Of a stretch of 64,000 nt of DNA, positions 1 to 64,000 are shown in pieces. The stretch lies in the NCBI RefSeq assembly GCF_008087665.1, contig NZ_CP042912.1, positions 5,270,001 to 5,334,000 of the forward strand, given 5' to 3'. Position numbers and translations under genes: made by a program. Below the pieces are notes generated by a model, which saw only the letters and a program-made list of their open reading frames with translations, had not been told where the DNA came from and did not search any database. This stretch comes from Mariniblastus fucicola. Its GTDB lineage: Bacteria > Planctomycetota > Planctomycetia > Pirellulales > Pirellulaceae. Position 1 is the first letter of the stretch, and the number at the start of each line of letters is the position of its first letter.

Positions 1-1302
1 TCGACGTTGATCTTCATGGCAGCCACCGAAGGCAGTGCCGTCTTTAAACAGATCAATACACCGAAAATCATTGACGACCTGTCCAGTGTCCGCTCGCGGT
101 TGAATCTGGACATGCCGAACTCCCGTGAAATTCGTGCGATCGAGAATCGGCTGGGCTTGCTACAGAGCTCCATGGTGCTGGATGAGAAAGATCTGGAGTC
201 TCACTCCTCATCCTTTTTTGAGATCATGGGCGATTCAATCAACATCGCGAACGCCAACGAGCTTGACTGGCCCGTCGAAGCAATCGAAGAAGACGCGGTC
301 CCGCCGAGAGGTCTGCACGGCTATTGGCAGCGGTTTGGAAACGAATTGGGTTTGGCCAAACAGCTGCAGGTCGAGGTCGAGAAGGAGATCCGCAAGAAGT
401 CCTCCGACCTGGAAGATTTTGCGGCGTCCAGCGGCGACAAACATGAAAAGATTCACGACTATATTAAAACTATCGGTAAAGCAAACACCGAGTTCCTGAA
501 CTTCAAGTTCGAACTGCTCGGTGGTCGCACTCGAGCTTCGATTGTGGAAACAGCGAACCCGACCGGGGAAGAGCTTCAGCACTACACCAGCCAGTTCATT
601 GGCTTTATACGCAACAAACTGTTCGCTCTGGGCGGATCGATTACTGCGTTCGTGACCAGCACGCTTTTCGGCAGCGTCATCATGATTATTGGGCTGTATT
701 TTTTCCTGCTTGACGGTCCCGCGCTCCTGAAAAGCCTGCAGGGACTTTCGCCGATCGAAGACAAACACGAACAGGAACTGGTCGAAGAATTCGCTCGTGT
801 CAGCCGCGCAGTCGTGCTCGCAACGTTGCTCTCTGCGGCAGTTCAGGGGTTGCTGGCCGGAGTCGGATTCTGGATCTGCGGACTCGATTCGATCTTTCTG
901 CTGACACTGCTTTCAGCAGTTCTGGCGATGGTTCCTTTCGTGGGTGCGGCTTCTGTTTGGGTTCCTTGCGCGTTGTATCTTTTTTTCGTGGACAACAACC
1001 CTTACGCGGCGATCGGCTTGGCAATCTACGGCATGGCGGTAATTTCAATGGCGGACAATGTCATCAAGCCCTGGATTCTTCACGGACAATCGAATCTGCA
1101 TCCGCTGCTGGCGTTGCTTAGCGTGATCGGTGGCGTCGCGGTTTTGGGGCCGATCGGAATTCTGGTTGGACCCATGATCGTCGTATTTCTGCAGACATTG
1201 CTAAAAATCCTGCAACGCGAAATGCATCTGATGGAAAACATCAAACCGCCCGTTCTGGAGACGACAGCAGGTTCAGCGGTTCCCGAGTCTGATGATGCCT
1301 GA
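1..1302 (+). CDS. AI-2E family (PerM-like) membrane transporter, 5' truncated by window edge
   Basis: The frame is open from base 1, so the true start lies upstream. About 434 codons are visible. The first ~200 residues are hydrophilic and charged and are probably an extended loop. They are followed by the hydrophobic half typical of the AI-2E/UPF0118 exporter family: a helix near residues 215-235 ending in a FFLLDGP-type turn, then several close-packed helices with Gly/Pro-rich segments (PFVGAA, GGVAVLGPIGILVGPM). This family contains putative inner-membrane exporters of small solutes, and the substrate cannot be told from sequence. The stop overlaps the start of the ankyrin gene by 11 bases, which suggests co-translation. 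The family assignment is fairly secure and the substrate is unknown. Confidence 0.8.
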   Translation, partial: STLIFMAATEGSAVFKQINTPKIIDDLSSVRSRLNLDMPNSREIRAIENRLGLLQSSMVLDEKDLESHSSSFFEIMGDSINIANANELDWPVEAIEEDAVPPRGLHGYWQRFGNELGLAKQLQVEVEKEIRKKSSDLEDFAASSGDKHEKIHDYIKTIGKANTEFLNFKFELLGGRTRASIVETANPTGEELQHYTSQFIGFIRNKLFALGGSITAFVTSTLFGSVIMIIGLYFFLLDGPALLKSLQGLSPIEDKHEQELVEEFARVSRAVVLATLLSAAVQGLLAGVGFWICGLDSIFLLTLLSAVLAMVPFVGAASVWVPCALYLFFVDNNPYAAIGLAIYGMAVISMADNVIKPWILHGQSNLHPLLALLSVIGGVAVLGPIGILVGPMIVVFLQTLLKILQREMHLMENIKPPVLETTAGSAVPESDDA

Positions 1303-2227
1303 ACGCGATTCCGATTTGGCCAAACTTTTCGTCAACGCGATCCATAGCGGCGACGCAGACAAAGTGAATCGTCTCTTCGCCGAAGTCAACGGTCTGTCCG
1401 AGATCATCGACCAACCGTGGTGCCACTTCGACAGCCCACCGATTGTTGCGGCAAAACAAAACCGCGAACTGGTCGAAGTCCTTCTCAAACACGGAGCCGA
1501 CATCAACGCTCGATCGGCATGGTGGGCAGGCAGTTTTGGCGTGCTCGACGGTGTCGACCGCGACACGTTTGACTTTCTGATTTCACGCGGCGCGACACCA
1601 ACAGTTCACGCATGTGCTGCCCAGGGAATGGCAGACGAGGTACAGAACTTTTTAAACGCGGATTCGTCTTTGGCCAACGCTCGCGGCGGAGACGGACAGA
1701 CTCCGCTGCACGTCGTCGGCAGTACCGAAATCATCGACATCCTGCTGGGTTCCAACGCCGATCTTTCGACACGCTGCCTCGACCATTCGGCAACGCCCGC
1801 ACAGTACGCCGTGGACAAACCCAAACTCTGTCAGCATTTTCTGGCTGCGGGCGCTCAACCTGACATTTTCATGGCGGCCGCGCTGGGCGACATTGACCTC
1901 GCGATCAAAGTGCTTTCGGAACAGCCCGATGCGATCTCAACCCGAATTGGTCGTTGTCCGCGGACTTCTCCGATTCACCCAAGGTCGGATCGCCACATTT
2001 ACTTTTGGAAGCTGAAGAATGCAGAAACGGCGATGGAAGTCGCGAAGCTCTTTGGGCACGAGTCGACGTGGAAATTCCTGTTCGACAACGGCACCGAAAA
2101 AGATCGCTTTCTGTCAGCGTGCTGGGAAGCGGACGAAGAAACCGCTGTCAGAATTATTACTCGCTCGCCAACGATCACGGCGCAGGTGGACGACATTGAT
2201 CGCCAGGAACTGTCTCGCGCTGCCTAG
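1292..2227 (+). CDS. Ankyrin-repeat protein, N-terminal part ending at an in-frame TAG
   Basis: 311 codons of ankyrin-type helix pairs: a VNRLFAEVNG segment, VEVLLKHGADINARS near residues 60-75, GQTPLHVVGSTEIIDILL around 130-150, and LCQHFLAAGAQPDIFMAAAL near 180. Ankyrin repeats mediate protein-protein contacts, and no catalytic domain is seen. Two adjacent ATG codons (1292, 1295) overlap the upstream permease gene. The frame ends at TAG 2225-2227, inside what looks like a repeat helix, and the same frame continues with further ankyrin repeats to 2587. The likely ancestral gene is therefore 1292-2587, about 431 residues, with a TGG to TAG change the simplest explanation. The truncated product may still fold, since ankyrin repeats are modular. 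Confidence 0.75.
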   Translation: MMPERDSDLAKLFVNAIHSGDADKVNRLFAEVNGLSEIIDQPWCHFDSPPIVAAKQNRELVEVLLKHGADINARSAWWAGSFGVLDGVDRDTFDFLISRGATPTVHACAAQGMADEVQNFLNADSSLANARGGDGQTPLHVVGSTEIIDILLGSNADLSTRCLDHSATPAQYAVDKPKLCQHFLAAGAQPDIFMAAALGDIDLAIKVLSEQPDAISTRIGRCPRTSPIHPRSDRHIYFWKLKNAETAMEVAKLFGHESTWKFLFDNGTEKDRFLSACWEADEETAVRIITRSPTITAQVDDIDRQELSRAA

Positions 2228-2587
2228 TTGGGCCGCACGAAAACGGTTCAACTAATGCTCAAGGCTGGCTTTGACCCGCATATCCCCGGTGCCGAAGATT
2301 CGACGCCGCTGGATCGAGCTTGCTTTCACGGCTTTCATGAGATCGTGGAAATCTTGCTGGACCGCGATCCCGATCCGCCGCTTGAATTCAAAAACGCTTT
2401 CGGCGGTACGCCATTGAGTTGCTGTATCTGGGGCAGTATTCACAGCTGGATGAAGACGGACTTGAAAAGCGACCACAAACGTTGCGCTGAGTTGTTAATT
2501 TCCGCAGGTAGTCACTTCGAAGAGGCCTGGATCCCGACCGTCAATCCGGAAATGGATGCAATTCTCAAGGCCCATTTGACTCAATAG
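2228..2587 (+). pseudogene. Detached C-terminal ankyrin repeats of the preceding gene
   Basis: This is the same reading frame as the gene ending at 2227, with no base between. It encodes about 119 residues with ankyrin repeats (VQLMLKAGFDP, DSTPLDRACFHGFHEIVEILL, a later KRCAELLISAGSHF). The only initiator next to the stop is a TTG with no Shine-Dalgarno sequence, so independent translation is doubtful. Readthrough, reinitiation, a sequencing error or true gene decay would all produce this picture. The repeats themselves show no sign of frameshift or drift, which favours a recent change or an error. Confidence 0.6.
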
Positions 2588-2739
2588 CTGCGGCTTTGCA
2601 ACGTTCCGCCGCGAGTCGATGAACAGATGTTCACCTTCCGGATTCAACGACGCCGAATCGCGATCACATTGGTTTTGACAGCCTCTGAGCGATCTGCTCA
2701 AATCAACCGTTCAGCACATCGACGAATCTTTGGGGCACT

Positions 2740-5700
2740 ATGAGCGAGAATGAGGAACTTGATCTCGACGCGCTCGTAAAGACCGCCGGTTCTTTTTCGC
2801 GTGATCGATTCGCTCAATTCATGCAGCTGATTCCTCCGGCGACCCGGAAAGTTGTCCTTAAGCGTTTGGCCGACAGGCACGCATCGACATCGACGACCGA
2901 CGACGCAACTGGCAGGTTCGATGCTGCTCTTCCTCCGACTGTCATCGTCGAACCAGAAAGCGAAAACAAGGCCAGCGAAGATCGGACTACCAAGCGTGAT
3001 CGCGTGTCGGATGACGTCAGCATGGTCAAACTTCACGCCCGTGGCGCGGTCGGCGAAGTATTCGTTGCGTTTGACAAAAAGCTCTCTCGTGAACTTGCTC
3101 TCAAGCGAATTCGACCAGAGTTGCCACCGAGTGATCGCCGGGTACAAAGGTTCATTCGCGAAGCAGAAATTACGGCAAACTTGCAGCATCCCGGCATCGT
3201 TCCAATCTACGATCTGGTTGTGTCCCCGGACAAAGTCCACTACACGATGCCCCTGGTCTGTGGATCGACGCTTTCCGACTTGATCAAACAAACACACGAG
3301 AAGTTTGGTGATCGAACTGATCCGGTCGAGTGGATGTCAGCGTTTCGCCCTTTGCTGACCCGCTTCATTGCCGTTTGTAATGCGATCGACTACGCGCACT
3401 CCGAAAACGTTCTGCATCGCGATCTGAAACCTGACAACATCATGGTCGGGACGCAGGGACAAACTTTGATCCTCGATTGGGGCTGTGCCAAAAAGATCGA
3501 CGATTCGGAAACCTCCGATGAATCTCAACCTCAAATCCAGGATATTGAACTGGCGAAGATTCTTGGTGTTGAACCGCAAAACCGAATGACAGTCGCCGGA
3601 TCGGTGATGGGTACGATTGCTTTCATGAGCCCCGAGCAAGCGTCAGGAGATCCGAGTCGAGTCGGAACTCACAGCGACATTTTTGGACTTGGTGCGACGC
3701 TGTTCAACCTGTTAACGAACGAAGTTGCTTACGAGAATGTCGAAACCGATGACAGCAGCATCGACAAGGCACTTGAAGAAGTCCAACAAGGCAAGCATCT
3801 TCGTGTCGAAGAAATTGACTCGCGAGTACCGGCTCCAATCGCAGCGATTTGCCTCAAGGCGATGGCTTACGATCCAGAGAAACGCTATGCGTCGGCCGGC
3901 GACTTTGGCCGTGACATTGACCATTTCCTCGCGGGCGAACCGGTTTCGGCCTATCGCGAACCGCTCATTGATCGCGCAGCGCGCTTTATAAAACGTCACC
4001 GAACCGCGTTCACGACGTTGCTTGGCACACTGTTGGTTGGGTTTCTTTCGTTGGCGTTGGTGACCCTGATCGTCGATCGACAACGTGCAACGCTGGCAGA
4101 CAAAAACAATGAACTGGCGTCGCTGAATGATGAACTGGCCGCAGTGAACGAGCGTTTGACCAATTCGATTGAGGCCGAGAAAGAGCTTGTCACCTCCGCG
4201 ACCGTCCGAGAGCTGCAGAGCAAGCAACAGCTTTACGCGACTGAGATGTTACTGGCTAGCGAAGCTTCGTCCGAACCCGGTGGCATTGGGCGCATGCGTC
4301 AACTGGTTGACCGTTGGCGTGGGCCGGAGATGAGCGATTTCCGCGGATGGGAATGGCGGCACCTGGATGCTCTGGGAAATAGCGAGTACTGGAAAACGGA
4401 CCTCGAATCGACCGTCAACAGAATATTCACGACCCGCGACAGCCCGATCGTCAGAGTTTTCGACGCGGACAAGTCACTGGTTTTCAATCTCGACATCGAA
4501 ACTAAAAAAGTTATCGGAAGAATCAGGCTTCCTCGCAACACGACGTCACTGGACTTCAACCGCGACCAATCCGTGGCAGCAGTCGGGCTGGCCGATGGCT
4601 CGGTTCAAATTTTGAAGCTGAACCAGAAGGGCTCGAAACCGGTCGAGTTTAAAACTCTGAAGTCCACCATCGCGGATATACGCTGGAACATAGGAGGCGA
4701 CTATCTCGCTGCCTGCGACGTGTCTGGTAACGTCGCGGTTTGGCAGTGGTATGAACGCAAGTTGAAATTTACTGACACAGGTGTGCTCAAACAGGCTGGC
4801 AAACAGCTTTTGCACTGGTCTTACGATGGACACAAACTTTACTGGACCACCAGCAGCGAAATTTTCGAATGGGGAACTTCGGACGGAAAGAAAAAACAGA
4901 TCGTTCGTGACGGCTGGATCGTCAGTCCTTGCTCGAGCCATGAAGGTAAACTTTTGGCGTGGGTCGGACCGGGAAATACGATCGTGATCCACAACCCCGA
5001 ATCCGGAGAAACGAAGAGGCTCAGCGGTCATCAGTTGTTTGTGGAGACACTACATTGGCATCCGCACAAACACTATCTATTAAGTTCCAGTGCCGATGGA
5101 TCGGTCCGCATCTGGAATGCGGATACTTTCAAGCAAGTCAGGCAGTTGCTTGGCCATGGCGGGCACGTGTACGCGGCGTCCTGGAGTTCTGATGGATCCA
5201 AAGTTGCCTCCGGAGGTTTGCCAGAAGATCATTTCCACGTCTGGGATGTTTCGAATTTGGGAAGCGAACAGGACCGCGAACTCAAAGATCATCCAGCGTT
5301 TGCCTGGCACCCTGACGGCGATCGGCTGGCGGTTGCAGAAGGTTCGAACATTTTGGTTGAGGGTAGGCAGAACGGTTCGATGGAAACGCTCCTGCTGAAG
5401 CCCGCTGACTCGAAGTCGCCTGAGATTTACTCTCTCGCGTACGACGATTCCGGCCAAAGAATTGCGTGCGTATCGGCCAAAGGACGAGTGTGGACAATTG
5501 ACGCAGAATCCGGAGAAATGCTGAAATTGCTCGACGAAGGCAGCAATGCAAATCTGTTCCCTCGGATTACCGGCAAAGCCATCCAGTGGTCGCCAGACGG
5601 CAAGTTTCTGGCGGCGATCGGCAGTAGAGGCAAAGTCCGAATCTGGGACGATGCGACAGGAATCGACATCGGTAAAAAGCTTCCCTCGGACATGGACAAA

Positions 5701-6228
5701 ACACTGGTTGTCTGTTGGAGCCCACTGTCCGATGGCGTTTCGAGACTGGCATTCGCCGGCGTCGACAACTCTATTTTTGTTTTCGATCCGATCGAACAGA
5801 AGGTCGACAGAACGTTTACGCAGTACGGGTGGAAAAAAGGGCTTGCCTGGTCACCCGACGGCAAACAACTTGCCGTCTCCGATCGGCGCAGCATCAATGT
5901 TTGGAATGTCGACAGCGGAACTCGATTCGGAACGTGTGAAGGTCCAAGCTCCATGATTCGCGACATCTCTTGGAGCAAATCTCAGGGCAGAATCGCGGCG
6001 TTGGCGGAAGACGGCTTGATCTGCATGTGGAATGCAGAATCGCTTGCGTATTGCGCCAAGTTCAATTTGCATCAGCGAATTCCGTACTCGGTTCGCTGGA
6101 GCCCCAATGGCGAACATCTGGTCTCGACCGCGAGGAATGGGCGATTGGTGAATCAGTCCCTTTCTGATTCCAACCACAATTCTGATTTTCCGACTCGCAA
6201 ACTCGGGACAAACCCATCCGGAAATTGA
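2740..6228 (+). CDS. Ser/Thr protein kinase with transmembrane helix and WD40 propeller
   Basis: 1162 residues. A Hanks-type kinase domain spans about residues 95-395: K122 in LALKRIRP, HRDLKPDN at 226-233, and DWG (246-248) where most kinases have DFG, a common variant in planctomycete kinases. A long insert follows the DWG before the GTIAFMSPEQ activation segment. One membrane helix lies near 424-446, then a short coiled coil (ELASLNDELAAVNERL). The C-terminal ~600 residues carry repeated WD40-type blades (HPHKHYLLSSSADGSVRIWN, WSPDGKFLAAIGSRGKVRIWD). The kinase is expected in the cytoplasm with the propeller across the membrane as a sensor or scaffold; topology is inferred. No partner gene adjoins it. 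Confidence 0.9.
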   Translation: MSENEELDLDALVKTAGSFSRDRFAQFMQLIPPATRKVVLKRLADRHASTSTTDDATGRFDAALPPTVIVEPESENKASEDRTTKRDRVSDDVSMVKLHARGAVGEVFVAFDKKLSRELALKRIRPELPPSDRRVQRFIREAEITANLQHPGIVPIYDLVVSPDKVHYTMPLVCGSTLSDLIKQTHEKFGDRTDPVEWMSAFRPLLTRFIAVCNAIDYAHSENVLHRDLKPDNIMVGTQGQTLILDWGCAKKIDDSETSDESQPQIQDIELAKILGVEPQNRMTVAGSVMGTIAFMSPEQASGDPSRVGTHSDIFGLGATLFNLLTNEVAYENVETDDSSIDKALEEVQQGKHLRVEEIDSRVPAPIAAICLKAMAYDPEKRYASAGDFGRDIDHFLAGEPVSAYREPLIDRAARFIKRHRTAFTTLLGTLLVGFLSLALVTLIVDRQRATLADKNNELASLNDELAAVNERLTNSIEAEKELVTSATVRELQSKQQLYATEMLLASEASSEPGGIGRMRQLVDRWRGPEMSDFRGWEWRHLDALGNSEYWKTDLESTVNRIFTTRDSPIVRVFDADKSLVFNLDIETKKVIGRIRLPRNTTSLDFNRDQSVAAVGLADGSVQILKLNQKGSKPVEFKTLKSTIADIRWNIGGDYLAACDVSGNVAVWQWYERKLKFTDTGVLKQAGKQLLHWSYDGHKLYWTTSSEIFEWGTSDGKKKQIVRDGWIVSPCSSHEGKLLAWVGPGNTIVIHNPESGETKRLSGHQLFVETLHWHPHKHYLLSSSADGSVRIWNADTFKQVRQLLGHGGHVYAASWSSDGSKVASGGLPEDHFHVWDVSNLGSEQDRELKDHPAFAWHPDGDRLAVAEGSNILVEGRQNGSMETLLLKPADSKSPEIYSLAYDDSGQRIACVSAKGRVWTIDAESGEMLKLLDEGSNANLFPRITGKAIQWSPDGKFLAAIGSRGKVRIWDDATGIDIGKKLPSDMDKTLVVCWSPLSDGVSRLAFAGVDNSIFVFDPIEQKVDRTFTQYGWKKGLAWSPDGKQLAVSDRRSINVWNVDSGTRFGTCEGPSSMIRDISWSKSQGRIAALAEDGLICMWNAESLAYCAKFNLHQRIPYSVRWSPNGEHLVSTARNGRLVNQSLSDSNHNSDFPTRKLGTNPSGN

Positions 6229-6297
6229 CCGAGCCAGACGCAAAACCAATTGGCGAAAATCGAAACGCTGTTTGTTCCAGATCGCTGTCGATCGTCG

Positions 6298-7314
6298 CTA
6301 CTGAATCCTGGCGATGGATACAACGAACTCCCGTTGACCGGGATTCAGACTGTCGAGTTGATGCTGGGAGAACGTGGTTGCGCTGAGCTTGGCGTGAGTT
6401 CTTTCGCCGCTGAAGAAAGATGCTCCGATCAGCGAACTCCCGCTCAAATCAACGTCCGTCAAATCGGCTCCAGAAAAGTCAGCTCCCTCCACATCGGTTC
6501 CTGAGAACTTCGCCCCGGACAGGTTTGCACCAACGAAACTGGCATTCGAAAGATTGGCATCAGAAAAGTCTGCCTTGGCGAGCGAACAATTGTCGAAGGC
6601 AGCGTCTCGAAGTTTGGCGCCGACGGCATTGAGGCCATCGAGATTTCGATTGCTCGCATCGATACTACGAAGGTCGCGATTCGAAAAGTCCTTTGAGTCA
6701 ATCAGCGTCGCCGCAGTTCGCCGGTCAATCGTCGCCGCCATGTACCGCTGCTCTTTCCAGGGGTCCGCCAGATTGTGATATCCCGCGTCGGCTTCCCAAT
6801 ATCCCAAACGGTCTTCTTCGAGAAACTCAATCTCCTCCAGCCACTTCACGCTTTTATAGAAGTACTTCCTCGGGACAATATTTCGAATCGGGCCGCCGTG
6901 CCCTGACTCAATCGGCTGACCCTCGGCCGCAAGTGCAATCAGACAGTCATGCGCAATCGCAACGTCCAAGGGAAGCGACGTCGAATGCTTTCTCGCCGAA
7001 CGCGAAACAAAGGAAACAAACTTTGCGTTTGGCTTGGGCTCAACGAGGCGCAAAAGATCCTTCAGCAGCACACCGGAAAATGGAACATCCAGTTTGGACC
7101 AACGCGTGACGCAGTGGATGTCGACCACCAGGCTGGTTTGCGGCATCGACAGAAGTTGCGATGTCGAAAAGGTGGCTGGACTCTCAACCAGCCCCCCCAA
7201 AGAAAGTGTCCAGCTTGTCTTTTCGCTGTTAGCAGGTTCACGTTCACCAATCACAGGCCATTTATTCGATGCAACTACTTGTTGACCCGGCGGAATTTTC
7301 GTGAGTTCTGTCAT
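6298..7314 (-). CDS. Sulfite-oxidase-type molybdopterin domain fused to pentapeptide repeats
   Basis: 338 residues. Residues ~30-190 match the oxidoreductase molybdopterin-binding fold: WTLSLGGLVESP, then VVDIHCVTRWS with the probable Mo-ligating Cys, VPFSGVLLKDLL, HGGPIRNIVPRKYFYKSVKW and the closing DRLGYWEADAGYHNLADPW. Residues ~200-300 are tandem pentapeptide repeats of A(D/N)LSx type (FSNRDLRS, KADFSDANLSNASF, GADFSGADLTDVDLSG) that should form a right-handed beta-helix. No signal peptide is visible, unlike the exported MsrP/YedY enzymes, so a cytoplasmic location is inferred. The substrate is unknown. The pairing of the two domains is unusual and is discussed as a finding. No Shine-Dalgarno sequence is obvious before the ATG at 7314. 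Confidence 0.85.
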   Translation of the reverse strand: MTELTKIPPGQQVVASNKWPVIGEREPANSEKTSWTLSLGGLVESPATFSTSQLLSMPQTSLVVDIHCVTRWSKLDVPFSGVLLKDLLRLVEPKPNAKFVSFVSRSARKHSTSLPLDVAIAHDCLIALAAEGQPIESGHGGPIRNIVPRKYFYKSVKWLEEIEFLEEDRLGYWEADAGYHNLADPWKEQRYMAATIDRRTAATLIDSKDFSNRDLRSIDASNRNLDGLNAVGAKLRDAAFDNCSLAKADFSDANLSNASFVGANLSGAKFSGTDVEGADFSGADLTDVDLSGSSLIGASFFSGERTHAKLSATTFSQHQLDSLNPGQREFVVSIARIQ

Positions 7315-7439
7315 ATACTGTCTCGGTATTGCGAAAATGGAAGTTCGGATAAAAGACGGCTCATCGCGAGACTCGACATTGGTCGATTTCCGATTTACGC
7401 CGAATCATAAATGAACCACCAGTCCTCAAAGGGAGTCAC

Positions 7440-7847
7440 ATGTACAAATTACTTGCTTGCCTGGTTGCTGTTGCAGCGATCAGCCTTACTGCTGGCGAAT
7501 CTCAAGCCCAATTCTACCGCGGCGGATCAGGAATTTCGATTGGCATCGGCGGTGTCAATGGAGGAATCGGCTATAGCAGCTTCAACCGCGGCTACGGACG
7601 CTCGGTCAGCGGACTGAGCATCAACCTTGGCAACGGAGGATTCTCCCCTTACGGCGGATTCGCTCCGGTCTACCGCGGAGGCTATGGCGGCGGATTCTAC
7701 GGTGCCGGACGTCCTGTCGTTGTGGCTCGTCCTGTCGTTCAGGTGGCTCCTGTCTACCGTGGCGGATACTACGGCGGACATCGTGGAGGCGGATATTACG
7801 GCGGGCATCGCCATGGCGGATACCGCAGTTGCGGTGGAGGCTGGTAG
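7440..7847 (+). CDS. Glycine/tyrosine-rich exported protein
   Basis: 135 residues. An N-terminal signal peptide (YKLLACLVAVAAISLTAGESQAQ) is followed by a mature part almost entirely of Gly, Tyr, Arg, Ser and Val in GGYYGG and GHRGGGYYGG tracts, with a His-rich end. Low-complexity Gly/Tyr-rich exported proteins of this sort are common in planctomycetes and may be envelope or matrix components; function is unknown. A GGGAG ribosome-binding site lies 7 bases before the ATG. The gene stands alone and ends at a strong intrinsic terminator. Confidence 0.75.
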   Translation: MYKLLACLVAVAAISLTAGESQAQFYRGGSGISIGIGGVNGGIGYSSFNRGYGRSVSGLSINLGNGGFSPYGGFAPVYRGGYGGGFYGAGRPVVVARPVVQVAPVYRGGYYGGHRGGGYYGGHRHGGYRSCGGGW

Positions 7848-7891
7848 TCAACGGATTGCCGACCGGCAGATGAGATACTTAAATTTCGCAA

Positions 7892-7930
7892 GCGCAGATT
7901 TGACCCGTTTCAAATCTGCGCTTTCTTTTT
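7892..7930 (+). terminator. Intrinsic terminator after the Gly-rich protein
   Basis: A perfect 12-bp stem (7892-7903 with 7910-7921, GCGCAGATTTGA arm), a 6-base loop and a T-rich tract TTTCTTTTT at 7922-7930. It separates the exported-protein gene from ribH, which must therefore use its own promoter within or just after the hairpin, or readthrough. Confidence 0.9.
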
Positions 7931-7973
7931 ATGATCTTTGCTGACAACCGACGGCCTTAACGTTTCTGACCCA

Positions 7974-8459
7974 ATGACGATCGACAAAAACCAACGAGAA
8001 CTTGGCAAGCCCAGCCTGGTCACAGGCAGCCGCGTCGGAATCGTCGTGTCGAGCTACCATCGCGACATCACCGGAAAGCTTCACAGCGGCGCCGTCGAGA
8101 CCCTGAAAAGCGTCGGTATCGCGGACGAGGACATTTTCACCGCGTGGGTTCCTGGTTCGTGGGAAATCCCACTGGCGGCTCAGCGTCTTCTGGACACCGA
8201 CAAGTGGGACGCGATCGTCTGTTTGGGCTGCGTCATTCGCGGCGAGACGACTCACGACCAGCACATCAACACCACGATCAGCAACGCGTTGGGCATGCTG
8301 TCGCTGGACTATTCAAAACCGGTGGCTTTTGGCGTTTTGACCTGCAACACGCTCGATCAGGCTCTGGCTCGCAGCGGTGGATCCGTCGGCAACAAAGGCG
8401 TCGAAGCTGCCGAATCTGTGCTGCATATGCTTTCTCTATTCGAAGAAATCGGCAGCTAA
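7974..8459 (+). CDS. ribH: 6,7-dimethyl-8-ribityllumazine synthase (riboflavin synthesis)
   Basis: About 161 residues from the ATG at 7974 (MTIDKNQREL). A longer version from a TTG at 7938 starts inside the terminator region and is less likely. It condenses 5-amino-6-ribitylamino-uracil with 3,4-dihydroxy-2-butanone 4-phosphate. Family landmarks are VGIVVSSYHRDIT, VPGSWEIPLAAQRLL, the GCVIRGETTHDQH segment with the catalytic His, VAFGVLTCNTLDQALAR and the NKGVEAAESVLHM end. Length is standard. nusB follows after 95 bases, the common ribH-nusB order. Confidence 0.95.
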   Translation: MTIDKNQRELGKPSLVTGSRVGIVVSSYHRDITGKLHSGAVETLKSVGIADEDIFTAWVPGSWEIPLAAQRLLDTDKWDAIVCLGCVIRGETTHDQHINTTISNALGMLSLDYSKPVAFGVLTCNTLDQALARSGGSVGNKGVEAAESVLHMLSLFEEIGS

Positions 8460-8554
8460 AAGCCCATCCGATTCGACGGCTTCACGCTTTGCTGTTGTCG
8501 ATTAAACTGTGGCCTCAAAGTTTACTCATCGCACGACTCCTCCAATCTTTTTTT

Positions 8555-9019
8555 ATGTCACGTCGCAGTCGAGCCAGAGAAATTGTTTTACAGGTGCTCT
8601 ATCAAAACGAGCTCAATCCGGAGCAGCCTGATTTTGTGCGTACCAGGTTCGTCGAAGCCAGACTGGGGCACAACGACAAACTGGTCGCGTTTGCGCGTTC
8701 GCTGATCGATGGCGTTCGCATGAAGCGGGAAACACTGGACAGGCAATTGGAGAAAACAGCCATGAACTGGCGACTGTCCCGGATGGCGGCGACCGACCGG
8801 AACGTTCTGCGGTTGGGAGCTTACGAACTGTTGTTTACAGATGCTCCTGGACGCGTCGTGATCAACGAAGCCATCGTGCTGGCTCGGCGATACGGGTCCG
8901 ACAATTCGTCGTCGTTCGTCAACGGAGTTCTGGACAAACTGATGAAACTTCAGGCCAAAGGCGAACTCGAAGAACGCGACGAAGCTGCAACAACAGACAA
9001 AGAAACTCAAGAAGACTGA
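8555..9019 (+). CDS. nusB: Transcription antitermination factor NusB
   Basis: 154 residues from the ATG at 8555 (MSRRSRAREIVLQVLYQ). The frame is open further upstream but that part overlaps ribH and has no NusB similarity. NusB is an all-helical RNA-binding protein that pairs with ribosomal protein S10 in rRNA antitermination. The typical segments ARExxLQxLYQ, MAATDRNVLRLGAYELL and VVINEAIVLARRYGSDNSSSFVNGVLDKL are present. The acidic C-terminal tail is short. ftsY starts 9 bases after the stop, so nusB and ftsY are probably co-transcribed. Confidence 0.95.
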   Translation: MSRRSRAREIVLQVLYQNELNPEQPDFVRTRFVEARLGHNDKLVAFARSLIDGVRMKRETLDRQLEKTAMNWRLSRMAATDRNVLRLGAYELLFTDAPGRVVINEAIVLARRYGSDNSSSFVNGVLDKLMKLQAKGELEERDEAATTDKETQED

Positions 9020-9028
9020 ACCTGAATC

Positions 9029-10210
9029 ATGGCCAAGTGGAACCCCTTCCGAAGAAACAAGCCTGAGGACAAAGCTCCTCAGGAATCACCTGCCGTCGAA
9101 CCAGGGCAGGGTGGTGAAAGCGATGCTTCGTCTGAGTCCACGACACCGGTGGCTCCATCAGAAAGTTCAACTGCTCCGGCGCAGCAGACTCCAGCGGTTC
9201 CGTCCGAGCCAGTTCCTACGGAGCCAACCTCAAAAGCGCCAACCCCCGAGGCACCCGAGCCTGAGAAAGAACAGAAGACCGGATTTTTCAGCAAGTTCAA
9301 AACGGCGCTGAAAAAAACCGTCAACGTGCTCAACACGGACCTTCGAGACATCGTCAAGGAAGGCCGTTTGGTTGACGACGCATTCCTGGAAGAAATCTTT
9401 GCGTTGATGATTCGCACCGACATGGGTGTTGCGTCGGCCAGCAAGATCCGGGACGACATCGGCAAAAAGTTTCGTGCTCGCAAAGTTGAGTTTTCCGATT
9501 TGGTTGGGTCAGCAAAGGAAACCGTTCGCGAAATCATGCAGCAAGGTTCAGCCGATGTGAACTTTGCCGAATCCGGCCCGACGATCATCATGGTCGTCGG
9601 CGTGAACGGTGCCGGAAAGACAACTTCGATCGCGAAACTCGTCTATCGCTACAAAGAGATGGGCAAATCCGTCGTGCTTGGCGCTGGCGACACGTTTCGT
9701 GCTGCGGCCGTCGAGCAGTTGACGGTCTGGGCCAATCGTCTGAATGCTGAAATCATCACCGGGAAGTCTGGCAGTGACCCTGCAAGTGTGGCCTGGCAGG
9801 CTACCGAGGCAGCTTACAACAACGACCATGACATTTGTATCATCGACACGGCGGGCCGACTTCAGACGCAATCCAACTTGATGGATGAGCTTGGACGCAT
9901 CAATCGCTTGATCAACAAAGCTGCCAACAAAGTCTCCGAGGGCTCGACCGCGCCGCACGAAGTTCTACTTGTGCTCGATGCGACCGCAGGCCAGAACGCA
10001 CTCAGCCAGGCAAAAGGGTTTTCTGAGGCAGCAAACTGTACTGGCATCGTTTTGGCGAAACTCGACGGAACGGCCAAGGGCGGTGTTGCGATTCCGATTT
10101 GCCAGGAGTTCGGCTTGCCAGTCAAGTTTATTGGACTGGGCGAGACGCCGGACGCTTTTGCCAAGTTCGATGTTGATACTTTTGTCGACGCACTGTTCGA
10201 CGAAAACTAG
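9029..10210 (+). CDS. ftsY: Signal recognition particle receptor FtsY
   Basis: 393 residues. Residues 1-85 form a Pro/Glu/Ser-rich acidic A-domain, after which comes the NG domain: helical N part (KTVNVLNTDLRDIVKE), P-loop GVNGAGKTT at about 190-199, GDTFRAAAVEQL, DTAGRLQTQSNLMDEL near 272, LDATAGQNALSQAKGF and the AKLDGTAKGG specificity motif. It receives ribosome-SRP complexes at the inner membrane. The A-domain is different in composition from the rest but in the same frame, as usual for FtsY. Confidence 0.97.
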   Translation: MAKWNPFRRNKPEDKAPQESPAVEPGQGGESDASSESTTPVAPSESSTAPAQQTPAVPSEPVPTEPTSKAPTPEAPEPEKEQKTGFFSKFKTALKKTVNVLNTDLRDIVKEGRLVDDAFLEEIFALMIRTDMGVASASKIRDDIGKKFRARKVEFSDLVGSAKETVREIMQQGSADVNFAESGPTIIMVVGVNGAGKTTSIAKLVYRYKEMGKSVVLGAGDTFRAAAVEQLTVWANRLNAEIITGKSGSDPASVAWQATEAAYNNDHDICIIDTAGRLQTQSNLMDELGRINRLINKAANKVSEGSTAPHEVLLVLDATAGQNALSQAKGFSEAANCTGIVLAKLDGTAKGGVAIPICQEFGLPVKFIGLGETPDAFAKFDVDTFVDALFDEN

Positions 10211-10683
10211 GCACTGTTTGATAGATACCAGCCTGAAGCGTGAGAGCGGGAGCGAGTATACGCCCAATTTCCGACTCACTCACTTGCGCGCGTCGTGCTT
10301 GTATTAAGTATGCCAAACAGTTTCTGGCAGTCGTTTTCTTCGCTCGGGCAATCCAGACTGCATGCCGTAAAGGCTTGGCGACCGATTGGAATTTTGTGGG
10401 CCTGCTACTGTCGCTTGCGGACCGTGTTTGCGTTGAGCTCGCGAGAGTCCTACACAATCTCGATTCACGTTCGTAGTGATGGCTTTCGATCAGTGCTGGT
10501 CGTTAAACATTGACGAATGCACCGAAGGCTCCGGCCGTCTGAAAGAATCCGTCTGTTCTGGCACAGAAAACAGAGACGTAGCGACCCTAAACTGCCGTTT
10601 TTACCCATAGAGGCGGCGCGACTACAACACTGAAGTTATTCTCCGCGCCACCATGTCCCTCAACCATGGGAACCGGTGAAACA
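10211..10683 (+). other. Intergenic region with no recognised gene
   Basis: 473 bases between ftsY and the next small gene. Short open frames exist on both strands but none has a ribosome-binding site plus protein-like composition. I looked for SRP, 6S, tmRNA and RNase P core motifs because of the ftsY neighbour and saw none. The CCATGG-flanked segment near 10651-10669 is a short imperfect palindrome only. Confidence 0.4.
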
Positions 10684-10926
10684 ATGAGCAGTATCAAACT
10701 CAAGTCCCAGGTCAGCGGCGAAGAAATCAGAGATCTGACCATGCAGTGGGGCTATCAAACGGCAACAGCAAAATCAGGCGGAGCCAGTCGTCAGGCCGAG
10801 GAACTTGTCGAAGCTCGAGTCATTCCAGCGTTCTTGAACCGAATCCTCAACGGTCTTTCGATGCTCGCCGGAGCGGCAACCGCAGCGTGCCTGATCGCAT
10901 GGATCCTCGCCGCGTTCAGCGGCTAG
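10684..10926 (+). CDS. Small single-helix membrane protein, unknown function
   Basis: 80 residues from ATG 10684 (MSSIKLKSQVSGEEI). A start 18 bases earlier at 10666 is possible, but the spacing favours the internal ATG, which is preceded by CCGGTGAAACA. There is a hydrophilic N-terminal half with a short helix (AEELVEARVIPAFLNRIL), then one membrane helix near the C-terminus (MLAGAATAACLIAWILAAF). I do not recognise a family. The stop codon overlaps the stop codon of the convergent gene in a shared CTAG. Confidence 0.55.
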   Translation: MSSIKLKSQVSGEEIRDLTMQWGYQTATAKSGGASRQAEELVEARVIPAFLNRILNGLSMLAGAATAACLIAWILAAFSG

Positions 10927-11753
10927 TTCTGCTCGGCTTTCGTGTCGACCAGTTTCTGGGCCGCGGTTGCCCATTTGGATTTCATCGCTTCGTGAACCGA
11001 GAGCGTGAACCGATCGCGGCTCTTGTCAATTTTTGCGTTGAGCTTCTGAACCAGCTTGTCTTCTTTTTGATCAAGCTTTTCATCCAGCTTCTTCTTGACG
11101 ATCCGCGTCACCTGCTGCGCAAACTCGCCGCCGGCCTTACTGACACGATCAATTCGAAAGTTTTCCAGAACGATCGTCGCGTCGTCAACTCTCGGATCGA
11201 AAATCAGGTCCGGCGGAAACTTCGACAGATCCATTGATGATCCAAGACTCACCGCAACGGTCAGCTGTACATCCGCCGAACCGTTAGCGCTAATGCTGTA
11301 GAGTTGAACTCCCTTGACCCACTTCGCCTGACGCGCAACCACGCTTACCTTTGCAGTGACAACAATGTCAAACGAAACTCGCTCTTCGCCAGTTTCCAGA
11401 AAATTGTCTAACTGGACCGAGAACCAATTGTCCGGATCGACCAACGCGACTTCGTAGCGATCCCAGGTTCCGTGATTGACTTTCTTCTTGCGTCGTTTCG
11501 TTCGCAGCCGACCGTCGCGGAAGCTCACTTTGACACCATCCCAGCGTTCCGATTGCTTGCCCCAGTCTTTGTCTTCGACGTAACGAACCGGCATGCTCTC
11601 GAGGGCCAGCTTGGTCAGAAACTCATCCAACTGTTCTGCGTCATCGTTATGCGTGCTTGTTGATGCGTCGCCGGTCGGATCCTGAGCAACAGCAACAGAC
11701 GACACGAGTAGCACGACCGCAACGAAGGTCAAACTGAGTTTCGATTGTGACAC
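10923..11753 (-). CDS. Exported protein of unknown function with charged C-terminus
   Basis: 276 residues if translation starts at the GTG at 11753, which gives a clean signal peptide (SQSKLSLTFVAVVLLVSSVAVA-Q) and has a purine-rich GAGAAG 5 bases before it. ATG starts at 11843 and 11828 would add about 30 hydrophilic residues in front of the signal and are less likely. The mature part contains a beta-rich region (YEVALVDPDNWFSVQLDNFL) and ends with a long Lys/Glu-rich helical segment (VTRIVKKKLDEKLDQKEDK). Similar exported conserved hypotheticals are known in planctomycetes; no function is assigned. It is probably periplasmic. Confidence 0.65.
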   Translation of the reverse strand: MSQSKLSLTFVAVVLLVSSVAVAQDPTGDASTSTHNDDAEQLDEFLTKLALESMPVRYVEDKDWGKQSERWDGVKVSFRDGRLRTKRRKKKVNHGTWDRYEVALVDPDNWFSVQLDNFLETGEERVSFDIVVTAKVSVVARQAKWVKGVQLYSISANGSADVQLTVAVSLGSSMDLSKFPPDLIFDPRVDDATIVLENFRIDRVSKAGGEFAQQVTRIVKKKLDEKLDQKEDKLVQKLNAKIDKSRDRFTLSVHEAMKSKWATAAQKLVDTKAEQN

Positions 11754-11907
11754 TGATCTTCTCGCTTCAGTTGAACGGAATGGCTGCTTATTTGATATCC
11801 AGCCGAACGCGTCTGACAGGTCTGACATTGTGATAGAATTCACGGTTTGGAGCTATCTCAATGTTCCCCGTACCTTCTCACCGTCTCCAAACTGAACTGC
11901 CGCAGAC

Positions 11908-12546
11908 ATGTACGTGCTACGACGAATTCCGGTTCAAAACTTGATCCTGATTGCAGCGGGACTGCTGTTCGTTGGCTGTAGTGCTGAAAGCCATTCGTCG
12001 ATTCCGGTTTCCGTTCAGCAGCCTCCGCCCTTTTCATACAGTGGCCGGATCGGACGCATTTGGGGCGGCGACAACTTTGAAGTCGTTGAGAATGGCAAAC
12101 TGCACTACGCATTTATTCGCGGAATCGACACGCCTGAACCTGGCCAGCCATTTCATGAGGAAGCCAAACGAATGTTGCGGCAATTGGCAAAGAGCAAAAG
12201 AACCGTGATTCATGTGCTGAAACGTGACGAATGGAAACGTGAAGTATGTGACGTGAGGATCACCAACTTTGACATTACCGATGAATTCACAGCGAACACG
12301 TCGGGCGAGTCGGACGTCGATCCCGCGCTCGAACTGCTTCAGAGTGGACTGGCCTGGTTCGATCAAACCGACGGGCCGTACGCTGAAAGTTATCGCAATG
12401 CCGAGGCAACCGCCAAAGAGCAGGGGCTTGGATTGTGGTCTCAACCGAATCCCGTTGCTCCGTGGGAATTTTGGCAACAACAGGTTATGCAAATCACACC
12501 CGACGAGTCAGACAGCGAAGAAGCGCAGCACGAACCGGCTCAGTAA
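11908..12546 (+). CDS. Lipoprotein with thermonuclease (SNc)-like domain
   Basis: 212 residues. A type II signal peptide ends at the lipobox LFVGC (Cys ~24). The body resembles the staphylococcal nuclease OB fold: GRIGRIWGGDNFEVVENG, then the IRGIDTPEPGQPFHEEAKRML segment with the usual Arg-Gly-Ile-Asp-x-Pro-Glu core, and the AEATAKEQGLGLWSQPNPVAPWEFW closing segment found in SNc proteins. The second half of the active site (a usual Glu/Arg region) is harder to see; KREVCDVRI replaces the common GRxLAxV strand, so catalytic activity is uncertain. It is likely anchored in a membrane facing the periplasm. Confidence 0.8.
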   Translation: MYVLRRIPVQNLILIAAGLLFVGCSAESHSSIPVSVQQPPPFSYSGRIGRIWGGDNFEVVENGKLHYAFIRGIDTPEPGQPFHEEAKRMLRQLAKSKRTVIHVLKRDEWKREVCDVRITNFDITDEFTANTSGESDVDPALELLQSGLAWFDQTDGPYAESYRNAEATAKEQGLGLWSQPNPVAPWEFWQQQVMQITPDESDSEEAQHEPAQ

Positions 12547-12653
12547 CTGTGGCGGCGGTACGGCGGAAGCAATGCCGAATCTACAGCGGCGCACAAACAG
12601 ACCTCTCCGAGTTCACTCGAAGAGGTCCGTTGGTTGTCTGAATTTGTCAGGCG

Positions 12654-12854
12654 TTAGCCATCGATCAGCTTCACATTCTCCGCGCGTGGTCCTTTCGGAC
12701 CTGTACCTTCCTGATACTCGACTTTCTGTCCTTCACGCAACTCCTCGAAAGAAATTCCCTCGAGTGCTGAAAAGTGGAAGAAGATGTCTTTTTCTGCTCC
12801 CTGAATAAATCCAAAACCCTTTTCAGCCAACTTTTTGATAGTACCTTCCGGCAT
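12654..12854 (-). CDS. Cold-shock domain protein
   Basis: 66 residues, start ATG at 12854 with a GGGG ribosome-binding site 6 bases upstream. A longer frame to 12914 is leader RNA. The single OB fold carries RNP1 (KGFGFI, 12-17) and RNP2 (IFFHFSAL, 24-31) and ends with GTGPKGPRAENVKLID. It is a single-stranded nucleic acid binder and RNA chaperone of the CspA family. The gene stands alone with a leader that contains a stable hairpin (see the regulatory entry), as is common for cold-shock mRNAs. Confidence 0.95.
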   Translation of the reverse strand: MPEGTIKKLAEKGFGFIQGAEKDIFFHFSALEGISFEELREGQKVEYQEGTGPKGPRAENVKLIDG

Positions 12855-13269
12855 AGAAATCCCCAAAATCACTCGACGCAAATCAAAATTAAAAGTGTCT
12901 CGAAATTCGAGCAAAGTACAGAGACACCAAACAAGTTGGACAGGCCAGTAAATTTCAACATCGACTTTGGGAACATCCGCAACGCGAGCATTGGAATTCG
13001 TGGCCAGCTATCGCCGAAACGAAATCTAACCGAGCCTTTCCGATTTGCATGATATGCGACTCGTTCTCGCCAAGCAAGCAACGAAATTACGACTCAGATT
13101 GGAAAACGTCCGGCATCGTTCCCAATCGACTCCATCAAAGGTATTCTGTCCCGGAGATGCCGCAAAAAACCGGTTTCGGCTACGCAACCATTACGACTCT
13201 ACGCGAAACAAATTACTAACGACTCTGCTCATTAGCAAATTTTAATACTCAGAACCCGAGTAATCACTC
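12855..13269. other. Divergent intergenic region between csp and HAD genes
   Basis: 415 bases containing the leader of the cold-shock gene on the minus strand (hairpin at 12895-12927) and the upstream region of the HAD gene on the plus strand. It becomes AT-rich toward 13200-13245. A small TACTC/GAGTA hairpin lies at 13242-13256 just before the HAD start. I see no gene of its own. Confidence 0.45.
12895..12927 (-). promoter_or_regulatory. Hairpin in the cold-shock mRNA leader
   Basis: On the minus strand, GTGTCTC (12927-12921) pairs with GAGACAC (12901-12895), with an inner TCGAA/TTCGA. It is followed at once by a TTTTAATTTTG run and then 40 bases later by the cold-shock start. The hairpin plus T-rich tract has the shape of an attenuator or a temperature-responsive leader; which one cannot be told here. 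Confidence 0.45.
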
Positions 13270-13884
13270 ATGCTGCCAAATGACGACACCGAAGCTCTGA
13301 TCTTTGATTGCGATGGAACGCTGGCCGACACAATGCCATTGCACTTCATCGCATGGCAGAACGTCATGACCGGTTATGGATTCCAGTTCGACGAAGACCT
13401 GTTCTATTCGCTGGGCGGAAAACCGACAGAGCTGATTGTTGAAGATCTGTCACGCGACCAAAACATCGACGTCGACGTGATGAAAGTCACGAACGAAAAA
13501 GAGTCCGCGTTTCTGGATTTGATCGACCAGATTGAACCCATCAAAGCCGTCGTCGGCGTGGCTCAACAGTTTCACGGCAAGCTGCCAATGGGCGTTGGGT
13601 CGGGAGGGCAACGCGAGGTCGTGAAGCAGATTCTGTCGACGCTTTCTATTGAGCCACTTTTTGATTGCGTCGTCGGTTCAGAAGATACTGAAAAGCACAA
13701 ACCCGAACCCGATGTATTCCTCGAAGTCGCATCGCGCCTGAAAGTTGAACCGTCCAAATGCCTGGTTTATGAAGATGCGGATCTGGGCGTGGAAGCCGCG
13801 CGGCGTGCGGGCATGCAGTGCTTTGACGTCCGCACCATTTTTACTCCACGCCGAATCACTTCGACCGATCCCGGGAACGCTTGA
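13270..13884 (+). CDS. HAD-family phosphatase / phosphoglucomutase-like hydrolase
   Basis: 204 residues. HAD motif I is [10 protein letters not shown] (nucleophile D13, D15), with an alpha-helical cap ([16 protein letters not shown]), motif II GVGSGGQ, motif III Lys in [13 protein letters not shown], and motif [18 protein letters not shown]. The arrangement fits the beta-phosphoglucomutase/CbbY-like subgroup acting on a small sugar phosphate or similar; the substrate is unknown. The TGA stop overlaps the next gene's ATG by one base (TGATG), so translation is likely coupled. Confidence 0.9.
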
Positions 13885-15887
13885 TGCTGAACGTCGACGA
13901 CATCCTTGCCGATGGAGGAGCTGTCGCCAAGCGTCTCACGAACTATGAGCAGCGCGAGGAACAGCTACAGATGGCGGCCGGCGTTGCCCAGGCCATCGCC
14001 ACGAAACGGCACCTGATTGTGGAAGCCGGGACAGGCGTCGGCAAAAGTCTGGGCTATCTGGTTCCGGCGATCCTCAGCCTCGCAGCCAATCAGGAATCGA
14101 AGGACGAAACCAAACGGCGAATCGTTATCTCGACGCACACGATCAGCTTGCAGGAACAGCTGATCGAAAAAGACATCCCGCTACTCAACAGCGTGATCCC
14201 GCTTGAATTCTCAGCCGTCCTGGCGAAAGGCCGCGGCAACTACGTCAGCCTGCGACGGCTGCGAGATGCGGCGCGCAACGCGGGAACACTTTTCGGGTCC
14301 GAACAGGAAGTCAGTCAACTCGATCCGTTGTTGCAATGGAGCAAGGACACGGTCGACGGTTCGCGAAGTGATCTTCCGATTCGCGTGCTGCCACAGGTTT
14401 GGGATGAGGTTCGTAGCGACAGCGGAAATTGCCTGGGAAGAAAATGTCCCAGCTACAACGACTGCCATTACTTCAAGGCGCGACAACGGCTTCAGAACGC
14501 GGACATCCTGGTCGTGAACCATGCGTTGTTCTTTACCGATCTGGCGCTGCGACGGCTGGGCGTGAATCTGCTGCCGGACTATCAGTGCGTGATCCTCGAC
14601 GAAGCCCACACGGTTCCCGATGTCGCCAGCGACCATTTGGGGTTGGGTGTGACGATGGGGCAAATCGACTACACCTTGCGGCGGCTTTATAACAACTCGC
14701 GCAACAAAGGCCTGCTGGTCGTGCACGGTCTTGGCGAGGCGCAAAAGCAAGTCGTGAAATGCGTCGAAGCGGCCAATGAATTCTTTGGCGACGTCCAGGG
14801 TTGGTACGAGCGAACGGCCTCCGGAGGTTCCAACCGCCGCGGCAGCACGTTGCGGGTCCACAAAAAAGGTGTCGTTGCCAACCGGCTGTCGAAGTCGATG
14901 AACGAGCTTTCGAAAATGGTGTCTCTGGCGGCAGAGGACGTGAAATCTCCTGCCGAAAAACAGAATTTGATCGCGGCCGCTGATCGTCTGACTGCGATGT
15001 CGTCGTCGGTGGAACAATGGCGGACTCACGAGCTGGAGGACTCCGTTTACTGGATCGAAAGTTCAATGCGACGCAGCGGCAAGCAACACGTCGGCTTAAT
15101 GGCGGCGCCATTGGACGTCGGACCGCTGATTCGAGAAAACCTGTTCGACAAAGTGGACTCGGTGATTATGGCCAGTGCCACGATTGCAGTTGGCGATGGC
15201 TCGTTTGACTTCTTCCAAAACCGGGTCGGACTGACTCAGGGCGACAGCCTGCAACTGGGCAGCCCATTCGACTATGAAGAACAGGCGAAACTGATCGTGG
15301 TACGTGACATGGCGAATCCGTCAACGCATCGCGACCTGCACGAGCGACAGTGCATCGAAGCGATTCGGCACTACGTGAAACAGACCGACGGGCACGCGTT
15401 CGTGCTGTTCACCAGCTATGAATTTCTCAGCCGTACGGAACGCGAGCTTCGTCCGTGGATGATCGAGAATGACTACGGCATTTTCAGCCAGGCTTCTGGC
15501 GTGCCGCGCGGCCAGTTGCTGGACCAGTTCAAGAATTCGCCGCGAAGCATTCTTTTTGGGACGGCCAGTTTCTGGCAGGGAGTCGACGTGCAGGGCGACG
15601 CGTTGCAGAACGTGATCATCACGAAGTTGCCCTTCAGCGTGCCCGACCAACCGCTGCTGGAGGCTCGACTGGACGCGATTCGCGAAGCTGGAGGCAACCC
15701 GTTCAACGAGTATCAACTTCCCGAAGCGGTCATCAAGTTCAAGCAGGGTTTTGGTCGACTGATTCGCAGCAGGCAGGATTCCGGCATCGTGGTGGTACTC
15801 GACCCGCGGATCCGAACCAAACCTTACGGCCGAGTGTTTATCAACTCGTTGCCCAAATGCACGATCGTCGAGGAATCGATTGAGTAA
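13884..15887 (+). CDS. DinG/XPD-type ATP-dependent DNA helicase
   Basis: 667 residues from ATG 13884 (a TTG just before it is less likely). Superfamily 2 helicase: Walker [10 protein letters not shown] near 46-54, DEAH box (LDEAHTVPD) near 238, motif V/VI region [11 protein letters not shown] and [14 protein letters not shown]. The Fe-S insert has C183, C188 and C194 ([12 protein letters not shown]), but the first ligand position of E. coli DinG, in the KGRGNYxC segment, is Ser (S122). The helicase probably unwinds 5'-3' at damaged or R-loop substrates by analogy. It is coupled to the upstream HAD gene. Confidence 0.92.
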
Positions 15888-15915
15888 CGTTTGAATTTCT
15901 TCCTGATCGCGAGGT

Positions 15916-17205
15916 TCACACTCGGTTATCAACGACCGGGATCGTGGCGACGATCTGATCCGGAGCAAAATTCCCTCTCGCGTCAGCCAGTGTTCCGCCG
16001 ATCAGCCGAACCGAATAGTCTCCTTCGACCAGAGGACTGCCGTCTGATGGAAAATTGTCGAGGCGATAGTACACGAAGAAGATGTCGCCTCGCCCTCCGA
16101 AGTCGCTGTAGCTGGAAATCCTCGGCAGGTAAACGCGGCCTTCCGGATCAATCAGCTCGACCTGGATACTGGAAAGGATCGCGTCCGGAGTCGGAGGAAC
16201 CTGAAAATTGTCAGTGATCCGTAAGTTAAAGACAGCTGCTGACTCTCCGTTGCCGACCGAAAAAACGTTCAGCTCCGGACTGCCGCTGATCGTAACAACC
16301 GGAGGCTCGACGTCTTGCGAAAGGTCAACCGTTTCCAGACGAAGATCCGTCAATCGAAGCGGCACGAGTGTGTCGTCCGATGTTTCTCCGACCCAAATCC
16401 AGAGGAAAGCCGAAGTTGCATTCGCTGGCGCGGTAAACTGATTTGACTGCACGCGATTCGATGGATCCATCGCGTTGTCATTGAGGTCGAAGTTGAAGAA
16501 CGACGGAAGCTCATTTCCCTCCGCGTCACAGAAGTCGACGCCTGCGCCGACTCCCGCGTTATCGATCGATCCATAGATCTGGTTTCGCCATGCGTCCACC
16601 GTCAGTTTTACCAGAGCACCTGGTTCGAATTTAATTTGGCGTGAAAGAGAAATCTCTCCTCCGGATCCGTTGACGACCAGTTCGTTGTACTCCGGGTCCA
16701 CGCTAATCTGATCGGGACTGAACGGACGACTTACCTGCCAAGTGTTTCCATTAAAGTCGATTTCGCCCGAGCCAAAATCCTGAACCTGGATGTAGCCGTT
16801 CTGGTGCAAAATACTGCCCAGATCGTAGCCCGGCTCAACTCCGCGGCCAGGCACGTAGGTTCCGGTTGAAAATACGTTGGGTGCTTTCAAGATGTGGTTG
16901 ATGCCATCGAAAACGTATCGTCTGATGCTCAGATTGCGGTCTTTGACTCCGGGCTCGTAGAGGTCATTGACGAAGTTGATCCGAAGATCATCAAAGGACA
17001 GCGAATCGTCGACGTCAAAAGTGAACGAACCTTCCTGAGAGGAGGGCACGACCTCGCGCAACAATTCAGTTTCTCCGGCAGTGACCACCATGACTTCTTC
17101 GCCGGTGTAACCGAATGCTTCGATCGTGACCGTCGAGAGCATCTGCCTTGGCTCCAGCTGTTCGACGTACAGTGAACAGGCGTCAGATTTCGTCTTGTGA
17201 ATCAT
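15916..17205 (-). CDS. Planctomycete LEPRQ surface protein with carbohydrate-binding-like region
   Basis: 429 residues. The N-terminus has the planctomycete surface-protein signature (CSLYVEQLEPRQMLSTV), near residues 11-27, thought to mark exported proteins in this phylum. Residues ~28-130 are beta-rich with a segment (NLSIRRYVFDGIN) that resembles Ca-dependent xylan-binding modules (CBM60-like); that likeness is weak. Residues 155-300 form a second beta domain (DFGSGEIDFNGNTWQVSRPF, then KFEPGALVKLTVDAW), possibly lectin-like, and the C-terminal ~120 residues look like an Ig-type domain (DPEGRVYLPRISSYS, VEGDYSVRLIGG). No catalytic motif is seen. It is convergent with the helicase gene. Confidence 0.75.
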   Translation of the reverse strand: MIHKTKSDACSLYVEQLEPRQMLSTVTIEAFGYTGEEVMVVTAGETELLREVVPSSQEGSFTFDVDDSLSFDDLRINFVNDLYEPGVKDRNLSIRRYVFDGINHILKAPNVFSTGTYVPGRGVEPGYDLGSILHQNGYIQVQDFGSGEIDFNGNTWQVSRPFSPDQISVDPEYNELVVNGSGGEISLSRQIKFEPGALVKLTVDAWRNQIYGSIDNAGVGAGVDFCDAEGNELPSFFNFDLNDNAMDPSNRVQSNQFTAPANATSAFLWIWVGETSDDTLVPLRLTDLRLETVDLSQDVEPPVVTISGSPELNVFSVGNGESAAVFNLRITDNFQVPPTPDAILSSIQVELIDPEGRVYLPRISSYSDFGGRGDIFFVYYRLDNFPSDGSPLVEGDYSVRLIGGTLADARGNFAPDQIVATIPVVDNRV

Positions 17206-17398
17206 GAGGGGGAGCTTTAGTGCGAGACCGGAATGGGTTATTGATTGGGGCTGCCAGTATAGCTTCGCTCTGTGACGGAGATACTCATTCTGAATGAGTT
17301 TTCGAGTGTCTCAAGAGCGGCATTGTGGCGACGATCCCGACCATCGCTGATTCGTTCGAACAGCCGAGGTTTTACTTCGAAAGAAGCCAGTTTTTGGC

Positions 17399-17404
17399 TA
17401 TAAT
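17399..17404 (+). promoter_or_regulatory. Probable -10 box for asd
   Basis: A perfect TATAAT, 35 bases before the TTG start of asd. A weak -35 candidate TTCGAA lies at 17376-17381 with 17-base spacing. The -35 match is poor, so the call rests mainly on the -10. Confidence 0.5.
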
Positions 17405-17439
17405 GCCCGGCCAACATTTACCCTTAACTGGAGACCACC

Positions 17440-18468
17440 TTGGCCAAGCGTATCGCAATCGCGGGAGCTACTGGAGCCGTCGGCACACTCGTTCGGCAAA
17501 TGCTCGAAGACCGCAACTTTCCCTATGAGACCATCACTTTCCTGGCGTCGAAACGTTCTGCCGGTTCGACGATTGAGTTCAAGGGCGAGACGCATACGAT
17601 TAAGCTGCTGGAACCGGACGCTTTCAATGACATTGATATCGTCATTGGCTCAACACCCGACGACGTGGCAGCGATGTTCGTTCCGTGGGCAGTTGAGCGT
17701 GGCTGTATTGTTGTCGACGAAAGTGGTTACCATCGCATGCTCGATCATGTGCCGTTGGTCGTCCCGGAAGTTAACGCCGACGCGATCGCGGATCACAAAG
17801 GGATCATCGCCAGCCCGAACTGCAGCACGACTCAGATGGTTGTGGCCATGAAGCCGATCCACGACGCAGCGAAAATCAAACGCGTCATCGTTTCGACTTA
17901 TCAGGCCACCAGCGGCGCCGGAGTGAAAGGCCAGCAGGACTTGACCGATGGCTCTCGTGCTTTCCTTGAAGAAAAGGAACACGATTACCAGGCGTTCAGC
18001 CATCCGATCGCCTTCAACGTGATCCCGCAAATCGGTTCGCACAAAGCGGACGGCTATACTTCGGAAGAGCTGAAGATGGTTTACGAGACTCGCAAAATTT
18101 TCGGCGATGATTCGATTCAGGTCTGCCCGACTTGCGTCCGCGTTCCTGTTTCCAATTGTCACAGCGAGACCATTCTTCTGGAAACCGAGCGTCCTGTCTC
18201 GCCAGAGGAAGCTCGCAAGCTTTTCGAAGACGCTGAAGGCATCACGGTCGTTGATGATCTCGATGGCGGAATCTATCCAATGCCTAACAACAGCGACGAC
18301 CTGGATGATGTCTTCGTCGGCCGAATCCGCAAGGATATCAGCTGCGAAAACGGGCTGACGTTTTGGTGCGTGAGCGACAACCTGCGCAAAGGTGCGGCAA
18401 CGAACGCGGTTCAGATTGCTGAGCTTTTGGTATCGGATAAGTACTCGGCATGCGGCACCTCAAACTGA
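17440..18468 (+). CDS. asd: Aspartate-semialdehyde dehydrogenase
   Basis: 342 residues, starting with TTG at 17440 preceded by a CTGGAG ribosome-binding site at proper spacing. It makes aspartate semialdehyde from aspartyl phosphate for Lys/DAP, Met and Thr synthesis. An N-terminal Rossmann motif (IAGATGAVG), the catalytic Cys128 in SPNCSTTQM, the VSTYQATSGAGVKG segment, and RVPVSNCHSE with substrate contacts are all present. The stop overlaps truA by 19 bases, so the two genes are probably translationally coupled. Confidence 0.96.
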   Translation: MAKRIAIAGATGAVGTLVRQMLEDRNFPYETITFLASKRSAGSTIEFKGETHTIKLLEPDAFNDIDIVIGSTPDDVAAMFVPWAVERGCIVVDESGYHRMLDHVPLVVPEVNADAIADHKGIIASPNCSTTQMVVAMKPIHDAAKIKRVIVSTYQATSGAGVKGQQDLTDGSRAFLEEKEHDYQAFSHPIAFNVIPQIGSHKADGYTSEELKMVYETRKIFGDDSIQVCPTCVRVPVSNCHSETILLETERPVSPEEARKLFEDAEGITVVDDLDGGIYPMPNNSDDLDDVFVGRIRKDISCENGLTFWCVSDNLRKGAATNAVQIAELLVSDKYSACGTSN

Positions 18469-19238
18469 CGGTTGCCTACGAAGGCAGAAACTTCGTCGGT
18501 TGGCAGGTACAGAAGAACGGGATCTCCGTGCAGCAACGGCTCGAAGAGGGCTGGGCGGAGGTCACCGGCGAAAAAATTCGGATCACCGCCAGCGGTCGCA
18601 CCGACAGCGGCGTGCATGCGCGCGGCCAGGTGTGCTCATTGGCGACAAATTCACGGCTTCCCAACCGCGATTTGATTCGTGCGCTCAATGCGAAAACGCC
18701 GGAAGACGTTTCGGTGCTGAAAGTTGAATCGGCGATCGATGGATTTCACGCGATCAACCATTGCGTGAAAAAGACTTACAGCTATCAGATTCAATGCGGC
18801 AGAATTCTGGATCCGCTGGGGCAGGACCATTGGTGGTTCGTTCCGCATCATCTGGACATCGCGGCGATGAAGGAAGCTGCCGCTTTCCTGACCGGGAAAC
18901 TGGACTTTGCCAGCTTTCAGGCTTCCGGCGGTGTTGCTCGACAAACCACCGTTCGGAATGTGTTGGAGCTGCGAATCGAAACGGCGGAACGCGAACCGTT
19001 CACAGAAGTCCGGATTTTCTTGACCGCAGACGGCTTTCTTTACAACATGGTCCGGAACATCGTCGGGACTCTGGTTCACGTTGGACGTCGCAGCGAGCGT
19101 CCCGAGTGGGTGAAATGGGTGCTGCAACAGAAGGACCGCACGGTGGCAGGGCAAACCGCACCGGCCAACGGGCTGTTTTTGGACGAAGTTTTCTATCCGC
19201 CAGAAACCGTGGTTCCCGAATCGATTCAGCACGGTTGA
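18450..19238 (+). CDS. truA: tRNA pseudouridine(38-40) synthase TruA
   Basis: 262 residues. The catalytic Asp52 lies in ASGRTDSGVHARGQV, with the conserved LTVAYEGRNFVGWQ beginning, the NALNAKTPEDVSV-like segment, KTYSYQI and the FLYNMVRNIVGTLVHVG motif. It converts uridines 38-40 of the tRNA anticodon arm to pseudouridine. It overlaps the end of asd in another frame. The 136 bases after it hold no recognised element. Confidence 0.97.
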   Translation: MRHLKLTVAYEGRNFVGWQVQKNGISVQQRLEEGWAEVTGEKIRITASGRTDSGVHARGQVCSLATNSRLPNRDLIRALNAKTPEDVSVLKVESAIDGFHAINHCVKKTYSYQIQCGRILDPLGQDHWWFVPHHLDIAAMKEAAAFLTGKLDFASFQASGGVARQTTVRNVLELRIETAEREPFTEVRIFLTADGFLYNMVRNIVGTLVHVGRRSERPEWVKWVLQQKDRTVAGQTAPANGLFLDEVFYPPETVVPESIQHG

Positions 19239-19374
19239 ACGCCGATTAGGGTCGAATAATCCTGCCATCTGGCTAGAATGTTGTGGGCGTTCCGGCAGTA
19301 AAATCGGACGCTTGATTTATTGGGCGATTCGTACGGGAATCTGGTCGCCGACTTGTATCTAACCGGAATTCACT

Positions 19375-20247
19375 GTGTCAATTGGGCGAGACTTTATTGG
19401 GCCGTTTCAACTGCTGAGGCTGATTCGCTCGGGTACCTCGACGCAAGTCTGGGAAGCGCTTCGTGCGGGAGAGAAAGAACGCATTGCTCTGAAAGTCCTT
19501 CTGCGAGATTACCGCAAGGACAAATACGAAATCGACCAGCTCAAACATGAAGCGATGGTCGGCAAGGACCTGAACCATCCGAACGTCATCAAGATTTTCG
19601 GCTACCACGAAGACCAGGGATTTCCGCTGTTGGCGATGCAGCTTTCGAGCGCGAAAAACCTGAAAATTGTTTTGCGTGAACAGCCGGAGTTGATTGCCGC
19701 AAACGTCGGTCCGGTGATCCGCGGTTGCGCCGACGGACTGAAGCATCTGCACAGCAAGGGCTGGGTCCATTGCGATGTTAAGCCGGACAACTTTTTGGCC
19801 GATGATGACGCCAACATTAAACTGATTGACTTTTCAATCGCGGTCAAAACGCAGAAGCGAAAGACCGGGCTGGGAAAACTGTTCTCACGTAAACCCAAAC
19901 AGGCTTCGGGCACGCGTAGCTATATGGCGCCCGAGCAGATTCGCCGCGAGGCACTTGATTTCCGCTGCGACATGTACGGACTTGGTTGTGTCGTTTTCGA
20001 ATTGCTCGCAGGGAGAACTCCTTTTTCCGGCACTTCACCAGACGATTTACTGAACCGGCATCTACATCAGACGCCTCCGTCGCTCGAAGCGGTCAGTGAT
20101 TCTTCACGAGAGTTTGCGGCAATCGTTCGAAAGATGATGGCCAAGGATCCCGAAGACCGGTACCAAGACATGAGCCAGATGCTGTCTGATCTGGCACAGA
20201 CTGAAATATACAAAGCTGGCAAACGCCCCGAAGGCTACCAGCGATAA
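19375..20247 (+). CDS. Small Ser/Thr protein kinase with unusual active-site residues
   Basis: 290 residues from GTG 19375. It is a soluble kinase domain only, without a membrane helix. K40 (IALKVLLRDY) and a Glu in the C-helix are present. The catalytic loop reads HCDVKPDN (132-139), so the Arg before the Asp is Cys, and the metal motif is DFS (152-154) instead of DFG. The rest is normal (GTRSYMAPEQIR, DMYGLGCVVFELLAGRTPF). It is probably active as a non-RD kinase that does not need activation-loop phosphorylation, which is inference. accA follows 40 bases downstream, perhaps in one transcript. Confidence 0.9.
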   Translation: MSIGRDFIGPFQLLRLIRSGTSTQVWEALRAGEKERIALKVLLRDYRKDKYEIDQLKHEAMVGKDLNHPNVIKIFGYHEDQGFPLLAMQLSSAKNLKIVLREQPELIAANVGPVIRGCADGLKHLHSKGWVHCDVKPDNFLADDDANIKLIDFSIAVKTQKRKTGLGKLFSRKPKQASGTRSYMAPEQIRREALDFRCDMYGLGCVVFELLAGRTPFSGTSPDDLLNRHLHQTPPSLEAVSDSSREFAAIVRKMMAKDPEDRYQDMSQMLSDLAQTEIYKAGKRPEGYQR

Positions 20248-20287
20248 ACTTATTCCAACACTGCTTTTCAAAACCTGGAACATCTCC

Positions 20288-21262
20288 ATGGATTACCTCG
20301 ACTTTGAACAACCGATCGCCAAACTGGCAGATGAAATTGATCAGCTAAAGGCTGATGCTCAGAACCCGGATTGCCCGGAGCTTGCTGATCAGATCCAGTC
20401 AATTCGCAAACAAATGTCGGATCAGACGCGTGAACTCTATTCCAATTTGACACCATGGGAAACGGTTCAGGTTGCTCGGCACAAAAACCGTCCTCATACC
20501 ACCGACTACCTGTCTCTTGTGTTTGACGAGTTCGTTGAATTACACGGTGACAAACTTTTCGGAGACGATCCTGCGATCCGAACCGGATTCGCGTCTCTGG
20601 GAGACCTGAAAGTCATGGTGGTTGGACACCAGAAAGGACGCACATTCAACGATCGCCAGAAAACGCACTTCGGTTGCGCCCACCCGGAAGGTTATCGCAA
20701 GGCGATGGCCAAAATGCGGATGGCTGAAAAGTACCGAATGCCTGTGATTTGCATGATCGATACGCCCGGAGCTTACCCTGGTATCGGCGCTGAGGAACGC
20801 GGTCAAGCTCAGGTCATCGCCGAGAACATGTACGAAATGTCACGGCTGAAAACTCCGATCATCTGCGTGGTGATTGGGGAAGGCGGCAGCGGAGGAGCGT
20901 TGGGGATCGGCGTTGGCGATCGCGTAGCCGTTCTGGAAAACGCCTACTATTCGGTGATCAGCCCGGAAGGATGCGCGGGGATCCTTTGGAAGGGAGCCGA
21001 GCATGCGGAAAAAGCGGCGACGGCACTGAAGTTTACTTCGAAGTACTTGCTGGAAATGGGGATCGTCGACGACGTGATTAATGAACCGCTTGGCGGCGCC
21101 CATCGCGACCACCACGCGATGGCGGCACGAATGCGACGGTACTTCCAAAAGAACCTTAAAGAACTGGTCGAAGTGGATACCGAGTCGTTGTTGGCAAATC
21201 GCTATGACAGGTTTCGAAAAATCGGCGTCTTCCTGGAACAGCCTTCCGAACAGACTGCCTGA
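20288..21262 (+). CDS. accA: Acetyl-CoA carboxylase carboxyltransferase subunit alpha
   Basis: 324 residues, the normal length. It begins with the expected YLDFEQPIAKLADEIDQL coiled helix, then QVARHKNRPHTTDY, FGDDPAIRTGFA, CMIDTPGAYPGIGAEERGQ and GEGGSGGALGIGVGD (biotin/CoA pocket), and the YSVISPEGCAGILWK segment. It transfers the carboxyl group from carboxybiotin to acetyl-CoA with AccD, which is not in this window. It lies after the kinase gene and ends 84 bases before the convergent Tad/VWA gene. Confidence 0.97.
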   Translation: MDYLDFEQPIAKLADEIDQLKADAQNPDCPELADQIQSIRKQMSDQTRELYSNLTPWETVQVARHKNRPHTTDYLSLVFDEFVELHGDKLFGDDPAIRTGFASLGDLKVMVVGHQKGRTFNDRQKTHFGCAHPEGYRKAMAKMRMAEKYRMPVICMIDTPGAYPGIGAEERGQAQVIAENMYEMSRLKTPIICVVIGEGGSGGALGIGVGDRVAVLENAYYSVISPEGCAGILWKGAEHAEKAATALKFTSKYLLEMGIVDDVINEPLGGAHRDHHAMAARMRRYFQKNLKELVEVDTESLLANRYDRFRKIGVFLEQPSEQTA

Positions 21263-21280
21263 GCAAGGCGCGCAAGAAAA

Positions 21281-21306
21281 CCGCCAGCCCAAATTGGAAC
21301 TGGCGG
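21281..21306 (-). terminator. Convergent terminator between accA and the VWA gene
   Basis: A 7-bp stem CCGCCAG/CTGGCGG with an extra CCAA/TTGG inner pairing. On the minus strand the stem is followed by TTTTCTT, fitting an intrinsic terminator for the VWA gene. On the plus strand only CTTTC follows, so it may work weakly for accA. Confidence 0.6.
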
Positions 21307-21345
21307 CTTTCGTCAAGAAAATTCGCGTGTCGGTTGCCGTCTCGC

Positions 21346-22413
21346 CTATTCGATGGTCAAAACCTGAATCGTGTTGGCAATCTCGTTGAAGGCATCCAGC
21401 AACTCCTGGTCGGTGTTGGCGTGGACATGAATGCCGCCCGTCGTGTTAGCAACGTTCTTCATCAAGGTTTCGTTCGCCCCGCTGCTGAAGGTGATCGTAT
21501 GAACGATAATGCCCAGTCGCTTGGCTTCCTGTGCAACCGCAGTCGGGTTGATGCCACGGTTCTGATTTCCGTCTGTCATCAGGACAACGGACTTCAAACT
21601 GAACGGGCCGCGTGAACCGGCGTCGTTTTGAATCGAATCCAAGCCAACCTGAAGTGCTCGGCCGATTCCTGTGAAGCCGTTTGGAGTTTGAGTCGCGAAA
21701 GAGTCCCGAATCGAAACCAGGTTGTCCGTCATGTCGACCAGTTTGGTCGGCTGTGTATCGTAAACGGTAAGCGAAACACGCTCTTCGGGAATCGAACGGT
21801 CCATCTCGTTGAGGAACACATCCAGGCCGTTTTTGAGAGCAGCGAATCGCCCGTTGGAGCCCATTGAGCCTGATTTGTCGAGCACCAGTGCGATATCGCG
21901 GTCCAGACGAACGGCAGTGGACGAAGCAACAGGCGAGAACGTTCCGGTTCCCAACATGGGACCAAACATGAGAGCGACCGGACCGTCTGGAGAGTCTTGC
22001 GTACGTTCGCCGAATACGCGAACGGAGTTGATGGTCGTGCTGCTTTCCGTGAAGCTGAACTTTCCGTCGCTTCCCTGAGTCGAATTCCCAAAAACAATCT
22101 TGTTGGCGTCGAGGTTGAGTCCACTTCCCGCGACGATATTGCGTTTGGCAACGGCCAGCGCTGCATCGGTCGCTCCCTGAGTGTTCTGAACGCGACCGAG
22201 TGACTCAACAGCGGCACGTGCTGCAGCATCGGTGGCGGTACGAAGTTCGCTACGTGTCAGGTGCATCCGGGCGATGTCTACTGCGAACGAAACGGCGATG
22301 AACAGGATGACGATCACGACGGCAACCATCGGAAGCATGGCTCCGGTTCGGCTTGACTGGCCGCTTTGGCTGAATCGTGTTTTGAGTTTCTGATTGATGG
22401 TGGAAGGTTTCAT
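21346..22413 (-). CDS. Tad-type pilus-like protein with von Willebrand A domain
   Basis: 355 residues from ATG 22413, which has GGAGAG upstream. The frame stays open to 23217 but that part overlaps the ribosomal gene rplQ and is not coding. The N-terminus has a Tad/TadG-like signal-anchor (GAMLPMVAVVIVILFIAVSF) with the SELRTATDAAARAAVESLG segment. Residues ~160-350 form a VWA domain with a MIDAS DKSGS motif (ALVLDKSGSMG) and a later TDGNQNRG. It is probably membrane-anchored and exposed outside the cytoplasm. No Tad ATPase or secretin gene adjoins it, so its role is open. A terminator lies at the 3' end. Confidence 0.85.
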   Translation of the reverse strand: MKPSTINQKLKTRFSQSGQSSRTGAMLPMVAVVIVILFIAVSFAVDIARMHLTRSELRTATDAAARAAVESLGRVQNTQGATDAALAVAKRNIVAGSGLNLDANKIVFGNSTQGSDGKFSFTESSTTINSVRVFGERTQDSPDGPVALMFGPMLGTGTFSPVASSTAVRLDRDIALVLDKSGSMGSNGRFAALKNGLDVFLNEMDRSIPEERVSLTVYDTQPTKLVDMTDNLVSIRDSFATQTPNGFTGIGRALQVGLDSIQNDAGSRGPFSLKSVVLMTDGNQNRGINPTAVAQEAKRLGIIVHTITFSSGANETLMKNVANTTGGIHVHANTDQELLDAFNEIANTIQVLTIE

Positions 22414-22620
22414 GTTTCTCTCCGCGAGTTTTTTTCTTGACGACCGACCAAAATGCAAGTCGCCTGCCAAACTCACAGCAGCGTGAAATTTGCTACTCAA
22501 AACCCGCATTTTACCGGGTGAATTGCAAAACGAAGCAGAACCAAGCCTGTTTACTTTTTGCGTCATCGGGAACGCGAGATCAACATTGATGCAAAAACGC
22601 AACCCGGTCGCTTTTGGGTC

Positions 22621-22680
22621 GGCGCATGAAGCTTTTGCGTTGGCGCATAACGGTGGCGCGCATACATAATGTTGGCGCAT
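22621..22680 (-). repeat. Four short direct repeats upstream of the VWA gene
   Basis: GGCGCAT occurs at 22621-22627, 22642-22648 and 22674-22680, and as GGCGCGCAT at 22655-22663. On the minus strand these read ATGCGCC, mostly followed by AAC or GAC. They sit between the ribosomal-operon terminator and the VWA gene, where its promoter should be. They could be binding sites for a regulator; this is inference. Confidence 0.45.
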
Positions 22681-22706
22681 AAAAAAGGCAGGGAAGAATC
22701 CCTGCC
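22681..22706 (-). terminator. Intrinsic terminator of the ribosomal/RNA polymerase operon
   Basis: On the minus strand a perfect 8-bp stem GGCAGGGA/TCCCTGCC with a TTCT loop is followed by six T residues. It begins about 66 bases after the rplQ stop and closes the rpmJ-rpsM-rpsK-rpoA-rplQ operon. Confidence 0.93.
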
Positions 22707-22771
22707 TGATGTGTCTCAAATCAATGTGGCGACCGATATCCGGATATACCACCCATTTCACGGCGAAGAGC

Positions 22772-23494
22772 TTACTCTTCTTTTGCTGCTTCTTCTGGAG
22801 CGTCTGTTGCTTCAGCAGAATCAGTTGTTTCAACTTCTGCCTCTTCCGTTTCTCCAGGCTCAGCAGCCGGCTCATCCTTAGCGACAGGTTCGTCATCCTG
22901 AACGACCGGTTTTGAAGCAGTCGTTTTCTTGCTAATACGATCGTTCTCGCCAACGAACTCGAGAATCGCCTGCTTGCCCGCGTCACCAAGGCGAACGCCA
23001 GCAATCTGGATGATTCGAGTGTAACCACCGGTGCGGTCCATGAATCGTGGAGCCACATCATCGAACAGAATCGAAACGGCTTCCTTGTCGCGAAGCATAG
23101 CGAATGCACGACGACGAAGATTGACGGCCTGAGCGACTTCCTTGTTCCATTCCTGGCCAGCGTCGGTCTTACGCCACGCTTTCCAGTCGTCCGAACCGCG
23201 ATCTGCAGAAGACTCAAGATTGTCAGCGGCTTCCTGATGAGGAATCGCTTTCTTGGCCAACGTAATGCACTTTTCGATCATCGGGCGAACTTCTTTCGCC
23301 TTGTGAATCGTGGTCGTGATTCGGCCTTTGACGCGTGGCGGATTAACGGCAGTAACGCCATCCGACTGAGTCATGCCTTCGTAGAACATTTCGTCCCGCT
23401 CTGTCAAAAACAGTGCCGACGCAAGATTGCGAAGCAATGCACGACGATGACTTGAGTTGCGTCCGAGGGTACGGCCTTTTCTTCTGTGTCTCAT
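22772..23494 (-). CDS. rplQ: 50S ribosomal protein L17, long planctomycete form
   Basis: 240 residues against about 120-130 in most bacteria. The L17 core is clear: MRHRRKGRTLGRNSSHRRAL at the start, KEVRPMIEKCITLAK near 67-81, VNLRRRAFAMLRDKEAV near 124-140, and GGYTRIIQIAGVRLGDAGKQAILEFV at 156-181. Extra material is a segment near 33-57, an insert of about 40 residues near 82-122 (LESSADRGSDDWKAWRKTD) and an acidic Glu/Ala/Thr-rich tail from about 187 to 240. The tail lies at the protein surface by analogy with L17. It is the last gene of the operon. Confidence 0.95.
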   Translation of the reverse strand: MRHRRKGRTLGRNSSHRRALLRNLASALFLTERDEMFYEGMTQSDGVTAVNPPRVKGRITTTIHKAKEVRPMIEKCITLAKKAIPHQEAADNLESSADRGSDDWKAWRKTDAGQEWNKEVAQAVNLRRRAFAMLRDKEAVSILFDDVAPRFMDRTGGYTRIIQIAGVRLGDAGKQAILEFVGENDRISKKTTASKPVVQDDEPVAKDEPAAEPGETEEAEVETTDSAEATDAPEEAAKEE

Positions 23495-23573
23495 TTCTCT
23501 ACCAACAATTCGCCGCCAAGGGCACTATTAAGGAGTTGTGTTTTGAAAAAACGTGATTAGAACGCCTAAACCG

Positions 23574-24563
23574 TTACGTAATCACAGGAGCTTTGGGAAC
23601 CTTCATGCCCAGGTGCAAACCCAAGCCTGTCAGAACCTGTCGTACTTCAACCAGTGTGGTTTCGCCAAAGTTGCGAATCTCCATCAGCTGGTCTTCGTTG
23701 TAAGCCACAAGATCACGAACCGTCCCTATATTCGCAAACTCAAGGCAGTTGTTAGCTCGAACCGAAAGTCGCATTTCAGCTACCGGCATGTTGAGCTTGG
23801 CTTCAAGAGCCGCATCAATGCCACCTTTGCTTTGCGGCTGAGCGTGTACTTGAGCTCCAAGCTCGGCGTACTGAACGAAAGGATTGAGGTGCTTACGAAG
23901 TACCTTCGAAGCTTCCACCATCGCCATCTCAGGATTGATTGAACCGTCCGTCCAAACTTCCAAAGTCAGCTTGTCATAGTTCGTTTTCTGTCCGACACGC
24001 GTTTCTTCAACGTCATAGCGAACGCGTGTGATCGGGCTGTAAATAGCGTCGATCGGAATGATGCCGATTTCGTGATCACGACCACTGTGTTCCGTCGAAG
24101 GAACATAGCCACGACCGTTTTCGACAACCATTTCCATCATGAACGGAACGTCTTCGGTCAAATCAACCAGGACGTGGTCGCTATTGATGACTTCGACTTC
24201 GCCGTTGGTCTGGATATCAGCACCGGTCACTGGACCAGCGGTATCCTTTTCGATCGTGATGACTTTCATCTGATCGGTGTGATTTTTGACGATCAACGAC
24301 TTAACGTTCAGCACGATGTCCGTTACATCCTGTAGGACGCCTGGAATCGAAGAAAACTCGTGATTGGCACCACGAATCTTGAGTTGGGTCACAGCACTAC
24401 CTTCGAGGCTCGAAAGCAGTACGCGACGCAGGCTATTGCCGATTGTTGTTCCGAAACCACGCTCAAAGGGTTCCGCAACGAACTTGCCATAGTTCGCGGT
24501 AAGCGTCTCACGATCGCAGTTAACAACGCTAGGAAGTTCAAGGCCACGCCATCGAATGTGCAT
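23574..24563 (-). CDS. rpoA: DNA-directed RNA polymerase subunit alpha
   Basis: 329 residues, standard length. The N-terminal assembly domain has the usual [20 protein letters not shown] and [11 protein letters not shown] segments, and the C-terminal domain has [20 protein letters not shown] and [21 protein letters not shown], the helices that bind UP-element DNA and activators. It lies between rpsK and rplQ as in many bacteria, but rpsD is not between them. Confidence 0.98.
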
Positions 24564-24638
24564 GGAGTTTCTCCGTATGGATTGGGGGGTTTGTTTCGAT
24601 CCGAAAGCAGTTGACGCACTCGTTGCGTCAGTGAAAAA

Positions 24639-25019
24639 CTAGACTCGACGCTTCTTGCGAGGGCGACAGCCATTGTGCGGGATCGGTGTAACGTCCTCGA
24701 TTGACTTGATGTTCAATCCCGCAGCCTGCAAAGCAGTAATCGCACTTTCGCGACCGCTTCCCGGACCTTTGACGCGAACATCAACTTCCTTCATGCCGAA
24801 CTTGACGGCCTTTTCAGCAGCTTGCTGAGCAGCACTTTGGCCTGCAAACGGGGTACTTTTACGAGACCCCTTGAATCCACAGGTTCCGGCACTTGCCCAA
24901 CACAGGGTCTCGCCCTTGGTGTCAGTGATCGTAACCGTTGTGTTGTTGAAAGTTGCCTGAATGTGGGCAACACCGAAAGTAACGTTACGCTTGGCGCGCT
25001 TCTTTTTGACTTTTGCCAC
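24639..25019 (-). CDS. rpsK: 30S ribosomal protein S11
   Basis: 126 residues. Landmarks are [15 protein letters not shown], the [17 protein letters not shown] region, and [17 protein letters not shown] with the C-terminal [13 protein letters not shown] that contacts 16S rRNA in the platform. It is downstream of rpsM and upstream of rpoA in the operon. Confidence 0.98.
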
Positions 25020-25135
25020 TTCTAATAATCCCGAAAATCGGGCTCGCTGTTAATAGTGTGTAAAAATTGGTTTGGTGCCGTCGAACAGGAACGACCTGAT
25101 CGTCGGGGGGATTGTCCAGCCAGTTTTCACCAGCG

Positions 25136-25519
25136 TTACTTGAGATCCTTAACGCCTTTTTTACCCGCAACAGTCTTCTTGGGACCTTTACGAGTTCGAG
25201 CGTTTGTCTTGGTTCGTTGACCGCGGACCGGAAGGCCAACACGGTGACGGATTCCACGGTACGACTTGATGTCGCGAAGACGACCGATGTTTTGAGCAAC
25301 TTGTCGGCGAAGAGCACCTTCGACGATGTAGTCACGCTCGATGATCGTAGCGATGCTACTGAGCTCTTCATCAGAAAGGTCACGAGCCTTTTTATCTGCG
25401 TCGATGCCAGCTTTGTGGCAAAGATCTCGCGCAGACTGATGACCGATCCCGAAGAGATAGGTCAACGAGATGTGTGCTTTCTTGTCGTTCGGAATGTCAA
25501 CACCAAGTAGACGCGGCAT
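25136..25519 (-). CDS. rpsM: 30S ribosomal protein S13
   Basis: 127 residues. Landmarks are the [21 protein letters not shown] start, helix-hairpin-helix [20 protein letters not shown], and the [20 protein letters not shown] motif near the C-terminus that reaches toward the P-site tRNA. It is followed by a Lys-rich extension. It sits between rpmJ and rpsK. Confidence 0.98.
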
Positions 25520-25678
25520 CTAAAGCTCCAGCCTGCACCGCAGGCATATCAAATGATTTGGTTAATAAATCGAATCAAAAGCGTCGGCAATGATTGGCTT
25601 GCAGCGAACGCGATTCGGACGACTGATGGATTTTGGAAGACGTGCTGTAAAAAAGCAGGTCTTTAATAATGAGCGAAC

Positions 25679-25792
25679 CTAGCCCTGACGCTGCTTGTGG
25701 CGTGGGTTGGTGCAAATGACGTAAACCTTACCTCGACGGCGGACGACCTTACAGTTTTCGCAAATTCTCTTCACACTGGCGCGGACTTTCAT
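25679..25792 (-). CDS. rpmJ: 50S ribosomal protein L36
   Basis: 37 residues: [14 protein letters not shown] at the start, then [23 protein letters not shown]. The zinc site is C11, C14, C27 and H32 (CxxC ... C-x4-H), so this is the zinc-binding form. It is the first gene of the operon. The stop (25679-25681) and start (25790-25792) are read directly from the sequence. infA and secY, often just upstream, are absent. Confidence 0.96.
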
Positions 25793-25994
25793 CGCCGATT
25801 TTCTCGCAATTGGACGCAATTGGTAAAACGCACAAGTATATGAGCGTGGCGGGCGATATCACAAGGCCCATTTTTTGCCGATTCTGCCAAAATATTGCAT
25901 TCTGGCACAGCGGTCTCTGTGTCGTTCCGTAGTGACAGCTTCCAGCGGTCGCATTTGAATTTGCGACGGTTGAAAGCAGTCCCTGCAGATGGCA

Positions 25995-26525
25995 TCAGAG
26001 TCCAAGCAATAATGCTTCGAAATGGTCGAATATCTCGGCCGCAATCTCCGAAGGAGTCTTCGAGTCTGCGTCCACGACCAGGTCAGCACAAGTCTGATAA
26101 ATCGGCGAGCGAACGGCCAGCATTTGCTCGATTTCATCAATTCCACCAGTTTGAGTCAAATTGGGGCGCTGAGTTGCCGAGTTTTCGTCAATCGTGATCC
26201 TGGCATGCGAAGTTTCAGCAGAAACCTGCAGCCAAACCGCTTTTCCGGACTCCGCGATCCGCTTTCGATTGCTTTCTGCCAGCACTGCTCCACCACCCAA
26301 CGCGATCACGGTCTGGTCGAGCATGGCCAAGCCCTCGATGACGGTCGACTCCCACTTGCGAAAGCCTTTCTCTTGCTCGGATTCAAAGATCTGGCTGATG
26401 GTCTTGCCGGCCAGAATCTCGATCTCATCGTCAGAATCGACAACCGCCCAGCCGAGTAGCTCGGAGAGAATCCTGGCGACGGTCGATTTTCCGCTGCCGC
26501 GGTAGCCGATCAGGTAGAGGTTCAT
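25995..26525 (-). CDS. aroK: Shikimate kinase
   Basis: 176 residues. P-loop GYRGSGKST (8-16), the substrate-binding VDSDDEIE segment, FRKWESTVIEGL, and ALGGGAVL (the GGG of the shikimate site) are present, with a lid containing an Arg (TQRPNL). It phosphorylates shikimate with ATP. aroDE ends 73 bases upstream on the same strand, so two or three successive shikimate-pathway steps are encoded together. Confidence 0.95.
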   Translation of the reverse strand: MNLYLIGYRGSGKSTVARILSELLGWAVVDSDDEIEILAGKTISQIFESEQEKGFRKWESTVIEGLAMLDQTVIALGGGAVLAESNRKRIAESGKAVWLQVSAETSHARITIDENSATQRPNLTQTGGIDEIEQMLAVRSPIYQTCADLVVDADSKTPSEIAAEIFDHFEALLLGL

Positions 26526-26598
26526 GGTTCATTGCACGATGGTCTGCACCGTGATCCTGATTAGACGGCGGCGACCACCGTTCAAGTTGGGCTTAATC

Positions 26599-28083
26599 TT
26601 AATACTTCGCCGCGCTGATCGCACGTTTGACTTCGTAGCGAATCAGTTTGAGGTCCGGATTCTCGCCCGTGAACAGTTTGAATTGTTTGGCGGCTTGACG
26701 AACGAACATGTCAACGCCAGTGATTGTGGTGCAACCTGCTTGCCGAGCCTGTTTTATGAACAGCGTTTGTTCTGGATTGTAGACGGTGTCGAACACCATC
26801 GCTTTTTTGTCAAACCATTCTGCGTCGAATGGAGTCACGTCCATCTCCGGATACATGCCGACAGGCGTGCAGTTGATCAACACGTCGCACTCAAAGTTCG
26901 CACGGCTTGGCCAGTCAACGGGCTCACAATCCAAAGCGGTTGCGAGCGCGTCGGCTTTCCGAAAATCCCTGGCACAGATCGTCACGTTGGCTTTGGCTCG
27001 CTTGAGCCCAAAGGCGATGGCTCTGGCAACGCCACCCGAACCGAGGATCAAAACCCGGGCTCCTTCGAGCGTCCCGCCTTCCTGCCGTTCTTCGATCGTC
27101 TTTGAGACGCTTTCAACTGCCGCAGAACAGTCCGTGTTGTATCCGTAGACGTTGGGGTTTTTGAAAACCAGAGTGTTTGCGGCACGGATGCCGGCAACGT
27201 TGTCATCGAGTGCATTGATCAGTTTAATCACGCTTTCCTTGTGCGGAATTGTGACGCTCAGCCCGCAAATATCCATCTCGGAACAGGCATTCACGAATTG
27301 CTCCAAGTACTCACGCGGCACCCGAAACGGCAAGTAGATATAGTCGAGCCCTTTGTCGCGAAGGCAAGTGTTGTGCACGATCGGGCTGAGGCTGTGAGCA
27401 ACCGGATCGGCGATCACGCCAAGAATCTTCGTGTCTTTGCCTATCGAATCGTATTTGTAATAGTCACGCATCTGCTCAAAGCTAAGCATTCCCGGTGCCA
27501 ATTTTCGGTCACTGCTAAACGTGGCGTACGTAAACGGGGCTCCAAACTTTCCACACAGCAATCGGGATGTGACGCCCATCTCGCCCATGCAAAACGCGAT
27601 CGTTGGAATCTGCGAATCTCGACACAGCCGCAGCGCGGTGATGTTGTCCATCGGGTTGTTGGCCATCGTGGCAATCTTGATGATGTCCGGATCGAGCTCC
27701 GTCATCTGATGATGGATCTCTTCAAGATTCGATGGCGTTTCATCAAAGTTGTGATAACTGATAATCCGCTGTGTGTCCTTGTATCGCGGAATCTGCTCTG
27801 CGATATCCATCTCAATATCGACGTAGTCGGCACCGTCCGCGATTGCAGTCCTCAGCACCATCACGCGATCGGATTCACTCTTCATCCACTTGCCACCGTC
27901 GGCCGGGCGCCGGCATGTCGCCACGACAGGACAGGGGCGATCTTTCAATAGCCGCTTCAGATCCACGGGCCTGCGGATGTAGTCCAGCCGAAGCTCGACC
28001 AGTTCGGCACCTTGCTCAGAAAGATGCTTGTGTTCCGCCATCATCATTTTATGGCGGCCGCGACCAACACTGACGCAAATCAT
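26599..28083 (-). CDS. aroDE: Fused type I 3-dehydroquinate dehydratase and shikimate dehydrogenase
   Basis: 494 residues. Residues 1-~212 are a type I dehydroquinase with H111 (SYHNFDETPS) and the Schiff-base Lys136 (DIIKIATMAN). Residues ~218-494 are shikimate dehydrogenase: GVIADPVAHSLSPIVHN, catalytic Lys282 (SVTIPHKESVI), and the NADP loop LGSGGVARAIAFGL. The fused enzyme performs consecutive steps (dehydroquinate to dehydroshikimate to shikimate). The same fusion is known from plants, chlamydiae and some planctomycetes. aroK lies just downstream. Confidence 0.95.
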   Translation of the reverse strand: MICVSVGRGRHKMMMAEHKHLSEQGAELVELRLDYIRRPVDLKRLLKDRPCPVVATCRRPADGGKWMKSESDRVMVLRTAIADGADYVDIEMDIAEQIPRYKDTQRIISYHNFDETPSNLEEIHHQMTELDPDIIKIATMANNPMDNITALRLCRDSQIPTIAFCMGEMGVTSRLLCGKFGAPFTYATFSSDRKLAPGMLSFEQMRDYYKYDSIGKDTKILGVIADPVAHSLSPIVHNTCLRDKGLDYIYLPFRVPREYLEQFVNACSEMDICGLSVTIPHKESVIKLINALDDNVAGIRAANTLVFKNPNVYGYNTDCSAAVESVSKTIEERQEGGTLEGARVLILGSGGVARAIAFGLKRAKANVTICARDFRKADALATALDCEPVDWPSRANFECDVLINCTPVGMYPEMDVTPFDAEWFDKKAMVFDTVYNPEQTLFIKQARQAGCTTITGVDMFVRQAAKQFKLFTGENPDLKLIRYEVKRAISAAKY

Positions 28084-28203
28084 TCGAAATCCGGGAGGAA
28101 GAAAGTTAGCTCTGACAGATAAACGGCGCGGGATGTCTCAAGTGAGCACATTGTCGTGCGCCGAAATCACTCGTGATCCATTTTGGACCGAAATCGGCCA
28201 TTT

Positions 28204-30159
28204 TCAAATCCGTTTGAACTTTTTGTCGAGTTCTTCGCGAGAAAACGTCAAAGCCGTAGGTCGTCCGTGCGGACAATGATGAGAATCCTGACACAGATCA
28301 CCGTGCTCAAGTAACGCCGTGATCTCTTCGGGCGACAGTTTGTCTCCGGCTTTCACCGCGGCTTTGCAGGAGATCATGTGCAACAATTCGTCCAGCACAT
28401 CGCGCCGATCAAGGTTTTTGGCTTCCCCCATCAGCTTGTCGATGACGCCCTTGAGCATCTCAGCCGGATTGTGATTCGCCAACATGGCCGGGTAGGACGA
28501 CACCAAAACCGTGTCGCCACCAAACGGTTCGACAGTGACTCCGATCTGCGTCAGCAACTCTGCCTGCTCGAGCACGGCGGCGGCTTCGGCGGGAGGAAGG
28601 CTTACGGGTTCAGGAACCAACAGGCGTTGCGATTCCAGTTTCCCGGCGAGTACTTTCTCGCGCAGTTGCTCGTAGATTACGCGTTCGTGAAGTGCGTGTT
28701 GGTCGATGATGACCATGCCTTCAGCCGTTTCGGATATCAAGTACGTGTTGTAGACCTGAAGCGCGGTACGGGTCTGAGTCGGCGAAGGAACGTGCGGCGA
28801 CACGCCAGTCGGATGAGCAAACGGTTCGTTGTCCGGCGCCTGCTGGCCGCCTGAAACCGGCGCGGCGGAAGGCATTGAATGCGTGGAAACACTGCCGCCG
28901 GATGCGGGCAACGGCGGGAAGGGCTGAAACGATCCCGAAGCCCCTGGCATTCCCGCACTGGCAGAATGACTGCTTTGTCGAGGAGCCGATGTCCAATCGG
29001 TACTGCTGGCGGGTTTGGCGAACGCAATCTGATCCTGAACCGAAGAAGCAACCGCAGGAGCCGACGAATGCTGGGCGACTGCCTCGGCTGCAACGTGGCC
29101 TCCATCAGGACGATGCCCCTCATCGTGGCGGCGACCACCATCGCGGCGCGAAAGGTGACCTTTGGCCGTCAAGTCGGTTGAGAGAAATTGCTCGCGAATC
29201 GTCGCCAACAATTGCTTGTAAATCTGACCGCCGTTTTGGAATCGAACTTCCAGTTTGGCTGGATGCACATTCACGTCGACCATGTTCGGTGGCATGTCCA
29301 ATCGCAGAAAGCACAGTGGATATCGCCCCACCATCAGCAAACCACGATAAGCCTCGGTCAACGCGTGCTGCAAAGCGTGATCACGGATGTAGCGTCGATT
29401 GAGAAACAGATACTGCATCCGTTTGTTGGATCGACTGATCGACGGATCGACGACGAATCCATTGAGCGATATTTCTCGCTCTGTGCTGGAGACGGGAATC
29501 AGATTGTCAGCGATCTCGGGACCGTAAAACGCACTAATCCGCTCCCGCCAGGATTCGGTCGCAGCCAACTGATGCACAACGCTCTGGTTGTTCATCAGCG
29601 TCATCTGGACTTGCGGATTCGCCAACGCCACACGAGCAAACGCCTCCGCAATGTGACTCTTCTCGGTCTGTGGTGTCTTCAAAAATTTCTGACGGACAGG
29701 CGTGTTGTAAAACAGCTGCCGAACTTCAATCGTCGTTCCAACCGGACAACCGCAAGGCTCAATCGGTTCCGCTTGACCACCGTTGATCAACAGCTCGTAG
29801 CCGCAATCGCTGTCCGCCGTTCGTGATCGAATCATGGCCTGGGAAATCGTGGTGATCGAAGCCAGAGCCTCACCGCGAAAACCGAACGTGCCGACACGGA
29901 ACAGATCATCCGCGTCGGTGATCTTGCTGGTCGCATGACTGGTGACCGCCAGCGGCATATCCTCTTTGGCGATCCCACCACCGTTGTCGGTGATGCGAAT
30001 CATTTCGATACCGCCTTGCTCGATCGTGACTTCGATCTGAGTCGCACCGGCGTCGATCGAGTTCTCCAGCAACTCTTTGACGACGCTGGCCGGACGTTCG
30101 ATGACTTCGCCAGCCGCGATTTTATTGATGACGCTCTCAGAGAGCTTTCGAATCGCCAT
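28204..30159 (-). CDS. mutL: DNA mismatch repair protein MutL
   Basis: 651 residues. The GHKL ATPase domain (VVKELLENSIDAG, RITDNGGGI, GFRGEALASI) is in the first 330 residues, a Gly/Ser/Pro-rich linker is near 330-460, and a C-terminal dimerisation domain carries the endonuclease motif DQHALHERVIYEQ (DQHA-x2-E-x4-E) near 480. A late Cys-His-rich CPHGRPT segment is present too. Strand nicking by MutL itself is therefore expected, which removes any need for a MutH protein. The start codon is 4 bases after the stop of the sigma-54 regulator gene. Confidence 0.96.
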   Translation of the reverse strand: MAIRKLSESVINKIAAGEVIERPASVVKELLENSIDAGATQIEVTIEQGGIEMIRITDNGGGIAKEDMPLAVTSHATSKITDADDLFRVGTFGFRGEALASITTISQAMIRSRTADSDCGYELLINGGQAEPIEPCGCPVGTTIEVRQLFYNTPVRQKFLKTPQTEKSHIAEAFARVALANPQVQMTLMNNQSVVHQLAATESWRERISAFYGPEIADNLIPVSSTEREISLNGFVVDPSISRSNKRMQYLFLNRRYIRDHALQHALTEAYRGLLMVGRYPLCFLRLDMPPNMVDVNVHPAKLEVRFQNGGQIYKQLLATIREQFLSTDLTAKGHLSRRDGGRRHDEGHRPDGGHVAAEAVAQHSSAPAVASSVQDQIAFAKPASSTDWTSAPRQSSHSASAGMPGASGSFQPFPPLPASGGSVSTHSMPSAAPVSGGQQAPDNEPFAHPTGVSPHVPSPTQTRTALQVYNTYLISETAEGMVIIDQHALHERVIYEQLREKVLAGKLESQRLLVPEPVSLPPAEAAAVLEQAELLTQIGVTVEPFGGDTVLVSSYPAMLANHNPAEMLKGVIDKLMGEAKNLDRRDVLDELLHMISCKAAVKAGDKLSPEEITALLEHGDLCQDSHHCPHGRPTALTFSREELDKKFKRI

Positions 30160-30163
30160 TGGT

Positions 30164-31642
30164 CTACCGCAGTCCGTAGTCGTTAAGTTTTCGATACAGG
30201 TTTCGTTCGCTGATGCCGAGAATTCGTGCCGTTTCTTCGCGATTGTGGTTGGCCAACGTCAACGTGTGCTCAATGGCCCAACGCTCAATTTCCTTCAACG
30301 ATTTGCCGACCAGAGACGAACTTGCAAGGTCGTCGCCCGGATCGGACTCAAGCAGTTCCGCAGTCGACGGATTCGCGTTCTCACCAGACTTTTTGCTCAA
30401 CGCCGCAGCCGTTTTCTCGTCCAGCAAGTCCGGCGAAAGATCATCCATGTCCAGATAGTCGTCGAGGTCCATCACGACCAGACTCTCGACGACATTTTTC
30501 AGCTGACGCACGTTACCTTTCCAGGGTTCGTCCAGCAACCAGCGACGCAGGTCCTGCGAAAAACCTTTCACGTTGCGGCCATTTTTCTTGTTGGCCTGTT
30601 TGCGAAAAAAGTCCGCCAGCGGCAGGATGTCTTCGCGGCGTTTGGACAGCGGATCAAGATGCACCGTCACGACCTTCAGGCGAAAATACAGGTCGCTGCG
30701 AAAGCGGCCTTCATCGATTTCCTTTTCCAGATCCTTGTTCGTCGCAGCGAGCACGCGGACGTTGACCGGTATCGATTTGTTGTCTCCGACGCGTGTGATC
30801 TCCCGCTCTTCGAGGACACGAAGCAGCTTGATCTGAGTCGCCATCGGCATATCACCGACTTCGTCGAGAAACAGCGTGCCGCCGTTAGCGTATTCGAATT
30901 TGCCCTCGCGGTCGGAGATGGCATCCGTGAAGGCACCTTTGACGTGCCCAAACAGTTCGCTCTCGACCAGATGCTCGGCCACTGCTGCCGTGTTGATCGC
31001 CACGTAGGGTTTCTTTTTCCGCGGACTGTTTTGATGAATGGCCTGAGCAATCACGTCTTTGCCGCTGCCCGTTTCGCCCGTGATCAGAACCCCGGCGTCA
31101 GTCGGAGCAATTCGCTGCAACCGTTGCACGACGCCTTTCATGGAATCACTGGCATAGATCAAGTTCTCAAAGCCAAACCGTTCGTCGAGCCTCTGATGCA
31201 GTTGCTGGTTTTGCCTTTTCAGCCGAATGGACTCGGTGGCTTTGGAGACGATGGCCTGCAGGCGTTTCGGCGTGATCGGTTTTTCCAGAAAGTTAAACGC
31301 GCCTTCTTTCATGGCTTCGACCGCCAGCGGAACCGAAGCATGGCCGGTAACCATGACGACTTCGCATTCTGGCTGAGTCTCTTTGGCTTGCCGCAAAATC
31401 GCCATGCCATCGACGTCGTTCATCATCAGATCGGTAACAACGATGTCGTAAATATTTTCCGCCAGCAGTTTGGCTCCGTCAGGGCCAGCGGTGGCGGTCG
31501 TACAGTCCAGGCCGATTCGCTCAAGGCTTTCGGTCATCGCCCGAGCGTGATCTTTGTCGTTGTCGACCAGCAGAACCTGAATCGAACTGCCCACCGAGCT
31601 GGAATCCGTCGCATCGTTTTCTGTTTTTGCTTCTTTTGCCAT
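30164..31642 (-). CDS. NtrC-family sigma-54 response regulator
   Basis: 492 residues from ATG 31642 (a start at 31687 would add 15 poorly conserved residues). The receiver domain begins [12 protein letters not shown] and has its acceptor Asp in [12 protein letters not shown]. The AAA+ domain has Walker A GETGSGKD, the sigma-54 contact GAFTDA, and Walker [11 protein letters not shown] Fis-type HTH lies at the C-terminus ([20 protein letters not shown]). No histidine kinase adjoins it, so its cognate kinase is elsewhere. It sits immediately before mutL and 58 bases after a Hanks-type kinase gene. Confidence 0.93.
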
Positions 31643-31700
31643 GCGTCCATGATAACGATCGAAATCAGGGCAGGGCAGGGGCGACAATAAATGCAGAAAC

Positions 31701-34220
31701 TTATTGAAGCTCTTTCAAAATCTCTTTTTCAAGAACCTGAAACGTCGCCCAATCTGGCCATCGCTCGTCAACGCCGTCCTGCATCGTGTCCTGCCGTGCC
31801 ACCTGCCAGGCTTTCCGTCCAAGCTCAAGCGACGCTCTCGCAAGGTCGGTTTCGCCCAGCCGAACATGGGCCAACGCGTCCACCGCGTGGCTGGTCGCGA
31901 CCGTGTAGTCATATTCCTTTTGATCAGCACGCAAAGCACGACATTTCTGATTCCATTCTAACGCCGACTTATAGTTGCCACGACGCAACTCCGCCAAAGC
32001 ACGCGTTGAACGGAACTGATTCGCCAAATCCGAGGACTCAAATCCGGACGCATACTCAGCAAGCTCCTCAGCCAAATCAAGGTTGTCTTCAGTTTGCAAA
32101 TCCGGTCGCAGCAAGCTGACTTTCGCGATTCGACTGGCGATTTCGGGACGGTAAGCGAACTCGAAACTGGAACGCAGCTTGTCACAATGATGCTGATACC
32201 GATCTTCATCTCCTAAATACAGCCACCCGATGGCTGCTGCGTAGCGATCATAGGAGCGTTCCGTTTGCGCAAGCAGTCGGTCGCTGTTCTCCATTTGCTG
32301 CCGCAGCTCAACCTCATCGCCCGCTCGGCCGGCATTCCAGACGGAATGGAGCATCCCCTGATAGTCGCTGCCAATCAACGCCATACAGATAAACGGCACC
32401 GGGACCATGCCGACTCGCAAGTACCAGCTGGACATACGCACCGCGAGAAACAGCCCAAGCAAAAACATCGCTAGCGACGCCACAACCAACCAGATCGATG
32501 GCCAAACGGGACGCAGCAGGAAACTCAAAACCAGAAAGAACAGCAGCAAATAAGCGGCTCGCTCCCACGTACAACCAAACCATTGCCAGCCGCGAATGCC
32601 TTGCCGCCACAGCATTCCTGAGAGCACGCTGGTCAGCGTCAGTGGAAGACCGGTGAACAGGATGGCAACACAGACTCCCATCCAGATGCCAGGCGTCAGT
32701 CCGGTTTTCTGGTCGTGCATAATCTTTCTCCGAATCGCCAACTGCCGATCGGCGGCTCCCATTTCTTCCAGACCGGGATATCGCTGCACGAACGCACGCC
32801 GCGCCAGTTTTCTTTCCGATTCGGATTCAAGCCACGCAACAGAGGACAACAACTCGATGTCTCGAAATCCCCGATCGACAGATGCGGAACTCACAATCCC
32901 CCACCCTCCGCCGAGCAAAAACGTGACCGCGCTGGCGACGATTCCGCAGGTGACTGCCGCCGCGATGTTGGCTTCGCGGGTTTTCGGCCGGACCCAACGA
33001 ACGCAGAGGAAAGCACACAGCGCGACCGCTGGCACCATCAGGTAGGACAGCAGAAACCATTGGCTGGACAGTTGCCGCAGGCCGATAAAGATACTCACCC
33101 ACGTGCTGGAAGATTCGCCGCCTAACTGTTGAGCCCGGTATTCTTCTTCGGCAGCGTTTCGAAGTTCTGCGACTCCCAGAATCCCTCCGACGATCAGTCC
33201 GCACAACAAGCCCGTCGCACAAGCTGCCAAAACCGTCCGCAAATTTTTACGGACCCAGACCGATGCCATATTCATCGCTGTCGCCCGCCGCACGCTCAAT
33301 GGTTCCCCGTCGAGCCACGCGCGTAGATCATCCGCCATCGCCGCCGCGGAACTGTAGCGTTGCAGCGGATCTCGATGCATTGCTTTCTGACAGATCAAAT
33401 CCAGGTCAGAGTTTGCATCCGGCACCAGCAGTCGTAACGAAGGAGTGTCGCCTTCAATGGTTTTCATGACCGCCTGAATTCCCGTTTCACCTTTGAACGG
33501 TGGCTCGCCGGTGATGATCCAATAGAGCATCGCTCCCAGAGAAAAAATATCTGCGGACGTCGTAACGTCTTTGCGCCCCGCGGCCTGTTCTGGCGACATG
33601 AAGCCCGGCGTGCCCATCACCAGCCCCGTTTGCGTCAGTTCGCTGTCCCCATCGGTTCGTTTGGCCAAACCAAAGTCCGTGATCGCGGGCTGACCGTCGC
33701 TGTCAATCAAAACATTCGCCGGCTTGAGATCGCGATGAAGCACGGCTCGCTGATGCGCATGTTGTACCGCGTCAGCAATCTTTGCGATCAACTCGCACCC
33801 GGCACGCCGATCGGATTGGTACTCATCCAGCTTATCCAGCAGCGAACTTCCGCCGATAAACTTCATGGCAAAAAAGTGGTTTCCATCAACCTGGCCAGTA
33901 TCGTAGATCGGCACGATTCCCGGATGATCCAGCCTCGCGGCTGATTCGCCTTCGATGCGAAAGCGTTGAATCTCCTCGTCAGACGCAAACTTGCCGCCCA
34001 GAATCATTTTCAATGCGACGACGCGATCGAGCTTTGTGTCACGGGCTTTGTAGACGACACCCATGCCGCCGCGTCCAAGCTCGTCAAGAATTTCGTAGTT
34101 GTCGATCGAAGGCACCGCAATCGATGGCGGTTTGCCTGTGTCCGATCCAGGTTTGGGAATGGCACCGGGTAGAATCGTTGCCTGATCGTCTTCGATTTCC
34201 TTGCTGTTTTCGTCTGCCAT
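31701..34220 (-). CDS. Membrane Ser/Thr kinase with multi-helix sensor and TPR-like tail
   Basis: 839 residues. The kinase domain is near 42-310: glycine loop GRGGMGVVY, K71 (VVALKMI), HRDLKPANV at 162-170, and DFGLAK at 182-187, all canonical. Then come about eight hydrophobic helices in clusters (TVLAACATGLLCGLIVGG, WFLLSYLMVPAVALCAFLC, YLLLFFLVLSFLLRPVWP), a loop of ~70 residues between two of them, and a C-terminal helical segment of TPR appearance (LAELRRGNYKSALEWNQKC, ARASLELGRKAWQVARQ). It is probably a sensor kinase of the inner membrane. The stop is 58 bases from the start of the sigma-54 regulator on the same strand. Confidence 0.9.
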   Translation of the reverse strand: MADENSKEIEDDQATILPGAIPKPGSDTGKPPSIAVPSIDNYEILDELGRGGMGVVYKARDTKLDRVVALKMILGGKFASDEEIQRFRIEGESAARLDHPGIVPIYDTGQVDGNHFFAMKFIGGSSLLDKLDEYQSDRRAGCELIAKIADAVQHAHQRAVLHRDLKPANVLIDSDGQPAITDFGLAKRTDGDSELTQTGLVMGTPGFMSPEQAAGRKDVTTSADIFSLGAMLYWIITGEPPFKGETGIQAVMKTIEGDTPSLRLLVPDANSDLDLICQKAMHRDPLQRYSSAAAMADDLRAWLDGEPLSVRRATAMNMASVWVRKNLRTVLAACATGLLCGLIVGGILGVAELRNAAEEEYRAQQLGGESSSTWVSIFIGLRQLSSQWFLLSYLMVPAVALCAFLCVRWVRPKTREANIAAAVTCGIVASAVTFLLGGGWGIVSSASVDRGFRDIELLSSVAWLESESERKLARRAFVQRYPGLEEMGAADRQLAIRRKIMHDQKTGLTPGIWMGVCVAILFTGLPLTLTSVLSGMLWRQGIRGWQWFGCTWERAAYLLLFFLVLSFLLRPVWPSIWLVVASLAMFLLGLFLAVRMSSWYLRVGMVPVPFICMALIGSDYQGMLHSVWNAGRAGDEVELRQQMENSDRLLAQTERSYDRYAAAIGWLYLGDEDRYQHHCDKLRSSFEFAYRPEIASRIAKVSLLRPDLQTEDNLDLAEELAEYASGFESSDLANQFRSTRALAELRRGNYKSALEWNQKCRALRADQKEYDYTVATSHAVDALAHVRLGETDLARASLELGRKAWQVARQDTMQDGVDERWPDWATFQVLEKEILKELQ

Positions 34221-34254
34221 ACAACCATGCTACCAGCATGTCGATGACGCCACA

Positions 34255-34293
34255 TAAAAAAACGCAGCAACCCGAATGCTCAGGATGCTGCGT
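34255..34293 (-). terminator. Intrinsic terminator after the spondin-like PEP-CTERM gene
   Basis: On the minus strand the ACGCAGCA/TGCTGCGT outer stem, with an inner CCTGA/TCGGG helix, is followed by a run of T residues (34261-34255). It lies 36 bases after the PEP-CTERM gene's stop and 35 bases before the kinase start, so the two genes are separate units. Confidence 0.88.
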
Positions 34294-34328
34294 CTAAACC
34301 CTCAGTCGTGCGACCAGTTCAACCGGAA

Positions 34329-35132
34329 CTAGCGACGGCGGCGGAGAAACAATCCTCCCAGTCCCATTGCCAGAACCCCAAAACTTCCTGGTTCAGGAAC
34401 GGCCGTAATCGTGACGGTCGCAATTCCGCCTGAATACAACGCTCCGTCATTGAAGCTCAGTGGGCCAAAATCGAATCCGGCCGGAGTGTTCAAGAAACCC
34501 GAATACGGATCGCCAGTGACTTCTGCGATCAGGCCGCCTTCAGCTGCACCGGCTGCACCATCGCCTTCCGGAATGCCGAACAGGGGGTTCCCTGGCGCAG
34601 TCGCGAAGTCGTTGACCTCGGTACCCGCATCCCAAACAGTAGTGCCAATATCGAACGAGATTGATCCGCTGGTTCCGAAAATGGAAGCCAGATCGATCGA
34701 AGTCGGATCTCCGTTGGCGACGAAAAAATCGCTCGATGGCAACACCATCGCGGCGTAAGAAAAGAACTGGTTGTCGGTCGAATCCAGATCGAAAATCCCG
34801 CTAACCGTTTCACCAGGCTGAATCGGTGGAGGCCCTGTTGGCGAACCCAACGATCCTCCGACTCCTCCCGCAGTCATGCCAAAGTCGGCGGCAAGCCCGG
34901 CAGCCGAACCCGTTTCAGCAATCTCTTCCAATCCTGCCGACGCAGTTGATCCGGCGTCGAAAACATCGAAGCTTCCATCGTGAAAGCCAACCCACAAGGG
35001 TGTAATCGCAACGCCACCAGTCGGCGCGTTGCTGCTGACTTCAACGCGCACGCGCTGCGTCTGAGCTTGCGTCGGCGCGGCGACGACCGTTGCCAGCATG
35101 ATGACACAAATACCAATAATAGATTTCTTCAT
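34329..35132 (-). CDS. Spondin-N-like exported protein with PEP-CTERM anchor
   Basis: 267 residues from ATG 35132 (AGAAAG upstream). Signal peptide (KSIIGICVIMLATVVAAPTQA), then a beta domain resembling spondin N-terminal domains: TPLWVGFHDGSFDVFDAG, AGLEEIAETGSAAGL, FFSYAAMVLPSSDFFVANGDP. The C-terminus is a PEP-CTERM sorting signal: VPEPGSFGVLAMGLGGLFLRRRR. Such proteins are thought to be cut by an exosortase and exported to the surface. The spondin resemblance is by family pattern, so moderate. Confidence 0.85.
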   Translation of the reverse strand: MKKSIIGICVIMLATVVAAPTQAQTQRVRVEVSSNAPTGGVAITPLWVGFHDGSFDVFDAGSTASAGLEEIAETGSAAGLAADFGMTAGGVGGSLGSPTGPPPIQPGETVSGIFDLDSTDNQFFSYAAMVLPSSDFFVANGDPTSIDLASIFGTSGSISFDIGTTVWDAGTEVNDFATAPGNPLFGIPEGDGAAGAAEGGLIAEVTGDPYSGFLNTPAGFDFGPLSFNDGALYSGGIATVTITAVPEPGSFGVLAMGLGGLFLRRRR

Positions 35133-35359
35133 TATCAAACTTTCTGTTGTGGTTCAAAGCGACTGCCGAAATGGCGGATCACTTTTTCAATAAAACGAAC
35201 AATGCGGATACCGTACTTGCGTCAGCGCATTGATGCTTCACTTCGAAACCAGAACAGAGGTCGCGTGTGCGTTGAGATACGCAACGATTCAAGAACGCAA
35301 AAACTTCGTTAGATCGACCACAGAGACAACGTTCCGTAGATCACAGTTTGAAATCCCGA

Positions 35360-36160
35360 CTACTGTCCAATCCAGTGAACCACGGCGTGGTTGAAAGCTT
35401 CAGGTCGCTCCAATGGCGACATGTGACCAGCCTCGGAAAGTTCAACAAACGTCGAGCCGGGAATTTCCATCGCCATCACTTGCATCTCATTGGCAGGAGT
35501 GATGACGTCGTCTTCGCCTGCGACGACAAGAACCGGAACTTCGATTTGCGGCAGCAATTCCGAAAAATCGCTTCGCTTTGACATCGCCAATTGAGCCGCA
35601 GCGATCGTTGCCGGCGCGGTGGATCGAATCACATCCACAACGGAAGCGACGACCTCCGGTTTTGTTTCCAACGTCGATTTGGAGAACAGTTTTTCGCGCA
35701 TGGCTGCGGCGACAGGATCGGCTCCCGTTTCCACAACTTGTGCCGCCGCGACGCGCCTGCCACGAGCCGTTTTTTCATCATCGGCGGTGGCTCGCGTGTT
35801 GCAGCAAACCAATCCGGACAGCATTTCACTGTGGTTTTTGAGAAATTCCCAGCCAACGTAGCCTCCCATCGAAAGCCCGCACCAGATGACTTTCGTTGCT
35901 CCGAGCTGCTGCAGCAACTCGGCAACATCATCGGCCAACTGCTGCATCGAAACGCCGTCGGACACCTGATCACTTTGCCCAAAACCGATCAGGTCGGGCA
36001 TGATCAATGAGGCCACTTCGCGCAGCGGCATTTGCCCAGCCCACATCGAATGGTCCAACGGAAAGCCGTGCACAAAAACGATCGTCGGTGCGTTTTCTTT
36101 TTCGCAAACGTGATGCAGAAAGCTGATCTTTCTTCCATCGTCCAGATGTATCGATTTCAA
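35360..36160 (-). CDS. Alpha/beta-fold hydrolase
   Basis: 266 residues from TTG 36160, chosen because GAGGAG lies 7 bases before it and the start overlaps the previous TGA (TTGA). An ATG 81 bases further upstream is in frame but lies inside the DUF2752 gene and has no ribosome-binding site. The nucleophile elbow is CGLSMGG (Ser), with an oxyanion HGFPLDHS, a late Asp (GEDDVITP) and His (AGHMSPLERP), so the triad is complete. Substrate is not predictable. It is the third gene of a trkH-DUF2752-hydrolase set. Confidence 0.88.
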   Translation of the reverse strand: MKSIHLDDGRKISFLHHVCEKENAPTIVFVHGFPLDHSMWAGQMPLREVASLIMPDLIGFGQSDQVSDGVSMQQLADDVAELLQQLGATKVIWCGLSMGGYVGWEFLKNHSEMLSGLVCCNTRATADDEKTARGRRVAAAQVVETGADPVAAAMREKLFSKSTLETKPEVVASVVDVIRSTAPATIAAAQLAMSKRSDFSELLPQIEVPVLVVAGEDDVITPANEMQVMAMEIPGSTFVELSEAGHMSPLERPEAFNHAVVHWIGQ

Positions 36161-36633
36161 AACAGATCTCCTCGTGCCAATCGCCACAACCATTGAATTA
36201 AAATCGCGCCGCTCATCGCGAACAGCGGAACGTACAGCCACAACGTCTCAATCGGTCGCCTGAGTTTCCACAGCCGGAACATTTGATAGAGATGCCAGGG
36301 AATCTGGAACAAAACAAACAGGTAGACCAGGGGCCCCGCCGGGTTGAATGAAAACGCACGGCCGAACTGTGCGTGGCTCATCGAAATGAACGAACGTGTC
36401 AGCCCGCAACCGGGACAGTCGACGCCCCAAATGCGTTTGGACATGCAGGTGGAGGGCATCTGCACGGGCACGCCAGGCATGCGAACGGTCGTCTTGCCTT
36501 CCGATGACATGACGAACGAACAGGTGATGACCGCTGCCGCCATCAACAGAAACACGATGTGCAATCGAAAGTTCAGACGGTAGAAGCGCCAGAAACTTTC
36601 ACGATGCGAATCAGGCAGGTCAGTTTCGGTCAT
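36157..36633 (-). CDS. DUF2752 membrane protein
   Basis: 158 residues. The DUF2752 signature is the WGVDCPGCGLTRSFISM segment, and four hydrophobic helices are visible (FRLHIVFLLMAAAVITCSF, PLVYLFVLFQIPWHLYQM, and a late LWYVPLFAMSGAILIQWL-type segment). The function of the family is unknown. The ATG overlaps the trkH stop (ATGA), and the TGA overlaps the next gene's TTG (TTGA), so three genes are translationally chained. Confidence 0.88.
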   Translation of the reverse strand: MTETDLPDSHRESFWRFYRLNFRLHIVFLLMAAAVITCSFVMSSEGKTTVRMPGVPVQMPSTCMSKRIWGVDCPGCGLTRSFISMSHAQFGRAFSFNPAGPLVYLFVLFQIPWHLYQMFRLWKLRRPIETLWLYVPLFAMSGAILIQWLWRLARGDLF

Positions 36634-38513
36634 TGGTCGCGCCAGAATCGGGGAGCAAACAGCACAATGATCGGAAAGATCTCCAGTCGCCCCAACATCA
36701 TCAACCCGATAAACAGGACTTTGTTGATGGCGCAGAAGCTTGAGTAGTTTTGCGTCGGACCGACCAGCCCGAGTCCGGGACCGATGTTGTTGAGCGTCGA
36801 AGCCACGGCGCTGGCAGAATCAATCAGCTTGTTATCCGCGTTCGCTCCCCACGTCAAATCAGGTTCGACCAGCACAACAAAGAGAAATCCTAACGCAAAC
36901 AAAGCCGCGATCAGGCCGAAATAAACCATGATCGTACGCCGCAGCGACTGATCCTCGAGAGGCTTGTCGCCGATACGCAACTGCCGCACGATTTTTGGAT
37001 GGTAGGCTTCCTCGATCTCGATCCGCAGAATCTTGACGAACAAAACATATCGGATGACTTTCATCCCGCCTCCCGTGCTTCCGGCGCAACCCCCGACGAA
37101 CATCAGGACCAACAGGACTCCTCGGCTAAAGTGATTCCACTGATCAAAGTCCGCAGTGCCGAACCCGGTCGTGGTGATAATAGTGATAACCTGAAACAGC
37201 CCGTTGCGGATGGCTTTCTCTGGTGAGCTGAAACCCTGATCGTCGTTGATCAACCCCATAGTGATGATAGCGATCGCGACTCCAGTGATAATGCCGATGT
37301 ACGTCTTGAACTCGACGTCTTTGAGTAGTTGCAGCGGATTGCCCATCACGCTGATCAGCAACAGCGTAAAGTTCGTGCCAGCCAGCAGCATAAAGAACAT
37401 CACGACGTACTCGATCGTTCGGCCATTGACTCCGTCGGCAACAAAATGTCCGAGGCTGGCGTTGTAAGTACTGAACCCTCCGGTCGCCATCGTGGCAAAG
37501 GCGTGACAAATGGCATCGAACACGCTCATCCCCAGAAAGAACAGAATGATCGCCAGCACAATGTTTAGCACCGTATAGGTCGCTGCAAACAGCCAGGCAG
37601 TATGCTGCATTTTTGAGTTGTGGCTTTCCTGCGTCGGACCAGGCATTTCGGCTCGCATCAGCGATTTTCCTGCCGAGCCCTGACCGAGGATTACGACGAA
37701 CAGAGCGATGATGCCCAGCCCTCCAAGAAAGTGTGTGCTCGATCGCCAAAACAGAATGCAGTGCGGAACGAGGTAGGGGTCTTCGAGATCGTTCAACACC
37801 GTGGCTCCGGTTGTGCTGAAACCGGACTGGGATTCGAACATCGAATCGATCAGCCCCATTTTCATCCACCGCTGACGGTAGTGCGCGGCGCGGTCAACGG
37901 GAGCGTTGCGGGCCTCGCCGGGAGCAATCAAATAGCTGCCCAATCCTGGCTTCGATTTCAATTGCTGAAAGACACCAGGTGCGTTGCTCATTCCTGTGCG
38001 GCTGACCAATTCTTTTCGCGAAAGCCCGCGGGCTGATGAATTGGAGATGGCTTTGAGGACGGCATATTCGTTTGCGGAGTGCCCGCTGGACTCCTTCCAT
38101 GCACTCCAGACGTTCGTGCGATGGCGGCTCAGCAATAACAGCGGCTCGACTTGTTCTCCGCGATCAAAGAAACGCATCGACGGCCCGCGACTAGTCCCTG
38201 AAAGCGCGTAGGGCAGGGCACCGAGGAAGGTTGCAAGGATCCAACTGAGCCCGACAACTGCCATGGCTTCTTTGCGAAACAGTTTTCCATCCGCACCGCG
38301 TCCGAAACGAAACAGCAGACCGCCGACAGCCAGGGAAATCAGCGAACTAAGAACGAGCCCGCGGATGCCTGCGGCCTCCCAGGCAGTGTGTTCGACTACG
38401 GCGTCAGTGTGATATCCGATTGAGGGGACGGCCCAAATGAGACTGAGCAACATCACGCTGCCGATGAGCGACGCGAGTATTCCGAGCAATCGGCAGAGGA
38501 GTTTTACGTTCAT
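36630..38513 (-). CDS. TrkH/KtrB-family potassium uptake protein with a large insert
   Basis: 627 residues against ~480 for typical TrkH. Four pore-loop motifs are recognisable: SGFSTTGATVL near 230-240, ATMATGGFSTYN, ITTTGFGTADF, and LNNIGPGLG, each with the filter Gly. Between the first M1 helix (WILATFLGALPYALSG, 91-106) and the first pore loop there is an insert of about 115 residues (107-220), including a segment that resembles a winged helix (YAVLKAISNS, LSRKELVSRTGMS). No TrkA/KtrA gating subunit gene lies nearby. Confidence 0.9.
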   Translation of the reverse strand: MNVKLLCRLLGILASLIGSVMLLSLIWAVPSIGYHTDAVVEHTAWEAAGIRGLVLSSLISLAVGGLLFRFGRGADGKLFRKEAMAVVGLSWILATFLGALPYALSGTSRGPSMRFFDRGEQVEPLLLLSRHRTNVWSAWKESSGHSANEYAVLKAISNSSARGLSRKELVSRTGMSNAPGVFQQLKSKPGLGSYLIAPGEARNAPVDRAAHYRQRWMKMGLIDSMFESQSGFSTTGATVLNDLEDPYLVPHCILFWRSSTHFLGGLGIIALFVVILGQGSAGKSLMRAEMPGPTQESHNSKMQHTAWLFAATYTVLNIVLAIILFFLGMSVFDAICHAFATMATGGFSTYNASLGHFVADGVNGRTIEYVVMFFMLLAGTNFTLLLISVMGNPLQLLKDVEFKTYIGIITGVAIAIITMGLINDDQGFSSPEKAIRNGLFQVITIITTTGFGTADFDQWNHFSRGVLLVLMFVGGCAGSTGGGMKVIRYVLFVKILRIEIEEAYHPKIVRQLRIGDKPLEDQSLRRTIMVYFGLIAALFALGFLFVVLVEPDLTWGANADNKLIDSASAVASTLNNIGPGLGLVGPTQNYSSFCAINKVLFIGLMMLGRLEIFPIIVLFAPRFWRDQ

Positions 38514-38647
38514 CAGGGGGAGGGGATCAAACCGGAAGTTGAGGAGGCCGTTTTATCGTAGTGGCAGATGATTTTGGATTTCGAATCCTGGTGAGTTTAA
38601 GTCACGTTTCCAGCGGTTTGGTTTACAAGGCTCAGGCTCCGCCTTCA

Positions 38648-39154
38648 CTATTCGCCGCCAACCGCAATCCGGGCCCCGATCACCAATGCGATTGGCCCAA
38701 AGGCAACCATGATCATCGCCACCGTCTGAATTTCCGCCGGCGTATTGTCTCCGGTTGCGAACACAAACATTGTCGCCGCGACCAGCAAAACCAGGATCAC
38801 CGCATGGACCATTCTAGAAAACGGAGCCAGTCGAACAATCAGCCAACCCAATCCAAAACAGAACGCAGAAGTCAACGCCACGAAAGGCAAATATCGGCTG
38901 CGTTTGAACAACAGTGCTGAATTTTCTTCTATCTCTCGAGTAAACGCGTCGGGTTCAAGATTCGCCGCTGCCTGAAACGCTTCGTAAAAAACGATGCTCC
39001 CAATGATTGCCAGGCCTGTCATAAAAAGCGTGTAGCAAAAGATCACGATCATGAAACTCTTCAGCAGCATCTTCTGCACATCACGCTTCTCAAAGCCCTC
39101 GTAATCTTCTTCGTGCTCTTCGTGCGTTTCGAATTCATTGCCAGCGTCGGACAT
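38648..39154 (-). CDS. Small membrane protein, unknown function
   Basis: 168 residues. A highly acidic N-terminal segment (residues 1-22, rich in Glu and Asp) is followed by four hydrophobic helices (FMIVIFCYTLFMTGLAIIG, FVALTSAFCFGLGWLIV, VHAVILVLLVAATMFVFA, TVAMIMVAFGPIALVIG). No known domain is recognised. prmC lies 3 bases upstream (its stop 39158, this start 39154), so the pair is likely co-translated. Confidence 0.7.
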   Translation of the reverse strand: MSDAGNEFETHEEHEEDYEGFEKRDVQKMLLKSFMIVIFCYTLFMTGLAIIGSIVFYEAFQAAANLEPDAFTREIEENSALLFKRSRYLPFVALTSAFCFGLGWLIVRLAPFSRMVHAVILVLLVAATMFVFATGDNTPAEIQTVAMIMVAFGPIALVIGARIAVGGE

Positions 39155-39157
39155 CAG

Positions 39158-40042
39158 TTAACCTTTCTGTCTCGCCACAAGAATCCTTTTCAGACCGGCG
39201 TAGTCGTTGATGACTTCGACAAAATCCAAACCGGACTGGTTCACCATCTCCACACAACGATCCATCGTCGTCGGACTGGCTTCGATGACCAAATGGCCGC
39301 CAGGAAGCAACATTTTCTCGGCCTGCGGAATCAGCCGCTCAATGATTTCCGTACCCTGCTCACCCGCGAAGAGTGCGGCATCGGGTTCGTAGTCTTTCAC
39401 CGTGTCCTCCACCGTATCGACTTCGACGCGACCGATGTAGGGCGGGTTGCTAACAATCAAATGCACCGGATTGCTGCCTTCTGGAAGTGCGTCCAGCAGA
39501 TCGCCTTCGTAGAATCGAATCCGTGACTCGACTTCATGCGATTGAGCGTTTTCGCGAGCCACCGCCAGGGCTTCGAGCGAAATGTCTGTCGCCGCGATGA
39601 CGTATTGTTTGTCCAGATGTTTCGCCAACGTCACCGCGATACATCCGCTGCCGGTTCCGACGTCGATGATTCGAATGGGCTCTTCGGCGTCCTTGCAAAC
39701 TTCCAAAGCCGCCACGATCAGGTGCTCGGTTTCCGGACGCGGGACCAGCGTTGCGGGCGTGACTTTGAACTTCAGCGAATAGAATTCTTTGTGGCCGACC
39801 AGATAAGCCACTGGCTCACCGGCGGCGCGGCGTTTGACCCATTCGCGAAACTTCTGCAGCGGCTCAGCGTCGGGAACTTCCGCAAAGCGTGTATAAAGTT
39901 CGATGCGTTGGCATTGCAGTGCTTCGGCCAGCAGAACTTCCGCGTCCAGTCGCGACGAATCCGAACCGGCTTCGTTGAAATGGTTGGTGGTCCATTCCAG
40001 CAAACGCTGCAAGGTCCATTCATTGATCGGAGTCGGTGTCAT
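39158..40042 (-). CDS. prmC: Peptide chain release factor methyltransferase
   Basis: 294 residues. The N-terminal helical domain (WTLQRLLEWTTNHF, DAEVLLAEAL) binds release factor, and the Rossmann SAM domain has DVGTGSGCIAVTLAK and the NPPY motif at 199-202. It methylates the Gln of the GGQ motif in RF1/RF2. prfA, often next door, is absent here. The downstream membrane-protein gene follows after 3 bases. Confidence 0.95.
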   Translation of the reverse strand: MTPTPINEWTLQRLLEWTTNHFNEAGSDSSRLDAEVLLAEALQCQRIELYTRFAEVPDAEPLQKFREWVKRRAAGEPVAYLVGHKEFYSLKFKVTPATLVPRPETEHLIVAALEVCKDAEEPIRIIDVGTGSGCIAVTLAKHLDKQYVIAATDISLEALAVARENAQSHEVESRIRFYEGDLLDALPEGSNPVHLIVSNPPYIGRVEVDTVEDTVKDYEPDAALFAGEQGTEIIERLIPQAEKMLLPGGHLVIEASPTTMDRCVEMVNQSGLDFVEVINDYAGLKRILVARQKG

Positions 40043-40258
40043 AGAAGCGTTTCGGCGGGAAATTTGTTGAGGGACGATTATGACCGAAGTTGCCTAACGA
40101 TGCACGGTGGGAGGGATTTCATCGAATAAAGGAGGCCTTCCCCGGTTGCTGCGTGCGAATCCGCATAAACCTGCCAATGAAAGCTTCCTGCAATCACAGA
40201 CTGCAAGCAATCGTCGAAAAACGGCACTCGGTTGAGGAGCACCGGCCGTGCGTTGGCA

Positions 40259-41380
40259 TCAAGCCCCCTCTTCCGCGATTCGATTCAAAACTTCGATGCC
40301 AGCTTCCAACTTCTCCTCGCTGGCCGCATAAGAGATCCGAAAGTGCGTATCCTGGCCGCTGAAGATGTTGCCAGGAATGACCATCAAGTTGTTGTCGATG
40401 GCTTTCTCCACAAAGCTCTGGCCGTCGCCCCAGGGCAGTTTTGGGAAAACGTAAAACGCGCCGCCAGGTTTGACGATTTCGTACTTGTCGCCGATGCCTT
40501 CGATCAATCGATCACGCTTGGCTCGATACGAATTCACGTACGGAGTCATGTCATAATCCAACGCCGCCAAACCGGCCCACTGCGCGGGCGCCGGAGCACA
40601 AACGAATGTGTACTGTTGAATCTTCAGCATCGTTTCGACCAGCTTTTTCGGCCCGTGGACGAACCCCAAACGCAATCCGGTCATGGCATATGTTTTTGAA
40701 AATCCATCAATCACGATCGCGTCCGGATTGAACTTCGCCGCCGAAACGTAAGGCTCGTCGTACACGAACTTGCTGTAGATCTCGTCCGAAACCAGACAGA
40801 TGCCTTTCTCAGCCGCCAACTCAGCGACGGCTTTGATTTCTGATTCGGAAAAGCAGACTCCGGTTGGATTCGAAGGGCTGTTGAGAATAATCAGCTTCGT
40901 TTTGTCTGTGATCGCGTCGCGGACTTTCTCGATGTCGATTTTGAAATCGGGATAAATGCTGACGGGCACGGACTTACCCTGAGCCAACTCGATGATCGCC
41001 GGATACATCACGAAAAACGGATCGAAGTAGATGACTTCATCGCCAGGATTGACCGTCGCCATGATCGACAACATCAACCCGCCGCTGGTTCCTGAACAGA
41101 CAAAAGCCTGTCGATCGGAATGGCCCCACTGATCGTCAACGATGCCCTGAATCTTCTCGCGAAGCGGCGTGATGCCCTGCGTCAACGTGTAGCCGTTTTT
41201 GCCGTCCTGAATCGCCCTGATCATTTCCTCCTTGATCGGCGGCGGGACGTCGAAGTCGGGCTGGCCGATGGAAAGGTTGATCGGATCCTCAAGCTTGGCA
41301 GCGAGGTCGAACATCTTGCGGATCCCACTGGAGTCAAAGTTTCGAGTCCGGTCGGCGATCCAGTTTTCAAATAGGCTCAT
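40259..41380 (-). CDS. Class I/II aminotransferase
   Basis: 373 residues from ATG 41380; a start 84 bases upstream would add an unrelated Cys-containing segment. PLP fold type I with LNSPSNPTGVCFS, VSDEIYSKFVYDEP, and Lys229 in GFSKTYAMTGLRLGF. The group contains aspartate, LL-diaminopimelate and related aminotransferases; the start IRKMFDLAAKLEDPINLSIG fits the Asp/aromatic type, but the exact substrate is not clear. It reads away from purF across a 310-base divergent region. Confidence 0.9.
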   Translation of the reverse strand: MSLFENWIADRTRNFDSSGIRKMFDLAAKLEDPINLSIGQPDFDVPPPIKEEMIRAIQDGKNGYTLTQGITPLREKIQGIVDDQWGHSDRQAFVCSGTSGGLMLSIMATVNPGDEVIYFDPFFVMYPAIIELAQGKSVPVSIYPDFKIDIEKVRDAITDKTKLIILNSPSNPTGVCFSESEIKAVAELAAEKGICLVSDEIYSKFVYDEPYVSAAKFNPDAIVIDGFSKTYAMTGLRLGFVHGPKKLVETMLKIQQYTFVCAPAPAQWAGLAALDYDMTPYVNSYRAKRDRLIEGIGDKYEIVKPGGAFYVFPKLPWGDGQSFVEKAIDNNLMVIPGNIFSGQDTHFRISYAASEEKLEAGIEVLNRIAEEGA

Positions 41381-41689
41381 ATCAGTGACGAGGTGCTTGA
41401 GATTTGAACAGGTGTCTTTATCAGAACGACATCCTACCAGGAAGCTTGTCGTTTGTAGTCCCATCTTGGGCGGATTGCAGCAATCGGTCGTTTAACTGCG
41501 AGCTGCTCGTGGATAGCCAGCAAAGGAGGCCAGCCAGTCCTTTGCTCACGCGTCGAATTATGATTTGTGGCTTTCCGTTGTCTGGAAGAATTCTTCCGGT
41601 TGAGGCATTTCGGAACCGGACCTAAGATGCGGATTCTTCGGCGAGGCGGGAGGGAGTCCTGCTCTGTTTGACCTCTGGACGACATCTCA
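41381..41689. other. Divergent intergenic region between aminotransferase and purF
   Basis: 309 bases between two diverging genes, so it should hold both promoters. I did not find a convincing -10/-35 pair, riboswitch or hairpin, and no open frame looks like a gene. Confidence 0.4.
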
Positions 41690-43306
41690 ATGAGTGAACT
41701 TTTCCACGAATGTGGCGTTGCGGCGATTTACCATTTGCCAAGCGAAACAACCAGCGAACTTTGCCCCGGATCGGACCCGCAGCAAACCTCTTCGTTGATC
41801 GTGCGGATGCTGCTGGACATGCAGAATCGAGGCCAGCTTTCAGCCGGAATATCGCGGTTCAACGAGAACGCGACCAACCATCAACTGATCGACACGTATC
41901 GCGATCTCGGCAGCGTCCAGGAAGTCTTTCGGCTCTCACATAAAGCCAAAGCCAAAAACCTGATGAGCGAATACGTCGGCCCGGTTGCAATCGGCCATGT
42001 TCGCTACGCCACCTGCGGCGCCGACGACAAAAGTTATGCTCAGCCGTTCGAAAATCACCACTTTAACAAACGCCGCTGGTTTTCATTTGCCTTCAATGGG
42101 CAATTGGCCAACTTCAACGAACTGGCCCAGGAACTTCTTAGCGAACCCGACACGCATCTGGTGCGGAACTCGGATACGGAAGTTTTGATGCACGAGTTTT
42201 CACGGCAGCTGCTGCAGGATTCGCAAATTTCGTTGATCGATATGATTCGGAACGTTTCGCGACGACTCGACGGAGCCTGGTCGCTGGCGTATCTGAACGC
42301 AAAAGGAGAGATGCTGATCGCTCGCGATCCGCTGGGCATCAAGCCGATGTGCTACGCGGTCAAAGGTCCGCTGTTTGCCGCAGCGAGCGAAAGCGTGGCG
42401 TTGGTGAATCTTGGTTTCTCGCGGAGCGAGATCGAATCGCTCAAGCCCGGGCATGCGATCACGATCGTGGACGGTAAAATCGAGATCACGCAGTTTGCGG
42501 ACGATCCCGGTCAAGCACATTGCTTTTTCGAGTGGATCTATTTTGCCAACGTCGCCAGTCGACTGGATGATCGCGGCGTATATCAGACACGGACGGAACT
42601 TGGCCGCGAGCTTGCGGATCTGGAGCGAGATCGCTGGAACCTTTTCGAAGTCGATGAAGACACGATCGTCGTTCCGGTCCCTGATACGTCGAAAGCTGCG
42701 GCGGATTCGATGGCTTTCCACATGAAGATCCCGTCGCGTGAAGGTCTGATCCGAAATCGCTACAGCGGACGAACGTTCATTGAGTCGTCGCAGGAGTCAC
42801 GTGCTCACAAGGCGAAAATTAAATACACGCCCCTCCGTGAAGTCATGGAAGGCAAGCGAGTCGTGCTGGTTGAGGACTCGATCGTTCGCTCGACAACGAT
42901 GCAGGCGCTGCTGCAGCGGATTCGTGACGAAGGCGGTGCGAAGGAGATCCATGTTCGCGTGGCCTGTCCGCCAATCATGGCTCCGTGCTATTACGGGATC
43001 GACATGTCGACGATCAGACAACTGTTTGCACCGAAGTTTTGCCCGCCGGGAAAAGAACTTACCGAAGCGATGCAGGACGAGATGGCGGCCAAGCTCGGTT
43101 GTGATTCGCTGCGATATTTACCGATTGAGTCGATTTCTCGCGCGATCGGAATTCCGGAAGACGGTTTGTGCCAGGCCTGCCTGACAGGTCAGTATCCGAC
43201 ACCAACCGGTCAGAAGCTTTATCAGATCGACAAGGATAATTTCCTCAACGATCGCGACGCGGTCGACCTGTTTGCGGGACGGGCTTTCGACGTTAATGCC
43301 TCTTAA
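41690..43306 (+). CDS. purF: Amidophosphoribosyltransferase (first committed step of purine synthesis)
   Basis: 538 residues. A short propeptide (MSELFHE) precedes the Ntn-type nucleophile Cys8 (ECGVAAIYH), so the first seven residues should be removed to expose it. The glutaminase domain has FAFNGQLANFNEL, HVRYATCGADDKSYAQPF and LGIKPMCYA. The PRPP site is VVLVEDSIVRSTTM from about residue 391. The late Cys-rich segments (CPPGKELTEAM, CQACLTGQYPT) resemble those of B. subtilis-type Fe-S PurF. An insertion sequence begins 80 bases after the stop. Confidence 0.9.
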   Translation: MSELFHECGVAAIYHLPSETTSELCPGSDPQQTSSLIVRMLLDMQNRGQLSAGISRFNENATNHQLIDTYRDLGSVQEVFRLSHKAKAKNLMSEYVGPVAIGHVRYATCGADDKSYAQPFENHHFNKRRWFSFAFNGQLANFNELAQELLSEPDTHLVRNSDTEVLMHEFSRQLLQDSQISLIDMIRNVSRRLDGAWSLAYLNAKGEMLIARDPLGIKPMCYAVKGPLFAAASESVALVNLGFSRSEIESLKPGHAITIVDGKIEITQFADDPGQAHCFFEWIYFANVASRLDDRGVYQTRTELGRELADLERDRWNLFEVDEDTIVVPVPDTSKAAADSMAFHMKIPSREGLIRNRYSGRTFIESSQESRAHKAKIKYTPLREVMEGKRVVLVEDSIVRSTTMQALLQRIRDEGGAKEIHVRVACPPIMAPCYYGIDMSTIRQLFAPKFCPPGKELTEAMQDEMAAKLGCDSLRYLPIESISRAIGIPEDGLCQACLTGQYPTPTGQKLYQIDKDNFLNDRDAVDLFAGRAFDVNAS

Positions 43307-43386
43307 GGCATCATGGCGTGTAATAAGTAAGTGGCGTCGCGCTTACACTGCTGTTTTCGAGCCAGAAGCCAATACACGTTTCCTTA

Positions 43387-44265
43387 GAAGGTGTTTTGAA
43401 ATTGCTCTGAGTTGAAAAAATCGCTACAGCCCCGTTTGCATTTAAACCGTAAACGGAAGGAGCCGTAGCGATGAGTATTGAGTATCCCAGCAGTCTCAGT
43501 GATGATCAATGGCGATTGCTTCGTCGTCTGATTCCGCCAGCAAAACTTCGCGGCCGCAAACGAATCGATCGGCGTCAAATTGTCGATGCGATATTGTATT
43601 GGTGTCGAACGGGCTGCCAGTGGCGGTTGCTTCCGGACTGCTTTCCGAATTGGAACACGGTTTATGGAGTTTATCGAGCTTGGCGTATTGATGGGACATG
43701 GCAACGCATTCACGATCGTCTTCGCGAAAAGGTACGCCGCAAAGAAGGCAGGAAGCCAACGCCAACAGCAGCCATCATTGATTCGCAAAGCATTCGCAGT
43801 GCTGAAGGAGGAGAATTACGCGGGTATGACGCGGCGAAACGAATTACCGGACGAAAGCGTCACATCCTGGTGGATACGTTGGGGCTTGTGATGGTCGTTG
43901 TTGTCCACTCGGCCGATCTACAAGACTACGAAGGTGCACATCTTGTTCTTGAAAACATCAGACAGAAGTTTCGTCGGCTTCGAGTCATCTTCGCGGACTC
44001 GATTTACGGGCGGGCTGATTTGCCGGAGTTCCTGAAGCAATGGTATCGTGTCATCTTGCAAACCGTTAAGCGTCCGGTCGAAGCCGAAGGGTTCGTTGTC
44101 TTACCCAAGCGATGGATCGTTGAACGGACTTTCGCATGGCTTGGAAAATTCAGAAGGCTCTCAAAGGACTATGAAAGACTGACTCAAAACAGCGAAACTG
44201 TCATACGAATCGCAATGATTCAATTCATGCTAAACAGGCTGGAAAAATAATTTTAAAACACCCTC
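43387..44265 (+). mobile_element. Insertion sequence, IS5-type family
   Basis: 879 bases. The terminal inverted repeats are imperfect: GAAGGTGTTTTGAAATTGCT at the left and the complement of a GAGGGTGTTTTAAAATTATT-type right end, 4 mismatches in 20. The flanking trinucleotides are TTA on the left and TGA on the right, so a perfect 3-bp target duplication is not seen. A single transposase frame fills the element and is undamaged. It lies between purF and the PEP-CTERM leader and does not disrupt any visible gene. Confidence 0.85.
43471..44250 (+). CDS. IS5-type transposase
   Basis: 259 residues. DDE catalytic residues are D104 (AAIIDSQSI), D176 (VIFADSIYG) and E218 (RWIVERTFAWLGKF), the last followed by the usual RRLSKDYE. 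The N-terminal helical part (LSDDQWRLLRRLIPP, VDAILYWCRTGCQWRLLP) binds the element ends by analogy with IS1031/IS427-type elements. There is no frameshift and no second frame. ATG at 43471 has AGGAG ~10 bases upstream. Confidence 0.93.
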   Translation: MSIEYPSSLSDDQWRLLRRLIPPAKLRGRKRIDRRQIVDAILYWCRTGCQWRLLPDCFPNWNTVYGVYRAWRIDGTWQRIHDRLREKVRRKEGRKPTPTAAIIDSQSIRSAEGGELRGYDAAKRITGRKRHILVDTLGLVMVVVVHSADLQDYEGAHLVLENIRQKFRRLRVIFADSIYGRADLPEFLKQWYRVILQTVKRPVEAEGFVVLPKRWIVERTFAWLGKFRRLSKDYERLTQNSETVIRIAMIQFMLNRLEK

Positions 44266-44391
44266 TGAAACGGATCATGTACATTTTGGCACATTCGTGA
44301 AATTGGCTGTTGCGGCCAGGCAGCGATGTAGCTTTAATCGATAACAGCGACAGGAATTCTGTTCGCTCTTTAAAATTTCAGATTACCGTCT

Positions 44392-44484
44392 CGCAGCAAG
44401 CATCCAGGGCATTTCGGCCAACGCCGAAGTATCTCGCCAGCCACGCAAGGTAATCCGCTGAATTCGTTCAGTGTTAATCCGTGG
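44392..44484 (+). ncRNA. Structured leader of the PEP-CTERM gene, copy A of a shared element
   Basis: Box CGCAGCAAGC (44392-44401), a hairpin with 8-bp stem (44411-44418 with 44423-44430, CAAC loop), box CGCCAGCCACG (44435-44445), then CCACG pairing with CGTGG (44480-44484) around a 7-bp hairpin with a TTCG loop (44456-44473). The AGGAG ribosome-binding site follows at 44492. A second copy with the same boxes and same helices but different stem bases lies at 45262. Family is unknown; it could be a riboswitch aptamer or protein-binding leader. Confidence 0.6.
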
Positions 44485-44504
44485 TATCTCCAGGAGTTTC
44501 CAAC

Positions 44505-45194
44505 ATGTCTGTATGTATGCGCGCCGCCGCGATTTTTGTTTTGTCCGTATCTGTTCTTTCAAGCTCAGCTTTCGCCGACGAAATCGGCTATTTCGCGGGT
44601 TCCGCCGAAGCCTCCGACGGCGATTTTGGCTGGGATGTGTTCTCCGGCGCGTGGTCTGACACGCACCAGTCCCAATTTGCTTCGGGCATCGGAACTGCGG
44701 AACTTGTGATCGGCGGTGGAGCACCAACAATGCCGCCTGGCGGAGTCACAGAAACCGGCGACATCTACACGCACGATGCCTCGAACCCAACGTTTGATTT
44801 CACTCTGACGGGGCTCGATTCGAGCGAAGCTTTCACCAGCGTTGTGCTGCAATTCGCAACCACCCAGACAACTCTCGACGCGTCCGCATTTGAACTTGGC
44901 GGCGCCGCGCCTGACGAGTTCATTTCGCTTGGTCAAGACGGTTCGGTTCCGTTCGGACAGACTTCATTTCCGTACAACTTCTACTGGGCAGAATGGATCG
45001 GCGTCGACAGCGCGACGACGCTCAACGCAAGTATCGACATCGGAAGTTTCCGTGTGATTGGTGGCGCCAAAGCAACCTACTACAACACTGATTCGGCGCT
45101 GAACGTCACCAACGTATCTGCGGTGCCCGAGCCAAGCGCAGGCGTTCTTTCAATTCTGGTCGCGCTATTCGCAGTCCGTCGTCGTCGCGACTGA
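44505..45194 (+). CDS. Exported PEP-CTERM protein, unknown function
   Basis: 229 residues from ATG 44505, which has AGGAG 8 bases upstream; the GTG at 44481 in the same frame lies inside the leader's last helix. Signal peptide (RAAAIFVLSVSVLSSSAFA), a beta-rich body (GYFAGSAEASDGDFGWDVFS, FDFTLTGLDSSEAFTSVVLQ), and a C-terminal AVPEPSAGVLSILVALFAVRRRR sorting signal. No catalytic motif is seen. Surface-anchored or shed after exosortase cleavage is expected; no exosortase gene is in the window. The leader RNA and the recent IS upstream are notable. Confidence 0.82.
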   Translation: MSVCMRAAAIFVLSVSVLSSSAFADEIGYFAGSAEASDGDFGWDVFSGAWSDTHQSQFASGIGTAELVIGGGAPTMPPGGVTETGDIYTHDASNPTFDFTLTGLDSSEAFTSVVLQFATTQTTLDASAFELGGAAPDEFISLGQDGSVPFGQTSFPYNFYWAEWIGVDSATTLNASIDIGSFRVIGGAKATYYNTDSALNVTNVSAVPEPSAGVLSILVALFAVRRRRD

Positions 45195-45261
45195 ATTCTA
45201 AATGGTCATTCTTTAGCGAGAGGCAAATTCTTTCGCCAAGTTTTAGCTTTGACTTTCTTCC

Positions 45262-45368
45262 CGCAGCAAGCCAGCTCCGTCGTCGACGGATACGCCAGCC
45301 ACGTACGGAAGTCGCCTGGATCGATCGGTTCGATCCGGTTTACGTGGAGTCAGCCCAACGTGGCTGAC
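45262..45368 (+). ncRNA. Structured leader of the DUF1559 gene, copy B of the shared element
   Basis: Box CGCAGCAAGC (45262-45271), hairpin TCCGT/ACGGA (45276-45290), box CGCCAGCCACG (45293-45303), then CCACGT pairing with ACGTGG (45342-45347) around an 8-bp hairpin CTGGATCG/CGATCCGG (45316-45338). A third hairpin GTCAGCC/GGCTGAC (45349-45368) precedes the AGGAAAGG ribosome-binding site. The stems share pairing but not sequence with copy A at 44392, which is what a conserved RNA structure would give. Confidence 0.6.
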
Positions 45369-45382
45369 AGGAAAGGAAAACG

Positions 45383-46312
45383 ATGAATTTTACATGGAAT
45401 CGCCGCAAGGCATTTACGCTTGTTGAACTGTTGGTCGTGATTGCGATCATCGGTATTCTGATCGGAATGTTGTTGCCTGCCGTGCAGCAAGTTCGTGAAG
45501 CAGCTCGCAGAACATCTTGCATGAACAACATGCGCCAGATCTCACTGGCGACGCTGAACTTCGAAAGCGCCCACATGGAGCTTCCGTTTGCAACGCAGGA
45601 CCGAATGCCAGGCGATGATAGCGATACCTGGTCCACTGGATTTATCCAGATTATGCCGTTTCTGGAAAGGGACGACATCGCCAGTCGCTGGAACAAAAAT
45701 GAGCCTCGGGACAGCAACAACGACGACGATGGAGACGGTTTCACCAACGCCATGCTGACTCAAATGAAAATCGCGGCCTACACCTGTCCGTCAATGACGG
45801 AGCCCAACGGCGAACTCGTGGACAACCGGGCTCCCAGCAGCTATCTGTTTTCTGCCGGCACGATGGACACCGCGCTGCTGCACTATGCGATATATTACGG
45901 AATCTCGGAGCCAGTTTACGATGGCGCGATCATCCCGACTCGCAACGACGAAAACAACACGTCAAGCCCGAACTACCGTGTTGAAACTACGATGAGCACT
46001 CTATCCGATGGCTCGTCGAACACTTTCATGATCGGCGAAACTGACTTCATGCCTCGCGGTGTGCCGTCGACCGAATACGGAGCCGTTTGGGCTTACGGCT
46101 ACATCGGTTACTCATGGGGAACGACCTATCATCCGTTCAACAAACATGACAACACGAACGCCGTTTACGGAGCGTTCCGCAGCGAGCACCCTGGTGGTGC
46201 GAGCTTCGGCCGCTGCGATGGCTCGGTTGCGTTTTTGTCGGATGGAATCGTTCAGGAAACCTACGACAGCCTCGCGACTCGTGCGGGTGGTGAAGTCGTG
46301 GATCAGTTCTAA
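45383..46312 (+). CDS. DUF1559 prepilin-like protein
   Basis: 309 residues. A type IV prepilin-type N-terminus ([20 protein letters not shown]) with a charged leader before the cleavage site is followed by [20 protein letters not shown] and [16 protein letters not shown], the DUF1559 pattern highly expanded in planctomycetes. The beta-rich C-terminal half ends [23 protein letters not shown]-like (here [18 protein letters not shown]). It is probably exported by a type II/IV pilus-like system and its function is unknown. A hairpin and a small lipoprotein gene follow, a recurrent layout in this phylum. Confidence 0.9.
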
Positions 46313-46338
46313 CGGTTCACTGTCAACCTGTTCAAATT

Positions 46339-46365
46339 CATGGACGCGGCGACGCTGCGTCCATG
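46339..46365 (+). terminator. Intercistronic hairpin between DUF1559 gene and its lipoprotein
   Basis: A 9-bp perfect stem CATGGACGC/GCGTCCATG with a 9-base loop, 16 bases before the lipoprotein ATG. There is no T tract, so it may be an mRNA-stability or partial-termination hairpin rather than a full terminator. Confidence 0.5.
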
Positions 46366-46380
46366 TTCTGGAGACGCCCA

Positions 46381-46650
46381 ATGAGATACCTGATTACGGT
46401 GTTGGCGATCACGACATTGACGATTGCCGCTGGCTGCAGTCCACAGCCGCAAACTGCCACCATCGACCCCGACGAGCCTTTGACGGTCGAAGTCTGGACC
46501 GAGCTCGACATTGGACAGAAATATGAACTTGAAACTCTGGAATGGCTACGCGAGAGCAATCCAAAGCTCAAAGGTGAACGCCAATGGACAAAGTTCATGA
46601 AAGAAGTCGTCGTTCCGCAGCGACGAAAAGACATTCCAACTGACTACTAA
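46381..46650 (+). CDS. Small lipoprotein paired with the DUF1559 gene
   Basis: 89 residues from ATG 46381, with TGGAG upstream (an earlier in-frame start at 46363 lies in the hairpin). Lipobox: YLITVLAITTLTIAAGC, Cys ~19. The mature part is charged, with a helical end (LETLEWLRESNPKLKGERQW, VVVPQRRKDIP). Small lipoproteins directly after DUF1559 genes are a frequent planctomycete pair; the function is not known, and the shared transcript is inference. Confidence 0.75.
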   Translation: MRYLITVLAITTLTIAAGCSPQPQTATIDPDEPLTVEVWTELDIGQKYELETLEWLRESNPKLKGERQWTKFMKEVVVPQRRKDIPTDY

Positions 46651-46704
46651 TTAATAAAACAAATACAATTCGGCAAAACGCCGTTAACATCCGAAAGGGT
46701 AACC

Positions 46705-48387
46705 ATGACAATCTTAAAACGATCCTGCTTGTTGATTGCCGCAGCTCTCTTCGCCAGCCTCGCGTTGGCGGAATCCGCTCACGCTCACTTTTTGTATGTC
46801 TATTCCGAAGACGGAAAAGTCAAAATCGTTTTCGGTGAAGATACCGATCCCGATCAGGCCCAGTTTCTCGCTGGCCTGAAAGACATGCAGGCCTTCACCA
46901 CGGTTGACGGTGAAACGAAAGAAATTGAATTCGAGAAAGTCGTTGAAGGCGATGACGGCTGGTTCGAAGTCCCGCTGGATAGCGTTGGCAATACGGTCGA
47001 CATCAGCTGCCCTTACGGCGTTTTTGGCCGCGGTGACAAGTCCATGCATTTGGACTATAGCGCGAAACTGGTTCGCTACACTGCCGGCGATTCTGTCGCC
47101 AAACCCAGCAAAAAACTGGCTCTGGACCTCGTTCCGCAGTTCACGCCCGATGGGCTGAAAGTAGCGGCGTACTTCAAAGGCATGCCGCTTCCCAACGCAG
47201 AAATTTCACTCGTTCGCGTCGAAACGGACTCGCTCGACACAACAACTGACGAAACCGGCAACGTTGTGCTGGCTCCAACTACGCGATACCTGGTCCGCGG
47301 AAAACACATTCTCGAAGAGAGCGGAGAAGTCGACGGCAAGAAGTTTTCTGAGAAACGTTTCTACTGCACGATGGTGCTGGACGTTAACAGCACGCCTGCC
47401 GCGCCCGAAAGCACCACGGTCAGCACTCCAGCGACCGAAGCCGCGCCCGTTTCACTGGAAAAAGTTGACGCTGGATTCGCTGATTTCCCTCGTGGCATGA
47501 CCAGCTTTGGTGCCACCGTGGTCGACAACAATGTTTACGTGATCGGCGGCAAGTCCGGACGTGCTCACTCGTACGCCAAGTCTTACCAAAATCGGGACGT
47601 GTTCTGCTTGAGCCTTTCTGGCAACGACAAGCAATGGAAGTCCGTCGGTGAAAATCTAGGCTTGCAAGGTTTGGCGATCGTCGGGCACAAAGGCAAAGTC
47701 TACCGCATCGGTGGCTTGGAAGCTCGTAACGCCGAAGGCGAAGATCACGATCTGAAATCCATCTCGGAAGTCCTTGAATTCGATCCGGCGACCCAATCCT
47801 GGAATGAGATGCCTTCTCTACCCGAAGGTCGTTCTTCGTTCGACGCCTGTGTCGCTGATGGAAAGATCTACGTCGTCGGTGGATGGACGATGAATGGCGA
47901 AGAGGAAACCGTTTGGGCCGAAGACATGTTGGTGTTCGACCTTTCCAAACCGGATGGAGAGTGGAGCCGAATCGAAGCTCCGTTCCGCGCCCGAGCCCTC
48001 GCAGTTCGCGAGTTTGACGGAAAACTGATCGTCATCGGTGGCATCGAGGAAGGTGCTGGGACGACTAACGCAGTTCACTTCTACGATCTGACCAGCGGTC
48101 AATGGAGCGAAGGCCCTGAAGTTCCGACCGACGGCGGCATCAAGTCGTTCGGCTGTTCTGCGGTTGCTGTCGACGGTAACTTTCTGATCAGCATTTACGA
48201 TGGCCAGGTGCTGCGATTGAGCGATGACGCTACGGCGTGGCAGCGAGTTCACCAGTTGGACGAAGGTCGCTTTTTCCACCAGATGCTGCCCGTTGGCGAT
48301 TCTCAATTCGCACTCGTCGGCGGTTCGCATATGGAAGACGGCAGCCGGATGGAAGTCGAAGTTTTCGAAGTCGTCGCTGAAAACTAA
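46705..48387 (+). CDS. Exported DUF4198-like and kelch-repeat protein
   Basis: 560 residues. A signal peptide (LIAAALFASLALAESAHA) leads to a His at the mature N-terminus and a DUF4198-type beta region (HFLYVYSEDGKVKIVFGED, VDISCPYGVFGRG, GLKVAAYFKGMPLPNAEI) up to about residue 230. The next ~300 residues are kelch-type blades (VYVIGGKSGRAH, KVYRIGGLEA, KIYVVGGWTMNGEE, KLIVIGGIEEGAG), forming a propeller. DUF4198 domains are often linked to metal uptake, but no metal site is obvious here. It is probably periplasmic or surface-located. Confidence 0.8.
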   Translation: MTILKRSCLLIAAALFASLALAESAHAHFLYVYSEDGKVKIVFGEDTDPDQAQFLAGLKDMQAFTTVDGETKEIEFEKVVEGDDGWFEVPLDSVGNTVDISCPYGVFGRGDKSMHLDYSAKLVRYTAGDSVAKPSKKLALDLVPQFTPDGLKVAAYFKGMPLPNAEISLVRVETDSLDTTTDETGNVVLAPTTRYLVRGKHILEESGEVDGKKFSEKRFYCTMVLDVNSTPAAPESTTVSTPATEAAPVSLEKVDAGFADFPRGMTSFGATVVDNNVYVIGGKSGRAHSYAKSYQNRDVFCLSLSGNDKQWKSVGENLGLQGLAIVGHKGKVYRIGGLEARNAEGEDHDLKSISEVLEFDPATQSWNEMPSLPEGRSSFDACVADGKIYVVGGWTMNGEEETVWAEDMLVFDLSKPDGEWSRIEAPFRARALAVREFDGKLIVIGGIEEGAGTTNAVHFYDLTSGQWSEGPEVPTDGGIKSFGCSAVAVDGNFLISIYDGQVLRLSDDATAWQRVHQLDEGRFFHQMLPVGDSQFALVGGSHMEDGSRMEVEVFEVVAEN

Positions 48388-48409
48388 ATATTCGCAACGC
48401 TGAATCGAT

Positions 48410-48466
48410 GGGTGCCATGTTCAACTCTCGCACAAACATGATTTTGCGAGCCAGGGCAGGGCACCC
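48410..48466. repeat. Palindromic element between kelch and propeller genes
   Basis: 57 bases folding as GGGTGCC (48410-48416) with GGCACCC (48460-48466) and an inner CTCGCA/TGCGAG (48427-48450). A CCAGGGCAGGG tract lies in the 3' arm. There is no T tract. It has the look of a REP-type or mobile palindrome in an intergenic spacer; copy number in the genome is unknown. Confidence 0.5.
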
Positions 48467-48508
48467 TTCAACGTTTACTCAACCATAAAACGGAAGTAGA
48501 ACTATCCC

Positions 48509-49819
48509 ATGAAAATCTCGACCACCATCCACACCTTCTTTGCAATGTCGCTCGCTCTGATCTTCGCCAAAACGGCAACGGCCCAGCATTGGAATTCATT
48601 CCAAAACGGCGGATCGCTGCAAAGTGAAAACTGGATGGTGCCGACCGAGTGGAGTCCGGAAAAAGGCATCGCATGGCATACGAAACTCGCTGGTTACGGT
48701 CAGTCTTCGCCCGTGATCGCTGACGACGTTGCCTACCTGACTTCGGTCACTGGCCCGAACAAGGAAACACTAAACATCGAAGCCATCTCGCTGACCGACG
48801 GTCAACGCAAATGGATCTTCAATCACGAGAACAGCTCTCCGGAGGAAAACACAGTCATGGTCAGCCGCGCGGCACCAACGCCGGTCGCTGATGCCGATGG
48901 CGTGATCGCGTTTTTCGAAGGCGGCAACCTGTTTGCTCTGGATCACGCTGGAGAACTTCGCTGGAAACGCGATCTCAAAGCCGAGTTCGGCGAACACAAA
49001 GCACGCCACGGATTGTCCGCGTCACTCGAACAGGATGACGAACATGTTTACCTCTGGTGTGAACGTGCGGAGTCGCCGTACGTGATGTCGATCAAAAAAA
49101 ACAACGGCGAAACGGCTTGGAAGAAGCCCGGGTTGGGCAACACTTCCTGGAGCAGTCCTCGTTTGATGACCGTCGACGGCAAGCCCCAGCTAATCCTCAG
49201 CTCCATCGGTTTGATTGTCGGCGTCGATCCATCCACCGGAGATCGGCTTTGGGAATTTGACAAAGTCGCTTCGAATTCGTCTTCGACTCCAGTCCCCGTT
49301 GGCGACGGCAAGTTTCTGATGGGAGCCAGTGGAAGCCGCGGCGGCAAAGAAACAATTCCGTCCTGCGGCGTGATTTCGATCACCAGCCACAACGGGGTCT
49401 ACGCTGCGAAATGGGATTGGGTCGCGGAGAAAGCCAGTTGCTCTTTCGGTTCGCCGTTTGCTTTCGACGGCAAAGCCTGGTTCGTGAACCGCACGGGCAT
49501 CGTGAACTGCCACGACCTGCAAACCGGCGACAAAGTCTTCACCGCCCGACTTGGCGCCGGCCAGATTTGGGCGACTCCGCTGGCCACGAAAAGCGGAATC
49601 TACTTCTTCGGAAAAAACGGTGTGACTTCGATCGTCGAGCCGAATGAGAAACTGAAGGTTGTCGCAGAGAACACGCTCTGGAAACCAGATGCACCGAAAG
49701 AAAACGACAAAAAAGAGGCCGAATCAGGTCCGGGATCAGGAGCCGTTTTGTACGCGGCAGCGATTGCCGGAGACACGCTGGTGATGCGTCGCGGCGATAT
49801 TCTGTACGGCGTTCGTTAG
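48509..49819 (+). CDS. Exported PQQ-type beta-propeller protein
   Basis: 436 residues. Signal peptide (FFAMSLALIFAKTATA), then WNSFQNGGSLQSENW and repeated blades ending in W or G: GYGQSSPVIADDVAYLTS, LFALDHAGELRWKRDLK, HVYLWCERAESPYVMSI, NTSWSSPRLMTVDGKPQLILS, GVDPSTGDRLWEFD. The fold resembles BamB/PQQ-like propellers. Similar planctomycete proteins are periplasmic. The PQQ-binding residues of dehydrogenases are not evident, so an enzymatic role is unsupported. Confidence 0.82.
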   Translation: MKISTTIHTFFAMSLALIFAKTATAQHWNSFQNGGSLQSENWMVPTEWSPEKGIAWHTKLAGYGQSSPVIADDVAYLTSVTGPNKETLNIEAISLTDGQRKWIFNHENSSPEENTVMVSRAAPTPVADADGVIAFFEGGNLFALDHAGELRWKRDLKAEFGEHKARHGLSASLEQDDEHVYLWCERAESPYVMSIKKNNGETAWKKPGLGNTSWSSPRLMTVDGKPQLILSSIGLIVGVDPSTGDRLWEFDKVASNSSSTPVPVGDGKFLMGASGSRGGKETIPSCGVISITSHNGVYAAKWDWVAEKASCSFGSPFAFDGKAWFVNRTGIVNCHDLQTGDKVFTARLGAGQIWATPLATKSGIYFFGKNGVTSIVEPNEKLKVVAENTLWKPDAPKENDKKEAESGPGSGAVLYAAAIAGDTLVMRRGDILYGVR

Positions 49820-49953
49820 TCGGACGACTGCAATGTGAGCACGATCTGCAATGAGCGATTTCTGCCATTGGCTATTCTGCCGCAGCGATGCATGCAAAAG
49901 CTGACTCTCTGCTTATGCCTTCTTACTCGTTTCCCGGCATCGCACGGCGACGT

Positions 49954-50247
49954 TCAATTTTTGCTGAACCCCAGCCCAATCGTTTCGATCGCCAGCGGGT
50001 TGTCGATGTATTCGCTGTAGCACTGGCTGCACAAGTCAAACGTCTTGGCGTTGGCGAGTTCAGTAAACTCATCAGACGGAGCGTCGATCTCGTCAAGCAT
50101 CTCTTCAAGTTCGGCGAGGCTCGCTTCGTCGATCTGATCGTTGTCCCGATCTCCGATCGCAAGCTGAACGTCAATCCTGACCACGTAGCGAATTTCTTCC
50201 TCTGCGTTGATCGCCTTGTTGCATCGGTCGCAAGAATAATGAATCAT
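49954..50247 (-). CDS. Small acidic protein with two Cys pairs (zinc-ribbon-like)
   Basis: 97 residues from ATG 50247, which has GGAAGGA upstream; an earlier in-frame start adds 8 residues. Cys pairs are HYSCDRCN near 5-8 and LCSQCYSEY near 75-78, separated by an acidic helix-rich middle (EASLAELEEMLDEIDAPSDEF). The pattern suggests a zinc-stabilised fold. I do not recognise a family and assign no function. Confidence 0.6.
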   Translation of the reverse strand: MIHYSCDRCNKAINAEEEIRYVVRIDVQLAIGDRDNDQIDEASLAELEEMLDEIDAPSDEFTELANAKTFDLCSQCYSEYIDNPLAIETIGLGFSKN

Positions 50248-50478
50248 GGGTCCTTCCCCGGACAAAAACAATTCCTGACATCATTGGATTGAATCCGTAG
50301 ACAGGATGCAAGGAAATTTCAAAAATATTGTTTCGGGATTCAGTTTGAAGAATCACATTAAACGATAGCTTTTTGAATTGATTGCACAGCGACCACTCGT
50401 TCCTATCAGAGAATTCCTATCGAATCATTCGCATACGTTATCCTTCCACTGTTTCTACTCGCCAACGCGTTTTACGTC

Positions 50479-51237
50479 GTGCGAGATTCGAAAGAGTATG
50501 CGCTGTTCAAAAAACAGGAATCAACGCGCGAGCGACAACGGTACTTTCGCGTTTGGGTCGTGAGATCATTTTTGCTTCATGGCGTGGCTTCAATCGCAAT
50601 CCTTGCGTTGACGGGGCAGCTTGCAACATTGATTTCGATGCCGCAAGCTTTCCAAAACCTGCTGCCCACACTTGCCTTTGAAGACTCCTCCAGGCTTGGA
50701 CGAATGTTCGGCGGATTCATGGACGGGCTGAAGACGATGGCGCTGCCAGTCCTGTTTGTGTTGCCAACGACAGGCAGCCTGCTTCGTGTCTGGCTGGCAA
50801 ACAGGAATCCGTCGAACAGCACGAACAGCGCCAATGAAGATCCGCAAAGCGACGTTGGCCGGGACATTCTGCCGCTGATGCCGAGGAATGCCAGCGAGCG
50901 ATTCTGGACGGCGATCCTGTCCATCAACGCCGGCTTAAGTGAAGAGCTTTGTTTTCGCGTAGCGATACCGATGCTGCTGTTGATTGTCAGTGGCAGCGCG
51001 TGGATTGCGATCGTCGTTTCGACGTTGCTATTTGGCCTGGCCCACTTCTACCAAGGCTGGCTGGGCGTTATTGCAACGACATTTATCGGAGCCATCCTGT
51101 ATTGGGTCTATCTGGCGACCGGCAGCATTTGGATCACGATCCTGCTTCACGCCTTGCTGGACCTGAACGATCTGGCGATTGCCCCCTGGTTCGAAGAGTG
51201 GCTAAAAGCAAGAGATTCGGCACGGGCGCAAGCTTAA
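50479..51237 (+). CDS. CPBP-family intramembrane protease, start uncertain
   Basis: 252 residues if GTG 50479 is the start. The CPBP/CAAX site is EELCFR (E155, E156, R160), with FGLAHFYQGWLGV and HALLDLND as the other metal-binding segments, and multiple membrane helices. The frame stays open upstream to 50377 and encodes a convincing hydrophobic helix (SFAYVILPLFLLANAFYVV), but contains no ATG, GTG or TTG. The true N-terminus may use a rare codon or be obscured by a sequence change. Family members cut prenylated or signal-type membrane substrates; substrate here is unknown. Confidence 0.8.
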   Translation: MRDSKEYALFKKQESTRERQRYFRVWVVRSFLLHGVASIAILALTGQLATLISMPQAFQNLLPTLAFEDSSRLGRMFGGFMDGLKTMALPVLFVLPTTGSLLRVWLANRNPSNSTNSANEDPQSDVGRDILPLMPRNASERFWTAILSINAGLSEELCFRVAIPMLLLIVSGSAWIAIVVSTLLFGLAHFYQGWLGVIATTFIGAILYWVYLATGSIWITILLHALLDLNDLAIAPWFEEWLKARDSARAQA

Positions 51238-51303
51238 GCCGCTCACGCCGCCGGAAGAAATCTTTGCCAGGGAACCAATCTTCCCGTGGACTTGGACCGA
51301 TTC

Positions 51304-54051
51304 CTACTTCTTCCGCTGCTTACCTTTTTTCTTTTGCTTTGCCTTGGCAGCAGCAACCTTCTTTTTGCGAGCAGCCTTCTTCGCCGCTTCGGTCGATTTC
51401 TTTTTCTGAGCCTGAACCTTCTTGCTCTTCTTCGACTTGGTTACCTTGGACGATTTAAACTTCTTCGCCTTTTCCGCTTCGCGTTGCTTGCGAGTCTTTC
51501 CGCTCTTGCGGACTTCCTCCCAAACGAAATCCTCGAAATCATCCCGGTCCTTGCTCCGCGATCGATTTCGCTTCGGCTTGGCCCCCGCTTTTGTTTTGTC
51601 CTTTGATTTCGATCGCTCAGAGTTTGTTTTGTCTCGAGCCGAAGACTTCTCGCGAACCGGTTTCGCGTCACCGCGTTTTTCTCTGGATGGTCGTTCTTTG
51701 GACGGCCTTTCTTCAAAGCCTTCATCCCTGACCGGTTTGCGACTGGAAAGCTTCCGGTCCTGACTTTTGTCCTTCGTCCGACCACCACCTCGCTGAGTCG
51801 AACGGCTACGACCGGGCTTGACGCCGACAATTCGGTATTCGAGCAAACGTTTGTCCAGATCAACCACGGCGACTTCGACTTCGATCTGGTCACCAAGTCG
51901 AAACTGGTTTTTCTCACGAGCACCGCTGAGCGTACGGGAGCGACGTTCGTAAGTGTAGTTGTCTCCGGGCAGTGACTCGATCGGAATCAAACCTTCGGCC
52001 GGAATCTCGATTCCTTGCACGAACAGGCCGAACTGCTCCACACCAGTGATGACCCCGGTCAATTTATCGCCAATTTTTTCGCTCATGAAGCTGAGCAGTT
52101 TCAGTTTCTTGAGCTCACGTTCTGCATCGGCCGCGCGTTTCTCCAGATGACTGCAGTGCTTACCCAACGCCGCCAGCGAATCGAAATTGCTTTTCGGTTT
52201 CTTGCCGTCGACCAGATCACCGACCATGCGGTGAATGACCAAATCGGGATAGCGGCGAATTGGCGATGTGAAGTGACAATAAGCCGGGCTGGCCAGAGCG
52301 TAGTGCCCGATCTCCTCAGGGCTGTAGACGGCTTTCTGCATCGTCCGCAAAACGGCGAAGTGAATTGCGTGCTGTTCCTGCATCGACTCCGATTCTTCAA
52401 CCACGCGTTTGAGTTCGAAACGGTCTTTCAGGTTGCCACAATCGATCCCCAGCGACTGCACGAATTTCGTTAGCTCCTGCAGTTTCTTTTCCGTTGGCGA
52501 TTCATGGATCCGGCGAATCAAAAACAGCTTCTCATCTTCGATCCGCTGAGCCACCGCTTCGTTGGCCGCCAGCATGAACTCTTCGATCACCTGATGGCTC
52601 TCGGTATTCTCTTCGGTGTGAGCTCCGCTGACTTTTCCGTCATCATCAAGATCGATCCGGACTTCGGGCAGCACGAGGTTAATCGCCCCGCGGTCCATCC
52701 GACGTTTCCGCAGCTTCATCGCCAACGTGTGCATGTTGCGAACGAGGCCGAAGACTTCTGGCGTAAGCTCGTCTTTCCAGGGCTGATCGTCTTCGAGGTA
52801 CTCGTCGATTTCTTCATAGTTGAATCGATGAGCACTTTTGATAGCCCCGCGGTGCAGTTCCGTTCCGATCGGAACACCTTCATCGGTGAACTCAATCAAC
52901 GCCGTCATGCAGTAGCGAATTCGATCCGGTTGCAGTGACGCCAGGTTGTTGGAGATAATTTCCGGAAGCATCGGAATGACTTTATCCGGAAGATAAACGC
53001 TCGTTGATCGGGCGTAAGCTTCGGCGTCGAGGGCACTGCGAAAGGGAACGAAGTGCGACACGTCAGCGATGTGCACACCAAGTTGCCAATGGCCGTTCTC
53101 AATCTGTTCGAGCGAGATCGCGTCGTCAAAGTCACGAGCCGTTTTGGGGTCGATCGTGATGACGGTCTTGCCGGTGAAGTCGGTTCGATCTTCGCCGATG
53201 GTTTCGTCAAAAGCTTCGGCTTGCCGCCGCGCGTCTTCGAGTACGGCTTCGGGAAATTCTTCCGGCAAGCCGTATTCGGCGATCACCATGCGGGTGTCGA
53301 CGCCAGGTTGGCCTCGGTCGCCAAGCACTTCCACGATGACGCCTTCACCTGGCGAATGGGCCGAAGGAAAGTTTGCCATCTCGATGACGACTTTGTCACC
53401 GACCTTGCAGGCTTTCGCGCCGGCGTCGCCGACAAGAATTCCGTGCTCGAACGTTGCACTGTCGACAACGACGATGCCGTAGTCTTCGTTTTCCTGGTAC
53501 GTGCCAACAAAGCGATGCGTGTAGCGTTCGATGACGCGAACGATTCGCCCAGCAGGGCCTCGTCCGGATTCCTTGCGCTTGCCGCGCTTTTTCGAATCCT
53601 CTTTTTTCTCTTTGGGGATCCGGACAATGACTTTGTCCAGATGTGCTGCGTCGCCAGTGCGCGAACGGGGCACAAAGATGTCTTCGCTGCGGTCGGTAAC
53701 AATGGAGTCTTCGGGTGTGACGAATCCAAATCCGCCTGAAGTTTTGCGAAACGTACCGACAATTTCGTTGTCTTTACGTTTAAACTTCTGTCCTGTTTCA
53801 GTTGTAATGTTTTCTGTCTTCTTTCGTGGTTTACGGCCGGGCTTTTTCGGCTTGGACGGTTTCATGACAAGATGCTTGTCACCGAACCGGAGGTCGCCAT
53901 CCCGGATGAGCCGCTTGATGGCCCGTTTGACTTCCCGCTCATCATCGAGCAGGTCAAGTTTCTTTGCGATCGCTCGAGATTTGAGCGGTTGATAGCTGTC
54001 GTCGAGGACGAGATCCAGCACCATTTGCCGGATATTGGGTCTTTCATTCAT
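51304..54051 (-). CDS. rnr: Ribonuclease R
   Basis: 915 residues. An N-terminal helix-turn-helix region (LKSRAIAKKLDLLDDEREV), two cold-shock domains (FKRKDNEIVGTFRKTSGGFG), an RNB catalytic domain with DPKTARDFDDA (Asp residues), FTSPIRRYPDL, and an S1 domain near 640-730 (SFMSEKIGDKLTGVITGVEQ) are all present. The C-terminal ~170 residues are almost only Lys, Arg, Ser, Asp and Glu. It degrades structured RNA 3' to 5'. The basic tail is longer than in E. coli. The next gene upstream on the strand (DUF1501) is separated by a long palindrome. Confidence 0.95.
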   Translation of the reverse strand: MNERPNIRQMVLDLVLDDSYQPLKSRAIAKKLDLLDDEREVKRAIKRLIRDGDLRFGDKHLVMKPSKPKKPGRKPRKKTENITTETGQKFKRKDNEIVGTFRKTSGGFGFVTPEDSIVTDRSEDIFVPRSRTGDAAHLDKVIVRIPKEKKEDSKKRGKRKESGRGPAGRIVRVIERYTHRFVGTYQENEDYGIVVVDSATFEHGILVGDAGAKACKVGDKVVIEMANFPSAHSPGEGVIVEVLGDRGQPGVDTRMVIAEYGLPEEFPEAVLEDARRQAEAFDETIGEDRTDFTGKTVITIDPKTARDFDDAISLEQIENGHWQLGVHIADVSHFVPFRSALDAEAYARSTSVYLPDKVIPMLPEIISNNLASLQPDRIRYCMTALIEFTDEGVPIGTELHRGAIKSAHRFNYEEIDEYLEDDQPWKDELTPEVFGLVRNMHTLAMKLRKRRMDRGAINLVLPEVRIDLDDDGKVSGAHTEENTESHQVIEEFMLAANEAVAQRIEDEKLFLIRRIHESPTEKKLQELTKFVQSLGIDCGNLKDRFELKRVVEESESMQEQHAIHFAVLRTMQKAVYSPEEIGHYALASPAYCHFTSPIRRYPDLVIHRMVGDLVDGKKPKSNFDSLAALGKHCSHLEKRAADAERELKKLKLLSFMSEKIGDKLTGVITGVEQFGLFVQGIEIPAEGLIPIESLPGDNYTYERRSRTLSGAREKNQFRLGDQIEVEVAVVDLDKRLLEYRIVGVKPGRSRSTQRGGGRTKDKSQDRKLSSRKPVRDEGFEERPSKERPSREKRGDAKPVREKSSARDKTNSERSKSKDKTKAGAKPKRNRSRSKDRDDFEDFVWEEVRKSGKTRKQREAEKAKKFKSSKVTKSKKSKKVQAQKKKSTEAAKKAARKKKVAAAKAKQKKKGKQRKK

Positions 54052-54408
54052 GCTGTGAGTTTATTTGCCTCACTCGCAAATAGATAGAGATGAGACAGCT
54101 ATTGAACCCGAAGGTTCGCAAAAGAACGGCTTTTTAAGGAAAGGAATTGGCATAGCCAGGGGTGGGAACGTGAGAGTCCACCTTTTGTAGTTTAACGGCA
54201 AGCCGCAGGCGACGGTGCCGCAGCCAGATTCGCACCGTCGCCTGCGGCTTGCCGTTAAACGACTGAATGACGAGTACATCAAACTGGCAAGCGAGGTAGC
54301 TGTAGGCTCTTCGCTACAGCTTCGGGATGCGATTTCACTGTCCTTCGGCAATGTCCAAATGAAATTTCACATGGTGTGTCGGGGCAAGATCTCGCAGGCT
54401 GCACGCGG
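54052..54408. other. Intergenic region carrying a long palindrome
   Basis: 357 bases between the DUF1501 gene and RNase R. The only outstanding structure is the 29-bp inverted repeat at 54190-54260. I see no gene, and no T-rich terminator next to the repeat on either strand. Confidence 0.5.
54190..54260. repeat. 29-bp perfect inverted repeat (REP/MITE-like palindrome)
   Basis: Arms 54190-54218 and 54232-54260 are exact reverse complements (29 bases), with a 13-base loop at 54219-54231. The arms start GTTTAACGGCAAGCC. There is no T tract on either side, so a standard terminator is unlikely. A hairpin this long and exact in a non-coding gap is typical of REP-like or small mobile palindromes; genome copy number was not checked. 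Confidence 0.8.
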
Positions 54409-55863
54409 TTATGCAATCAGTTCAGCGATCGGTTTGGCGCCTTCGACACCGACCAACCGCTGGTCGAGTCCACCATAAAAGTAGCTCAATCGATTCGGGT
54501 CCAAACCGAGCTGATTCAGAATCGTGGCGTGAATCCGCTTCACATGCATTCGCTTTTCTACCGCTCTGGCACCAAGTTCGTCGGTCTTCCCGAAGCTCAC
54601 GCCGCCTTTGACGCCGCCACCGGCCAGCCACATGGTGAATCCGTAAGCATTGTGGTCGCGGCCTGTCCCTTTTGCGTATTCCGCTGTCGGTTGTCGACCA
54701 AATTCGCCACCCCAAACGATCAACGTGTCTTCCAACATGCCGCGTTGTTTCAAATCCGTCAGCAAACCTGCAATCGGTTTATCCGTGGCTCCGGCGTGCA
54801 GCGTGTGGTTCTTTACGAGGTCGCCGTGAGCGTCCCAGTTGTGGTCATTATGAGCACCGCCGCTGTAGATTTGAATGTAACGGACGCCGCGTTCGACCAG
54901 ACGACGAGCCATTAAACACTGACGGCCGAAGTATTCTGTTTTCTTGTCGTCGAGTCCGTAAAGCTTGTGCGTGTCTTCGGTTTCGTCATTGATGTCGACG
55001 GCTTCCGGAGCAGTCGATTGCATACGATAGGCCAACTCGTAGCTGGCGATTCGCGCTGCAAGTTCAGAATTGCCCGGGTTCGTTGCCGCGTGGTCCTCGT
55101 TGTACTTGCGAAGCGTGTCGAGCATTTTTCGCTGGACTTCATCGCTGATGTGAGCCGGACGATTGAGGTCGAGAATCGGAGCTCCTTTGCTACGAACGAC
55201 AACGCCCTGATAGGTAGCCGGCATGTAGCCGCTCTGCCAGTTCTTGGGCCCGCTGATTGGTCCGCCGTTGTGGTCGAGCATCACAACAAAGCCCGGTAGA
55301 TCTTCGTTGACCGTTCCGAGTCCGTAGTTCACCCACGAACCGAGACACGGACTTCCGGATTGAATCTTTCCGGTGTTCATCTGCAGCATAGCCGAGCCGT
55401 GAATCGGCGAATCGGCAACCATGGAGTGCACGAAAGCCAGATCATCGACGTGCTGACCAAGATTCGGGAACAGATCGGAAACGTATTTTCCGCACTCGCC
55501 GTACTGCTTGAACTTCCAACGCGGTTCGACGATGCGGCCTTTGTTTTTATGTCCGCCACGACCAAACGTTTTCACGTCGATCGTTTTGTTATCCATCCCG
55601 TACATGTTTGGCTTGTAGTCGAACGTATCGATGTGACTCGGCCCGCCGTACATGTACAGAAAGATGACGGACTTGGCCTTGGCCGCGAAGTGTGGCTCTT
55701 TCGCGCGAAGCGGATTCTCCCAGTCGGTGACTCCGTCGGCTTTTTGAGTTTGTGCTGCCAGGAATTTCTGATCCAGCATTCCAGCCATCGCCAAACCGGT
55801 AAAGCCGCCTCCGGCTTGCCAGAGAAATTCACGCCGCGTCCGATTGCAGAAGTTTTTGCTCAT
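54409..55863 (-). CDS. DUF1501 exported protein (sulfatase-like fold)
   Basis: 484 residues from ATG 55863 (earlier in-frame codons lack a signal). A twin-arginine signal (NRTRREFLWQAGGGFTG) and DUF1501 landmarks follow: KSVIFLYMYGGPSHIDTFDYKP, AFVHSMVADSPIHGSAMLQMNTG, GSPCLGSWVNYGLG, VRYIQIYSGGAHNDHNWDAHG and WGGEFGRQPTAEYAKGTGRDHN. DUF1501 proteins are very numerous in planctomycetes, usually beside PSD1/Planctomycete cytochrome genes; that partner is not here. Exact activity is unknown. Folded export through Tat is likely. Confidence 0.92.
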   Translation of the reverse strand: MSKNFCNRTRREFLWQAGGGFTGLAMAGMLDQKFLAAQTQKADGVTDWENPLRAKEPHFAAKAKSVIFLYMYGGPSHIDTFDYKPNMYGMDNKTIDVKTFGRGGHKNKGRIVEPRWKFKQYGECGKYVSDLFPNLGQHVDDLAFVHSMVADSPIHGSAMLQMNTGKIQSGSPCLGSWVNYGLGTVNEDLPGFVVMLDHNGGPISGPKNWQSGYMPATYQGVVVRSKGAPILDLNRPAHISDEVQRKMLDTLRKYNEDHAATNPGNSELAARIASYELAYRMQSTAPEAVDINDETEDTHKLYGLDDKKTEYFGRQCLMARRLVERGVRYIQIYSGGAHNDHNWDAHGDLVKNHTLHAGATDKPIAGLLTDLKQRGMLEDTLIVWGGEFGRQPTAEYAKGTGRDHNAYGFTMWLAGGGVKGGVSFGKTDELGARAVEKRMHVKRIHATILNQLGLDPNRLSYFYGGLDQRLVGVEGAKPIAELIA

Positions 55864-56053
55864 AAGCTCAGTATATCCTGGTCGTTGAGGAATTTCCGAA
55901 TCTGGCACCTGAACACAGGTATCGACGGCGACCAAAATTGCCGGATGGCCGTCGCGCTCGGGTTAGCATTCCACTACAAGGCTACACGATTCGAGCGTTC
56001 ACGAACGGCCAATCCACCAACGTAATCGGCTCATTTCACTCCAGGCAACCGCT

Positions 56054-57307
56054 TTAGGCGGCATCGCGCGGCACGGTTTCCGCCAAGGTATCTTGAACGA
56101 TTGGAACGCTTTGCACACCCAAAGTCTCAAGGAGATATTCCGCAGCACGTTTGGTCGCGCCGGGTTTCGCGTATTGTCGCGCGAGACTTTCCAGCTGCTG
56201 CACATTCTCATCCATTGACTCAGGATTTGAGAGCCAGTTGACAACATTGTTAGCCATTCGATCGGCCGGGGAGCCCGTTGTCATGTACTCGGGCATCACC
56301 ACTTGATCAACGTCCGGATTCGACGGCGCCCAAGTCCGTTTTCGGATGTCATCGGTGGCCATCAGGTTGGTCAACGTAATAAATTGAGTCCGCATCAGGA
56401 TCGATTGGGCGACCATATACATCCATTTCAGCTTGTACACGATCACGGTCGGCTTGCGGTGATAGAGCAGCTCCAGCGAGACCGATCCGCTGCAGGCCAT
56501 GCAAACCGTCGCGGCCTTCATCAACTCCGGCGTGCGATCGGAGTACAGTTTGATGTTCGCCGAGGCGTCGTCGCGCTGATCCAGCATCGTCTGGGCGGCT
56601 GCGAGATGTTCGTCTTTGTAGCAGGCGATCGCGAACGAAGTATCCGGTTGCTGGACCGCGATTCGATCAGCGGCTTCGATCAGAATCGGCAAGTTGTTTT
56701 CAACTTCCTGGTCGCGTGATCCGGGCAGCAACAAAACCAGTTTCTTCTTGCCCAGCATCAGTTCCGTGCCGGCCTCTTTGAGAAACTGCAAATCCCAGGA
56801 CTGCGATTGCAGTTGATCAAAGTACGGATGGCCAACATAGGTGGCTTTGCATTTACGGTCTTCGAACCATTTCTTCTCAAACGGCAACTTGCAGAGCACG
56901 TGGTCGACATACTTGCGGATCTTCCGGACTCGCCATGGCGCCCAAGCCCAAACCTGCGGCACGCCGTAGTAGTAAACCGGGATGCCGCGAGCTTTGGCTT
57001 TTTTGGCGATGTGCCAGTTGAAGCCCGGATAGTCGATCAGCACGACAGCGTCGACTTTGTTGTTCGCGAAGTAGTCGTCTGCCTGATCGACGAGCCCAAA
57101 AAAGAACCGCAAGTTGGCGATGACTTTGCTGAGAAACATGACGGCCATCTGCGTCAGATCGTAGATCAGCTCGCAGCCGGCAGCTTTCATTTTTGGTCCG
57201 CCAAAGCCGACGAATTCGAAGTCAGGATTGGCGTCACGCAGGTGGCGAATCAGGTTCGACCCGTGGAGGTCGCCGCTTGGTTCGCCGACTGAAAAAAAGA
57301 TTCGCAT
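56054..57307 (-). CDS. lpxB: Lipid-A-disaccharide synthase
   Basis: 417 residues from ATG 57307; the frame runs 30 bases further but without a good start. It begins MRIFFSVGEPSGDLHGSNLIR, typical for LpxB, and has VDAVVLIDYPGFNWHIAKKAK, YYGVPQVWAWAPWRVRKI, CKLPFEKKWFEDRK, the LLLPGSRDQEVENNLP segment and ACSGSVSLELLYHRKPTVIVYK. It joins UDP-diacylglucosamine with lipid X to make the lipid A disaccharide, at the inner membrane. This supports a Gram-negative-type envelope with lipid A. Other lpx genes are elsewhere. Confidence 0.95.
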   Translation of the reverse strand: MRIFFSVGEPSGDLHGSNLIRHLRDANPDFEFVGFGGPKMKAAGCELIYDLTQMAVMFLSKVIANLRFFFGLVDQADDYFANNKVDAVVLIDYPGFNWHIAKKAKARGIPVYYYGVPQVWAWAPWRVRKIRKYVDHVLCKLPFEKKWFEDRKCKATYVGHPYFDQLQSQSWDLQFLKEAGTELMLGKKKLVLLLPGSRDQEVENNLPILIEAADRIAVQQPDTSFAIACYKDEHLAAAQTMLDQRDDASANIKLYSDRTPELMKAATVCMACSGSVSLELLYHRKPTVIVYKLKWMYMVAQSILMRTQFITLTNLMATDDIRKRTWAPSNPDVDQVVMPEYMTTGSPADRMANNVVNWLSNPESMDENVQQLESLARQYAKPGATKRAAEYLLETLGVQSVPIVQDTLAETVPRDAA

Positions 57308-57534
57308 GGTTGTCCGTTGTGTTCGTCCTTGAAGCACGGAGTATGACCGGATTGGCCAGAAGCAGGAACGCGAGTTTTGATGTCATATCGAGAGATGTGT
57401 GTAAGCCGCATCACGATGATTTTCATCTTCGGATTACAGAACAAAACGCGACTGGCACGGCGATCCTTACCGTGCGAGCCTGGCGTTTTGATGCAACGCA
57501 CAGTGAAATCACCGTGCGACGAATGACAGCATTT

Positions 57535-58347
57535 CTACTTTTTCGCGAAGCCTTTTTCGAACAGCTTTGATCCGAAAACAAGTTCGCGTTTTGCTTCGTC
57601 GGTGGATGCCGACTCGACTTTGCCTTTGCAGTTCTGGCAGCAGAACGCAACTTTGACGCCGTCGATCTCAACGGATTGCTCTTCATCAATGTCGCCGCCA
57701 GAAATTGGGCAGGCCGTTTGCTTGAACTGGCCAGTTTTAACAAGCTGATGATTTGCCATCGACTCATACTTTGCCGGCTCCTCGTTCCACTTCTTCACGC
57801 AACCAGGGCAGCAAAAGAAAACCTTGCCTTTGCGGTGCTCGACAACTTTGTCTTCCTTGACGCCCTTCTTTGGCATCATGAAACACTTCACATCCTTCAG
57901 GTCGTACGAAGGCTTCTTTTCGAAAGACTTCTCAAACGTTTCGTTCGCGAAAACAAGCTCACGTTTTTCTTCCTCAGTGGCGGCTGTTTCGACCTTTGCC
58001 TTGCACTTGCCGCAACAGAAAAACACTTCCGTGCCGCCGACTTTGCACGATTGCTCTTCGCTGATGTCGCCACCAGAAACGGGGCAGGCTGTCTGATTGA
58101 ACTGGCCAGTTTGAACCAACTGATGATTCGCGAGAACGGCGAACTTGCTTGAGTCCTTATTGAACGTTTCCACGCAATGATCACAGCACAAAAAGACTTT
58201 GCCGCCACGATAATCCGCTGCCGCCTCTGCTTTGGCGGGCTTGCCGGCAACGATGCACTTGGCGTCTTCCGGTAATTCCTGAGCCTGAACAAAACCGGTA
58301 AACAGGAGGGCTGCCAAAGCGGCAAAAGAGAGCATTTTCTGGTACAT
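57535..58347 (-). CDS. Exported protein with two duplicated Cys-pair (YHS/TRASH-like) modules
   Basis: 270 residues. A signal peptide (KMLSFAALAALLFTGFVQA) precedes four Cys-rich segments: VFLCCDHC (C54, C55, C58), VFFCCGKC (C111, C112, C115), VFFCCPGC (C179, C180, C183) and VAFCCQNC (C236, C237, C240). The second half repeats the first with a period near 125 residues, including NHQLVxTGQFxQTACPxSGGDI in both. This indicates an internal duplication of a pair of TRASH/YHS-type units, likely metal-binding in the periplasm. The metal is not known. Confidence 0.82.
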   Translation of the reverse strand: MYQKMLSFAALAALLFTGFVQAQELPEDAKCIVAGKPAKAEAAADYRGGKVFLCCDHCVETFNKDSSKFAVLANHQLVQTGQFNQTACPVSGGDISEEQSCKVGGTEVFFCCGKCKAKVETAATEEEKRELVFANETFEKSFEKKPSYDLKDVKCFMMPKKGVKEDKVVEHRKGKVFFCCPGCVKKWNEEPAKYESMANHQLVKTGQFKQTACPISGGDIDEEQSVEIDGVKVAFCCQNCKGKVESASTDEAKRELVFGSKLFEKGFAKK

Positions 58348-58445
58348 GATTTTACTTTCAATAACTGGTCATCTGACCTGGACGTGGATTGTCTATTGTC
58401 CGCAACGGTGCTAATCAATGTCAAGAGAAATCGCAGCGACAAGAA

Positions 58446-59771
58446 TCATGCATGCGAGCCGTTGGACGCCTGTTTTCGTGGCTCATCAAGCCGAAAACTG
58501 ACCGCCAAGCCGATCAACAAAAACACGACCACGGTTAAAAACACGGCCTCGAATCCGACGATATCGACCAAAGCCCCAAAAATCAGCGACGTGGCAAACA
58601 CCGGAATCGAAATGAACAGCCCCAGTGTGCTGAGGTACAGCGGATGTTTCGCCCGATCGGTCACTTCGAGCGTGTAATTCGTCAGGAACCGAGCCACGAT
58701 CGGCGTTAGCCCCAACAGAAAGAACACGAACGGATACATCATTCGGCCAAAGTCTCCTGACCAACTGAGGACTAAACCGAGTACCGGCGTGACGGACAAC
58801 AGGAACATCAGAATCTGCAACACAATCCGGTTGCCGAACCGATCCGCCAGCCAACCCATCGGTAACGTGATCAGCGACACGCCGATATGCTGCGCAATGA
58901 CCCACGGAATCAGCGAGCGAAAACTGACTTCCAGGCGTTCGCGTGCCAGCGTCTGATAGTGCGGCGTCAGCACCACGCACATGCCAAACATTCCGGCAAC
59001 GATCATCAAACGACGAAAGTTCGCGTCGTGGACGACCAACTTCAACGATGACTTGATCATGTGCATCGAATTTTTGACGGTCTCCGATTCCGTGTCTTTG
59101 TCTTCCACCAGCACCAACGCAGTCAGGCTGGCGATAAAGAACGCGATTCCGGTGAACCCAAACACGTACTCAAACTTTCCCGTGTCCGCACTCATCCAGG
59201 TCCGCAAAAAATACCAGGCACAGAAGATCGCGATCAGTCCGCCGACCGTGCTGCCTGCTGCTGCGAGGCGTCCGCGAACCGAAGTCCCAACCAGTTTGCC
59301 GATTAGCGTATTGAGCAACAATTGCGACACGCCGGTCATCAAAAAGAAGAACGTGTAGATGATCAAAAACACAAACGGCAACGCGTAGAAATCGCCCTGA
59401 GTTTGGTACCAGATCAACGAGAGTGCCATAAAGGACGCACCCATGCAGAACGTGGTCGCGGCGAGAGCATATTTCTTGTTGGGCAGGTTCGTGATCCGCT
59501 GTGACAGCAGCAGCGGAGGGATGCTTTGTCCGAACCGGTTCAGCATCGGCAAACAGCCTCGCAACCAGCCGCTTCCGCCGATGATGTCCAGAAACGCCGG
59601 CATGATGACGCTCTCGGTTTTGAAGATCCAGCCAACACGGAGCGCGATTTGGTACAGTGCCAGGCTGATGAAGTTGCTGCCGCGACCGAATTCCTGCGTT
59701 TCCTCGGCTTGCGATGGCCGCGAAGGGATTGGGGGTGCTGGAGGTAAATTGTGCGGATTGCGGGCGTTCAT
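58446..59771 (-). CDS. MFS-type membrane transporter
   Basis: 441 residues from ATG 59771. About twelve hydrophobic helices, with the MFS-type loop motifs WLADRFGNRIV and RGRLAAAGSTVGG. The start LALYQIALRVGWIFKTESVIMPAFLD and the late VEVTDRAKHPLYLSTL-like segment (here EVTDRAKHPLYLS) resemble planctomycete MFS proteins of unknown substrate. The N-terminal ~30 residues are Pro-rich and cytoplasmic. The gene reads away from the epimerase gene, with starts 83 bases apart. Confidence 0.85.
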   Translation of the reverse strand: MNARNPHNLPPAPPIPSRPSQAEETQEFGRGSNFISLALYQIALRVGWIFKTESVIMPAFLDIIGGSGWLRGCLPMLNRFGQSIPPLLLSQRITNLPNKKYALAATTFCMGASFMALSLIWYQTQGDFYALPFVFLIIYTFFFLMTGVSQLLLNTLIGKLVGTSVRGRLAAAGSTVGGLIAIFCAWYFLRTWMSADTGKFEYVFGFTGIAFFIASLTALVLVEDKDTESETVKNSMHMIKSSLKLVVHDANFRRLMIVAGMFGMCVVLTPHYQTLARERLEVSFRSLIPWVIAQHIGVSLITLPMGWLADRFGNRIVLQILMFLLSVTPVLGLVLSWSGDFGRMMYPFVFFLLGLTPIVARFLTNYTLEVTDRAKHPLYLSTLGLFISIPVFATSLIFGALVDIVGFEAVFLTVVVFLLIGLAVSFRLDEPRKQASNGSHA

Positions 59772-59854
59772 CGCCGGATTGTAGGTCCGATCGATTTCCA
59801 CGCGAAGCGCTGATATCTTTTTGGTTCACTCCTTTACGTTCGAGCAAATTGCTG

Positions 59855-60649
59855 ATGCTGCAACTCAAAAAAGGCCTGCGGCTTGAATGCCTCCGCCAAC
59901 CGTTTCGACAGGCACTTCAAACCGCTGCGCAAATCGGCGCCGACGCGATTGAAGTCAACGGCCGAACTGAAATTAAACCTCGCGACATGACCCGCACGGC
60001 GGTGCGACATTTGCGCAAGATGCTGGCAGATTATCGCCTGAAGATTTCCGCTGTGAATTTTCCGACCAGGGCAGGGTACGGGTCGCTGGACCTGCTGGAG
60101 CAAAAAATCGAAGGCACCAAGGCCGCGATGACGATGGCTTATGAACTCGGTTGCAACGTGGTCGTCAACGACGTCGGAGCGATCCCGGATGACCGTGAAT
60201 CTCCAACCTGGCAAACCATGACGGAGGCTCTGGCGGACATCGGCTTTCATGGGCAACGCTGCGGAGCGTGGCTGGCGGCCAAGACATCGCCCAATTCGGG
60301 GGACGGATCGCGGCTGAAAGAGCTGATTGACTTTCTTCCGGTGCAATCATTGTTCGTAGATTTCGATCCCGCCAGTTTTGTGCTGGCCGAACAGTCCGCG
60401 ACGGGCGCGATGGAGATTTTGGCTGAGCACGTCGTAAACTTTCGGGCTCGCGACGCGGTACGGGATTTTTCGCTCGGTCGCGGCGTGGAGGTTGAACTTG
60501 GCCGCGGAAGCATCGACTGGGCGGCGCTGCTGGGAACACTGGAGCAGAAAAACTATGCGGGCTATATCACGATCGATCGTGACGCCGAATCCGACCCGGT
60601 GTCGCAATGCGCTCAAGGATTGGAATACCTCTCCAACCTGTTCGAGTGA
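59855..60649 (+). CDS. Sugar-phosphate isomerase/epimerase-like TIM-barrel protein
   Basis: 264 residues from ATG 59855; a longer frame to 59714 overlaps the MFS gene and lacks a start with ribosome-binding site. The fold is a xylose isomerase-like barrel: ALQTAAQIGADAIEVNG, GCNVVVNDVGAIPD, SLFVDFDPASFVL, GVEVELGRGSIDWAALLGTLEQKNYAGYITID. The metal-binding residues usual for the family (Glu, Asp, His, Glu) are only partly seen: the late YITID aspartate and VDFDP are present. Activity and substrate are uncertain. Confidence 0.8.
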   Translation: MLQLKKGLRLECLRQPFRQALQTAAQIGADAIEVNGRTEIKPRDMTRTAVRHLRKMLADYRLKISAVNFPTRAGYGSLDLLEQKIEGTKAAMTMAYELGCNVVVNDVGAIPDDRESPTWQTMTEALADIGFHGQRCGAWLAAKTSPNSGDGSRLKELIDFLPVQSLFVDFDPASFVLAEQSATGAMEILAEHVVNFRARDAVRDFSLGRGVEVELGRGSIDWAALLGTLEQKNYAGYITIDRDAESDPVSQCAQGLEYLSNLFE

Positions 60650-60769
60650 CCATTTGATGAAACCATTAAAGCGTGAAGCTCTTAAAAGCATCACTCCGTA
60701 ACGGCACGTCCACGTCATATGAAATCGGCAGCCTCTCTTTAGCAAGTCGACTGACGGCTTTGACCAGGA

Positions 60770-61339
60770 TCAAGGCAAAGCGATCGCTTCATTGGATTGC
60801 GTGATTCGCATTCTCGCAGCCGCCTCTTCTTCTTTTTCGACTTTGGATTCAATCTTGTCGACGCCAGCGGCAGTGATCGACAACGTGCCGCTTTCCTCGC
60901 GGTTGAGCCAGCCTTTTTCGCGAAAGTACCAGATGTGAAAGTCAAGCACTTCGGTTGGCAACCCCATCATCTCTTCGAGCGTTGAAACTCCAATGCCGGG
61001 ACTGTTCATATTGCGGCGGCGTTGTGCGTAGAACAGCGTCAGTAGACGATGACGATCTGCAGTATCGCTCGACGCGTGCCCTGCCTCGCGGATGATCTCT
61101 GACTGTTCGCTTTTGAAAGACTCGAATTTCGCATCATAGGCCGCGCGCTTTTCCGGATCGCGCAGCGTCTCGTAGGCTTCTACAATTTCGGTGAAGCGAA
61201 GTCGATCTCCCTGTTCACTGCAGTCAGGATGAAAGCGTTTTGCAAGGAATCGAAACGTGCGTTCTATTGTTTCAAAACTCGCATTGCAGCTGGCTTCGAG
61301 CGTTTCGTAGTAATCGACAAAGTCTTGATCAGTGCTCAC
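60770..61339 (-). CDS. J-domain protein with C-terminal winged-helix-like domain
   Basis: 189 residues from GTG 61339. J-domain in the first ~70 residues: DYYETLEASCNAS, FLAKRFHPD with the HPD tripeptide at 37-39, and YETLRDPEKRAAYDAKF. There is no Gly-rich or Cys-rich zinc region, so it is a type III J protein that would stimulate a DnaK. The C-terminal part (ISTLEEMMGLPTEVLDFHIWYFREKGW, LSITAAGVDKIESKV) resembles a winged helix. The partner chaperone is not in the window. Confidence 0.85.
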   Translation of the reverse strand: MSTDQDFVDYYETLEASCNASFETIERTFRFLAKRFHPDCSEQGDRLRFTEIVEAYETLRDPEKRAAYDAKFESFKSEQSEIIREAGHASSDTADRHRLLTLFYAQRRRNMNSPGIGVSTLEEMMGLPTEVLDFHIWYFREKGWLNREESGTLSITAAGVDKIESKVEKEEEAAARMRITQSNEAIALP

Positions 61340-61547
61340 AGGAACTCTTTCTTCTAGTGCAGTCAGGATAGGCGGGAATTGAAGGAAGGAGGGTTCTGCA
61401 AGGCTAGGTCGGCCGTAATGCGAACTCCCTATTCACCGAAAATCTGAAAGTCCCTTTGCTGCCCAGCCGTCGGGTCGATTGCTCTGTAACAGTTGCAACG
61501 GTTAACGCTTCGGTTGCATGTGGGTGTGAACCTTTTCAAAGGCCTAT

Positions 61548-62771
61548 CTATTTAAAATCACGCACGACCCATTGGCGGGCTTGCTCCTGCGACGTCAGTT
61601 TTCCATCAAGCTGCAAAGCTCTGGTCTGACTGAGAATTAATTTGAATTGAGGCCCGGGAACAATTCCCAGTTCCATCAGATCGTCGCCTCGCAACAATGG
61701 CGGCGGGTCAAGAACGCCGTCGGCCAGCTGCAGTTTTTGTCGGCACAATTCCAACGATGACTTTGCCAACGCGGAATTGGAACACAGGCCGGATTCGATC
61801 AATCCGTGTAGCAACTGCACCGCACAAGACGCGTGCCCGGACATGAGACGTGGCTGAAGTTCCGACCAGGCCATCGTGTCAGCCGCCGAGAGCAAATCAA
61901 TGTTGGCCAGCAGCCAGTTCGCCCTCGCGACTTCCTCGTTCTTGAGCCGCCAGGGGTCTTGAAAGTTCTCTGCGTTGACACCGGTGCCATACAGCAGTGC
62001 GGCGAGCGTTGTCGAAAACCCAGCGTCGAGGTTCTCCAACAGTTTGATCTTCGTCAGCCAGTCAAAATCGCCCAGCCGATCACCCGGCAGGACCTGCTCC
62101 CAAAGGCCGGACTCGACCAACAAACGAAGTGCTCTGGCCTTTCCGCGATGGCCAAGCATGCGTCGAAGCTCTGAACCAATACGTTCCGGGCTGACGGCTT
62201 CGATATCCTGGGCACGCATCTGAATCGCCCGCATTGTCGCGGGCTCGATAGCGAATTCATACGTTGCGGCAAATCGAACACCACGCAGCATCCGCAGTCT
62301 GTCTTCCTCGATTCGTTGATTTGCGACACCGATCGCGCGGATTATTTTTCGCTGCAGATCTTCCTGCCCTCCAACGTAGTCGATCACCTCTTCGGCAATT
62401 GGATCAAAGAACATGCCGTTGATCGTAAAGTCTCTTCGAATAGCGTCTTCTTTTGCGTCAGTGAACTCCACGGAGTCCGGATGGCGTCCATCGCTGTAGC
62501 CGCCATCGCGTCGGAAGGTTGCGACTTCGATGTTGCCGGCTGACTTGGGTCCGATGACCGTAATGACACCGAAAGACTTACCAATCGCCAATGTTTTCTT
62601 CACACCAAACAGCTGCTGTACCTCGTCTGGATTTGCCGAAGTGGCCACGTCAAAGTCTTTGGGCTCAATTTTCAGCAAATTGTCCCTTACGCATCCGCCT
62701 GCCCAAAGCGACTGGAATCCGGCACTTTGCAGCCTTTCTACAACCTGAATTGCCAGTTGGCGAGCTGTCAT
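61548..62771 (-). CDS. CCA tRNA nucleotidyltransferase / poly(A) polymerase family enzyme
   Basis: 407 residues from ATG 62771. The class II nucleotidyltransferase head has GGCVRD (25-30), DFDVAT with D39 and D41, and RRDFTINGMFFDP, followed by EEDRLRMLRGVRFAATY and a C-terminal helical body. The order of motifs fits the bacterial CCA-adding/PcnB type; which of the two activities it has is not decided here. tRNA-Leu in the window lacks an encoded CCA, consistent with a need for CCA addition. No HD domain is visible. Confidence 0.85.
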   Translation of the reverse strand: MTARQLAIQVVERLQSAGFQSLWAGGCVRDNLLKIEPKDFDVATSANPDEVQQLFGVKKTLAIGKSFGVITVIGPKSAGNIEVATFRRDGGYSDGRHPDSVEFTDAKEDAIRRDFTINGMFFDPIAEEVIDYVGGQEDLQRKIIRAIGVANQRIEEDRLRMLRGVRFAATYEFAIEPATMRAIQMRAQDIEAVSPERIGSELRRMLGHRGKARALRLLVESGLWEQVLPGDRLGDFDWLTKIKLLENLDAGFSTTLAALLYGTGVNAENFQDPWRLKNEEVARANWLLANIDLLSAADTMAWSELQPRLMSGHASCAVQLLHGLIESGLCSNSALAKSSLELCRQKLQLADGVLDPPPLLRGDDLMELGIVPGPQFKLILSQTRALQLDGKLTSQEQARQWVVRDFK

Positions 62772-62949
62772 AACTGATCCAAATAGAGGTGATAATTTCA
62801 ATGCAATTGAATGTTTTTTTTTGTTACAAAATCTACTTGACTGCGATTCATATCATATAGTTTACGCAACCACTTCCAGACCATTCGCAAGTCAGACGTC
62901 AGCACCTTGCCTGGTCGCCCTCATCTCATCAGGAACGGACGAGTAGCGA

Positions 62950-63348
62950 ATGCCTTCGGAGCGAAAAGATCAAAACGACGAAAGTAAGCCGTCAGAAGGA
63001 GAGGCGCCCGAGTCGACAAAGCTTGCTTCCGAGATCAGTGTTCACGATACCAAAAAACTTCTGGAGTCTGAGACCGCGATGCTTTTGGTGGATTGTCGCG
63101 AGCCTCAAGAGCATGCCATTGCGCGAATTGCAGGTTCGGTTCTGATTCCGATGGATGAGTTGCCGGAACAGGTTTCAAGACTGGAGCCATTTCGAAGTGA
63201 ACGGATTATCATTTACTGCCACCACGGAGGCCGTAGTTTGAGGGTCGTCAACTGGTTGCGAAACCACGGATTCAACACGGCCCAAAACATGACCGGCGGT
63301 ATCGCGTATTGGAGCCAGGAAATCGACCCCGATGTTCCAGTATATTGA
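62950..63348 (+). CDS. Rhodanese-domain protein
   Basis: 132 residues. A hydrophilic N-terminal ~25 residues (NDESKPSEGEAPESTKLAS) precedes a single rhodanese domain: VHDTKKLLESETAMLLVDCREPQEH, ARIAGSVLIPMDELP, and the active-site Cys90 in YCHHGGRS. It ends with FNTAQNMTGGIAYWSQEID. The loop CHHGGR is of the size seen in sulfur-transfer members. The physiological sulfur acceptor is unknown. Confidence 0.9.
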   Translation: MPSERKDQNDESKPSEGEAPESTKLASEISVHDTKKLLESETAMLLVDCREPQEHAIARIAGSVLIPMDELPEQVSRLEPFRSERIIIYCHHGGRSLRVVNWLRNHGFNTAQNMTGGIAYWSQEIDPDVPVY

Positions 63349-63459
63349 CCTGCAAACGGATCGTAGCCGGCCTGATTTGACCATTCGTGTCACCGACAGC
63401 CTGTTTTCTGCTTTTACCCGGCGATTGCAGTCACCTCCGACATTGTAAAAGAGAACGGG

Positions 63460-63488
63460 TTGCGGATGAGGTTCGTTATTCGTATCAT
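63460..63488 (+). promoter_or_regulatory. Candidate promoter of tRNA-Leu
   Basis: TTGCGG (63460-63465) and TATCAT (63483-63488) with 17-base spacing, 37 bases before the tRNA. The -35 match is weak and the -10 is good. It is offered as the best candidate only. Confidence 0.35.
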
Positions 63489-63525
63489 TTCGTCTCGATT
63501 ATGGGCTCTGTGCTCATGACTGCCT

Positions 63526-63609
63526 GCGGATGTGGCGGAATTGGCAGACGCGCTGGCTTCAGGTGCCAGTGGGGGCAACCCCGTGGAGGTTCAAATCCTC
63601 TCATCCGCA
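63526..63609 (+). tRNA. tRNA-Leu (anticodon CAG)
   Basis: 84 bases. Acceptor stem GCGGATG pairs with CATCCGC, discriminator A at 63609, and no CCA is encoded. The anticodon arm is CTGGC-TTCAGGT-GCCAG, giving anticodon CAG, which reads CUG. A long variable arm (GTGGGGGCAACCCCGT) follows, as expected for Leu, and the T arm is GAGG-TTCAAAT-CCTC. The D arm has the usual GCGGAATTGGCAGACGC. Confidence 0.96.
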
Positions 63610-63947
63610 CTCTCGGCGTGCTGCTGAACTGATCGCCCACGCGAAAGATGCCGTTGATTCTGCGACGGTCTGCTGTGGCTCCTTCGTAGCGACTGCCAAA
63701 CTGCCATATTCTCTCGGCAACCGATAAACGTTCCCCCAAACCGAGACTGCCGAGCGGTGCGCGGTTGACGTTCTTGTCAGCGATGGACAATGTCCGACTC
63801 GTTCGCACGCTTTTAACTACCAACCACCGACAAACGTCGTTCGGACGTGTTAGCACGATTAACAACACCCCAAATACATGTTAAAATAAACCAACAATAT
63901 TAACACGTTTTATTGACGTGTTAAATCTGGCAACATAAACTTGGGGA
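63610..63947. other. AT-rich regulatory-looking region after tRNA-Leu
   Basis: 338 bases with no convincing gene. From about 63846 the composition becomes AT-rich and contains the ACGTGTTA-type repeats described separately. A CDS may begin at 63948 and run off the end. Confidence 0.4.
63846..63925. promoter_or_regulatory. Repeated ACGTGTTA motif, operator-like
   Basis: ACGTGTTA at 63846-63853, and a 9-bp inverted pair TTAACACGT (63901-63909) with ACGTGTTAA (63917-63925) separated by 7 bases. The last copy lies 22 bases before a possible ATG at 63948. The pair has the geometry of a dimeric repressor site. Confidence 0.45.
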
Positions 63948-64000
63948 TGGCCCAAACACCCAAATCGTCGAAAAACAGCGGCAAACCGGACTGGTCTCCG
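63948..64000 (+). CDS. Possible start of a gene cut by the window end
   Basis: An ATG at 63948 opens a frame of 17 codons (MAQTPKSSKNSGKPDWSP) that runs out of the window. The GGGG immediately before it would be too close for a normal ribosome-binding site. The Lys/Ser-rich start resembles the N-termini of some DNA-binding or recombinase proteins, but the visible part is too short to say. Confidence 0.35.

Follow-up and report, generated by a model that had tools for sequence, protein, structure and literature searches.

Introduction

The c-di-GMP-I (GEMM-I) riboswitch is a leader RNA located before surface-protein genes, and the NiCo (czcD) and manganese yybP-ykoY riboswitches are leader RNAs of metal-transport genes. 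Responses to iron or Fur are reported for DUF2271 and DUF4198 genes of Caulobacter and Alteromonas, and repression by Fur for PepSY-like clusters (PMC3751524, PMC7190382, PMC8238504). The window analysed here is a 64,000-nucleotide stretch of the Mariniblastus fucicola genome (contig NZ_CP042912.1, positions 5,270,001 to 5,334,000) in which two similar leaders precede a PEP-CTERM protein gene and a DUF1559 gene. It is rather probable that these leaders belong to a cis-acting leader RNA family of planctomycete iron-acquisition operons, often with a Fur-type palindrome upstream, and with an iron-signalled translation switch.

Results

Two related leaders in the window

A sequence-only reading of this DNA had described two boxes shared by both leaders, a hairpin between them, a long-range helix, an extra hairpin in the second copy and unrelated downstream genes. 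All of these were recovered, the boxes by direct reading and script, and a helix enclosing both boxes (P1) was added here. The features are as follows.

44381–44387 (+): copy 1, P1 5′ arm GATTACC (script re-check; P1 permutation test)
44392–44401 (+): copy 1, box 1 CGCAGCAAGC (direct reading; RNAalifold consensus)
44411–44430 (+): copy 1, P2 hairpin of 8 bp with a 4-nt loop, arms 44411–44418 and 44423–44430 (folding, script)
44436–44445 (+): copy 1, box 2 GCCAGCCACG (direct reading, script)
44449–44455 (+): copy 1, P1 3′ arm GGTAATC (permutation test, script)
44456–44473 (+): copy 1, P4 hairpin (folding, script)
44480–44484 (+): copy 1, CGTGG, P3 partner of CCACG in box 2 (44441–44445; shuffle p 0.19 for this leader)
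44492–44496 (+): copy 1, likely Shine-Dalgarno AGGAG (sequence)
44505–45194 (+): copy 1 target, encoding a PEP-CTERM protein (TIGR02595, 17.6 bits, cut-off 16, E 0.005)
45251–45257 (+): copy 2, P1 5′ arm GACTTTC (permutation test, script)
45262–45271 (+): copy 2, box 1 CGCAGCAAGC (script)
45276–45290 (+): copy 2, P2 hairpin, arms 45276–45281 and 45285–45290 (folding, script)
45294–45303 (+): copy 2, box 2 GCCAGCCACG (script)
45307–45313 (+): copy 2, P1 3′ arm GGAAGTC (permutation test, script)
45318–45336 (+): copy 2, P4 hairpin (folding, script)
45341–45347 (+): copy 2, TACGTGG, 7-nt P3 partner of CCACGTA (45299–45305; script)
45349–45368 (+): copy 2, extra hairpin 5′ of the ribosome site, arms 45349–45355 and 45362–45368 (shuffle p 0.01 for box 2 pairing in this leader, script)
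45383–46312 (+): copy 2 target, a DUF1559 (PF07596) gene whose product has a prepilin-type N terminus (Pfam)
46381–46650 (+): small lipoprotein-like gene, next in an operon-like row (no NCBIfam match)
46705–48387 (+): Kelch protein gene; its DUF4198 match is weak, at 17.1 bits below the cut-off of 34

Copy 1 spans 44381–44504 and copy 2 spans 45251–45382, and the boxes and inner hairpin are common to both. Box 2 is the core of a longer shared string, CGCCAGCCACG, at 44435–44445 and 45293–45303. The copy 1 target had no Pfam match. Each box has a single additional exact copy in the window (32107 and 60267, minus strand), and these have the appearance of chance. The joint pattern GCAGCAAG-N15..45-CGCCAGCC was found at the two window sites only in the whole 6,570,840-base (6.57-Mb) genome, the reversed control of the same pattern gave 0 matches genome-wide, and a looser box pattern added two further genome sites. 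Folding of the leaders was modestly stronger than that of dinucleotide shuffles (z of −2.20 and −2.10; equalled by 7/200 and 8/200 shuffles). Within the extra hairpin of copy 2, ACGTGGCTG at 45358–45366 is a perfect 9-nt complement of box 2 (45296–45304) and could act as a competitor of P3.

With Rfam 15 at the gathering score, the sole match in the window was a tRNA (63526–63609), and 20 loci with relatives gave none. Over 44300–45400 nothing was matched at E values up to 10. The faint resemblance to c-di-GMP-I aptamers that had been mentioned, and left unclaimed, in the sequence-only reading thus has no counterpart in Rfam, and membership of this or another Rfam family was rejected on that ground.

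Distribution of the family

A covariance model was built from 24 copies (20 fetched loci and the window; alignment A2). Such a search had been proposed in the sequence-only reading, and it returned many matches, mostly before DUF1559-like genes and with compensatory changes in P1 and P2. The host genome contains four strong matches, namely the window pair, C1:1663004-1663092 and C1:6095390-6095476; a fifth candidate, C1:5083130 (L058, E 0.001), was doubtful, and was dropped and excluded from the covariation test. At E ≤ 1e-4, 97 matches were found in 60/241 genomes and 13/68 genera of the host family. Sampled genomes of the class gave matches in 20/397 (8 from the host family and 12 from a second family, the latter with 14 matches), and a second model run on 392 sampled genomes of the phylum gave matches in 9, all within the two families; these searches used stricter filters by which weak matches are lost. 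A looser pattern matched 123 of 199 family genomes, many of them by chance according to the reversed control, and a subset shared extra letters and a hairpin by eye. The strongest copies reach 79.3 bits and the weakest accepted member 28.5 bits. Tandem copies occur in five loci (L037, L117, L148, L128 and L149). These, together with window copy 2, lie between genes of the same strand, a location suited to action at the RNA level. A seemingly degenerate third copy with a palindrome was also seen in genome G130 before another DUF1559 gene (L249, approximately 1500–1560; G130:C1:2824513).

Records with the exact pattern include Mariniblastus, Rhodopirellula, Roseiconus, Roseimaritima, Stieleria and Aporhodopirellula. 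Eighteen of the 46 exact-pattern records fall beyond the group of the two families (17 outside the phylum and one in Phycisphaerales). They were judged to be chance matches because they score 15.4–31.2 bits and lie within open frames of 130–2270 aa, and because their P1 averages 9.1, close to the permuted mean (8.7); for three records with frames of less than 200 aa this is less sure. Since the family was found via patterns containing the boxes, the conservation of the boxes is biased.

Covariation and consensus structure

Covariation was assessed with 113 copies, comprising 99 of the 100 hits (L058 removed) and the 14 second-family copies, with 63 of the 113 belonging to a single cluster. The arms of P1 paired better with their own partners than with permuted arms across all 113 copies (z 9.5) and when each of the 32 clusters was represented once (z 4.6, with 0/20000 permutations reaching the observed value). 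P2 gave a similar result with 27 cluster representatives (z −8.2, 0/20000). In a set of 86 copies selected on their 3′ letters, 279/344 inner P1 cells were paired, and the inner types included TCGA/TCGA (24), CCGA/TCGG (18), CTGA/TCAG (4) and CTGG/CCAG (2). In a 100-row model-fitted alignment, 68.3% of cells were paired compared to 56.1% in shuffles (0/500), and the covariation score was 0.313 compared to 0.176 (0/500). Three of five measures on this alignment exceeded all 500 shuffles and two did not (128/500 and 59/500). A previous test of P1 without constraints, run on 99 copies, pointed the same way on average (−6.69 for own arms and −5.73 for permuted arms, sd 0.20), with just 13/99 copies individually within the best 5%. 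P1 is absent in some cluster representatives, such as L163 and the second copy of L149.

RNAalifold applied to the 24 sequences of A2 showed that box 1 can pair with box 2 through G+C dinucleotide steps interrupted by C/A and A/C mismatches in tandem; no change was present in these pairs, and P1 and P2 were not recovered in that consensus. The compensatory change claimed in the sequence-only reading therefore stands for P2 and for P1, which that reading had not seen, but not for the CCACG/CGTGG helix to which it had also been assigned, where box 2 is nearly invariant and covariation was accordingly not shown. A conserved, folded leader RNA family whose helices carry compensatory change is well supported by these results.

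Target genes

Pfam was run on the DUF1559 gene of the window, and other DUF1559-like targets were called by N-terminal motif. By this motif, the same-strand downstream gene is DUF1559-like for 70/100 hits, and 62 of these 70 genes start 42–94 nt past the model match. With a wider interval of 20–160 nt, DUF1559-like starts were found for 66/100 hits, other starts for 10/100 (3 DUF4198-like, 2 PEP-CTERM-like and 5 other) and none for 24/100, the last partly a result of mis-called starts; apparent DUF1559 genes with such starts were found in L102, L103, L108, L119, L154 and L160. The RNA thus has a fixed location before a start codon.

Targets of other kinds recur. Short secreted PEP-CTERM-like proteins follow the leader in L053, L148 and L159 besides window copy 1, DUF4198-like proteins in L047, L106, L116, L118 and L125, and small Cys/Lys-rich proteins in L035 (host genome), L124, L147, L158, the first copy of L053 and perhaps L145. 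In the first five of these loci the small Cys/Lys-rich proteins begin MKTLCK..., carry CxxC and are encoded directly behind the leader. ZnuA (PF01297) with an adjoining ABC ATPase is the target in L039, and ZnuA is the second gene in L147, next to the small protein. TPR proteins are targets in L139 and, by resemblance, in L143. No clear intact target was found in L058, L092, L107, L120 and L155. Two gene rows were repeatedly observed: DUF1559, small lipoprotein and DUF4198/Kelch (the window, L046 and L172 of the second family), and DUF1559, PepSY, DUF2271 and DUF4198 (L044 by Pfam, with PF16357, PF10029 and PF10670 for the last three; others, such as L111, by eye). Only a few DUF1559 match places lie directly behind the RNA, 2/56 in the host genome and 2/77 in the relative G130.

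Upstream palindrome and probable link to iron

Just upstream of many copies lies the palindrome TTGAGA-N5-TCTCAA. It scored at least 10/12 positions in 64/113 copies (0.28% in mononucleotide shuffles) and at least 9/12 in 85/113 (3.0% in the same shuffles); 49/113 copies scored below 10/12, 28 of them below 9. By group, at least 10/12 was reached by 51/99 host-family and 13/14 second-family copies. A 22-letter operator consensus (58/100 at ≥ 16) was superseded by this score. With at most one mismatch, a longer form of the palindrome occurred at two sites in G130, both beside an RNA copy, and at three sites in G006, two of them beside a copy. A palindrome match was also seen inside a CRISPR-array-like region of G037 (C2, approximately 200 kb; L233 and L242), where one short unit is repeated in translated frames.

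In three of four genomes (G037, G130 and G304), the sole palindrome of at least 10/12 in the feoAB locus lies 11, 14 and 44 nt before feoA, respectively, which makes it a candidate Fur box. The operons of the family thus appear to share a palindromic operator with the known iron gene feoA. The palindrome is probably a Fur box with Fur as its putative binder, and the iron link of the leader family, read from sequence, appears strong by homology. The feoAB locus of the host genome has no palindrome of at least 10/12, and the four host copies score 6, 7, 6 and 8 of 12, so that iron control in the host rests on homology. Directly upstream of copy 1 there is an IS4/5-type transposase gene (43471–44250) in an element (43386–44266) with 18-nt inverted repeats (43386–43403 and 44249–44266); its insertion may have separated copy 1 from its promoter or removed the promoter there.

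Pairing of box 2 near the start codon

Pairing of box 2 with the region before the start was assessed in the 75 leaders, out of 100 hits, whose start call was usable. Against shuffles, p ≤ 0.05 was obtained for 21/75 and p ≤ 0.2 for 45/75. Against random windows of the same locus, the corresponding counts were 9/75 and 34/75, a weak signal (Fisher p 0.03 over 19 cluster medians). Nearest-neighbour energies in 64 leaders placed the box 1–box 2 state at a mean of 5.7 kcal/mol above the optimum and the box 2–downstream state at 0.09 kcal/mol, a gap implying that a ligand, a protein or non-canonical pairs would be needed for the former. Predicted openness before the start codon in the 64 leaders barely differed between the two states (0.38 and 0.34, respectively). 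Six close relatives (L046, L048, L080, L081, L086 and L165) gave 0.45 and 0.18, and the other GGCTGGAG leaders showed no such difference or the reverse. For general masking of the Shine-Dalgarno sequence the outcome was mixed, with partial support from the shuffles, a weak signal against random windows and no support from mean openness. A pseudoknot, with the box 2–CGTGG helix formed across P1, was rejected as the only reading, as RNAalifold shows box 1 to be an alternative partner; the pairings of box 2 were consequently treated as alternatives.

Discussion

The sequence-only reading had proposed a cis-regulatory RNA that co-controls envelope proteins. A conserved leader RNA is borne out, but iron or metal acquisition describes its targets better than does a general envelope role, given the palindrome in common with feoAB and the PepSY/DUF2271/DUF4198 and ZnuA genes of the operons; moreover, few DUF1559 genes lie behind the RNA. 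In the mechanism proposed here, the Fur-type palindrome found upstream of more than half of the copies would set transcription, and the message would begin with the leader RNA. The leader would fold in the order P1, two near-invariant facing boxes and P2, and box 2 (GCCAGCCACG) would have two alternative partners, box 1 and a segment (CGTGG, GCTGG or GGCTGGAG) just 5′ of the Shine-Dalgarno sequence, pairing with the latter being the presumed low-translation state. A signal of iron state would shift this balance and thereby alter translation of the next gene, atop control by Fur. The switch itself has weak to moderate support, and we infer that it acts on translation and responds to a signal related to iron. 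In a more specific and rather unlikely form of this mechanism, the RNA would itself be a dedicated sensor of iron status in series with Fur, responding to ferrous iron, haem, an iron chelate or, via tandem A-C pairs, iron-linked pH. The operator would set transcription, and the tandem C/A loops of the box 1–box 2 rod would sense iron, free or trap box 2 and so set translation.

The energy gap of the box 1–box 2 state could also be paid by a protein, and a pair of short, nearly invariant boxes flanked by variable helices is consistent with a protein-binding site. A leader bound by an RNA-binding regulator or an apo iron-sulfur protein, in place of a small-molecule aptamer, with the internal loops of the boxes controlling translation or stability, is a minority reading that nevertheless deserves serious weight. 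The near-invariance of box 2 within iron-related leaders would also suit the target of a trans-acting small RNA, for example one regulated by Fur, with P1 and P2 merely presenting the site; joint conservation of box 1, box 2, P1 and P2 across two families argues against this, and we regard it as improbable.

Inverted repeats can be protein sites in DNA and the palindrome adjoins 64/113 copies, so that the whole element might be read as an operator or another double-stranded signal. That reading is very improbable given the covariation of P1 and P2, the narrow spacing to the start in 62/70 DUF1559-like targets and the recurrence of copies between same-strand genes. Chance resemblance, or a repeat spread by an IS element, finds some encouragement in the transposase gene and its inverted repeats immediately before copy 1 and in exact-pattern matches outside the group whose best score of 31.2 bits exceeds that of the weakest accepted member (28.5 bits). 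Hardly any credence can be given to it, as strong copies (up to 79.3 bits) occur in many genera ahead of similar genes, the host genome has only four copies and the helices covary.

The iron-linked leader reading is preferred. Its value lies in the addition of a covarying leader RNA family without a match in Rfam 15, and in a testable role, iron acquisition, for a small fraction of the numerous functionally uncharacterised DUF1559 genes of planctomycetes. The family is also a concrete candidate for regulation at the RNA level on top of Fur, and raises the question of an iron-sensing riboswitch.

Comparison with known systems

The leaders resemble c-di-GMP-I (GEMM-I) in preceding surface-protein genes, and differ in that the window leaders have no Rfam match. 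They are similarly like the NiCo and yybP-ykoY riboswitches as leaders of metal-transport genes, and are distinguished from them by the lack of an Rfam match in the window or the 20 loci. A literature search at the level of titles and abstract openings returned none describing the present leader RNA. The covarying family is new relative to Rfam 15 and is possibly identical to the 2010 candidate Rhodopirellula-1, as judged by its table row alone (Weinberg 2010, PMC2864571). That row carries a "y" in the second column, taken to denote cis-regulatory, and lists Planctomycetes, as for the family here; it also lists Proteobacteria, where the present exact-pattern matches look like chance. Proteobacterial Fur-controlled PepSY/DUF2271/DUF4198 iron clusters share protein families, Fur and iron limitation with the planctomycete operons (PMC3751524, PMC7190382, PMC8238504). 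As far as the parts of those papers considered here go, which mention neither feature, the planctomycete operons differ in being headed by a DUF1559 gene and a structured RNA leader.
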